DNA of 32,527 bases from an uncultured Thomasclavelia sp. (lineage in GTDB: Bacteria > Bacillota_I > Bacilli_A > Erysipelotrichales > Coprobacillaceae). Shown piece by piece: positions 1 through 32,527 of the stretch (positions are counted from its first letter, which is position 1; each line of letters begins with the position of its first letter). The DNA is taken from NCBI RefSeq assembly GCF_944324745.1, contig NZ_CALUXO010000009.1, positions 1 to 32,527 of the forward strand. The letters are read 5' to 3'. A program made the translations under genes and the position numbers. The notes under the pieces are model-generated. The model was given only the letters and a program-made list of their open reading frames with translations, did no database searches and had not been told where the DNA came from.

Positions 1-609
1 GTGCAAACATCATCATTTCAAAATGATATGACGACTTTTAAATTGAAAGATGATGTATTGACATTATTGATACATCTAGGTTATCTAGGATATATAAAAA
101 AAGAAGAAAAAGCTTATATACCTAATAAAGAAGTAGTTGATTCATTTGTCAATTCTATTAAAAGTTCTAACTGGAAAGAAACAACAAAGGCATTGCTTAA
201 TAGCAGAGAGTTGTTAGAAGCAACATGGAACAAAGAAGAAGAGAAGGTAGCAAAATATATCGAAGAAGCACATCTAGATACATCAATTCTTACTTATAAT
301 AATGAAAATGCCTTAGCCTATACATTATCATTAGCCTATATTTCAGCCAGAGATCATTATACAATCATAAGAGAAATGCCAACTGGAAAAGGATTTGCTG
401 ATTTGGTATTTATTCCTAGGTATGACAAACCAGCTATGATCATTGAATTAAAATGGAATCAAGATGTAGAAACAGCAATCGCACAAATCAAGGACAAGAA
501 ATATCCAAAAGCCTTGGAACATTATAAAGATAATTTATTGATTGTTGGAATAACATATGATAGAAAAACCAAAGAACATGTTTGTCAGATTGAAGAAATC
601 AATAAATAA
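1..609 (+). CDS. AAA-ATPase-like / PD-(D/E)XK nuclease family protein, C-terminal part (5' end off window)
   Basis: This is the C-terminal 202 residues of a protein in the AAA-ATPase-like plus PDDEXK_9 (DUF1703) group, common in multiple copies in gut Firmicutes and Bacteroidetes. The sequence shows the nuclease-fold core: E102 in NENALAYTL, D134 in GFADLVF, and E149-x-K151 in IIELKW, followed by a Q in AIAQIKDKKY. These match the PD-(D/E)XK active-site pattern. The leading part (DDVLTLLIHLGYL, then YIPNKEV) is the linker typical of the middle of this family, so the GTG at position 1 is probably not the true start and the ATPase domain lies upstream of the window. The biological role of the family is unproven; a nuclease or mobile-element-related role is usually assumed. 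A terminator follows at 651-677. Confidence 0.8.
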   Translation: MQTSSFQNDMTTFKLKDDVLTLLIHLGYLGYIKKEEKAYIPNKEVVDSFVNSIKSSNWKETTKALLNSRELLEATWNKEEEKVAKYIEEAHLDTSILTYNNENALAYTLSLAYISARDHYTIIREMPTGKGFADLVFIPRYDKPAMIIELKWNQDVETAIAQIKDKKYPKALEHYKDNLLIVGITYDRKTKEHVCQIEEINK

Positions 610-650
610 ACATGATCATAAAAATTTAGATCAAATAATAGATGTTATAT

Positions 651-677
651 AACCCGGTAAATTTATCGGGTTTTTTG
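651..677 (+). terminator. rho-independent terminator of the PD-(D/E)XK gene
   Basis: AACCCG at 651-656 pairs with CGGGTT at 667-672. The stem continues inward through a G-T pair and the self-complementary TAAATTTA, and is followed by a T run. It lies 42 bases after the stop codon. Confidence 0.85.
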
Positions 678-1023
678 TAATAGTCTAAGTTAAGAGCTAC
701 TCAATAATCTATAAATAAAGTGCTGCTTTTATTATGTTCAAAAATTTTGTTAAAACAATTATGATTAAATTTAATTATAGACTTTTAGTTATATTGTTAT
801 TAAATATCATTAGTAGTATAGATACCAAAACAATATGAAAACTAATAGTATTTAGTTTTGTATTATTAAATTCTCTAATTTATATGTGCTGAAGAGAAAA
901 TTTTATCAATAATTTAAGATAATCATCTTAATTAATAATAAATATCTCCTTTATTAGATGAAAAAAGGGTTAAAGGAAGTAAAAATGCTAAAATTTAACT
1001 AGAAATAAAGGAGGAAATAGAAA
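678..1023 (+). other. gene-free leader upstream of PTS EIIB with two perfect hairpins
   Basis: I see no credible coding region in this AT-rich stretch. It holds the candidate promoter at 794-822. Two perfect inverted repeats lie downstream of the predicted start site: AAAACTAA (838-845) with TTAGTTTT (852-859), loop 6, and TTAAGAT (914-920) with ATCTTAA (925-931), loop 4. Neither has a T run, so they are not terminators. They could be operators for the RpiR protein, RNA elements, or chance. The strong RBS AAAGGAGG at 1007-1014 belongs to the EIIB gene. Confidence 0.45.
794..822 (+). promoter_or_regulatory. candidate promoter of the PTS EIIB locus
   Basis: TTGTTA (794-799) and TATAGA (817-822) are separated by 17 bases, which would start transcription near 829. 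The surrounding DNA is very AT-rich, so chance matches are likely. Confidence 0.4.
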
Positions 1024-1338
1024 ATGAAAAAAATATTATTAGCTTGTAATGCTGGGATGTCAACTAGTTTATTAGTAACAAGAATGCAAAATGCCGCTCA
1101 AAAAGAAGGCATTGAGGCTGAAATTAGTGCCGTAGGAGTTACTGAAGCTGAAAAAATATTATTAGATTGGGATATTGTTTTATTAGGTCCTCAAGTTGGA
1201 CACCAAGTCAAATTATTAACTGATCGAGCTGAAGGTAAGATTCCAGTTGAGATCATTGATATGCGAGATTATGGTTTAATGAATGGTGAAAAAGTATTGT
1301 ACGATGCCTTAGCTAAAATTGATGCTTTTAATCAATAG
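1024..1338 (+). CDS. PTS lactose/cellobiose-type EIIB component
   Basis: This 104-residue protein has the length and sequence of a stand-alone cellobiose/chitobiose-type EIIB, a cytoplasmic phosphocarrier that passes phosphate from EIIA to the sugar in EIIC. The phosphorylated cysteine is C8 in the LLACNAGMSTSLL loop. The second landmark, DIVLLGPQVGHQ, matches the family's conserved LLGPQ segment. The gene has an ideal RBS (AAAGGAGG, 1007-1014) nine bases before the ATG. No EIIA or EIIC gene is visible in the window, so its transport partner must be elsewhere, or it acts as a signal carrier. It lies 52 bases upstream of an interrupted RpiR regulator gene and upstream of a second protein with an EIIB-like domain. 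The substrate cannot be read from sequence. Confidence 0.93.
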   Translation: MKKILLACNAGMSTSLLVTRMQNAAQKEGIEAEISAVGVTEAEKILLDWDIVLLGPQVGHQVKLLTDRAEGKIPVEIIDMRDYGLMNGEKVLYDALAKIDAFNQ

Positions 1339-1390
1339 GGTGCTTTACATTTAGATTAGATTCATAATAAAATTATCTTAGGTGATTAAA

Positions 1391-2251
1391 ATGATAAATA
1401 TATTTGTCGAGTTACAAAATAATTTGGATAAATTATCACATTATGAAAAGATAATTGCTGAATATATTTAAAAAAATCCTGATCGGGTTTTAACGATGAA
1501 CGCAAAAGATCTTTGTCAGCAATGTTCAGTTTCGCAAGCAACAGTCTATCGCTTGTGTAATAAACTGAATCTTAATGGTTTATCGGATTTAAAAGTTAGA
1601 ATTTCTAATAGTATTGATAGTTATATTCAAGAAAACCAGGATTTTGATTTTAATTTTCCGATAAAGCAATATCAAACTCATTATGGAATTATTGCCAAAA
1701 TTAAAGAGGACTATCAAAAAACGGTTGATTTTACTGCTAATCTATTTGATTTAGATGAATTACGTCATATTGTTCAGGCAATGAAAAAAGCTAAACAAAT
1801 CGATGTTTACACATCGGCTGGAAATATTTATTTTGCTGAAAATTTTAAATTTCAGATGCAGGAAATCGGTGTTAATGTCAATGTTCCTTTAGAAGAGTAT
1901 CAGCAAAGATTAACTGCTTCAATTGGAGATAAGAGGCATTTTGCAATCATGATATCATTTCAAGGTCGGGGAATTTTAAGTGATATTTTACCAAGAATTA
2001 TCAAGGAAAGAGGAAGTAAGTTATTACTGATTTCTGCATATGATTTTGATTTAAAAGATTTAAAACCAGATTATCGTCTATATATTAGCCATCATGAAAA
2101 TCATTATAAAAAGATTTCTTCTTATTCAACCAGGTTATCGATACTATTCATTTTAGATATTTTATATACCTGTTATTTTGAAACTAATTATGATGATAAT
2201 GTCAAAAAGAAAATTAATTATTATGATCTAATCGATAAATATAATAAGTAA
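1391..2251 (+). pseudogene. MurR/RpiR-family regulator interrupted by an in-frame TAA
   Basis: RpiR-type regulators have an N-terminal winged-helix DNA-binding domain and a C-terminal sugar-phosphate-binding SIS domain. The reading frame starts at ATG 1391 with a good RBS (AGGTGA, 1380-1385). It runs 26 codons ending in IIAEYI, meets TAA at 1469-1471, then continues open with KNPDRVLTM to 2251. Translating through gives about 286 residues, the normal family length. The flanks of the stop align with IADYIINNKEKVFDM in the second RpiR protein of this window, so the stop sits inside a conserved helix. The HTH (SVSQATVYRLCNKL) and SIS region (QIDVYTSAGNIYF, then FAIMISFQG) are otherwise intact. 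A restart at ATG 1496 would give 251 residues without the first HTH helices, and I see no RBS there. Pseudogene, very recent mutation or sequence error are all possible. Confidence 0.8.
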
Positions 2252-2287
2252 TACTTCGAATATTGAAATCTAAAGAAGGTGAGGAAG

Positions 2288-2881
2288 ATGGATAATTTTT
2301 ATCAGGATGTTAATTTTAAGATTTATAAGAAATGGATGGAAAATCTTAATATTCCCGGTGTTTCGATAAAAAACAATCCTCATGATTCTAGTGAAATATT
2401 TTTTAAAAAAGATGATATAGTTGGAATTTCAGCTTTTTATCGTGATTATCTAGTCGAACATGAAATTTTTAAAACAAACAATAAGCAAAGAATTTTTTAT
2501 GTTCATTACCAATTTATTAATTTTAAACAATCATTAGTGATATTTAACGATTATATTAAAATATTTAAAAACTATCATCATCAAAAAAAGCTTAAAGTAT
2601 TATTATGTTGTAGTGCTGGTTATACTTCTACTTATTTTGTAGATGGTATAAAAAAGTTTTGTAAACTGTTAAACATTTCGATTGAAATAGAAGCATCCAG
2701 TTATTTAACGATTAATCAAAAACTAGGTAATTATGATTTAATTTTATTAGCACCACAAATTGCTTATCTAGTACCTAAATTAATGGTTCAGGGATGTAAA
2801 AATATTTATGCGATTCCCCCAAAGATATTTGCGACCAATGATTATCAGCAGGTAGTAGAATTTATTTTGAAACATTATTAG
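2288..2881 (+). CDS. unassigned N-terminal domain fused to a PTS EIIB-like domain
   Basis: A 197-residue protein. From about residue 103 it has a lactose/cellobiose EIIB-like fold signature: VLLCCSAGYTSTYF with the phosphorylatable cysteine (C108), then YDLILLAPQIAYL, the family's LLGPQIAY segment. The first 100 residues match no family I recognise, but they resemble the N-terminus of the 23355-24764 protein. Both also share an IPPK(I/V)FA ending not found in standard EIIB. Start choice: ATG 2288 follows a purine-rich AAGGTGAGG; the in-frame GTG at 2279 would leave no room for an RBS. It lies 36 bases after the RpiR gene and probably shares its transcript with the EIIB at 1024. A role as a phosphorylation-state sensor or dedicated phosphocarrier is inference. 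Confidence 0.8.
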   Translation: MDNFYQDVNFKIYKKWMENLNIPGVSIKNNPHDSSEIFFKKDDIVGISAFYRDYLVEHEIFKTNNKQRIFYVHYQFINFKQSLVIFNDYIKIFKNYHHQKKLKVLLCCSAGYTSTYFVDGIKKFCKLLNISIEIEASSYLTINQKLGNYDLILLAPQIAYLVPKLMVQGCKNIYAIPPKIFATNDYQQVVEFILKHY

Positions 2882-2923
2882 TTTACTATATTAAACAAAT
2901 TATTTTATTTTATGAAAAAGTTG

Positions 2924-2952
2924 TTGCATTTTCGATTATTATTATATATAAT
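2924..2952 (+). promoter_or_regulatory. promoter of the RNA/leader upstream of speD
   Basis: A perfect -10 TATAAT (2947-2952) is preceded at 17 bases by TTGCAT (2924-2929). TTGTTG at 2921-2926 is an alternative -35 with a longer spacer. Transcription would begin near 2959, exactly where the series of hairpins starts. Confidence 0.6.
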
Positions 2953-2958
2953 TAAGAT

Positions 2959-3290
2959 GTTGCAAAAACAGATTTTATTTTGCAAGAATTTTTGACCACT
3001 CTAATGAGTTAAAGCCATGCGGACAGCTGGGTCAAAAGCCGAATCGGCAACTTTGTTGCCTTATTGATATAACGAAAGTTATTAGCTTTTATAAGTTGAT
3101 GTCAAAATGACATTGAATTGGTGAATATTTAACCGTGTACTAGTAGGTACATACGCTTGTGAAACAATCAATAAGAGTAGTAAAAGTGATTCTTGCTATA
3201 TAGACTCTGCAAATAGTCAAACCAGAACACTGATGTTCTAATATGATAATGGATTGATTCTCAAGTTGGAAATCGACTTGAGATTTTTTG
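2959..3290 (+). ncRNA. candidate structured RNA (leader or independent ncRNA) upstream of speD
   Basis: This 330-base stretch has no convincing ORF but carries many short perfect stems. 2960-2967 pairs with 2978-2985. 2990-2997 pairs with 3030-3037 and encloses 2998-3001/3006-3009. 3046-3051 pairs with 3055-3060. 3069-3073 pairs with 3078-3082 and closes a GAAA tetraloop. Others are 3099-3104/3108-3113, 3135-3140/3147-3152 (one G-U pair), 3203-3206/3215-3218 and 3224-3228/3235-3239. A long-range stem joins 3166-3172 to 3253-3259. The last element is a strong terminator (3259-3289), just before the speD RBS. Local GC in the loops is higher than in other intergenic regions here. I do not recognise a T-box, S-box or other common riboswitch signature. 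It may be a cis-acting leader of the polyamine operon or a free RNA; large Firmicutes RNA families such as raiA should be tested. Confidence 0.6.
3259..3289 (+). terminator. strong terminator between the structured RNA and speD
   Basis: TCTCAAGTTG (3259-3268) pairs with CGACTTGAGA (3274-3283) around a 5-base loop, followed by six T. It ends about 20 bases before the speD start. It is either the 3' end of a separate RNA or an attenuator of the polyamine operon. Confidence 0.88.
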
Positions 3291-3310
3291 TTTTTTAAGG
3301 GGGAAACCAA

Positions 3311-4081
3311 ATGAATGAAAAGATGCAATTATATGGATTTAATAATCTAACCAAATCACTTAGCTTTAATATTTATGATATTTGTTATGCTAAAAGTCAA
3401 CGGGAACAACGTGATTATATTGCTTATATTGATGAACAGTATAATTCTAAACGTTTGACAGATATTTTATATCAAGTAGCTAATATGATCGGAGCTCAGG
3501 TACTAAATGTATCAAAACAAGACTATCATCCCCAAGGAGCTAGTGTAACAATGCTCTTAGCAGAAAATGAACGAAAAGGAACCGAAGAAATTGATGACCG
3601 AGTAATTTTAGGACATTTGGATAAAAGCCATATTACGGTGCACACTTATCCAGAATATCATCCTGAAACTAGTATCGCTACTTTTAGAGTTGACATTGAT
3701 GTTTCAACTTGTGGTGAAATTTCCCCTTTATCGACACTAGATTTTTTGATTGGTAATTTTGATTCTGATATTATTACCATGGATTATCGAGTTCGCGGAT
3801 TTACTAGAGATATTAAAGGTAAAAAATTATTTATGGATAATCCGATGACTTCAATTCAACAATACATTAATCAAGATACATTATTGAAATATGATGCGGT
3901 TGATATCAATGTCTATCAGGCAAATTTATTTCATACTAAGATGTTAATTAAGGAAATTGATTTACAAAATTATTTATTTAAGACCGATATTTATGAATTG
4001 CCGCCTAAAGAAAGGTTACAAATTACCAATAACTTACGGCAGGAAATGATTGAAATATATAGTGGAAGTAATATTTTTTAG
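3311..4081 (+). CDS. speD: S-adenosylmethionine decarboxylase proenzyme (E. coli type)
   Basis: Makes decarboxylated AdoMet, the aminopropyl donor for spermidine synthase. The 256 residues follow E. coli SpeD closely along the whole length (LYGFNNLTKSLSF, then QDYxPQGASVT, VSTCGxISPL, DYRVRGFTRDI, VYQxNxFHTKML). The self-cleavage site that creates the pyruvoyl cofactor is K105-S106 within HLDKSHITVHTYPE. This is the longer proteobacterial-type class, not the short Bacillus/Thermotoga form. It opens the polyamine operon with RBS AAGGGGG (3297-3303) directly after the leader terminator, and is followed 12 bases later by the decarboxylase gene. Confidence 0.97.
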   Translation: MNEKMQLYGFNNLTKSLSFNIYDICYAKSQREQRDYIAYIDEQYNSKRLTDILYQVANMIGAQVLNVSKQDYHPQGASVTMLLAENERKGTEEIDDRVILGHLDKSHITVHTYPEYHPETSIATFRVDIDVSTCGEISPLSTLDFLIGNFDSDIITMDYRVRGFTRDIKGKKLFMDNPMTSIQQYINQDTLLKYDAVDINVYQANLFHTKMLIKEIDLQNYLFKTDIYELPPKERLQITNNLRQEMIEIYSGSNIF

Positions 4082-4093
4082 AGGTGGTAGCGA

Positions 4094-5551
4094 ATGAAAT
4101 TAGATCAAAGTAGAATGCCAATATATGAGGCATTGCAACAAATGAAGCAAGATCGGTTGGTTCCTTTTGATGTTCCTGGTCATAAACATGGAAAGGGTAA
4201 TCGGGAATTGACAGAGTTTTTAGGACAAAAATGTATGAGCATTGATGTTAATTCAATGAAACCATTAGATAATTTATGTCACCCGGTTTCAGTTATTAAA
4301 GAAGCCGAAGAATTGGCCGCCGATGCCTTTAATGCTGCCCATGCTTTTTTCATGGTTGGCGGGACAACATCTTCAGTTCAAAGCATGATCATGGCTAGTG
4401 TTAAAGCTGGAGAAAAAATCATCATGCCTCGAAATGTTCATCGTAGTGCCATCAATGCGATGATCTTGACAGGATCGATTCCTATCTATGTAAATCCAGA
4501 AGTTGATAAGCGATTAGGAATTTCTTTAGGAATGTCAGTCAGTCAAGTTGAACAGGCTATTATTGATAATCCGGATGCTAAAGCTATTCTAATAAATAAT
4601 CCAACATATTATGGAATTTGTTCTAATATTAAGGCAATTGTTGATTTAGCGCATCAACATAATATGATGGCTTTAGTTGATGAAGCACATGGAACCCATT
4701 TTTATTTCAGTGACGAATTACCAATGTCAGCGATGGAAGCCGGTGCGGATATGGCCAGTGTCAGTATGCATAAATCAGGTGGTAGTTTGACCCAAAGTTC
4801 CTTTTTATTGCTGGGTCCCAATGTTAATGCAGATTATGTACGCCAAATCATTAATTTAACACAGACAACCAGCGGTTCTTATTTACTGATGGTAAGTTTA
4901 GATATGTCACGAAAAAATTTGGCACTAAATGGCAAAGAGATTTTTAGTAAAGTTCGTCGCTTAGCTCATTATGCTAGAGAAGAGATTAATCAAATTGGTG
5001 ATTATTATGCTTATTGTCGGGAATTGATCAATGGCGATAGTGTTTATGATTTTGATGTAACTAAGTTATCAATATTTACTCTAGATGTTGGTTTAGCTGG
5101 AATCGAAGTTTATGATTTGTTGCGTGATGAATATGGAATTCAAATTGAATTTGGTGACATCGGCAATGTCTTAGCATATATATCAGTTGGTGATAGCGAA
5201 GCTAATATCGAACGCTTGGTAGGAGCTTTATCAGAAATAAGAAGAAGATTTAAAAAAGATCGTACGGGGATGTTAGATCATGAGTATATCAATCCGGAAG
5301 TAATAGTATCACCACAAGTTGCTTTTTATGGTGAAAAAGAATCATTGCCACTAAAAGAAAGTGCTAACCGTGTTTGTAGCGAGTTTGTTATGTGTTATCC
5401 ACCAGGAATTCCTATTTTAGCTCCAGGAGAAAAAATTACTCCTGAAATTCTTGATTATATTGAATATGCCAAAGAAAAAGGGTGCTTCATGACAGGACCG
5501 GAAGATATGGAAATAAATAATTTAAATGTATTAAAGGAAGAGGTGAAATAA
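4094..5551 (+). CDS. speA: Orn/Lys/Arg decarboxylase, PLP fold type I (probable arginine decarboxylase)
   Basis: A 485-residue PLP enzyme of the Gram-positive SpeA/YaaO group. Visible landmarks are the PGHKHGKG start motif, GGTTSS at 89-94 for the PLP phosphate, DEAHGTH (D196, E197, H199), and the Schiff-base lysine K227 in SMHKSGGSLTQSS. The C-terminal domain is present (VMCYPPGIPILAPGE). The neighbouring agmatinase strongly suggests arginine as substrate: arginine to agmatine, then putrescine plus urea. Lysine or ornithine specificity cannot be excluded by sequence. The RBS is GAGGTGG just before the ATG. The stop codon overlaps the speE start by one base, so the two are translationally coupled. 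Confidence 0.93.
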   Translation: MKLDQSRMPIYEALQQMKQDRLVPFDVPGHKHGKGNRELTEFLGQKCMSIDVNSMKPLDNLCHPVSVIKEAEELAADAFNAAHAFFMVGGTTSSVQSMIMASVKAGEKIIMPRNVHRSAINAMILTGSIPIYVNPEVDKRLGISLGMSVSQVEQAIIDNPDAKAILINNPTYYGICSNIKAIVDLAHQHNMMALVDEAHGTHFYFSDELPMSAMEAGADMASVSMHKSGGSLTQSSFLLLGPNVNADYVRQIINLTQTTSGSYLLMVSLDMSRKNLALNGKEIFSKVRRLAHYAREEINQIGDYYAYCRELINGDSVYDFDVTKLSIFTLDVGLAGIEVYDLLRDEYGIQIEFGDIGNVLAYISVGDSEANIERLVGALSEIRRRFKKDRTGMLDHEYINPEVIVSPQVAFYGEKESLPLKESANRVCSEFVMCYPPGIPILAPGEKITPEILDYIEYAKEKGCFMTGPEDMEINNLNVLKEEVK

Positions 5552-6402
5552 TGGAGCTATGGTTTACAGAGCGCCATACGAATGGTGTGAATTTTTCAAT
5601 TAAAGTTGATCGACAGTTATTTAGTGGTCATAGTGAATTTCAAAGAATTGATATTTTTGATTCTAAAGAATTTGGACGTTTTTTGGCATTAGATGGATAT
5701 ATGATGCTAACTGAAAAAGATGAATTTATTTATCATGAAATGATTGTCCATGTTCCAATGGCCGTTCATCCAAATGTAAAAAAAGTACTTGTTATTGGTG
5801 CCGGTGATGGTGGAGTTATTCGTGAATTATGCCGTTATGAGACGATTGAAACGATTGATATGGTTGAAATTGATGAATTAGTAGTTGAAGTAAGTAAAAA
5901 ATATTTGCCTACTACTGCTTGTTGTTTCGATGATCCTCGTTTGAATATTTATTATCAAGATGGTTTGCGTTTTGTTCGAACTAAAGAAAATGAATATGAT
6001 TTAATTATTGTAGATTCGACAGATCCATTTGGTCCCGGTGAAGGATTATTTACGAAAGAATTTTATGGTAATTGTTATAAGGCATTAAATGAAGCAGGAA
6101 TAATGGTAAATCAGCATGAAAGTCCTTTTTATCAAACAGATGCGATTGCCATGCAACGAGCTCATAAGCGAATTGTAGAAAGTTTTCCGATTTCACGCGT
6201 TTATCAGGCGCATATTCCAACTTATCCATCAGGACACTGGTTGTTTGGTTTTGCCTCAAAGAAATATCATCCAATTAAAGATTTCCAAAAAACAAAATGG
6301 AATGCTAGAGGGATGAAAACTAAGTATTATAATACTGGAATTCATGTTGGTTCCTTTGCTTTACCAAATTATGTAGAGGAGTTACTTAGAGATGTGGAAT
6401 AA
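5551..6402 (+). CDS. speE: spermidine synthase (polyamine aminopropyltransferase)
   Basis: Transfers the aminopropyl group of decarboxylated AdoMet to putrescine. The 283 residues show the class I methyltransferase-like core: GAGDGG (83-88) followed by VIREL, the acidic end of strand 2 (VEIDE, 106-109), QDGLRFV (136-142), and the catalytic DSTDP (155-159) before FGPGEGLF. The family's C-terminal YPSGHWLFGFASK segment is also present. Length is normal. It overlaps the preceding decarboxylase by one base and the following agmatinase by 11 bases. SpeD and SpeE together form the first of two spermidine routes in this operon. Confidence 0.97.
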   Translation: MELWFTERHTNGVNFSIKVDRQLFSGHSEFQRIDIFDSKEFGRFLALDGYMMLTEKDEFIYHEMIVHVPMAVHPNVKKVLVIGAGDGGVIRELCRYETIETIDMVEIDELVVEVSKKYLPTTACCFDDPRLNIYYQDGLRFVRTKENEYDLIIVDSTDPFGPGEGLFTKEFYGNCYKALNEAGIMVNQHESPFYQTDAIAMQRAHKRIVESFPISRVYQAHIPTYPSGHWLFGFASKKYHPIKDFQKTKWNARGMKTKYYNTGIHVGSFALPNYVEELLRDVE

Positions 6403-7252
6403 AAATATTGAAACTTTCATTGGATTAGATGCTACTTTTGAAGAAGCTGATTGTGTAATTTTTGGAGCACCGATGGATAGTACTACTTCCTATCGGCCTG
6501 GAACTAGATTTGCTTCAAGTGCAATGCGTAAAGAATCTTTTGGAATCGAAACATATAGTCCTTATCAAGATAAAGATCTGGAAGATATTAAAGTTTTCGA
6601 TGGCGGTGATCTAGAATTACCATTTGGAAATCCACGTAAAGCTTTAGATATGATTAATGAAACAACTAAAACAATTCTAGATGCTAACAAGCTGCCATGT
6701 ATGATTGGCGGTGAACATCTAGTTAGTTTGGGGGCTATTGAAGCAGCATATAAAAAATATCTAGATTTACGGATTATTCACTTTGATGCTCATACTGATT
6801 TACGTGATGAATATCTAGGTGAAAAATTATCGCATGCTTCAGTTATTAAAAGAGCACATGACCTAGTTGGTGATCATAAAATTTATCAATTTGGTATTCG
6901 TAGTGGTGAACGGGCAGAATTTTACTGGGCTAAAGAACATACTATTTTAAATAAATTTAACTTTAATGGATTAAAACAAGCTATTGAAGAATGTCAAGGC
7001 TATCCTGTTTATTTTACGATTGATCTTGATGTTTTAGATCCAAGTGTTTTTCCTGGAACAGGAACACCAGAAGCTGGAGGGGTAAGCTTCAATGAATTGC
7101 TGGAAGCTATCATTGCGGTAAGTTCATTAAACGTGGTGGCTATGGATATTAACGAGTTATCACCAGTTTATGATCCTAGCGGGGCTTCAACAGCTTTAGC
7201 TTGTAAAATATTAAGAGAATTATTATTAGCGATGAATAAAGGAGAAGAGTAA
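6392..7252 (+). CDS. speB: agmatinase
   Basis: A ureohydrolase-family enzyme of 286 residues that would split agmatine into putrescine and urea. All manganese ligands of the family are visible: H109 in GGEH, D132, H134 and D136 in FDAHTDLRDE, and D211 and D213 in TIDLDVLDPS. Its place after an arginine-type decarboxylase and spermidine synthase favours agmatine over arginine or guanidinobutyrate. The start overlaps the end of speE; its RBS GAGGAG lies inside speE. It supplies the putrescine used by both the SpeE and the carboxyspermidine routes. Confidence 0.94.
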   Translation: MWNKNIETFIGLDATFEEADCVIFGAPMDSTTSYRPGTRFASSAMRKESFGIETYSPYQDKDLEDIKVFDGGDLELPFGNPRKALDMINETTKTILDANKLPCMIGGEHLVSLGAIEAAYKKYLDLRIIHFDAHTDLRDEYLGEKLSHASVIKRAHDLVGDHKIYQFGIRSGERAEFYWAKEHTILNKFNFNGLKQAIEECQGYPVYFTIDLDVLDPSVFPGTGTPEAGGVSFNELLEAIIAVSSLNVVAMDINELSPVYDPSGASTALACKILRELLLAMNKGEE

Positions 7253-8455
7253 ATGAAAAGAACATTAATTATTGGTTGTGGTGGAGTTGCCTCAGTAGCA
7301 ATTCACAAATGTTGTCAAAATAGTGATGTATTTGAAGAAATTATGATTGCTTCAAGAACAAAAAGTAAATGCGATAAATTAAAAGAAGAATTACAAGATA
7401 AAACAAAAACAATCATTCATACAGCTAAGGTTGACGCTAATAACGTTGATGAATTAGTAGCTTTAATGCAAGATTTTAAACCAGAAGTAGTTTTAAATCT
7501 AGCATTACCATATCAAGATTTAAAAATCATGGATGCCTGTTTAATTGCAGGGTGTCATTATATCGATACTGCAAACTATGAACCAGAAGATACTGCTAAG
7601 TTTGAATATAGCTGGCAATGGGCTTATCGAGAAAAATTTGAACAAGCTGGTTTAACTGCAATTTTAGGTTGTGGATTTGATCCAGGAGTTACTGGTGTAT
7701 TTAGTGCTTATGCTTTAAAACACGAATTCGACGAAATTAATTATATTGATATTTTAGACTGTAATGGTGGTGACCATGGTTATCCATTTGCCACAAACTT
7801 TAATCCAGAAATTAATATTCGTGAAGTTTCTGCTAATGGAAGTTATTGGGAAGATGGTCATTGGGTTGAAACAAAACCAATGGAAATTAAACGTGAATAT
7901 GATTTTGCCCAAGTTGGTAAAAAAGATATGTATTTATTACATCATGAAGAATTAGAATCATTAGGAATTAATATTCCTGGTATCAAAAGAATCCGTTTCT
8001 TCATGACTTTTGGTGAAAGCTATTTAACTCATTTAAAATGTTTAGAAGATGTAGGGATGACATCAATTGAACCAATTGAATTTGAAGGAAAACAAATTAT
8101 CCCACTACAATTTTTAAAAGCAGTTTTACCAGATCCAGCTAGTTTAGGACCAAGAACTGTTGGTAAAACTAATATTGGATGTATTTTCCAAGGTAAAAAA
8201 GATGGTGAATACAAAAAATACTATTTATATAATGTCTGTGATCATCAAGAATGCTATAAAGAAGTTGGTTCTCAAGCTGTTAGCTATACAACTGGAGTAC
8301 CAGCAATGATTGGAGCAATGCTATTATTACAAGGAAAATGGAAAAAACCTGGAGTATATAATGTTGAAGAATTCGATCCAGATCCATTCATGGATGCTTT
8401 AAATAAATGGGGATTACCATGGATTGAAGATCGTAATCCAGTATTGGTGGACTAA
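7253..8455 (+). CDS. carboxynorspermidine/carboxyspermidine dehydrogenase (saccharopine dehydrogenase family)
   Basis: Condenses putrescine (or diaminopropane) with L-aspartate-4-semialdehyde and reduces the imine to carboxyspermidine (or carboxynorspermidine). The 400 residues begin with an NAD(P)-binding Rossmann loop (LIIGCGGVASVAIHKC) and show the saccharopine-dehydrogenase-like pattern: VVLNLALPYQD, CHYIDTANYE, and GCGFDPGVTGVFSAYA. The length fits the CASDH/CANSDH group. The assignment rests largely on the adjacent nspC, its usual partner. ATG follows the speB stop directly and has RBS AAAGGAG. The stop overlaps nspC by one base. Confidence 0.9.
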   Translation: MKRTLIIGCGGVASVAIHKCCQNSDVFEEIMIASRTKSKCDKLKEELQDKTKTIIHTAKVDANNVDELVALMQDFKPEVVLNLALPYQDLKIMDACLIAGCHYIDTANYEPEDTAKFEYSWQWAYREKFEQAGLTAILGCGFDPGVTGVFSAYALKHEFDEINYIDILDCNGGDHGYPFATNFNPEINIREVSANGSYWEDGHWVETKPMEIKREYDFAQVGKKDMYLLHHEELESLGINIPGIKRIRFFMTFGESYLTHLKCLEDVGMTSIEPIEFEGKQIIPLQFLKAVLPDPASLGPRTVGKTNIGCIFQGKKDGEYKKYYLYNVCDHQECYKEVGSQAVSYTTGVPAMIGAMLLLQGKWKKPGVYNVEEFDPDPFMDALNKWGLPWIEDRNPVLVD

Positions 8456-9564
8456 TGAAAACGCCATACTATTTAATTGACGAAGAACTTTTAAGAAAGA
8501 ACTTAGAAGTTCTTCATTATGTCAAAGAACAAACTGGATGCAAAATATTATTAGCACAAAAATGCTTTTCAATGTTTAGTGTCTATCCATTGATCGGTCA
8601 ATATTTAGATGGAACGACAGCCAGCGGCCTTTTTGAAGCTAAATTAGGATATGAAGAGATGAAAAAAGAAAATCATGTCTATAGCGCTGCTTATCGTGAT
8701 GATGAAATTGAAGAAATCATGAGTTTATGTGATCATGTGGTTTTTAATTCATTTAACCAATGGCAAAAATATCAGGACTTGGCCAAAGCAACTAATACGT
8801 CATGTGGAATTAGAATTAATCCTGAATGCTCAACTCAGGTTGGTCATGCCATTTATGACCCTTGTGCCGACTATTCAAGAATGGGAGTAACGCTTGAAAA
8901 CTTTAATGAAGAGTTGTTAGAAGGAATTGAAGGATTGCATTTCCATACTTTATGTGAACAAAATAGTGATGATTTATTAACAACAATTAAAGCAGTAGAA
9001 GCTAAGTTTGGCAAATATTTAAAACAGATGAAATGGCTAAACTTTGGTGGTGGTCATCATATTACTAGAGAAGATTATGATATTGAATTATTAATCAAGA
9101 TCATTAATGAAATCAAAGAAAAATACCAAGTTGAAGTTTACTTGGAACCTGGTGAAGCAGTAGCCTTAAATGCTGGATTTTTAGTATCTAGTGTGTTAGA
9201 CATTGTTCATAATGGAATAGATATTGCGATTATGGATACATCAGCAGCTTGTCATATGCCAGATGTTTTAGAAATGCCATATCGTCCTGATGTTATTGAT
9301 AGTGATAAACCGGGAGTAAAAAAATATACTTATCGTTTAGGAGGACCAACTTGTTTAGCTGGTGATATTATTGGTGACTATTCATTTGATCAGCCATTAC
9401 AAATTGGTCAACAATTATGGTTTAAAGATATGGCGATTTATTCAATGGTAAAAAACAATACTTTTAATGGTATGAATTTACCAAGTATTGTTTTAAAACA
9501 AGGTGATAAATTAACGGTAGTTAAATCCTTTGGTTACAAAGATTTTAAAAACCGATTAAGCTAA
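8455..9564 (+). CDS. nspC: carboxynorspermidine decarboxylase
   Basis: Decarboxylates carboxyspermidine to spermidine (and carboxynorspermidine to norspermidine). It is a fold-type III (alanine-racemase-like) PLP enzyme of 369 residues. The PLP lysine is K36 in LLAQKCFSMFSVYP, followed by DGTTASGLFEAKLG as in Vibrio NspC. Further landmarks are the HTLCEQ segment, the glycine-rich LNFGGGHHIT that binds the PLP phosphate, YLEPGEAV, and GPTCLAGD. It is the last gene of the polyamine operon. Its stop overlaps the stop of the opposing HAD gene by four bases. The substrate preference (carboxyspermidine or carboxynorspermidine) is not readable here, but a putrescine-forming operon suggests spermidine. 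Confidence 0.94.
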   Translation: MKTPYYLIDEELLRKNLEVLHYVKEQTGCKILLAQKCFSMFSVYPLIGQYLDGTTASGLFEAKLGYEEMKKENHVYSAAYRDDEIEEIMSLCDHVVFNSFNQWQKYQDLAKATNTSCGIRINPECSTQVGHAIYDPCADYSRMGVTLENFNEELLEGIEGLHFHTLCEQNSDDLLTTIKAVEAKFGKYLKQMKWLNFGGGHHITREDYDIELLIKIINEIKEKYQVEVYLEPGEAVALNAGFLVSSVLDIVHNGIDIAIMDTSAACHMPDVLEMPYRPDVIDSDKPGVKKYTYRLGGPTCLAGDIIGDYSFDQPLQIGQQLWFKDMAIYSMVKNNTFNGMNLPSIVLKQGDKLTVVKSFGYKDFKNRLS

Positions 9565-10409
9565 TTAAATAATTTTTTTAAACAATCAAGAACCCCATCT
9601 TGATTGTTTGTTTTATCAGAAAGATAACGCGCCTGGTTACATGTCGTTCGTAAACCATTTTTCATAGCAATCCCAATTTTAGCTTGGCTTAGCAACAATT
9701 CATCATTGCCACCATCACCAAAAGCTAAAACATGATCAAGTGATAAATTAAGCTGTTTGCAAATATAATTTATAGCATAGGCTTTATTGACCGTCTTTTT
9801 TACTAATTCAATACAAAAGGGACTTGTGTAATATAATTGATATTGATGAGAAAAGTTATGTTTAATTGCGTTCTCGATTCTTTTTAATTTTCGGGGACTT
9901 GAAAGAAAACATAGTTTACCAACTTGTTTCCAAGGAACTGTTTCATTATGACGATAGAATGTTAAGTCCGGATAACGTTTAGTAAATAAGCGAATAGCTG
10001 GAATAAGACGATAAATCCAACGATTGACTTTTAACTGATATTTGTTTTCGTAATTAGTTCGTAAATTAATTTTTAATTTATCAGCTAATGTAATCAATGG
10101 TACTAAATCATCGGTATTTAAGTAATCATAGTGAAAGGTTTTATTTGTGGCTAATTCATAAATAGAAAGACCGTTGCAGCATACGACATAGCCATGATGG
10201 TCTTTCATTTTTAACTGCTTGATATAAGGTTCTAGTTCATAAAAGAAACGGCCGGTTGCTAGAACTAGAGTATAACCATGCTGCTGTAAGTTAATTAAAT
10301 AATTAATAGTTTCTAAACTTATTTTTTTAAAACGATTAAATAATGTTCCATCAAGATCACAAACAATTATTTTAATCATATTAATATCTTGTTGTCTGAT
10401 TGTTTTCAT
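9561..10409 (-). CDS. Cof-type HAD-IIB family hydrolase
   Basis: A 282-residue phosphatase of the Cof subfamily, which acts on sugar phosphates and other small phosphates in the cytoplasm. Motif I is CDLDGTLFN (D18, D20), motif II LATGR, and motif IV GDGGNDEL near the C-terminus, with the C2-type cap between. The start at 10409 is preceded by AAAGGTGG with short spacing. An internal ATG ten codons later (MIKIIVCDLDGT) is where most relatives begin, but it has no RBS. It is transcribed towards the polyamine operon and overlaps nspC tail to tail. The substrate is unknown. Confidence 0.9.
   Translation of the reverse strand: MKTIRQQDINMIKIIVCDLDGTLFNRFKKISLETINYLINLQQHGYTLVLATGRFFYELEPYIKQLKMKDHHGYVVCCNGLSIYELATNKTFHYDYLNTDDLVPLITLADKLKINLRTNYENKYQLKVNRWIYRLIPAIRLFTKRYPDLTFYRHNETVPWKQVGKLCFLSSPRKLKRIENAIKHNFSHQYQLYYTSPFCIELVKKTVNKAYAINYICKQLNLSLDHVLAFGDGGNDELLLSQAKIGIAMKNGLRTTCNQARYLSDKTNNQDGVLDCLKKLFN
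9580..9615 (+). terminator. terminator of the polyamine operon, inside the 3' end of the opposing HAD gene
   Basis: A perfect 12-base-pair stem (9580-9591 with 9598-9609, loop ACCCCA) is followed by GTTTTAT on the plus strand. It lies 16 bases past the nspC stop and within the last codons of the minus-strand HAD gene. The minus strand has an A run after the stem, so it should act mainly on plus-strand transcription. Confidence 0.7.
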
Positions 10410-10483
10410 AAGCCACCTTTTTTGTTAATTATAGCTAATTTTATTATTGTAAACAACTGGCTATAATTAAAATGATTATTGTA

Positions 10484-10511
10484 TTGTTTGGAAAAAAATA
10501 AAGTTTATGAT
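10484..10511 (+). promoter_or_regulatory. candidate promoter of the metal/arsenic exporter gene
   Basis: TTGTTT (10484-10489) and TATGAT (10506-10511) are separated by 16 bases in the divergent region between the HAD and exporter genes. RBS AAAGGAGG at 10528-10535 follows. Confidence 0.45.
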
Positions 10512-10540
10512 AGAATTCAAAAGAATGAAAGGAGGTTTTT

Positions 10541-11359
10541 ATGGAATTATTAATTGAACCAATTGAAGAATCACTAATGAGTTTGCCAGTGTTATTCTTT
10601 GCTTACTTAATAGTTGAGTATATATCAAATCAAAATGCTCTTAATAAAATTATGGAGTTTGGAAAAGTAGGACCTTTTATTGGAGCTATTTTAGGTAGTA
10701 TTCCCCAATGTGGCTTTTCAGTAGTGGCGGCAAGATTATATTCAATGCGCTATATCACTATGGGAACATTACTTGCGATTTTTATGGCTACTAGTGATGA
10801 AGCCTTAGCTATTTTGATTGCCCATCCTAATTTATGGACCATGATGATTATTTTAATTGTTTTAAAAATTGTGATTGGAACAGTAGTAGGAATGGTGGTT
10901 GATGGAATTCATCATCAAGGAAAAGACGATTATGAATATCTTCAAGTAGAACCATGTGACTGTGGCTGTCAGCAAAGTATCTGGATTCCAGCTTTACGAC
11001 ACACCGTTACAACATTTTTCTTTATTTTATTAACGAATATTGTTTTTACGTATTTAGTAGCGTTAGTAGGTGAAGATAATCTTACAAATATTTTAAGAAC
11101 CCATTGGATTTTTCAACCGATTATAGCTGGATTAGTGGGATTTATTCCTAACTGTGCTGGTTCCGTTATTTTAACGCAATTATATGTTGCTGGTGGTCTT
11201 GGATTTGGAGCTTTGGTTACTGGGTTGATGACCAGTGCTGGGGTTGGAACCATGGCATTAATTCGATATAATGAAGATAAAAAGGATACTGCTAAAATCT
11301 TTTTACTTTCATATGTCATTGCTTTAATAGCTGGATATATTTTATCGTTTATATTTTAA
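10541..11359 (+). CDS. putative heavy-metal/arsenic exporter, ArsP_2 (PF11449)-like membrane protein
   Basis: A 272-residue polytopic membrane protein with two similar halves. Each half has the same signature before a helix: GSIPQCGFS (52-60) and GFIPNCAGS (200-208). A soluble loop between the halves carries C139, C141 and C143 (CDCGCQQ), a likely metal-binding site. ATSDEA (83-88) in half one matches the position of TSAGVG in half two. Such proteins are annotated as arsenic efflux or putative manganese transporters; neither substrate is established here. Gene neighbours give no help. It stands alone between its promoter and the terminator at 11358-11379. Confidence 0.8.
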   Translation: MELLIEPIEESLMSLPVLFFAYLIVEYISNQNALNKIMEFGKVGPFIGAILGSIPQCGFSVVAARLYSMRYITMGTLLAIFMATSDEALAILIAHPNLWTMMIILIVLKIVIGTVVGMVVDGIHHQGKDDYEYLQVEPCDCGCQQSIWIPALRHTVTTFFFILLTNIVFTYLVALVGEDNLTNILRTHWIFQPIIAGLVGFIPNCAGSVILTQLYVAGGLGFGALVTGLMTSAGVGTMALIRYNEDKKDTAKIFLLSYVIALIAGYILSFIF

Positions 11360-11379
11360 GAGGGTAAACCTCTTTTTTT
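11358..11379 (+). terminator. terminator of the exporter gene
   Basis: AAGAGG (11358-11363) pairs with CCTCTT (11369-11374) around GTAAA, followed by a T run. The stem begins within the stop codon. Confidence 0.85.
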
Positions 11380-11435
11380 GCATATTTTTAATTTGTTTGC
11401 CAACAATAAATAATGTGTAAAAAGGAGTTAAATTT

Positions 11436-12401
11436 ATGAACGATAACCATGATTTAAAGAAAATAGTTTTAATTGGGACGGGATTAGTAGGAATGTCAAT
11501 GGCATATTCACTATTAAATACTGGTGGAATTGATGAGTTAGTTTTAGTTGATATTGATGAAGAAAAAGCAATCGGGGAAGCTATGGATATCAACCATGGA
11601 TTACCCTATAGCAAAAGTAGTCTAAAAGTAAAAGTAGGAAATTATAGTGATTGCGCTAATGCTGATATTGTTGTAATAACTGCTGGTGCTAACCAAAAAC
11701 CAGGACAAACAAGATTAGAATTAACAGTTGTAAATGCTAAAATTATGAAAAATATTACAAAGCAGATTATCGCCAGTGGCTTTGCTGGAATTATTATAGT
11801 AGCCAGTAATCCAGTTGATATTATGACATACGTGGTAAAACAAATCTCTAATTTACCAGCTAACCAAGTAATCGGTAGTGGAACGATTTTAGATACCGCC
11901 CGACTTCGATATTTATTAAGTGAATTTTTACAAGTATCAGTGTCTAATATCCATGCTTATATATTAGGAGAACATGGTGATTCTTCCTTTGTTCCTTGGA
12001 TGAATACTTATATTGGCTGTAAAAGTTTGATGGAATATATTATTGAAATGAATATTGATATGAATCAGCTACATCAAATCTATCAAGAAGTCCGTGAAGC
12101 TGCTTATGAAATAATAAAACGTAAAAATGCTACTTATTATGGAATAGGATTAGCTTTAAATCGCTTAATTAGGGCGATAATGGAAGATGAAAATGCTATT
12201 TTAACTGTTTCTGCTTATCAAGAAGGTGAGTTTAAGCAACAAGGTTTATATATTGGGGTGCCTGCTATCATTAATCGCCAAGGAATTAAAAAAATTGTGC
12301 CCTTAAATTTAAATGATGTTGATCAGCAAAAATTTAATCAAAGTTGCCAAACATTAAAGGATATAATTATAAATCAAATCGAACCCATCATTAACTCATA
12401 A
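11436..12401 (+). CDS. ldh: L-lactate dehydrogenase
   Basis: Reduces pyruvate to L-lactate with NADH, the fermentative redox outlet. The 321 residues show the Rossmann loop IGTGLVGMSMAY, the NAD-specific acidic residues VLVDID (37-42), the mobile-loop arginine R93 in KPGQTRLEL, SNPVDIMTY, SGTILDTARLR, and the catalytic histidine H180 in LGEHGDSS. The substrate-specificity loop is of LDH type (Q91-T-R93), not malate dehydrogenase. The RBS is AAAGGAG (11421-11427). It seems to be expressed alone; the amidase gene downstream has its own promoter. Confidence 0.95.
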   Translation: MNDNHDLKKIVLIGTGLVGMSMAYSLLNTGGIDELVLVDIDEEKAIGEAMDINHGLPYSKSSLKVKVGNYSDCANADIVVITAGANQKPGQTRLELTVVNAKIMKNITKQIIASGFAGIIIVASNPVDIMTYVVKQISNLPANQVIGSGTILDTARLRYLLSEFLQVSVSNIHAYILGEHGDSSFVPWMNTYIGCKSLMEYIIEMNIDMNQLHQIYQEVREAAYEIIKRKNATYYGIGLALNRLIRAIMEDENAILTVSAYQEGEFKQQGLYIGVPAIINRQGIKKIVPLNLNDVDQQKFNQSCQTLKDIIINQIEPIINS

Positions 12402-12405
12402 TCTA

Positions 12406-12414
12406 TGTTATAAT
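12406..12414 (+). promoter_or_regulatory. extended -10 promoter of the amidase gene
   Basis: TGT followed by TATAAT (12409-12414) forms an extended -10 just past the ldh stop. No good -35 is visible. Transcription would start about 15 bases before the ATG. Confidence 0.55.
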
Positions 12415-12435
12415 GGATTAGAAGTGGGTGAAATT

Positions 12436-13242
12436 ATGAAGCAAATAATTAGTTTCTTTTTTATCATATTATTATGCACTGGATGTCAGGAACCTAAAGA
12501 GGTAGTTACAAGCAAGGCTGTTAGTAACGATCAAATGGGAATTATTACTCTACAACAAGAAGCCCCTGTTGTAGAAACAACTGAAAATGGAACAACAAGT
12601 AATCCAGTTAATGATAATAGTCGGGTAATTGTCATTGATGCTGGTCACCAACGTTATGGAAATAGTGACAAAGAACCAATTGGTCCGGGAGCAAGTGAGA
12701 CTAAAGCTAAAGTTACAACTGGAGCGACTGGTGTTTCAACTGGTGCATTGGAATCAAATATCAATCTCGAAGTAGCATTTAAACTTCAAGATAAGTTAAC
12801 AGCTGCAGGTTATACTGTTATTATGGTTAGAACGAGTCAGGATGTTAATCTTTCTAATGCCCAAAGGGCCGAGATTGCCAATGAAAATAATGCTGCAGCA
12901 TTTATTCGACTTCATTGTAATAGTGCTGATTCAAGTAGTGCTACGGGAACGCTAACGATGGCACCATCATCTTCCAATCCATATTGCAGTGAGATTGCTG
13001 AGGCTAGTCAGAGTTTATCTAAAAGTGTTGTTAATAATATTTGTTGGCAAACGGGAAGTAAGAATCGAGGAGTAACGATAACCGATACGATGAGTGGTAT
13101 AAATTGGTGTCAAGTGCCAGTAACTATTGTTGAAATGGGTTTTTTATCTAATGTTGATGAGGAACAGAAATTAATTGATAGTAGTTATCAGGATAAGATT
13201 GCTAAAGGTATTGTTTTAGGAATAAATGAGTTTTTAAATTAA
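12436..13242 (+). CDS. N-acetylmuramoyl-L-alanine amidase (Amidase_3), probable lipoprotein
   Basis: Cleaves the bond between MurNAc and the stem peptide of peptidoglycan, outside the membrane. Residues 1-17 are a lipoprotein-like signal (MKQIISFFFIILLCTGC). The lipobox is not perfect because a cysteine occupies the -3 position. A Ser/Thr-rich linker follows to about residue 60. The Amidase_3 domain shows the zinc ligands in VIDAGHQ, a glutamate in LESNINLE and HCNS, and the catalytic glutamate in VEMGFLSN. Start choice: ATG 12436 has AGTGGGTG as RBS; an in-frame GTG at 12424 would destroy it. The gene sits between ldh and ctpA, each with its own terminator or promoter. Confidence 0.9.
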   Translation: MKQIISFFFIILLCTGCQEPKEVVTSKAVSNDQMGIITLQQEAPVVETTENGTTSNPVNDNSRVIVIDAGHQRYGNSDKEPIGPGASETKAKVTTGATGVSTGALESNINLEVAFKLQDKLTAAGYTVIMVRTSQDVNLSNAQRAEIANENNAAAFIRLHCNSADSSSATGTLTMAPSSSNPYCSEIAEASQSLSKSVVNNICWQTGSKNRGVTITDTMSGINWCQVPVTIVEMGFLSNVDEEQKLIDSSYQDKIAKGIVLGINEFLN

Positions 13243-13267
13243 AATTGGATGCTAAATCCAATTTTTT
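13241..13267 (+). terminator. terminator of the amidase gene
   Basis: AAAATTGGAT (13241-13250) pairs with ATCCAATTTT (13256-13265) around a 5-base loop, with further T at the end. The stem starts inside the stop codon. Confidence 0.88.
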
Positions 13268-13485
13268 GTATACGAAAGAAATTTAGAGAAGATAGATGGA
13301 GTATTTGAAGAACTTGGCAGAAATTTATATTATTAATAAAATAAGTAAATATAAAGATTGAGACATTTTAGGAAGCAAGAGATTATGATGATTATCTGTT
13401 GTTTTTTATTTTTATTACTGGTTCAATCTATATTTTAAGATAACTTACCGTTATATTTTATAATCTTTTTCATTTTTTGCTAAAA

Positions 13486-13511
13486 ATATTTTAGAGTTTA
13501 TGCTAAAATAT
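13486..13511 (+). promoter_or_regulatory. perfect 9-bp inverted repeat over an extended -10: candidate operator/promoter of ctpA
   Basis: ATATTTTAG (13486-13494) and CTAAAATAT (13503-13511) are exact inverted copies 8 bases apart. The right arm contains TGC plus TAAAAT (13501-13509), an extended -10 element. A third copy of the half-site, CTAAAA at 13480-13485, forms another palindrome with the left arm. This is the only clear regulatory structure in the 371-base gap before ctpA. The rest of 13268-13613 shows no gene; it also holds a small hairpin at 13548-13565 without a clean T run. Confidence 0.5.
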
Positions 13512-13586
13512 ACAGATGTGAGGATTAGTGCTTTGTTTAAAAATAAGACAATATCATCATATTGTTTGATTTGATAAATTTAAGAG

Positions 13587-13616
13587 AGGAGGGTATTAAG
13601 CAAATTTAGCTTAATG
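13587..13616 (+). promoter_or_regulatory. ctpA RBS separated from the start codon by a hairpin
   Basis: AGGAGG at 13587-13592 is 21 bases from the ATG at 13614, too far for a normal RBS. No usable in-frame start lies nearer. The gap contains TAAGC (13597-13601) and GCTTA (13609-13613), which can pair around a 7-base loop and leave only four unpaired bases between RBS and stem. Confidence 0.5.
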
Positions 13617-15086
13617 GATTATATGGATGATTTTATTCGCCCAAATCATAATCAAATACCAGAAACTCCAAAACCCAAAAAGAAAAGAAGTCATATAAAA
13701 GAAACGATCTTTATTATTTGTATGATCGTTTGCTTGGGAATTGGTTTTGTCTGTGGTTATATAACCAATCAAACGGTACCCGATAGTTTTAGCAGTAATG
13801 ATGGAATTTCATTAATTGATGAAGTTTATGAAACATTAAATGATAATTGGTATAATGCAACCGGTGAAGATGTCGATATTCAGGGAAATTCGATTGCTGC
13901 CATGGTAGCCTCATTAGGTGATCAACATACTGAATATTTTTCTCAGGATGAATCGGAAGCTTTCAATCAAAGCGTTGATGGAAATTATGTGGGAATTGGT
14001 GTTGTGCAAAGAACAGTTAGCCAAGGAACTATGATAATTGAAATCTATCAGAATTCACCAGCGCAAAAAAGTGGTTTAGAAGTTGGTGATATTATCACTG
14101 GAGTTGATGGAACTGATGTATCGGGCATGAGTGCTGATGATATTTCAACATTAGTACGCGGTGAGGCTAATACGGCGGTAACTTTAACGATAATTCGTCA
14201 AGGACAGACACAACAAATTGAAGTTACTAGAGAAAATATTGATAGTGCGGTTAATTATGAAATTCGAAATAATAATGGAAAAGATTATGGCTATGTTCAG
14301 ATTACAACATTTGGTTCGACAACAGCTGATGATTTAGAAAAAGCGCTGGAAGAATTTACGGATGCTCATATTGATACTTTAGTGCTTGATTTACGAGATA
14401 ATGGTGGCGGTTATTTAGTGGCGGCTCAAGATGTTTTAAGTTTGTTTTTTAATGAAGGTGAACTGATGTTCCAAATGGAATATAAAAATGGACAGGTAGA
14501 GCGTTATCAAGCTGATGATAGTCAAACTTTCAATTTTATCAATGGTTATATTTTAGTTAATGGAAATACCGCTTCGGCTTCCGAAGTAGTGGCAGGCGCT
14601 TTACAAGAAAAAGCTAATTATAAGTTAGTTGGAGATCAAACTTATGGTAAAGGAACAGCGCAAACTCAAAAACAGCTAAGTGATGGTTCGGTATTAAAAT
14701 ATACATATGCTCGCTGGTTATTACCAAGTGGGACATGGATCGATGGGAAGGGATTGACTCCTGATTATTCAGTTAATAATGTCGATACAAGTGGTATTGT
14801 TTCTAAGACTCTGGATAATGATTGGAGTTATGATAGTGTTTCTACCCAAATTGCTTCAATGCAAAAAATGTTAAATACCTTAGGGTATCAATGTGACCGG
14901 GATGATGGTTATTTTTCAACTCAGACGGTTACAGCTTTACAACAATTTGAACAGGCTAATAACTTAACGGTTGATGGTATTTATACTGATAGTGATCGTC
15001 AAATCTTAGAAGCAACGGTACTGATTTATGCGGATAGTGACACTAATGATTATCAGTATCAAAAGTTGTTAGAGTTGATTAAATAA
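13614..15086 (+). CDS. ctpA: S41 C-terminal processing peptidase with PDZ and peptidoglycan-binding domains
   Basis: A membrane-anchored serine protease of 490 residues. Residues 1-29 are cytoplasmic and basic near the membrane, and 30-50 is a single transmembrane helix. A PDZ domain follows at about 125-205 (YVGIGVV, then SPAQKSGLEVGDII). The S41 domain has the family landmark DLRDNGGGYL (259-268), the catalytic S321 in NTASASE, and K346 in TYGKGTAQ. The Ser-Lys distance of 25 residues is as in E. coli Prc. A PG_binding_1 domain occupies about 410-470 (MQKMLNTLGYQ, then GYFSTQTVTALQQF), placing it at the cell wall. The preceding wall amidase gene is a plausible functional neighbour. See the separate entry for its unusual RBS spacing. 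Confidence 0.94.
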   Translation: MDYMDDFIRPNHNQIPETPKPKKKRSHIKETIFIICMIVCLGIGFVCGYITNQTVPDSFSSNDGISLIDEVYETLNDNWYNATGEDVDIQGNSIAAMVASLGDQHTEYFSQDESEAFNQSVDGNYVGIGVVQRTVSQGTMIIEIYQNSPAQKSGLEVGDIITGVDGTDVSGMSADDISTLVRGEANTAVTLTIIRQGQTQQIEVTRENIDSAVNYEIRNNNGKDYGYVQITTFGSTTADDLEKALEEFTDAHIDTLVLDLRDNGGGYLVAAQDVLSLFFNEGELMFQMEYKNGQVERYQADDSQTFNFINGYILVNGNTASASEVVAGALQEKANYKLVGDQTYGKGTAQTQKQLSDGSVLKYTYARWLLPSGTWIDGKGLTPDYSVNNVDTSGIVSKTLDNDWSYDSVSTQIASMQKMLNTLGYQCDRDDGYFSTQTVTALQQFEQANNLTVDGIYTDSDRQILEATVLIYADSDTNDYQYQKLLELIK

Positions 15087-15089
15087 TTG

Positions 15090-15130
15090 AAAGAAGATTA
15101 TTAGTTATGATAACTAAAATCTTCTTTTTT
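15090..15130 (+). terminator. terminator of ctpA
   Basis: AAAGAAGATT (15090-15099) pairs with AATCTTCTTT (15118-15127). The stem continues inward through TTAGTT/AACTAA (15101-15106 with 15112-15117) after a bulged A, and ends in a T run. Confidence 0.88.
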
Positions 15131-15222
15131 AGTGTTATAATTAATTTGAATCAAAGCCCTTTTATTAAATAGGATTCTTTTGGATAAAAGTGGATATAAT
15201 GAACGCATAATGGGCATAATTC

Positions 15223-15251
15223 TTTTAAGTTTGCAGGTTTCTTGCTATAAT
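15223..15251 (+). promoter_or_regulatory. promoter of the uvrB operon
   Basis: An extended -10, TGC plus TATAAT (15243-15251), lies 17 bases after TTTTAA (15223-15228). A second TATAAT at 15195-15200 could be another start. RBS AAGGAGGT at 15263-15270 follows. I see no GAAC-N4-GTTC SOS box. Confidence 0.55.
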
Positions 15252-15276
15252 AATTTAGTCATAAGGAGGTGTTTTT

Positions 15277-17250
15277 ATGCCAGATTTTAAGCTTGTTTCT
15301 CCTTTTTCACCAATGGGAGATCAAATTAGTGCTATTGATGAATTACTTAAAGGAATAGAAGCGGGAAAAAAAGAACAGGTTTTATTGGGTGGAACGGGAA
15401 CTGGAAAAACATTTACAGTTTCTAATGTTATTGCTGCGGCGAAAAAACCAACATTAGTCTTAGCTCATAATAAGACCCTTGCAGGTCAATTATACTCAGA
15501 ATTAAAAGAGTTTTTTCCCGAAAATCGTGTTGAATATTTTATTTCAAACTTCGATTTTTATCAACCAGAAGCCTATATTCCTGGCCGTGATTTATATATT
15601 GATAAAAATGCTAAAACCAATTATGAAATTGAAATGCTTCGAAGTGCCGCAATGAACTCTTTAATTGAACGTGATGATGTCATTGTAGTTGCTTCAGTTG
15701 CTTCAATTTATGGATTGGGAAATCCCCAACAATATAAAGAAATGATTTTTTCACTAAGAGTTGATCAGGAAATTGATCGTCGTGAATTATTAACATACTT
15801 AGTAGATCGCCAATATCAGCGTAATGATATTGAACAAACCAAAGGAACCTTTAGAGTTCGTGGTGATGTAATTGAAATTGTACCCGGACATAGTGAAAGC
15901 TATTTAATTAGAATTGAACTCTTTGGAGATACTGTTGAAAGAATTAGTGAAGTTGATCCCTTAACCGGACATGTTTTAGGGGTATATAAAACATATACTA
16001 TCTATCCAGCCTATGGATATGTAACTACTAAGGAACAAACTCTACATGCCTGTGATACTATTTTAGAAGAATTAGAAGAACGCTTAGAAACTTTTAAACA
16101 AGAAAATAAATTATTAGAGTATGAACGATTGGAACAACGAACTCGCCATGATGTTGAAATGTTACGAGAAGTCGGAATGTGTCCGGGAATTGAAAACTAT
16201 TCTCGACACATCGATGGGCGTAAAGCTGGACAACGTCCCTATACTTTAATTGATTATTTCCCTAAAGATTTCTTATTAATCGTTGATGAAAGCCATGTAA
16301 TGTTACCGCAAATTCGAGGTATGTATAATGGAGATCGATCACGAAAAGAAACACTAGTCGAATATGGTTTTCGTCTGCCAAGTGCTTTAGATAACCGACC
16401 ACTTCAATTTGATGAATTTGAACAGTTAATTAATCAGGCAATTTATGTTTCAGCTACGCCAGGAGATTATGAGTTGGAAAAAGTACATCATCATGTTGTC
16501 GAACAGATCATCCGTCCAACCGGTCTGTTAGATCCAATTATTGAAGTTCGTCCTACAAAAGATCAAATCGACGATATTATTAATGAAATTAAGCAGCGTC
16601 AAGAACAAAATGAGCGTGTATTGATTACAACTTTAACGAAACGAATGGCTGAAGATTTAAGTGCCTTTTTAAAGGAATTAGGGATTAAAGTTGCTTATTT
16701 GCATAGTGACACCAAAACATTAGAACGGACTGAGATATTAAGAGATTTACGTTTAGGTAAATATGATGTTTTAGTTGGAATCAACTTATTACGTGAAGGA
16801 TTAGATTTACCAGAAGTTAGTTTAGTCTGTATTTTAGATGCTGATAAAGAAGGTTTCTTACGTAGTGAACGCTCTTTAATTCAAACAATTGGACGAGCAG
16901 CCCGTAATAGCAACGGTAAAGTTATCATGTATGGTGATAAAATAACTGAATCAATGAATTATGCGATTGAAGAAACTAATCGTCGTCGTAAGATTCAAGA
17001 CCAATATAATCAAGAACATCATATTACTCCAACTACGATCCATAAAGAAATCAGGGAAGCAATCCATGGTCAAGAAGTTATCGATGATGCGGCTAGTCTA
17101 GTTAAAAAGGGACGTCGGGCCAGCAAGAAAGACAAGCAGGCAATGATTCATGAATTGGAAAAACAAATGAAAGATGCAGCAAAAGTTCTAGATTTCGAAA
17201 GAGCAATGGAATTAAGAGATATTATTATGGAGTTACAAGGTGAAAAATAA
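15277..17250 (+). CDS. uvrB: excinuclease ABC subunit B
   Basis: The DNA damage-verification helicase-like subunit of nucleotide excision repair. The 657 residues include the Walker A loop GGTGTGKT (38-45), the damage-inserting beta-hairpin region ([17 protein letters not shown]), the Walker B-like DESHV, the SATPGDYE motif, and helicase motifs V and VI ([15 protein letters not shown], then QTIGRAARN). A C-terminal UVR domain is present for UvrC contact (about 620-655, [18 protein letters not shown]). It is the first gene of a five-gene operon and overlaps the next gene by 11 bases. Confidence 0.98.
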
Positions 17251-18595
17251 ATATCAATTTGAGCCTGTTGTTAATCAAATCTTTGCTGATATTGACCAAT
17301 CAGGAGGTCGAGTCTTTCTAGTTGGTGGCATTGTTCGCGATATGCAGATTTATGGACATGTAGATTATCATGATGTTGATGTAGAAATTTATGGTTTAAA
17401 TATTGATCAATTAGAAATGATATTGGGTAAATATGGTAATGTAAATGTTGTAGGTAAAGCATTTGGAATCCTAAAATTAGATGTATTACCAAATTATGAT
17501 TTTGCTTTACCACGAACTGAGGTAAAAAATGGTAATCGTCATCAGGATTTTGTAGTTAATGTTGACCAATCACTTGATTTAAAGACTGCAGCTTTAAGAC
17601 GAGATTTTACTTTCAATGCTTTAATGTATGAAGTCAAAACGCAAAAGTTATATGATTTTTATCATGGTTTAGACGATATTGAAAAACGAACAATTCGAAT
17701 GGTTAATCCTGATAGCTTTTATGAAGATCCATTACGGGTTTTACGGGCGGCTCAGTTTGCTGCCAGGTTCGATTATGTTATTGAACCGCAAACAAAACAG
17801 ACTTGTCGAGATATGGTCGCCAAAGGCTTATTAGAAAATCTATCTAAAGAACGGATTTTTCAAGAATATAATAAATTGCTTTCAAGTACCCAGCCATCTA
17901 AAGGATTAAAATTTTTAAAAGAAATTAAGGCTTTATGGCCATGTTTAGATATTCTTTCATCGACAATGCAAAGATTAGATTTTCATCCTGAAGGTGATGT
18001 CTGGACTCATACATTATTAGTGACGGATTTGGCGGCACTATGTGCTCATAAAACTAGTTATCCATTAGGTTTTATATGGAGTGCTTTATTGCATGATATC
18101 GGAAAACCGGCAGTAACGACTCCAGAAGGCCGGGCGCCTGGTCATAATCAAACTGGAGTACAGGTCTTTGATCAGGAAGTAAAACAATATATTCCAAGTA
18201 AAAAACTCCAAAAATATATTCGTACAATGATTTATTATCATATGCATTTGATGAATATGGTTAGAAATGGAGCCCGTGATTATGGATATTTTAAAATTCT
18301 TAAAGGAATAAATGGAATTGTTCCAGTTGATGACTTAATTTTAATGACAAAATGTGATAAACTAGGTAGATATAAAGATGAGCATGAAAATATTTATCGT
18401 TTTGATTATGTAATGAAAGAAAAAATGGCTCGTCTTGGTAAAGAAGCCCAAAAACCGCTAGTAACCGGGCGAGATTTAAAAGAATTGGGGATAGAAGAAT
18501 CTAGTAAATATAAAGAAATTTTAGATTGGGCTTATGATTTACAGTTAAGAGGGCATGATCGTAAGGCCATTATAAAGATGATAAAAGGTAGGTAG
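17240..18595 (+). CDS. cca: CCA tRNA nucleotidyltransferase family protein with HD domain
   Basis: Adds or repairs the 3' CCA of tRNAs. The 451 residues start with a class II nucleotidyltransferase core: GGIVRD (29-34) and the metal-binding DVDVEIYG, then RRDFTFNAL and the [16 protein letters not shown] motif that binds nucleotide and tRNA. An HD domain follows (LLHDIGKP, then HNQTGVQVF), so 2',3'-cyclic phosphodiesterase or phosphatase activity is likely, as in proteobacterial CCA enzymes. The start is a GTG inside the end of uvrB, with RBS GGAG at 17229-17232. A poly(A) polymerase-type function cannot be excluded. Confidence 0.88.
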
Positions 18596-18606
18596 ATTGA
18601 TAAGAT

Positions 18607-21429
18607 ATGGAACATGATAAACTAGTCATAAAAGGGGCTAGAGAAAATAACTTAAAAAATATTGATATCGAAATTCCTAAAAATAAATTAGTTATAATGA
18701 CAGGATTATCTGGTTCAGGTAAAACTTCATTGGCATTCGATACTATTTATGCCGAAGGACAACGACGCTATGTAGAATCATTAAGTGCTTATGCCAGACA
18801 ATTTTTGGGAAATATGGAAAAACCAGATGTTGATAGTATTGAAGGTTTATCACCAGCAATTGCAATTGACCAAAAAACGACATCAAATAATCCCCGTTCT
18901 ACCGTTGGAACGGTAACGGAGATTTTTGACTATTTAAGATTACTATATGCTCGTATTGGTAAGGCATATTGTCCTAATCATGGAATTGTCATTGAATCAC
19001 AAACAATTAAACAAATGGCGGATACAATCGACAAATATCCAGATGGATCTAAGTTACAAGTTTTAGCTCGTGTAGTTAAAAATCGTAAAGGAACATTTAA
19101 AGATCTTTTTGAAGATTTGTTAAAAGATGGTTATCTTCGTGTTCAAGTTGATGGTGAAGTAAGAATGCTTGATGAAGAAATTGTCTTGGATAAAAATAAA
19201 AAACATAATATTGATGTTGTTATCGACCGAATTGTCAAAAAAGAAGGTTATCGCAGCCGGTTGATTGATTCATTGGAAGTTGGTTTAAAATTAACTGGTG
19301 GTGAAGTTATTGTCGCTAATTTAAGTGATGGCAGTGAAGCTTTATTTTCAGAACATCTGGCCTGTCCTGAATGTGGTTTCAGTGTTCCTAAATTAGAGCC
19401 AAGATTGTTTTCATTCAACAATCCGCTTGGAGCCTGTCCTGATTGTCGTGGATTAGGAATTAAAAATGAAGTTGATGTTGATTTATTAATTCCTGATTGG
19501 AATTTAAGTATTAATCAAGGTGGAATTCGTTATTTCAAAACTTCAGTGGGAACTGATCGAATTGAGTGGCAAAGATTCTTAGTTTTATGTCATCACTACA
19601 ATATTGATTTAGACAAACCACTTAAAGATTTTTCTAAAAAAGAATTAAAAATAATCTTAGAAGGATCTGATAAGCCAATAAATTATGAAATTGTTTCTAG
19701 TAGCGGTAATGTTTCTAAAACCAATCGTCCAATTGAAGGGGTAAAAAAATTAATTGAACGTCGTTATGAAGAAACTACTTCATCATGGTCTAAAGATTGG
19801 TATGCTTCATTTATGACTGAACATACTTGTCCAACTTGTAAAGGACGTCGGTTAAATGAACAAGTTTTAAGTGTTCGGGTCGGTGGTTTAAATATTAGTG
19901 AATTTACTGATATGTCAATTGAAAAGGCGCTAGTATTTATTGATAATTTAAAATTAACTGATTATGAAATGCAAGTTGTTAACTTAGTTATTAAAGAAAT
20001 TAAAGATCGATTAACTTTCTTAAATGATGTCGGTTTAGGATATTTAACGTTATCAAGAAAAGCTGGAGGTTTATCTGGTGGTGAAGCGCAAAGAATTCGT
20101 TTGGCGACTCAAATAGGATCACGCTTAACCGGGGTCTTATATGTTTTAGACGAACCATCAATTGGTTTGCATCAGCGTGATAATGATAAACTGATTGCAA
20201 CTTTGCAAAATATTCGAGATTTGGGAAACAGTGTTATTGTTGTCGAACATGACGAAGATACAATGCGGGCTAGTGATTTTATCGTTGATATTGGTCCGGG
20301 TGCTGGAGTTCATGGAGGACAAGTAATTGTCGCTGGTACCCCTGAAGAAGTAATGAATTGTAAAGAATCTATCACTGGTCAATATTTATCGGGACGATTA
20401 AAAATTCCAGTTCCTAAACAAAGAAGAAAAGGAAATGGAAACTTTATCCAGGTAAAAGGTGCTAGAGAGAATAATCTTAAAAATATTAATGTTAAATTCC
20501 CATTAGGTACTTTAACAGTAGTTACTGGAGTTTCTGGTAGTGGTAAAAGTACTTTGGTTAATGAGATAATGGGTAAGGCTATGATGGCTAAAATTTATCA
20601 TTCAAAAGAAAAGCCAGGAAAACATAAAGAAATACTAGGGTTAGAAAATATTGATAAAGTAATTGAAGTTAGCCAAGATCCAATTGGGCGGACGCCAAGA
20701 TCAAATCCAGCAACTTATACTGGGGTCTTTGATGATATTCGAGGATTATTTGCACAAACAAATGAAGCTAAAATGCGTGGATATGATAAAGGACGTTTTA
20801 GTTTCAATGTTAAAGGTGGTCGTTGTGAAGCTTGTCAAGGTGATGGCCTAAAACGAATTTCAATGCACTTTTTGCCAGATGTTTACGTTCCATGTGAACA
20901 ATGTGGTGGTAAACGTTATAATGAAGAAACTTTACAAGTGACATACAAAGATAAAAACATTTACGATGTTTTAGAAATGACCGTTGAGGATGCTGTCGAT
21001 TTCTTTGGAAATTTACCAAAAATCAAATCTAAAATGCAGACTTTAGAAGATGTTGGATTAGGTTATATAAAACTAGGTCAAAGTGCAACAACTTTATCTG
21101 GTGGTGAAGCCCAAAGAGTTAAGTTGGCTAGTGAATTGCAGAAAAAAGCAACAGGTAAGACTGTATATATTTTAGATGAACCAACTACTGGTTTACATAG
21201 TAATGATGTTGCTAAATTAATAGAAGTATTACAGCGAATTGTTGATCAAGGTGATACAGTAATTGTTATTGAACATAATCTTGATGTTATTAAAGTAGCT
21301 GATTATATTATTGATTTAGGACCTGAAGGTGGCGACGGTGGTGGTACAGTTGTCGTAGCTGGTACTCCAGAAAAAGTTGCTAAATGTGATAAAAGTTATA
21401 CTGGAATGTTTTTGAAGAAAATGTTATAG
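18607..21429 (+). CDS. uvrA: excinuclease ABC subunit A
   Basis: The damage-recognition ATPase of nucleotide excision repair. It has 940 residues with two ABC-type nucleotide sites: GLSGSGKTSLAFDT near the N-terminus and GVSGSGKSTLV in the second half. Both LSGGEAQR signatures are present, as are two DEP Walker B motifs (VLDEPSIGLH and ILDEPTTGLH). Zinc-binding CxxC pairs are visible (CPECG/CPDCRG and CEACQG/CEQCGG). Length is normal. It lies 11 bases after the cca gene with only a weak RBS, so it probably depends on the operon transcript. uvrB and uvrA together explain the damage-repair theme; uvrC is not in the window. Confidence 0.98.
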   Translation: MEHDKLVIKGARENNLKNIDIEIPKNKLVIMTGLSGSGKTSLAFDTIYAEGQRRYVESLSAYARQFLGNMEKPDVDSIEGLSPAIAIDQKTTSNNPRSTVGTVTEIFDYLRLLYARIGKAYCPNHGIVIESQTIKQMADTIDKYPDGSKLQVLARVVKNRKGTFKDLFEDLLKDGYLRVQVDGEVRMLDEEIVLDKNKKHNIDVVIDRIVKKEGYRSRLIDSLEVGLKLTGGEVIVANLSDGSEALFSEHLACPECGFSVPKLEPRLFSFNNPLGACPDCRGLGIKNEVDVDLLIPDWNLSINQGGIRYFKTSVGTDRIEWQRFLVLCHHYNIDLDKPLKDFSKKELKIILEGSDKPINYEIVSSSGNVSKTNRPIEGVKKLIERRYEETTSSWSKDWYASFMTEHTCPTCKGRRLNEQVLSVRVGGLNISEFTDMSIEKALVFIDNLKLTDYEMQVVNLVIKEIKDRLTFLNDVGLGYLTLSRKAGGLSGGEAQRIRLATQIGSRLTGVLYVLDEPSIGLHQRDNDKLIATLQNIRDLGNSVIVVEHDEDTMRASDFIVDIGPGAGVHGGQVIVAGTPEEVMNCKESITGQYLSGRLKIPVPKQRRKGNGNFIQVKGARENNLKNINVKFPLGTLTVVTGVSGSGKSTLVNEIMGKAMMAKIYHSKEKPGKHKEILGLENIDKVIEVSQDPIGRTPRSNPATYTGVFDDIRGLFAQTNEAKMRGYDKGRFSFNVKGGRCEACQGDGLKRISMHFLPDVYVPCEQCGGKRYNEETLQVTYKDKNIYDVLEMTVEDAVDFFGNLPKIKSKMQTLEDVGLGYIKLGQSATTLSGGEAQRVKLASELQKKATGKTVYILDEPTTGLHSNDVAKLIEVLQRIVDQGDTVIVIEHNLDVIKVADYIIDLGPEGGDGGGTVVVAGTPEKVAKCDKSYTGMFLKKML

Positions 21430-21441
21430 GGAGGAAAAATT

Positions 21442-22377
21442 ATGCCAAAGTCAATTACAGTAGGTGAATTATTAAATAGTGATCATTATGTGCAAGTGAC
21501 TGGTGATGAAAAATCGTTAGAACGTCCAATTTTTGTCGCTGAAATTAATCGGCCTGGTTTTGAATTAGCTGGTTTTTTCAAACATAGTGATTTTAGAAGA
21601 ATTATCATTTTTGGTGATAAAGAATCAGCATTTATTAATGAAATGTCTGAAGAACGCCAAAGGGAAATATTTCCATTTTTAATTAATGATGAAGTTCCAT
21701 GTATAATTGTTGCTAAAGGAAATGAATGCCCTGCTATCTTAATTGAAATTGCTCGTAAAAAGAATTTCCCTATTTTTGTAACTGAGTCAGCTACAGGTCG
21801 TGTTTCTATCGAGCTAACTAATATTCTTGATGAAAAACTGGCACCAGAAACTTTGATTCATGGAGTATTTTTGAATATTTATGGAAAAGGGGTAATTATT
21901 AAAGGTGACAGTGGAATTGGAAAGTCAGAAATTGCTCTGGAATTGATTAAACGTGGGCATTTATTAGTAGCTGATGATGCGGTTGAATTGTATCATTTAG
22001 GGCAAAGTATTGTCGGAAAAGCACCAGAAGTATTAAGTAATCTCTTAGAAATTCGTGGTATTGGTGTAATCGATGTTTCTAAGATGTTTGGAATTAGTTC
22101 GATTTTAGATAAAGACGAAGTCAATTTAGTAATTCAATTAGATCGTTGGGTTCCCTCACGTGAATACACTAGAGTTGGAGTAGAAGAAAACGAAGCAACT
22201 GAAGAAATTTTAGGAGTTAAAATTCCAAAAGTTGTTGTTCCAGTATCTAGTGGTCGTAGCATGTCAGTAATCATTGAGGCCGCTGTTATGAATATGCGAT
22301 TAAGAGAATATGGTGTTGATTCTAGTAAAGAATTCGTTGATCGAATTTTGAAAAATATTGATAAAAATAAGGGGTAG
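21442..22377 (+). CDS. hprK: HPr kinase/phosphorylase
   Basis: Phosphorylates and dephosphorylates Ser46 of HPr, the switch for carbon catabolite control. The 311 residues have the usual N-terminal regulatory domain, H140 (LIHGVFLNIYGKGV), the Walker A loop GDSGIGKSE (155-163), and the HprK signature around LEIRGIGVIDVSKMFG. RBS GGGAGG lies before the ATG. The hprK-lgt pair is common in Firmicutes. Its closeness to the EIIB-ROK protein gene two genes later is notable, because all act around PTS phosphorylation; a functional tie is inference. Confidence 0.97.
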   Translation: MPKSITVGELLNSDHYVQVTGDEKSLERPIFVAEINRPGFELAGFFKHSDFRRIIIFGDKESAFINEMSEERQREIFPFLINDEVPCIIVAKGNECPAILIEIARKKNFPIFVTESATGRVSIELTNILDEKLAPETLIHGVFLNIYGKGVIIKGDSGIGKSEIALELIKRGHLLVADDAVELYHLGQSIVGKAPEVLSNLLEIRGIGVIDVSKMFGISSILDKDEVNLVIQLDRWVPSREYTRVGVEENEATEEILGVKIPKVVVPVSSGRSMSVIIEAAVMNMRLREYGVDSSKEFVDRILKNIDKNKG

Positions 22378-22380
22378 ACA

Positions 22381-23187
22381 ATGACTTTTTTTCCTGATAG
22401 CCGTACATTTATTCAAATAGGCTCACTTTCAATTGCCTGGTATGCAATTTGTATTATTTTAGGAGCTTTTATTGCTTATCTAATTGGTCGTCATAATTTT
22501 AAAAAGATTGGTTATGATCCTGAAGTATTATCAGATTATTTCTTTGGGGTCTTGTTTACTGGGGTCATTGGAGCAAGATTATGGTATGTAATTTTTATGT
22601 GGGATGAAATATATGCTAATAATTCATTAGAAATAATTATGTTTCGTCATGGAGGATTGGCCATTCAAGGTGGCTTGATAGCCGGAATTGCTTTTAGCCT
22701 CTGGTATTTTAAAAAACATCATATTGGATTTATGGTGGCTGGTGATTCCATCATGCCTGGAGTATTGATTGCTCAAGCATTTGGTCGTTGGGGTAATTTT
22801 TTCAACCAGGAAGCTTATGGAAGCCAGGTAACTTTAGATTTTTTGAAATCCTTGCATTTACCAGATTTTATTATCAATGGAATGCATATTCATGGAGCTT
22901 ATTATCATCCAACATTTTTATATGAATCGATTGCTAATGTAATTGGCTTTTTGTTGATATATTTTGTCATTAGAAAGATTCAAACAAAACAAGGAGAACA
23001 GTTCTTTAGTTATTTTATCTGGTATGGAATAATTAGATTCTTTATTGAAGGATTAAGAACTGATAGTTTATATGTTTTGGGGCTTAGAACTGCTCAACTC
23101 GTATCTATTGTCTTTGTGATAATTGGAGTTGTTGGGTTTATCTATTGTAAAAAATACGGTAAACCTGTTATTAAGGCTAAGTTGTAA
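22381..23187 (+). CDS. lgt: prolipoprotein diacylglyceryl transferase
   Basis: Attaches diacylglycerol from phosphatidylglycerol to the lipobox cysteine of lipoproteins in the membrane. The 268 residues contain several hydrophobic helices, HGGLAIQGG (90-98), and the Lgt signature GRWGNFFNQEAYG (135-147) with the essential Arg, Asn and Glu. The C-terminal GIIRFFIEGLRTDS is also typical. It starts three bases after the hprK stop and ends the uvrB operon at the terminator 23200-23227. Confidence 0.96.
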   Translation: MTFFPDSRTFIQIGSLSIAWYAICIILGAFIAYLIGRHNFKKIGYDPEVLSDYFFGVLFTGVIGARLWYVIFMWDEIYANNSLEIIMFRHGGLAIQGGLIAGIAFSLWYFKKHHIGFMVAGDSIMPGVLIAQAFGRWGNFFNQEAYGSQVTLDFLKSLHLPDFIINGMHIHGAYYHPTFLYESIANVIGFLLIYFVIRKIQTKQGEQFFSYFIWYGIIRFFIEGLRTDSLYVLGLRTAQLVSIVFVIIGVVGFIYCKKYGKPVIKAKL

Positions 23188-23199
23188 GTTAATACGATG

Positions 23200-23227
23200 A
23201 AGACTGTTTAATAGACAGTCTTTTTTT
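23200..23227 (+). terminator. terminator of the uvrB-lgt operon
   Basis: AAGACTGT (23200-23207) pairs with ACAGTCTT (23215-23222) around a 7-base loop, followed by T residues. Confidence 0.88.
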
Positions 23228-23354
23228 GGAATATTTTTTCAAAATTTTGAAAGAATAAAGATAAAAACTAATATCTTTTTATCAAATTCTTTGATTTAGC
23301 TGTTATTTAAAAAATGATGATTATAATATTAATCAAAGAAAGAAGATGGGATAG

Positions 23355-24764
23355 ATGATGGATGAATTTTTAAAAGATATTCACACACTAGTATTTTATT
23401 ATTGGGTTTTAAATCAAACTAATAGTTTTTATCGGTGCTTTAAAGGAAAAGAAAATGAAATTATTTTAGAAACTGATAATAGTCAGGGAATAATTACTTT
23501 TAATAAATTTAATATTATTGAATTAACAGTTATTAATAAAGTAAAACAACAACCAGAATTTTATTTACATTTTCAAATGAAAAATCTTAATCACGCTAAG
23601 ATGTTATTTGAGGAAATGGTGGAAACTATTGCCAAGGTTTCTAATACTCCAGCGACAAAAATATTACTATGTTGTTCTGGAGGGCTAACAACAGGCTTTT
23701 TTGCCCAAAAAATCAATGAAACGGCTAAATATTTAGATTTAGATATTGAAGCTAATGCGACAAGATATCTAGATGTTTATGAAAAAGGAGTCGATTATGA
23801 TTATATTTTATTAGCACCACAGATTTCATATTTATGTGCTAATATTCAAAAGGTATTAAAAAAACAAAAAGTTTTAAATATTCCTCCAAAAGTATTTGCT
23901 AAATATGATGTGTTAAAAATTTTAAGATTTATTAGTAATAATAGTAATGATAATTTAAATCTTAATTTTGATCATAGTCGATTATTAATCAAACGTAACA
24001 TAAAACTTGATACGATGATACTATGTATTTCTATTTATCAAAATAGTTCAAAAGTTTATATTGATTATCGTATCTATGATAATAACAAGCAAATTATTCA
24101 TGAAAATGAAATTATTAAACAAACAATTGCCATTGAAGATATTTATGATGTTTTAGATATTGTTTTAGTTCAATATCCAGCTATTAAGAAAGTGGCTATT
24201 TCAATGCCGGGAATTATTAATGATGGTCATGTTGCCAGCTCTTTTGTCAAAAATGCTAATAATCGGGATATTAAACAAGATCTTCTAGATCGATATCATA
24301 AAGATTTTATTATTGCTAATGATATTAATGCAGCTGCAATTGGTTATTATGGGGTGCAAGATAAAATTAATTCTTTTTGTTTTTTATTTCAGCCAATTGG
24401 GATTGATGCTGGTCTAGGGACAGTTATTAATGGTGAGTTGATTCAGGGAAATTTTCATTTAGCAGGTGAAGTTAAGTTTTTACCACTGGCATTGTCTGAT
24501 GATCGCAATAAATTAAATAAGACACCAGAAGGGATAAATGAATTGGTCTATAAGATGATTATTGCTATTTCTAGTATTATTGCCCCAAGGGTTTTTGTTA
24601 TTTATAGTGATTTAGTTGCAGATGTTGCTTATTTAAAAGAAAAAGTAGAAGCCAGGTTTAATCAAGAAGTTGCTGGTTTTAAAATTGAAATTTACAAAGT
24701 TGAAAATCTTCAAGAGTATATTTTAGCGGGATTAATGATGTTATGTGCTAAAGAAAGTGCTTAA
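23355..24764 (+). CDS. fusion of unassigned N-terminal domain, PTS EIIB-like domain and ROK-family domain
   Basis: A 469-residue protein with three parts. Residues 1-98 match no family I know but resemble the start of the 2288-2881 protein. Residues 100-190 are an EIIB-like domain: ILLCCSGGLTTGFF with the likely phospho-cysteine C107, YDYILLAPQISYL, and the IPPKVFA ending also shared with that protein. Residues 215-469 are ROK-like: VAISMPGII (280-288), the catalytic-Asp segment IANDINAAAIG (D323), GIDAGLGTVINGELIQG, and AGE at 370-372. The usual first phosphate loop (DxGGT) is not apparent at the domain start (SIYQNSSKVY), and the CxCGxxGC zinc motif is missing. The ROK part may therefore be a weak kinase or a sugar-sensing module. 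Two adjacent ATGs (23355, 23358) follow a weak purine-rich RBS. Confidence 0.82.
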   Translation: MMDEFLKDIHTLVFYYWVLNQTNSFYRCFKGKENEIILETDNSQGIITFNKFNIIELTVINKVKQQPEFYLHFQMKNLNHAKMLFEEMVETIAKVSNTPATKILLCCSGGLTTGFFAQKINETAKYLDLDIEANATRYLDVYEKGVDYDYILLAPQISYLCANIQKVLKKQKVLNIPPKVFAKYDVLKILRFISNNSNDNLNLNFDHSRLLIKRNIKLDTMILCISIYQNSSKVYIDYRIYDNNKQIIHENEIIKQTIAIEDIYDVLDIVLVQYPAIKKVAISMPGIINDGHVASSFVKNANNRDIKQDLLDRYHKDFIIANDINAAAIGYYGVQDKINSFCFLFQPIGIDAGLGTVINGELIQGNFHLAGEVKFLPLALSDDRNKLNKTPEGINELVYKMIIAISSIIAPRVFVIYSDLVADVAYLKEKVEARFNQEVAGFKIEIYKVENLQEYILAGLMMLCAKESA

Positions 24765-24786
24765 AAAATAATTTTAAGCACTTTTT
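24754..24786 (+). terminator. terminator of the EIIB-ROK fusion gene
   Basis: A perfect 13-base-pair stem, AAAGTGCTTAAAA (24754-24766) with TTTTAAGCACTTT (24772-24784), is followed by T. It begins inside the last codons and contains the stop. Confidence 0.88.
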
Positions 24787-24853
24787 AAACAATAGTTGCA
24801 ATTATTTTTAATACGATAGATAATATAAAAAATTAGATTAAAGGAAAATTATC

Positions 24854-25447
24854 ATGGAAAAAATAAAAATTAGTAAAGTCGATGTTACAGATAGTGAAAA
24901 ACTGCTAGAAATTTATACACCATATATTTTAAATACTGCAATTACTTTTGAATACGAAGTACCTAGTGTGCAACAATTTCGCCAACGAGTACAAGATATC
25001 TTGGTCAAATATCCGTATTTAAAAGCAATTAAAGATGATGAAATAGTTGGCTATGCTTACGCTAATGTTTTTAAAAACCGGGCAGCATATGATTGGGCAG
25101 TTGAAGTTTCTATCTATATTAAAAAAGATATGCAGAAATTAGGAATTGGCAAGAAGCTTTATCAGGCATTGGAAAAAATTTGTCAACTTCAAAATATTAC
25201 TAATCTATATGCTTGTATCGCGTATCCTGAAGTTGAAGATGAATACTTAACTAACAACAGTGTTAATTTTCATCAACATATGGGTTACCAAAGAGTTGGT
25301 GAATTCCATCAATGTGGTTTTAAATTCAATCGCTGGTATAATATGGTATGGATGGAAAAAATTATTGGTGAACATCAAACAACACCCCAATCAGTAATTA
25401 AGTTTGAAAATTTAGATTTGACAACACTGAAAACAATATTAGATTAA
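24854..25447 (+). CDS. GNAT N-acetyltransferase, phosphinothricin acetyltransferase-like
   Basis: A 197-residue acetyl-CoA-dependent acetyltransferase of the PAT/MnaT-like branch. The acetyl-CoA pyrophosphate loop is Q94-KLGIGK. The branch is recognised by IVGYAYANVFKNRAAYDWAVEVSIYI and the later SVNFHQHMGYQRVGEFHQCGFKFNRW. Members of this branch acetylate phosphinothricin, methionine sulfoximine or related amino acid analogues; the natural substrate here is unknown. After about residue 172 the sequence runs some 25 residues past the usual end. The RBS is AAAGGAAA. It converges on the frameshifted HAD gene across a shared terminator. Confidence 0.87.
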   Translation: MEKIKISKVDVTDSEKLLEIYTPYILNTAITFEYEVPSVQQFRQRVQDILVKYPYLKAIKDDEIVGYAYANVFKNRAAYDWAVEVSIYIKKDMQKLGIGKKLYQALEKICQLQNITNLYACIAYPEVEDEYLTNNSVNFHQHMGYQRVGEFHQCGFKFNRWYNMVWMEKIIGEHQTTPQSVIKFENLDLTTLKTILD

Positions 25448-25476
25448 AACGGATGATCTACGACCATCCGTTTTTA
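25446..25476 (+). terminator. bidirectional terminator between convergent genes
   Basis: AAAACGGATG (25446-25455) pairs with CATCCGTTTT (25465-25474), loop 9. The A run on one side and T run on the other let it serve both the GNAT gene and the minus-strand HAD gene. Confidence 0.88.
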
Positions 25477-25477
25477 A

Positions 25478-26312
25478 TTACTCCTCAATTAAACCAAAAT
25501 GAACAAAAGCTTTATATAAACCGTCTTTATCAACATCATCAGTAACATAATCAGCCATTGCTTTGATTTCTTCACCGCCACTACCCATAGCAATACCGAC
25601 ATGACAATACTCTAGCATAGGAATATCTATTTTAGCATCCCCAAAAGCAAAAGTATCATTAATATCAGCATGTAAATATTCTAGTAACATGGGCTTTAGT
25701 AATGTCTTTAACTCCTAAATCACCAAATAAAGCAATTTCTCCTTTACCACCCCAGGTTCCTGCTTTTAAATCAGGAAATTCTTTAATTGAATCTAAATGA
25801 TCTTGATAACTATCTAAAACAAAGCTTACTTTGTTTAAGTCATCTCGGTATAGTTCACCGCCATAGATCATCTCAGGAAAAACATCTTTAACTGTCATTG
25901 AATCACTATTTTCTTTACCTTTACGTTTACAATATTCTTTGATGACTGGAGTAGCTCGTTCTTCAAAATTTTCACTTGCGAATAAACCATTGTTACTTTC
26001 CAAGTAAAACTCTAATTTACGACTATGCAGCCAATGAACAATATGTTTACATTGTTCTAAAGTAATTAATTGATGCATGATGACCTTATCATTATCTTCA
26101 ACATAACTGCCATTACCACCAATCATACCATCTAATCCAATATCCCAGATGTATGGATATACTTCGGCTTTACTTCTGCCAGTACAAATGTAGACACGAT
26201 GTCCATTTTTACGAGCCTGTCTAATGGCTTTAGTAGCTGACTGGGGTAAATTGTTTTCATAATCAAGTAATGTTCCATCAACATCAATAAAAATTATCTT
26301 TTGTTTTGCCAT
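25478..26312 (-). pseudogene. Cof-type HAD hydrolase split by a frameshift
   Basis: The N-terminal frame (26312 down to 25665, 215 residues) has motif I FIDVDGTLLD (D10, D12), motif II CTGRS, the cap, and the catalytic lysine context GVKDITKA. Just after it the frame is lost: the tail reads HVTRIFTC and stops. The rest of the protein continues in another frame as MLLEYLHADIND, then motif IV FGDAKIDIPMLEY and IAMGSGGEEIKAMADYVT (25690 down to 25478). Family members have about five residues between the KA and LLEYL, whereas here about two fit. A deletion of about 7-8 bases near 25680-25695 therefore explains the break. No slippery sequence is visible. The start has RBS GAGGTAAG. Recent decay or sequence error are both possible. 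Confidence 0.87.
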
Positions 26313-26346
26313 TTTCTTACCTCTTTTCTTTGAATCCTTGGTTATT

Positions 26347-26374
26347 ATTATAAATATAGCTAGATCAAAGACAA
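26347..26374 (-). promoter_or_regulatory. promoter of the split HAD gene
   Basis: On the minus strand TTGTCT (26374-26369) and TATAAT (26352-26347) are 16 bases apart, about 35 bases before the ATG. Confidence 0.6.
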
Positions 26375-26449
26375 TTTTAGGTTTATAAAAAGAATTTTTT
26401 TCTCATTTTAATTAAAAATAGTGATAAAAAGATAAGAAAATTCTTGCAA

Positions 26450-26965
26450 CTAACAAGCTCTAAATAATTCTAATTGTTTTAAAGCGTAGTCTTGGACGTT
26501 TTTGATATCATTTTGATCAGGATGTGACAAGGCCGCATCAAAATTTTCCAGGCTAACTTGTAATCGTTTATCATCAGGATGTTCTTGAATCATTTTTATA
26601 TAACGATCTTTAACAGCCATTGGCATTTTTCCCTGACAGAAAAAGTGTCCTAAAATTTGATTGCTTGGGGCAACAAAAGTATCAAAACGTTTGGCTAGAT
26701 TATCAAAATATTCTTGACTGGCTCCAAATCCTGCTGTTGCAAAGAAACTGATTTTTTTGTTTTCTAACTGGCTTAAAAAATTTTGAATTTTAGTGCTGCA
26801 GTTTCCTTTATCAACCCAGGTTCCAATAAAATATAAATCGGCATCAAGATTATCAATTACTTTTCCATAATAAATAAGATCATCTTTATTTAATACCTCT
26901 TTTATGCTTTGAGCAATTTTTTCAGTATTTCCAGTATTACTATCATAAACTATTGCAACTTTCAT
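26450..26965 (-). CDS. flavodoxin-family protein
   Basis: A 171-residue FMN-binding electron carrier. The phosphate-binding loop is VYDSNTGNTEKIA near the N-terminus; FIGTWVDKGNC and FFATAGFGAS are the next FMN-contact loops. A C-terminal extension of about 60 residues (from GKMPMAVKDRY) goes beyond a minimal flavodoxin. This long form resembles the BilS-type flavodoxins that accompany the bilirubin reductase BilR in gut Firmicutes, but no bilR is in the window and I give that name little weight. Start choice: ATG 26965 has GAGGTG six bases upstream; the in-frame GTG at 26974 is part of that RBS. The trxB gene lies divergently next door. Confidence 0.83.
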   Translation of the reverse strand: MKVAIVYDSNTGNTEKIAQSIKEVLNKDDLIYYGKVIDNLDADLYFIGTWVDKGNCSTKIQNFLSQLENKKISFFATAGFGASQEYFDNLAKRFDTFVAPSNQILGHFFCQGKMPMAVKDRYIKMIQEHPDDKRLQVSLENFDAALSHPDQNDIKNVQDYALKQLELFRAC

Positions 26966-27042
26966 AAACTTCACCTCAAATTAAAGTATAAACCTAAATG
27001 AGTAAATAATAAAGCATTATACTTATTCAATTGTTTTAGGTA

Positions 27043-27051
27043 TGATATACT
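27043..27051 (+). promoter_or_regulatory. extended -10 promoter of trxB
   Basis: TGA followed by TATACT (27046-27051) forms an extended -10; the -35 (TTATTC, 27023-27028) is poor. It lies 51 bases before the trxB ATG. Confidence 0.5.
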
Positions 27052-27101
27052 AGAAAGTGTAAATAATTGTAATAAATCATCTAGAGATTAGGAGTGAGAA
27101 A

Positions 27102-28010
27102 ATGCTAGATTTAATTATTATTGGAGCTGGGCCAGCTGGGATGAGTGCCTGTCTTTATGCTTCAAGAGCTGGAGCTGAAGTTTTGATGTTAGATGCTGGA
27201 GCTCCTGGTGGTAAACTAAATGTTACTGCAGAAATTGAAAACTATCCTGGCCAAAAGAAAAAACCTGGTCCTGAATTAGCATATGAAATGTATGAACAAG
27301 CATTATCTTTTGGTGGGAAGCAGGAGTTTGGTCAAGTAACTAAAGTTATTGATCATGGTGACTATAAAGAAGTTTTAACGACTGATAAAAGTTATCAGGC
27401 AAGAAATGTTCTAGTTGCTACTGGAACTAAGGAAAGAAAAATGCAAATTCCATTAGAAGATGAATTGACAGGACATGGTGTTTCATATTGTGCAGTATGC
27501 GATGGACCATTTTTTAAAGATGAAGAAGTAGCTGTTATTGGCGGTGGTAATTCAGCATTGGAAGAAGCCATCTATCTGACAAAATTTGCTTCAAAAGTTC
27601 ATTTAATTGTTCGTCGAGATGTCTTTAGAGCTGATAAGATCATTCAAGATCATGTTAAGGCTAATGATAAAATCGAAATTCATTTCTTGAAAAAACCGCA
27701 TCATTTAGTAGCTGAAGATAATAAAGTAGCTAAAATTGGATTAGAAGATAGTGTTACTGGTGAAATTAGTGAACTTGATGTTAAGGGAGTTTTCCCATAT
27801 GTAGGTTTAGATCCCGTAACTGATTTTGTTAAAGATTTAGGCATTACAGATGAAAATGGATATATTATTACTGATGATTCAATGGAAACTAAAATCAAAG
27901 GTATTTATGCTGCTGGCGATGTTCGTAAAAAGACTTTACGACAAGTAGTTACGGCAACAAATGATGGGGCAATTGTTGGTCAACAAGTAGGTCAAAATAT
28001 TAGTCATTAA
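27102..28010 (+). CDS. trxB: thioredoxin-disulfide reductase
   Basis: An FAD- and NADPH-dependent flavoenzyme of 302 residues that reduces thioredoxin. It shows the FAD loop IIGAGPAGMSACLYASRAG, the redox-active CAVC (C130, C133) before DGPFF, the NADPH loop VIGGGNSALEEA (145-156), and the NADPH-phosphate-type RRDVFRA. The C-terminal FAD motif GIYAAGDVRKKTLRQ is also present. The length is that of the low-molecular-weight bacterial form. The RBS is AGGAGTGAG. The trxB-(gene)-rapZ-whiA order recalls the Bacillus trxB-yvcI-yvcJ-yvcK-whiA region. Confidence 0.96.
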   Translation: MLDLIIIGAGPAGMSACLYASRAGAEVLMLDAGAPGGKLNVTAEIENYPGQKKKPGPELAYEMYEQALSFGGKQEFGQVTKVIDHGDYKEVLTTDKSYQARNVLVATGTKERKMQIPLEDELTGHGVSYCAVCDGPFFKDEEVAVIGGGNSALEEAIYLTKFASKVHLIVRRDVFRADKIIQDHVKANDKIEIHFLKKPHHLVAEDNKVAKIGLEDSVTGEISELDVKGVFPYVGLDPVTDFVKDLGITDENGYIITDDSMETKIKGIYAAGDVRKKTLRQVVTATNDGAIVGQQVGQNISH

Positions 28011-28037
28011 AAGTAAAGCTAAGAGGCTTTACTTTTT
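28009..28037 (+). terminator. terminator of trxB
   Basis: AAAAGTAAAGC (28009-28019) pairs with GCTTTACTTTT (28026-28036), loop 6, followed by T. The stem starts inside the stop codon. Confidence 0.88.
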
Positions 28038-28115
28038 AAATGCCGTTTATTCAATAAGATAATTCATATAAAAGATATATAGTATTGTTAAAATGGGCAT
28101 GAAATTAAATAATAA

Positions 28116-28144
28116 TTGAATTTATAATAGGGTTTTAGTAAAAT
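28116..28144 (+). promoter_or_regulatory. promoter of the acidic unknown gene
   Basis: TTGAAT (28116-28121) and TAAAAT (28139-28144) are 17 bases apart. RBS AAGGAGG at 28162-28168 follows. Confidence 0.6.
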
Positions 28145-28176
28145 ACTAATAATTTGATTATAAGGAGGAATTGGTG

Positions 28177-29097
28177 ATGGAAATAAAGGAGTTAGTGAGT
28201 GCAATAAAGGATCAATTGACATTAGCTGGCAAATTATATTTATATGATAATTTACCTGCTCAAATTAGTAATGCTGTTTATACCTTTGGAGATACTAATA
28301 GTTTTGATATATTAGCTTATATTGATGCCAGCATTAAACAAGATGGAAGTCGGGGTATGTTGATTTATCCTGATGGAATATATTTTAAATTTGGACAACA
28401 GGGCTTTTTCAAATATGATGAAATAGTTTATCTAGGAATTGAAAAGCATCGTAATGATCCGTCAGTTAAAGGAATTATAAAAACTGAGCCTAAAACATAT
28501 AGTTTTTCAAATATAACGATTGACCCAGAAGTTTTAGTTACTTTTTTATCAAAAGTAACTGAATTGGATATTGATATGATCATGTCTAACCATGAAAAAG
28601 TGGCTTATTATGTTCCAATAGTATTAAGTGATCTAGAAAATGATGAATATGAAGATATTCAATTATCACCAGCTGATCAATCGCAAATTCAAGAATTTTA
28701 TCAAAATTTAGCGATGATCGAACAATTAGATGACGAAAATTATCAATATGAATTAGAGCAATTATGTCATCAAGCGTTATCATTTTTTGATGAATTAGGT
28801 TTGGATAGTGATGAAATTGATCAATTATTAATGGTGCAAAAAGAATTTGATCAAGAAGATTTACAGGAAGAACAAAAAATCGATAATGCTAAAAAATATT
28901 ATGATGATATGATGGATAAATATCGCCATGGTGATACAAGTATGTATGATAATGTTAAAGCTATTATGAACCAAATGGGAATTGATGAAAATGAATTGGC
29001 TGGTAAATCACCAGAAGAAATTGAAGATATTCTATGTGAAAAATTTGGTATTTCTAAAAGTATGATGGAAAAATTGAAGAATCGGTTTATGTCATAA
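28177..29097 (+). CDS. acidic protein of unknown function
   Basis: I do not recognise this 306-residue protein. Residues 1-140 look like a compact alpha/beta domain with short beta strands (GMLIYPDGIYFKF, then FFKYDEIVYLGIE), a pattern seen in PH-like folds. The rest is strongly acidic and helical, rich in Asp, Glu and Gln (for example QEFYQNLAMIEQLDDENYQ), and ends in repeated short helices (MNQMGIDENELAGKS, then EEIEDILCEKFGISKSMMEKL). There is no signal peptide or membrane segment, so it should be cytoplasmic. Start choice: ATG 28177 is eight bases after AAGGAGG, better than the in-frame TTG 28171 or GTG 28174. It has its own promoter and lies between trxB and rapZ. A conserved lineage-specific protein is likely. 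Confidence 0.8.
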   Translation: MEIKELVSAIKDQLTLAGKLYLYDNLPAQISNAVYTFGDTNSFDILAYIDASIKQDGSRGMLIYPDGIYFKFGQQGFFKYDEIVYLGIEKHRNDPSVKGIIKTEPKTYSFSNITIDPEVLVTFLSKVTELDIDMIMSNHEKVAYYVPIVLSDLENDEYEDIQLSPADQSQIQEFYQNLAMIEQLDDENYQYELEQLCHQALSFFDELGLDSDEIDQLLMVQKEFDQEDLQEEQKIDNAKKYYDDMMDKYRHGDTSMYDNVKAIMNQMGIDENELAGKSPEEIEDILCEKFGISKSMMEKLKNRFMS

Positions 29098-29200
29098 GTT
29101 TAGAATCCTAATAAAGTAAATTAGTTGTGAAAAAAGCCAAAATCAAGTACACTTATAGATGTATTTTTGATAAAATAAGGTTAGAAAGTGAAGTGATATT

Positions 29201-30049
29201 ATGGATCAAGTGGAAATTGTAATTGTTACTGGGATGTCAGGGGCTGGAAAAACCAGTGCTATGGCCTGTTTTGAAAACTTAGCTTATCGTTGTATTGATA
29301 ATTACCCAGTATCTTTATTAACTGAATTTGCAGAACTGGTTCAAGAAGACTCTAAATATCAAAGAGTAGCCATGGCTGTAAGCCTGGATGATGCATTAAA
29401 AGCAATTCGTTTATTATCTAATATAGATTGGATTCATTTAACAGTCGTATTTCTTGATTGTGATGATGAAGTGTTAGTTAAAAGATATAAAGAAACGAGA
29501 CGTTCACACCCACTATTAATTTCTAATAAAGCGTCTTCTTTAATTGAAGCTATTGAATTTGAACGTCGTTTGGCTGAGCCCATTTCCAGACTTGCTAATC
29601 TGGTCATTGATACGACAAAATTAAAAGGATCGCGTTTTCAAGATTTATTAGAAGATTATTTTAGTAAAGGAAAAGTTGATCCGTTTAGAATAACATTTGT
29701 GTCTTTTGGATATAAACATGGAGTTCCTAAAGATGCTGATTTATTGTTTGATGTTCGTTTTTTACCTAATCCATTTTACGTTGATGAATTAAGAAATTTA
29801 ACCGGTAATGATAAAGCTGTTTATGATTATGTAATTGATAAAGAGGAAACCCAAGTCTTTATCAAAAAGATGCTTGATTTACTAGATTACTTATTAAAAG
29901 AATATGAAAAAGAAGGAAAAATGCACTTAATTATTGGTATTGGTTGTACTGGCGGACAACATCGATCTGTTTCTTTGACTAATTATTTTGCTGATCATTA
30001 TAGTAAATATTATCAGGTGCATCGTTTACATCGCGATGCTGATCATTAG
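29201..30049 (+). CDS. rapZ: RNase adapter protein RapZ / YvcJ-type nucleotide-binding protein
   Basis: A P-loop protein of 282 residues. The Walker A loop is GMSGAGKT (11-18), followed by the family's RCIDNYPVSLL. The C-terminal domain has FVSFGYKHGVP, DLLFDVRFLPNPFYV, the GIGCTGGQHRSV signature, and the final HRDADH. In E. coli RapZ controls glmS mRNA through the GlmZ RNA. In Firmicutes the role of YvcJ is less clear (GTPase; linked to competence in Bacillus). It overlaps the GTG start of whiA by one base. Confidence 0.95.
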   Translation: MDQVEIVIVTGMSGAGKTSAMACFENLAYRCIDNYPVSLLTEFAELVQEDSKYQRVAMAVSLDDALKAIRLLSNIDWIHLTVVFLDCDDEVLVKRYKETRRSHPLLISNKASSLIEAIEFERRLAEPISRLANLVIDTTKLKGSRFQDLLEDYFSKGKVDPFRITFVSFGYKHGVPKDADLLFDVRFLPNPFYVDELRNLTGNDKAVYDYVIDKEETQVFIKKMLDLLDYLLKEYEKEGKMHLIIGIGCTGGQHRSVSLTNYFADHYSKYYQVHRLHRDADH

Positions 30050-31002
30050 TGGATAAAATATCGTTTTCCCGAGTTGTCAAAGAAGAAGTCGTATTTAATG
30101 ATTTTGATTCGTGTTGTCAAAAGGCCATGCTTTGTGCTGTAATTAAAATAAATGGTGTCTTATCATTATCTAATAATGGACTATTATTGACGATTAGAAC
30201 TGAAAATGCCAAGATAGCTTCGAAGATCCATCATATGTTGAAAGATGAATATGATCCGCAAATTGAATTTTTAGTTTCTCGAAAGATGCGGTTAAAAAAG
30301 AATAATGTTTATATTTTAAAAGTTACTAAGGCTAGAGAAATTCTAGATGATTTATCTTTATTACAGGGATTGGGCTTTACACCATTACCAGATCCTCGAA
30401 TCATTGCTAAAGAGTGTTGCAAACGGGCATACATTGCTGGCGCATTTTTATCATGTGGTAGTGTAAATAATCCGGAAACTTCCAATTATCATCTGGAGAT
30501 GAGTTTTAACGAAGAAGAATATGCCAATTTTATTGCCAGTTTAATTAATTCGTTTGATTTAAATGCTAAAGTTATCAAAAGAAGAAATAAGTATGTTGTT
30601 TATTTAAAATCATCGGAAAAAATCGGGGATTTTCTTAGAGCAATTGGTGCCAGTCAGTCAGTAATGAATTTTGAAAGCACTCGAATTGATCGAAATATGT
30701 CGAATACGGTTAACCGCTGGAATAATTGTGACATTGCTAATGAAGTTAAAACATTGGCTACAGCTAATCGACAATTACAAGATATTGAGATAATCGAGAT
30801 GTTCATTGGCTTAGATATGCTTGATGAAAAAACGCGAAATGTTGCCTTGGTACGAAAAGAAAATCCCGAGTATTCATTAAATGAATTGACAGAGGCTTAC
30901 TTAGAAAAAACCGGCGAGACCATCAGTAAGTCCGGGTTACATCATCGATTTAAAAAAATTAGTGAAGAAGCTAAAAAACTAATCCAGATGGAGAGTGATT
31001 AG
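30049..31002 (+). CDS. whiA: WhiA-family DNA-binding protein
   Basis: A 317-residue protein with an N-terminal LAGLIDADG-like fold (two repeats, around CCKRAYIAGAFLSCGSVNNP) that lacks endonuclease acidic residues, joined to a C-terminal helix-turn-helix (EYSLNELTEAYLEKTGETISKSG, then HHRFKKI). WhiA is needed for sporulation septation in Streptomyces. In Bacillus it affects cell division and chromosome segregation. The start is GTG overlapping the rapZ stop. In Bacillus yvcK lies between these two genes; here nothing separates them. Confidence 0.95.
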   Translation: MDKISFSRVVKEEVVFNDFDSCCQKAMLCAVIKINGVLSLSNNGLLLTIRTENAKIASKIHHMLKDEYDPQIEFLVSRKMRLKKNNVYILKVTKAREILDDLSLLQGLGFTPLPDPRIIAKECCKRAYIAGAFLSCGSVNNPETSNYHLEMSFNEEEYANFIASLINSFDLNAKVIKRRNKYVVYLKSSEKIGDFLRAIGASQSVMNFESTRIDRNMSNTVNRWNNCDIANEVKTLATANRQLQDIEIIEMFIGLDMLDEKTRNVALVRKENPEYSLNELTEAYLEKTGETISKSGLHHRFKKISEEAKKLIQMESD

Positions 31003-31218
31003 ATGGAAAAAATTGAAGTGAGATTTGGGTATCGAATGAAAGAATTAAGATTGAAACAAGGAATCTCGCAAGAAGAATTAGCGTTTCGATGTGGTTTATC
31101 GAAAAATTATATTTCTGATGTTGAGCGAGGTACTCGAAATATTTCGTTAAAGTCGATTGAAAAAATTGCGTCTGGCTTTGCCGTTGAAATAAAAGAACTA
31201 TTTGATTTTAAGCAGTAA
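31003..31218 (+). CDS. small XRE-family HTH regulator
   Basis: A 71-residue single-domain protein of the Cro/C1 type. The helix-turn-helix spans about 24-45 (ISQEELAFRCGLSKNYISDVERG), followed by TRNISLKSIEKIA, typical of SinR-like and controller-type proteins. There is no other domain. It starts immediately after the whiA stop, so it is co-transcribed and co-translated with rapZ-whiA. The targets are unknown. Confidence 0.9.
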   Translation: MEKIEVRFGYRMKELRLKQGISQEELAFRCGLSKNYISDVERGTRNISLKSIEKIASGFAVEIKELFDFKQ

Positions 31219-31252
31219 GTTTGTATGAAATAAATATAAGGAGTTGATTTGA

Positions 31253-31537
31253 TTGCCAATATATTATGCTATCTTGATCATTTTAGTAGTGATAGTAATC
31301 TTAAGTTTGATTTTAAATGTGTTGACTAGTCCAATTACTTGGATCATTATTGCTGCATTATTAATCTGGTCGGCTATTAAGCGATACAGTTACGCTAAAA
31401 AAATTAATGAAATGCATCAGCAATATCAAAAAGAAGCTGAAGAGAAACAAAAGGCTTATTATAGTCAAGAACAATATCGTCGTGGTAGTGAAGATATTAT
31501 TGATGTTGATTATCAAGAATTTGAAGATGACAAATAG
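31253..31537 (+). CDS. small membrane protein of unknown function
   Basis: A 94-residue protein. Residues 4-25 and 29-42 are strongly hydrophobic (two membrane segments, or one long hairpin). A charged region rich in Lys, Gln and Glu follows (KKINEMHQQYQKEAEEKQKAYYS), probably a short coiled coil, and then an acidic tail ending in DVDYQEFEDDK. The start is a TTG nine bases after AAGGAG (31238-31243); no ATG or GTG fits. It is the last gene of the rapZ-whiA-xre cluster, and the terminator 31524-31552 contains its stop codon. No function can be assigned. Confidence 0.72.
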   Translation: MPIYYAILIILVVIVILSLILNVLTSPITWIIIAALLIWSAIKRYSYAKKINEMHQQYQKEAEEKQKAYYSQEQYRRGSEDIIDVDYQEFEDDK

Positions 31538-31552
31538 CTGTCATCTTTTTTT
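31524..31552 (+). terminator. terminator of the rapZ-whiA cluster
   Basis: AAGATGACA (31524-31532) pairs with TGTCATCTT (31539-31547) around a 6-base loop that contains the TAG stop, followed by a T run. Confidence 0.88.
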
Positions 31553-31669
31553 GTAAATAAATTTCAAAAAAATTGCTTTTAGCTTAAAAGTTTTGTAAAT
31601 ATTATTCTTAAATTCTTGAAATTATTTTTTTAATGATAGTTTTTTACTATACTTATGGTATAAGCTTTA

Positions 31670-31745
31670 AAGGCTTTGATAAATAGCTATTGATTCCTTG
31701 AAATATCTGTTGACGCACATTTCATGATTATAGCTATTTTTTTTT
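31670..31745 (+). ncRNA. candidate small RNA or attenuator before the second RpiR gene
   Basis: An extended -10, TGG plus TATAAG (31656-31664), would start an RNA near 31671. It would end in a long hairpin: AAATAGCTAT (31681-31690) with ATAGCTATTT (31730-31739), then an inner stem TGAAAT/ATTTCA (31699-31704 with 31719-31724), then a run of T to 31745. The RpiR gene downstream has its own TATAAT at 31769-31774. A free RNA of about 75 bases or an attenuator are both possible. Confidence 0.45.
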
Positions 31746-31807
31746 AAATAAAATGTGATTTTTTATTATATAATAACTAGAAATGCTAAAAAGGAGGTGA
31801 AGATTAA

Positions 31808-32443
31808 ATGAATCTTGTATCTAAGTTAATATATCAAAAAGGGTTCAGTGAACTGGAAAAAGGAATTGCTGATTATATCATTAATAATAAAGAAAAAGTA
31901 TTTGATATGAAACTAGTGGATTTAGCTGAAGCAACATACACGTCAACAGCAACAATTAGTCGTTTTTGTAAAAAACTTGGTGAAAAAGATTATAATAGTT
32001 TTCGAATAAATTTTATGAAAGATATTATGTCGGACTATAATAGCGAAATCGATTTTAACTATCCATTTAAAAATAATGATTCAGATCATGAGATGATTTA
32101 TAAAATAGGCGAATTATGTAAAGATGCCATCGAAGCCACTAAAGATCTAATTGAAGAAGATGTTTTTAATAAAGTTGTTGAGGAATTATATAATGCACCA
32201 GAAATTGATGTTTTCGCAGCTGAAACTTCATATTTATCAGGACTTTTATTTCAATATCGAATGTTGACGATTAATCGCTCTATTCAAATTAATTCACCAT
32301 TTATGCAAAAACAGTCTTTAATTACTGTAAATAAAAAAACAGTAGCCATTGTCATTTCTTATAATGGTGATTTACCAGAAAATAAAAGAATCATAAAATA
32401 TAAACGAGAACATTATACAAGTAATACAACATTAGCTGCATAA
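31808..32443 (+). CDS. MurR/RpiR-family regulator, C-terminally truncated
   Basis: A 211-residue protein, against about 286 for the other RpiR frame in this window. The N-terminal winged helix is complete: FSELEKGIADYIINNKEKVFDMKLVDLAEAT, then STATISRFCKKLGEKDYNSFRINF. The SIS sugar-phosphate domain begins normally (IDVFAAETSYLSGLLFQYRM, then VAIVISYNGD). It is then lost after about residue 195, where relatives carry two more strands and helices. The last residues (KREHYTSNTTLAA) do not resemble an RpiR ending but do resemble the end of an IS3-type transposase. The RBS AGGAGGTGA (31792-31800) is excellent. A truncated protein could still bind DNA while having lost ligand control. Confidence 0.75.
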   Translation: MNLVSKLIYQKGFSELEKGIADYIINNKEKVFDMKLVDLAEATYTSTATISRFCKKLGEKDYNSFRINFMKDIMSDYNSEIDFNYPFKNNDSDHEMIYKIGELCKDAIEATKDLIEEDVFNKVVEELYNAPEIDVFAAETSYLSGLLFQYRMLTINRSIQINSPFMQKQSLITVNKKTVAIVISYNGDLPENKRIIKYKREHYTSNTTLAA

Positions 32444-32527
32444 AGAAAAATGAAGTTGCCTCTTTGACAACTTCATCAAAAACATTTTTAATTATTTCAC
32501 CTGTCTACTTGACAGGGGCGGTTCAAA
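32396..32527 (+). mobile_element. probable 3' tail of an IS3-family element fused to the RpiR gene
   Basis: After the break in the RpiR frame come a short tail with a transposase-like ending (LAA, then stop) and a hairpin ATGAAGTTG/CAACTTCAT (32450-32458 with 32468-32476). A second hairpin CCTGTC/GACAGG (32500-32505 with 32511-32516) runs into GGGCGGTTCAAA. This stop-hairpin-ACTTGACAGGGG arrangement is what I recall from the right ends of IS150-type IS3 elements in Firmicutes. No terminal repeat or target duplication can be confirmed because the window ends here. Confidence 0.45.

Follow-up and report, generated by a model that had tools for sequence, protein, structure and literature searches.

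A conserved structured leader of polyamine genes in Bacillota, a probable attenuator and candidate spermidine riboswitch

Here we present a structured RNA at about 2959-3290, forward strand, in a 32,527-nt contig of an uncultured Thomasclavelia sp. that was analysed over its whole length (the window). The RNA is the 5' leader of a polyamine operon made up of speD, an OKR decarboxylase, speE, agmatinase, CASDH and CASDC, and computation supports its structure, its association with polyamine genes in relatives, and an antiterminator and a terminator that exclude one another. That the leader attenuates polyamine genes in cis we regard as very likely; that it is an off-switch of polyamine synthesis and import genes, most likely a riboswitch and most likely one for spermidine, we regard as probable. 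The leader, of ~330 bases and occurring in many Bacillota, looks widespread and undescribed, the databases covering a 54-base piece labelled as a streptococcal sRNA. We propose it as an orphan riboswitch candidate that would define a new class, and Rfam already contains part of it under a different label.

The leader fills the gap between the stop of the upstream gene at 2881 and speD, with the terminator just 5' of the ribosome binding site, and the region is laid out as follows.

2924-2952, + strand: promoter-like site, TTGCAT (2924-2929), 17 nt, TATAAT (2947-2952); sequence, with TTG..TATAAT in the same place in near relatives
2960-2985, + strand: 5' hairpin P0, 8 bp, TTGCAAAA (2960-2967) with TTTTGCAA (2978-2985); sequence
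2990-3042, + strand: domain A, Rfam RF02440; Rfam 57.3 bits, compensatory changes
2990-2997/3030-3037, 2998-3001/3006-3009 and 3013-3015/3026-3028, + strand: helices P1, P2 and P3 of domain A
3020-3024 and 3038-3042, + strand: conserved loop CGGAC, and GCCGA, of domain A
3046-3060, + strand: hairpin P4, GGCAAC/GTTGCC; 5 of 6 pairs change on both sides
3061-3174, + strand: long-range helix P5 (3061-3068/3167-3174), closing domain B; covariation test
3069-3082, + strand: hairpin P6, ATAAC-GAAA-GTTAT, GAAA tetraloop; all 4 pairs change on both sides
3090-3161, + strand: helix P7 (3090-3096/3155-3161); covariation test, antiterminator coevolution
3099-3113, + strand: additional hairpin ATGTCA/TGACAT, present in the genus and family of the window; alignments
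3120-3134, + strand: hairpin P8 (3 bp in the window); covariation test
3135-3152, + strand: hairpin P9; covariation test
3175-3207, + strand: P10 (3175-3178/3204-3207) with P11 (3185-3189/3193-3197) inside it; covariation test
3252-3266, + strand: putative antiterminator partner strand, pairing with 3155-3169 and overlapping the terminator 5' arm; window duplex, coevolution in relatives
3259-3289, + strand: intrinsic terminator, stem 3259-3269/3273-3283 (11 pairs), then U tract (TTTTTT)
3297-3303, + strand: speD ribosome binding site AAGGGGG; sequence
3311-4081, + strand: speD, adenosylmethionine decarboxylase, the proposed regulated gene; NCBIfam TIGR03331, 397 bits
4094-9564, + strand: rest of the operon, with starts of the Orn/Lys/Arg (OKR) decarboxylase at 4094, speE at 5551, agmatinase at 6392, a CASDH-like gene at 7253 and CASDC/nspC at 8455

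The promoter-like site is missing from the output of a generic promoter scan; the GCAAA/TTTGC hairpin at P0 recurs within the window's genus. Further upstream, at 1024-2881, translations read by eye resemble a PTS EIIB-type component and an RpiR-type regulator, with no evident link to polyamines.

An earlier note, made from the letters of this DNA, had proposed a structured RNA at these positions, and folding, covariation and conservation in relatives all bear it out. The folding energy of the leader is -94.6 kcal/mol against a shuffle mean of -68.1 (z -5.3), beating 100 of 100 dinucleotide shuffles, and two terminator-like sites occur in the leader region where 0.1 is expected in shuffles. 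Covariation was measured in 71 relatives aligned to a model of domain B, using 42 proposed pairs and 500 shuffles; a plain MAFFT alignment (A1) was excluded from pair counting since its variable loops were misaligned. Standard pairs fill 96.8% of cells, compared with 92.9% in shuffles and at most 56.5% when partners are slid by 1-3 columns. Changes on both sides were seen in 25 of the 42 pairs (6.7 in shuffles) and in 82 cells (8.0 in shuffles), and none of the three values was reached in any of the 500 shuffles; since the sequences were aligned to fit the structure, these counts lean towards the proposed pairs. The size of the effect and its spread over eight helices make it unlikely that such fitting is the source of the signal. 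In the same alignment P5 is paired in 98.6% of cells, with three pairs changing on both sides.

Several elements that the earlier note had read by eye are recovered in this analysis, including the -10 TATAAT at 2947-2952, which is accompanied by TTGCAT and alike in near relatives, and the GAAA tetraloop hairpin (3069-3082), which covaries. The terminator before the speD ribosome binding site also stands, with its U tract, at 11 pairs rather than the 10 first given. The conserved fold differs from the listed stems: the long-range match AATCAAT/ATTGATT (3166-3172/3253-3259) exists and overlaps the competing antiterminator, while the key long-range helix is P5.

Within domain A, among 179 cases the P1 pair beside GACC/GGUC is UA in 146, CG in 7 and GC in 6; P3 varies between GGC/GCC and AGC/GCU, and reads GCC/GGC in streptococci. 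Because P1 and P3 show these compensatory changes, another fold for the loop of domain A, returned by RNAalifold on the MAFFT alignment (GGCC/GGUC plus CGG/CCG), was dropped. A possible pseudoknot would join the CGG of the loop to the CCG in GCCGA; its two strands hardly vary, in part because both were required by the search pattern.

A search against all Rfam gave a single match in the window, RF02440 (SpF59 sRNA, 'ldcC RNA'), at 2993-3042 with 57.3 bits against a cut-off of 37.2. Domain A is therefore a clear member of this family by score, and the RNA is uncharacterised, as first described, except for these 50 nt and for the pneumococcal transcripts F59/SN20/srn235, which lie in the gap before SP0916. 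The other ~200-240 nt of the leader matched no Rfam family in these scans; the 2017 survey of Weinberg et al. reportedly covers 224 motifs, whose families would be expected in Rfam. The Rfam family, from Streptococcus, covers 54 nt and is typed as an sRNA gene, whereas in the window domain A forms the 5' part of a ~330-nt conserved leader, before polyamine genes, with the domain B, terminator and antiterminator that the Rfam entry lacks; the window copy is thus not a stand-alone sRNA gene. In the alignment of relatives strong conservation extends over ~200-250 bases, compared with the 54 in Rfam, and the part beyond RF02440 shows strong conservation across Bacilli, Clostridia and Streptococcaceae as well as in the window's own family.

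The two domains are to some degree separable. Domain A, recognised by its pattern, lies upstream of 54 of 58 domain B matches, and L217, L220, L225 and L231 have no recognisable copy. Two leaders of the window's own genus, L243 (1200-1402) and L247 (1195-1399), keep domain B and the terminator; their domain A, which Rfam did not find even at E 0.1, is lost or replaced. The part known to Rfam is therefore dispensable in some lineages. Conversely, L003, before speD, has a domain A with the remainder much reduced.

The genes behind the RNA are strikingly coherent. A search of named genomes with the core pattern of domain A returned at least 120 stretches, and among the matches listed, 112 of the 119 loci whose first gene could be assigned by signature motifs have a polyamine gene there: CASDH in 55, SpeD in 43, PotA or PotB/C in 10 and an OKR decarboxylase in 4, with 7 others. 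Two genome samples searched with R1, a covariance model of domain B applied without the domain A pattern, agree, 58 of the 60 loci listed having a polyamine gene first (CASDH 27, SpeD 13, OKR 10, PotA 8) and two being without assignment. Lactococcus sp. dk101 carries two copies of the RNA, one before potA and the other before an OKR decarboxylase. The leader is thus a conserved structured 5' domain with a coherent gene association, as expected of a riboswitch. The seven other first genes, for which no polyamine role is known, are four C39-like peptidase lipoproteins directly 3' of the same RNA core (L008, L010, L014, L126) and three M28 peptidase-like genes directly 3' of the RNA (L009, L030, L042). 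No polyamine gene is adjacent around L010 or L009 (fetched as L238 and L239), and the C39-like lipoproteins may hint at a further polyamine role.

The Orn/Lys/Arg decarboxylases downstream bring to mind attenuation by a leader peptide, in which the ribosome would sense the supply of arginine or lysine. What is conserved, however, is paired RNA and not a reading frame: none of 120 leaders among the matches listed has a position-conserved short ORF with a ribosome site, and the Rfam scans gave no match to the T-box family. We regard ribosome-mediated control as extremely improbable.

Attenuation by the RNA itself is indicated by coevolution between the core and the terminator. In 76 of 97 loci the 5' arm of the terminator carries CAAG near its start, compared with 2.0 expected from shuffled arms, and this CAAG is complementary to CUUG in the 3' strand of P7. 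Variants of the core strand are matched by variants of the arm; L018, L024, L036 and L097 form long matching duplexes, and in Lactovum (L118) an arm CAAGCGU faces a core ACGCUUG. Over 43 sequence clusters, cognate duplexes of core and 5' arm average -12.3 kcal/mol against -9.2 for swapped ones, a difference reached in 0 of 20,000 permutations; these correct only partly for relatedness, and the 3' arm, used as a control, lacks the effect (p 0.89). Scores normalised to shuffled arms gave the same outcome. Automatic picking of terminators was wrong at some loci, as at L164 and L167, where it chose hairpins lying within the gene, and such errors weaken rather than create the signal. The 5' arm of the terminator thus covaries with the 3' strands of P7/P9, and this pairing is the predicted antiterminator. 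Since P7 and P9 are built from the same core strands, the P7 3' strand being common to both folds, the core and the antiterminator would be mutually exclusive.

In the window the corresponding duplex, 3155-3169 with 3252-3266, has an energy of -13.7 kcal/mol. The P7/P9 strand by itself gives a weak -7.3 kcal/mol, so that the strength of the duplex needs the 3' strand of P5. With the helices imposed, the terminated state has -85.3 and the alternative -70.4 kcal/mol, and energy alone favours termination. Coevolution and the window duplex together describe an expression platform exclusive with the conserved fold, a further trait of riboswitches. The idea of a switching contact in the earlier note was sound, its partners less so: AAGTTG does occur at 3093-3098 and 3263-3268, the latter being part of the correct partner strand, while CAACTT lies at 3048-3053, not 3049-3054, and the conserved pair is that of the P7/P9 3' strand (3155-3169) with 3252-3266. 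The CAACTT/AAGTTG switch is not conserved, the sequence of most other terminators in the genus being CAAGTGGG.

These data also bear on the label under which part of the RNA is already known. RF02440 carries the name of the pneumococcal sRNA F59, and its second name, 'ldcC RNA', agrees with the identity of SP0916, a lysine decarboxylase gene. F59 is placed between SP0915 and SP0916 in pneumococcal sRNA lists (PMC3395615). The same interval holds SN20, a transcript of 318 nt by tiling array, reported as an sRNA without assigned function and with a guess at an FMN switch (PMC2887815); srn235/Spd_sr49 measures 327 nt from its coordinates (PMC12323649). This discrete transcript of 318-327 nt resembles our leader in extent, and the streptococcal loci found here have the full RNA upstream of an OKR decarboxylase, the same layout. 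In its own papers F59/SN20/srn235 is an sRNA and not a polyamine attenuator, and its identity with our loci rests on this layout and on RF02440. That the RNA acts in trans as a small RNA, as it is listed in Rfam and as F59/SN20/srn235, would fit the lung fitness of 0.05 of srn235/SN20 mutants in Tn-seq (PMC3395615), yet an insertion in a leader can exert its effect by way of the operon that follows. Polyamine genes also come immediately after the RNA on its own strand, and the RNA has a terminator and a co-varying antiterminator, so that a trans-acting role is very unlikely and an independent ncRNA, once held to be equally possible, loses that standing. If the cis-attenuator reading is true, a pneumococcal "virulence sRNA" would be recast as the leader of a polyamine operon.

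The following mechanism is proposed for the attenuator. Transcription would start near 2959, and the nascent RNA would form P1-P3 of domain A and P4-P11 of domain B, P5 closing a multibranch fold with P7, P8 and P9. An abundant polyamine, most likely spermidine, would stabilise this fold and hold the 3' strands of P7/P9, and in the window also of P5, within the core; the terminator (3259-3283) could then form and transcription would end before speD. When polyamine is scarce, 3155-3169 would pair with 3252-3266, over the 5' arm of the terminator, allowing read-through into the operon. The off direction is probable, and it is likely, with good confidence, that the leader binds its ligand directly.

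Direct binding has a rival in a polyamine-regulated RNA-binding protein that would work the same attenuator by stabilising the core or the antiterminator. Leaders that depend on a protein, as with PyrR, are known in general, and the RNA is large and has long invariant stretches, which would suit a protein. No protein gene is common to the speD, CASDH, potA and OKR decarboxylase operon types, however, so that an autoregulator within the regulated operons is absent, and the RNA is present in distant lineages; we consider protein sensing unlikely. Against a settled sensing module in the RNA itself counts the absence or decay of domain A in some leaders (the six named above: L217, L220, L225, L231, L243 and L247).

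Given a riboswitch, spermidine is probably its ligand. Spermidine is the outcome of both the SpeD/SpeE and the CASDH/CASDC routes and is imported by PotABC, while AdoMet is used neither by CASDH/CASDC nor by Pot; spermidine is for these reasons the simplest signal. A riboswitch of the same design might respond instead to putrescine, agmatine or another polyamine, or to AdoMet, decarboxylated AdoMet or MTA, which we hold to be rather unlikely. Putrescine is a substrate or product in these pathways, and the gene context fits it or another polyamine almost as well; speD uses AdoMet. End-product feedback nevertheless makes spermidine the simplest signal common to all operon types. The initial proposal of a polyamine- or AdoMet-responsive leader is upheld as to the polyamine operon, and AdoMet is made less likely by the many copies that lie before CASDH/CASDC or PotABC genes.

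A spermidine riboswitch has been verified by Salvail et al. 2023 as a SAM-I variant with a four-stem scaffold and 13 examples (PMC10853860). It lies before ldcC, speE and speB in other Gram-positive Bacilli and is an off-switch acting by termination (PMC10853860). Like our leader it precedes polyamine genes in Gram-positives; unlike our leader it has the SAM-I scaffold, and the two are different RNAs. At Rfam cut-offs neither the window nor 18 relatives gave a match to the SAM family, within 2880-3340 there was none up to E 5, and the SAM-I aptamer scaffold is not found in the leader. The potE and odc1 motifs are also polyamine-associated candidate RNAs, from Veillonella and alpha-proteobacteria, and are set apart from this leader by the structures and gene contexts in the passages of Brewer et al. 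2021 that describe them (PMC8632094). Searches of open full-text literature gave no description of the leader as a polyamine regulator. Further polyamine riboswitch classes seem certain to remain undiscovered, according to Salvail et al. (PMC10853860). The spermidine riboswitch has so far been one narrow class of 13 examples, compared with the wide spread of this leader. There is an even chance, in our judgement, that the leader is a second and far more widespread polyamine (spermidine) riboswitch class, on a non-SAM-I scaffold, with two separable modules and possibly two sensors. The separability of the modules is suggested by the leaders that have domain B without a recognisable domain A and by the one that has domain A with a shrunken domain B.

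The pattern matches listed come from Paenibacillus, Bacillus, Neobacillus, Lachnospiraceae, Oscillospiraceae, Acetobacterium, Lactococcus and others, and include single MAGs labelled Spirochaetes, Synergistaceae and Brachyspira; a match in a Paracoccus MAG (L108) looks like chance. The core pattern gave no match in viral contigs. With R1 the RNA was found in 33 of 199 genomes of one order of Bacillus relatives and in 39 of 291 genomes of one class of Clostridia, while RF02440 (domain A) was found in 30 of 147 Streptococcaceae genomes and, within the window's family, in 10 of 43. SpeD is encoded by 12 of these 43 genomes, 11 of which also carry the RNA or its domain B.

The leaders differ in their insertions. 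Between the GCCGA motif and P4 there are short inserted hairpins in L024, L046, L076 and L131, and long insertions in a Ruminococcus MAG (L029, near 1922-1990). In some Bacilli leaders, such as L023, L034 and L115, P11 is followed, ahead of the terminator, by a further long A+T-rich segment that contains inverted repeats and is absent from the leader in the window.

Follow-up and report, generated by a model that had tools for sequence, protein, structure and literature searches.

The closest described partnership of ROK and EIIB is that of Mlc and EIICB-Glc in E. coli (complex 3BP8), which act as one sugar-signalling unit under the control of EIIB phosphorylation, dephosphorylated EIICB-Glc sequestering the repressor Mlc with no small inducer (PMC3901232). 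EIIB-like domains with a conserved cysteine that serves regulation and not transport are also found in PRD regulators of the MtlR/LicR type, those of MtlR-type regulators being EIIB-Gat-like (PMC8560693). NagC/XylR-type repressors combine the ROK fold with a helix-turn-helix (HTH) domain, and the IIB-chitobiose/cellobiose proteins (ChbB/CelA) are transporter subunits of about 105 aa.

The window, a 32,527-nucleotide stretch of DNA from an uncultured Thomasclavelia sp. (Coprobacillaceae), encodes a protein that appears to share the principle of the E. coli pair. However, Mlc and EIICB-Glc are separate proteins and Mlc keeps its HTH and zinc motif, whereas here EIIB and ROK domains stand on one chain with an extra N-terminal domain (N-domain) and no HTH. 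Furthermore, the EIIB domain belongs to PTS_IIB and EIIB-Glc to a different Pfam family, PTS_EIIB (PF00367). Compared with NagC/XylR-type repressors, with which it shares the ROK fold and clade, the fused protein has the N-domain and EIIB (N+EIIB) where those carry the HTH, and it lacks the zinc motif; unlike MtlR/LicR-type regulators it has no PRD (no Pfam match), HTH or EIIA-like domain. The architecture was unfamiliar to an earlier note made from the sequence alone; indeed, no description of an EIIB-ROK fusion was found in the open-licence literature, nor any named family with the three domains, the best NCBIfam matches lying far below cut-off. The parts are known, whereas the combination and the N-domain appear to be new. 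The gene and its parts are as follows.

23355..24764, + strand: whole fused gene, N-domain, EIIB and ROK, 469 aa, likely start at 23358 (Pfam, AlphaFold)
23358..23648, + strand: N-domain, residues 2-98, alpha-beta5-alpha, acidic, with the invariant H72 (23568-23570)
23652..23960, + strand: EIIB domain of lactose/cellobiose type, residues 100-202, with the candidate phospho-acceptor C107 (23673-23675) in CSGGLTT
23961..24011, + strand: linker, about residues 203-219, of low model confidence (pLDDT 58 around residues 201-210)
24012..24761, + strand: ROK-fold sensor domain, residues 220-469, with D323 (24321-24323) and E372 (24468-24470) kept
23199..23227, + strand: likely terminator, hairpin and T-run after the preceding lgt gene (z -4.7), not flagged by a simple scan
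24752..24786, + strand: likely terminator where the fused gene ends, a strong hairpin with T-run (-15.3 kcal/mol, z -6.9) that a simple scan passed over

Positions 23355-24764 form a single open frame on the + strand, and the second ATG, at 23358, corresponds to the start in most relatives and is the likely start of the gene. The AlphaFold model of the full protein, built with 43 homologues, reached a pLDDT of 89.7 and a pTM of 0.73, with no reliable arrangement of the domains relative to each other. The protein consists of an N-domain, an EIIB domain and a ROK domain, on which Pfam cut-offs, AlphaFold and fold comparison agree. The earlier note had proposed one 469-residue frame joining EIIB-like and ROK-like domains and had asked for structure prediction, which returned both folds; its motifs were also correctly placed, namely C107 in CSGGLTT, LLAPQISYL, IANDINAAAIG (D323) and AGE (E372). 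The join is no accident of chance or assembly, for we gathered 63 distinct fused N+EIIB sequences and found the architecture again in most genomes of Coprobacillaceae. The terminator-like hairpin after lgt makes it likely that the fused gene is its own transcription unit and, lying between two T-run hairpins, it appears to be transcribed alone. No RpiR, EIIA or EIIC gene adjoins it in the window.

The EIIB domain was recognised by Pfam as PTS_IIB (PF02302) over residues 102-181 (E 1.3e-9, 39 bits against a cut-off of 23.6). Residues 100-202 superpose on IIB-chitobiose (2wy2) with Z 17.9, an rmsd of 1.6 Å over 103 residues and 27% identity; the fold and the cysteine loop are thus those of ChbB/CelA, but the domain is flanked here by two further domains and its scores fall far short of the ChbB/CelA family cut-offs, TIGR00853 (lactose/cellobiose PTS subunit IIB) giving 57.8 bits against an NCBIfam cut-off of 110. 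Among 96 distinct N+EIIB sequences, comprising fused and stand-alone forms, C107, G110, P155 and Q156 are invariant (96/96) and position 112 is always T or S (96/96), so the active-site loop reported as retained in the window protein is kept in all 96.

The ROK domain matches PF00480 over residues 238-373 (E 3.9e-13, 50 bits against a cut-off of 22.9), and the fold of residues 220-469 resembles that of the ManNAc-kinase-like protein 4htl (Z 24.1) and of Mlc (3bp8, Z 19.6). Two motifs that the first reading had reported as lacking are indeed absent from the window protein and from the family at large: the DxGGT ATP-phosphate loop is found in none of 65 fused rows and none of six split members described below, and the zinc motif CxCGxxGC likewise in 0/65 fused rows and in no split member. 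In a profile search the NDxN and AGE motifs line up with their counterparts in ManNAc and GlcNAc kinases. Among 43 aligned fused proteins, N322 and E372 are each kept in 42 and the NDxN aspartate (D323 in the window protein) in 32. This pattern suggests that the sugar site is kept without use of ATP; in 8/43 the aspartate is replaced by Asn, which raises the possibility of a changed or missing site in some members. Pfam detected no N-terminal winged HTH in the fused protein, in line with the earlier note, which saw no DNA-binding domain.

Such a combination, with the ATP loop lost and the catalytic-type Asp and the Glu of AGE mostly kept beside an intact EIIB loop, could be read as a soluble sugar kinase using the EIIB phosphocysteine as phosphate donor in place of ATP. 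We find this hardly credible given the Asn in 8 of the 43 fused proteins and the same motif pattern in HTH-ROK regulators that have no EIIB, from which it follows that the pattern predates the fusion. The earlier idea of a sugar-sensing pseudokinase holds as regards the missing ATP and zinc motifs and the kept NDxN and AGE, but the sensor half of a transcription repressor is a more fitting description of the domain than a degenerate kinase, because its nearest relatives are HTH-ROK proteins already without kinase and zinc motifs. For the same reason an origin from a decayed ROK kinase was rejected. A wider group of HTH-ROK regulators without ATP and zinc motifs also occurs in these bacteria (L131-L138).

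In six split loci an N+EIIB gene lies directly before, or overlaps, a gene encoding a winged HTH and a ROK domain of the same clade. The winged HTH exceeds the Pfam cut-off in one of three scanned partners (L050) and is weakly matched in the other two, and both split HTH-ROKs scanned against NCBIfam match NagC over the HTH end and the ROK part, one of them also matching Mlc. A division into two genes had been named in advance as a result that would speak against the fusion; such divisions exist, but as a sister lineage that links both parts functionally. In a maximum-likelihood tree of the ROK domains the fused proteins, including two broken fused genes, form one clade (support 98/94), which persists at 95/84 after long rows are dropped and with the two broken rows counted as fused, and the split HTH-ROKs adjoin it. 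The outside group of this tree consists of unlinked HTH-ROK regulators, and the root depends on which of them were sampled. In the N+EIIB tree the fused rows again form one clade (100/98), with later loss of the ROK domain in a few lines inside.

With other HTH-ROKs as root, the single fused clade implies that N+EIIB probably took the place of the HTH in one fusion event. In the simplest history, N+EIIB adjoined an HTH-ROK repressor gene before this exchange; the kinase and zinc motifs were already missing from the repressor relatives. At one split locus only N+EIIB is kept in four relatives of the same genus. N+EIIB is the constant part of the family, ROK was lost again several times, and on this history ROK would be an accessory sensor added to an N+EIIB core. 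Broken fused genes were also observed, in which ROK is separated, shortened or stop-interrupted while N+EIIB remains open (L116:5952-7360, L117:6910-7881 and L038:145-1566).

The shared clade raises a further reading, that the fused protein is a decoy or partner of HTH-ROK repressors, its HTH-less ROK domain entering mixed dimers under the gate of EIIB phosphorylation. ROK regulators are oligomers, and stand-alone HTH-ROKs of the wider clade are present in the same genome as the fused gene, but no partner was identified, and we consider this reading quite improbable.

The N-domain is present in 43/43 genomes of Coprobacillaceae, the host family. Among the matches listed, intact frames are mostly either about 200-250 aa long (N+EIIB) or about 470 aa long (N+EIIB+ROK). 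The genome of origin carries further full-length paralogues, one of them stop-interrupted, as well as stand-alone N+EIIB genes, with about ten N+EIIB-type copies. In a class sample of 395 genomes the full architecture was found outside Coprobacillaceae only in two genomes of a sister family, and a phylum-level draw of 392 genomes, overlapping the class sample, yielded no further full architectures. Named genomes with the family include Thomasclavelia/Erysipelatoclostridium, Massilimicrobiota, Stoquefichus, Longibaculum, Faecalibacillus, Eggerthia, Sharpea and Kandleria; it also occurs in rumen Selenomonadaceae (fused form) and in MAGs labelled Hungatella and Erysipelothrix, although MAG labels may be wrong. 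The Selenomonadaceae copies suggest transfer between lineages. In this group the fused gene was seen in tandem (L091:6953-10386 and L094:8926-11824), once with a stand-alone N+EIIB copy. A scan with the fused protein found no relatives in viral contigs.

The N-domain has no match in Pfam (residues 1-100) or NCBIfam. Predicted alone, it forms an alpha-beta5-alpha sandwich (pLDDT 94, pTM 0.86). Across the 96 distinct N+EIIB proteins H72 is invariant (96/96), Y70 is found in 94 and E56 in 92, and among the positions examined only C107, G110, P155 and Q156 of EIIB match the constancy of H72. The best solved fold matches, CyaY/frataxin (Z 8.9) and the TriTu immunity protein (Z 8.8), share the alpha-beta-alpha sandwich at 11-14% identity; these scores are borderline, Foldseek giving E 0.015 with no sequence-profile support, and type III secretion chaperones rank below both. 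The scores hint at a protein-binding sandwich, and we make no assignment.

Several other identities were considered for the N-domain. The mean net charge of about -5 speaks against DNA binding, which is made less likely also by the lack of an HTH and of any convincing fold match. Lac-type EIIA is a helical bundle, and the alpha-beta5-alpha model is unlike it, so an EIIA was rejected. PPR proteins of the PDB, whose 14-residue repeats were matched many times in profile searches, and viral fold matches, which were uncharacterised proteins with poor superposition, were set aside as well.

The genomic context was compared with 265 control positions, using 56 clusters at 60% identity and neighbours within two genes; since control positions are not independent, p-values are indicative. 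RpiR-type genes lie near 16/56 clusters against 16/265 controls (p 7e-6), a count that may be slightly high as some of these neighbours have HTH_6 without detected SIS and the one at L100 has no Pfam HTH_6 match. Ordinary EIIB genes were found near 6/56 clusters and 1/265 controls, and calcineurin-like phosphoesterases near 9/56 and 2/265, nearly all of the latter beside stand-alone N+EIIB. At the other end of the window, such a context is formed by three genes.

1024..1338, + strand: cellobiose-type EIIB of the ordinary kind (104 aa), followed downstream by the RpiR gene and the stand-alone paralogue
1496..2251, + strand: RpiR-type regulator (partial HTH_6 and SIS), adjoining the stand-alone paralogue; whole region 1391-2251
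2288..2881, + strand: stand-alone N-domain and EIIB paralogue, about 197 aa

The RpiR gene at 1391-2251 carries an in-frame stop (1469-1471) in its HTH region, which suggests a damaged or misassembled gene; L119 has a seemingly intact relative at the matching place. Distant family members show a recurrent trio of N+EIIB (or the fused gene), calcineurin-like phosphoesterase and RpiR-like genes (L123:5089-6656, L125:7457-9027, L043:8283-10706 and L100:7407-8931). A 142-aa P-loop protein (L068:8872-9300) is encoded directly downstream of the fused gene and is kept in 11 loci of one orthologue group; although it is the commonest neighbour, no fixed operon partner is common to all copies.

In its 2.76 Mb the genome of origin holds about 40 HTH_6 (RpiR) genes over cut-off, EI-type genes, one EIIA-Lac/Cel at G000:C93:23658-23933 and about 21 PTS_IIB domains, roughly ten of which are of N+EIIB type. 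The fused protein could be the EIIB subunit of a working PTS, passing phosphate from EIIA to the sugar at an unlinked EIIC while ROK tunes it by binding the phosphorylated product. The fully kept EIIB loop, a fold very close to IIB-chitobiose and the ordinary EIIB, GH1 or bgl-type EIIBC genes that adjoin some copies would fit this. However, about ten N+EIIB-type copies face a single EIIA-Lac/Cel, inspection by eye recognised no EIIA or EIIC of lactose type next to the copies examined, ordinary EIIBs have no N-domain, split N+EIIB adjoins repressor genes and N+EIIB is enriched near RpiR genes, so a transporter subunit seems rather unlikely.

We favour, with a probability of roughly 55%, a soluble PTS-linked regulator that is neither a transporter subunit nor a sugar kinase and that acts on its partner by protein contact. 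C107 would receive phosphate from P~EIIA while its sugar is scarce and lose it during uptake, thus reporting PTS flux, while the ROK domain, derived from the sensor of a NagC/Mlc-like repressor, would bind a sugar or sugar phosphate without ATP. Both states together may alter the shape or surface of N+EIIB, which would then bind a partner through a putative contact face of the N-domain around H72, E56 and Y70; the likeliest partner would be a transcription factor, for instance of the RpiR or HTH-ROK kind. The whole would amount to an EIIB/Mlc-like sensing pair on a single polypeptide that leaves DNA binding to another protein. The constant active site, the split pairs with HTH-ROK, the RpiR genes nearby and the presence of PTS donors (EI-type, EIIA-Lac/Cel) speak for such a regulator; against it stand the isolation of the window gene, the Asn at D323 in 8/43, the very high number of RpiR genes and the non-independent controls. 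A bolder variant, which we hold to be highly improbable, would have C107 emptied into the fused ROK pocket or onto H72, an ATP-free phosphotransfer that would make the protein a soluble PEP-dependent sugar kinase or a Cys-to-His phosphorelay in one chain.

Taken as a PTS-linked regulator, the fused protein suggests a two-input device reading uptake activity and internal sugar. If true, it would define a family of PTS regulators in which a single chain lacking a DNA-binding part combines phosphorylation driven by uptake with a sugar sensor of repressor type. Coprobacillaceae are common gut bacteria with up to about ten N+EIIB-type copies each. The N-domain is new to Pfam and NCBIfam, and its single histidine varies no more than the EIIB phosphocysteine does. 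If this reading holds, the family and the split repressor pairs would jointly represent a second alliance of EIIB and ROK, one that uses another EIIB family than EIIB-Glc/Mlc does.
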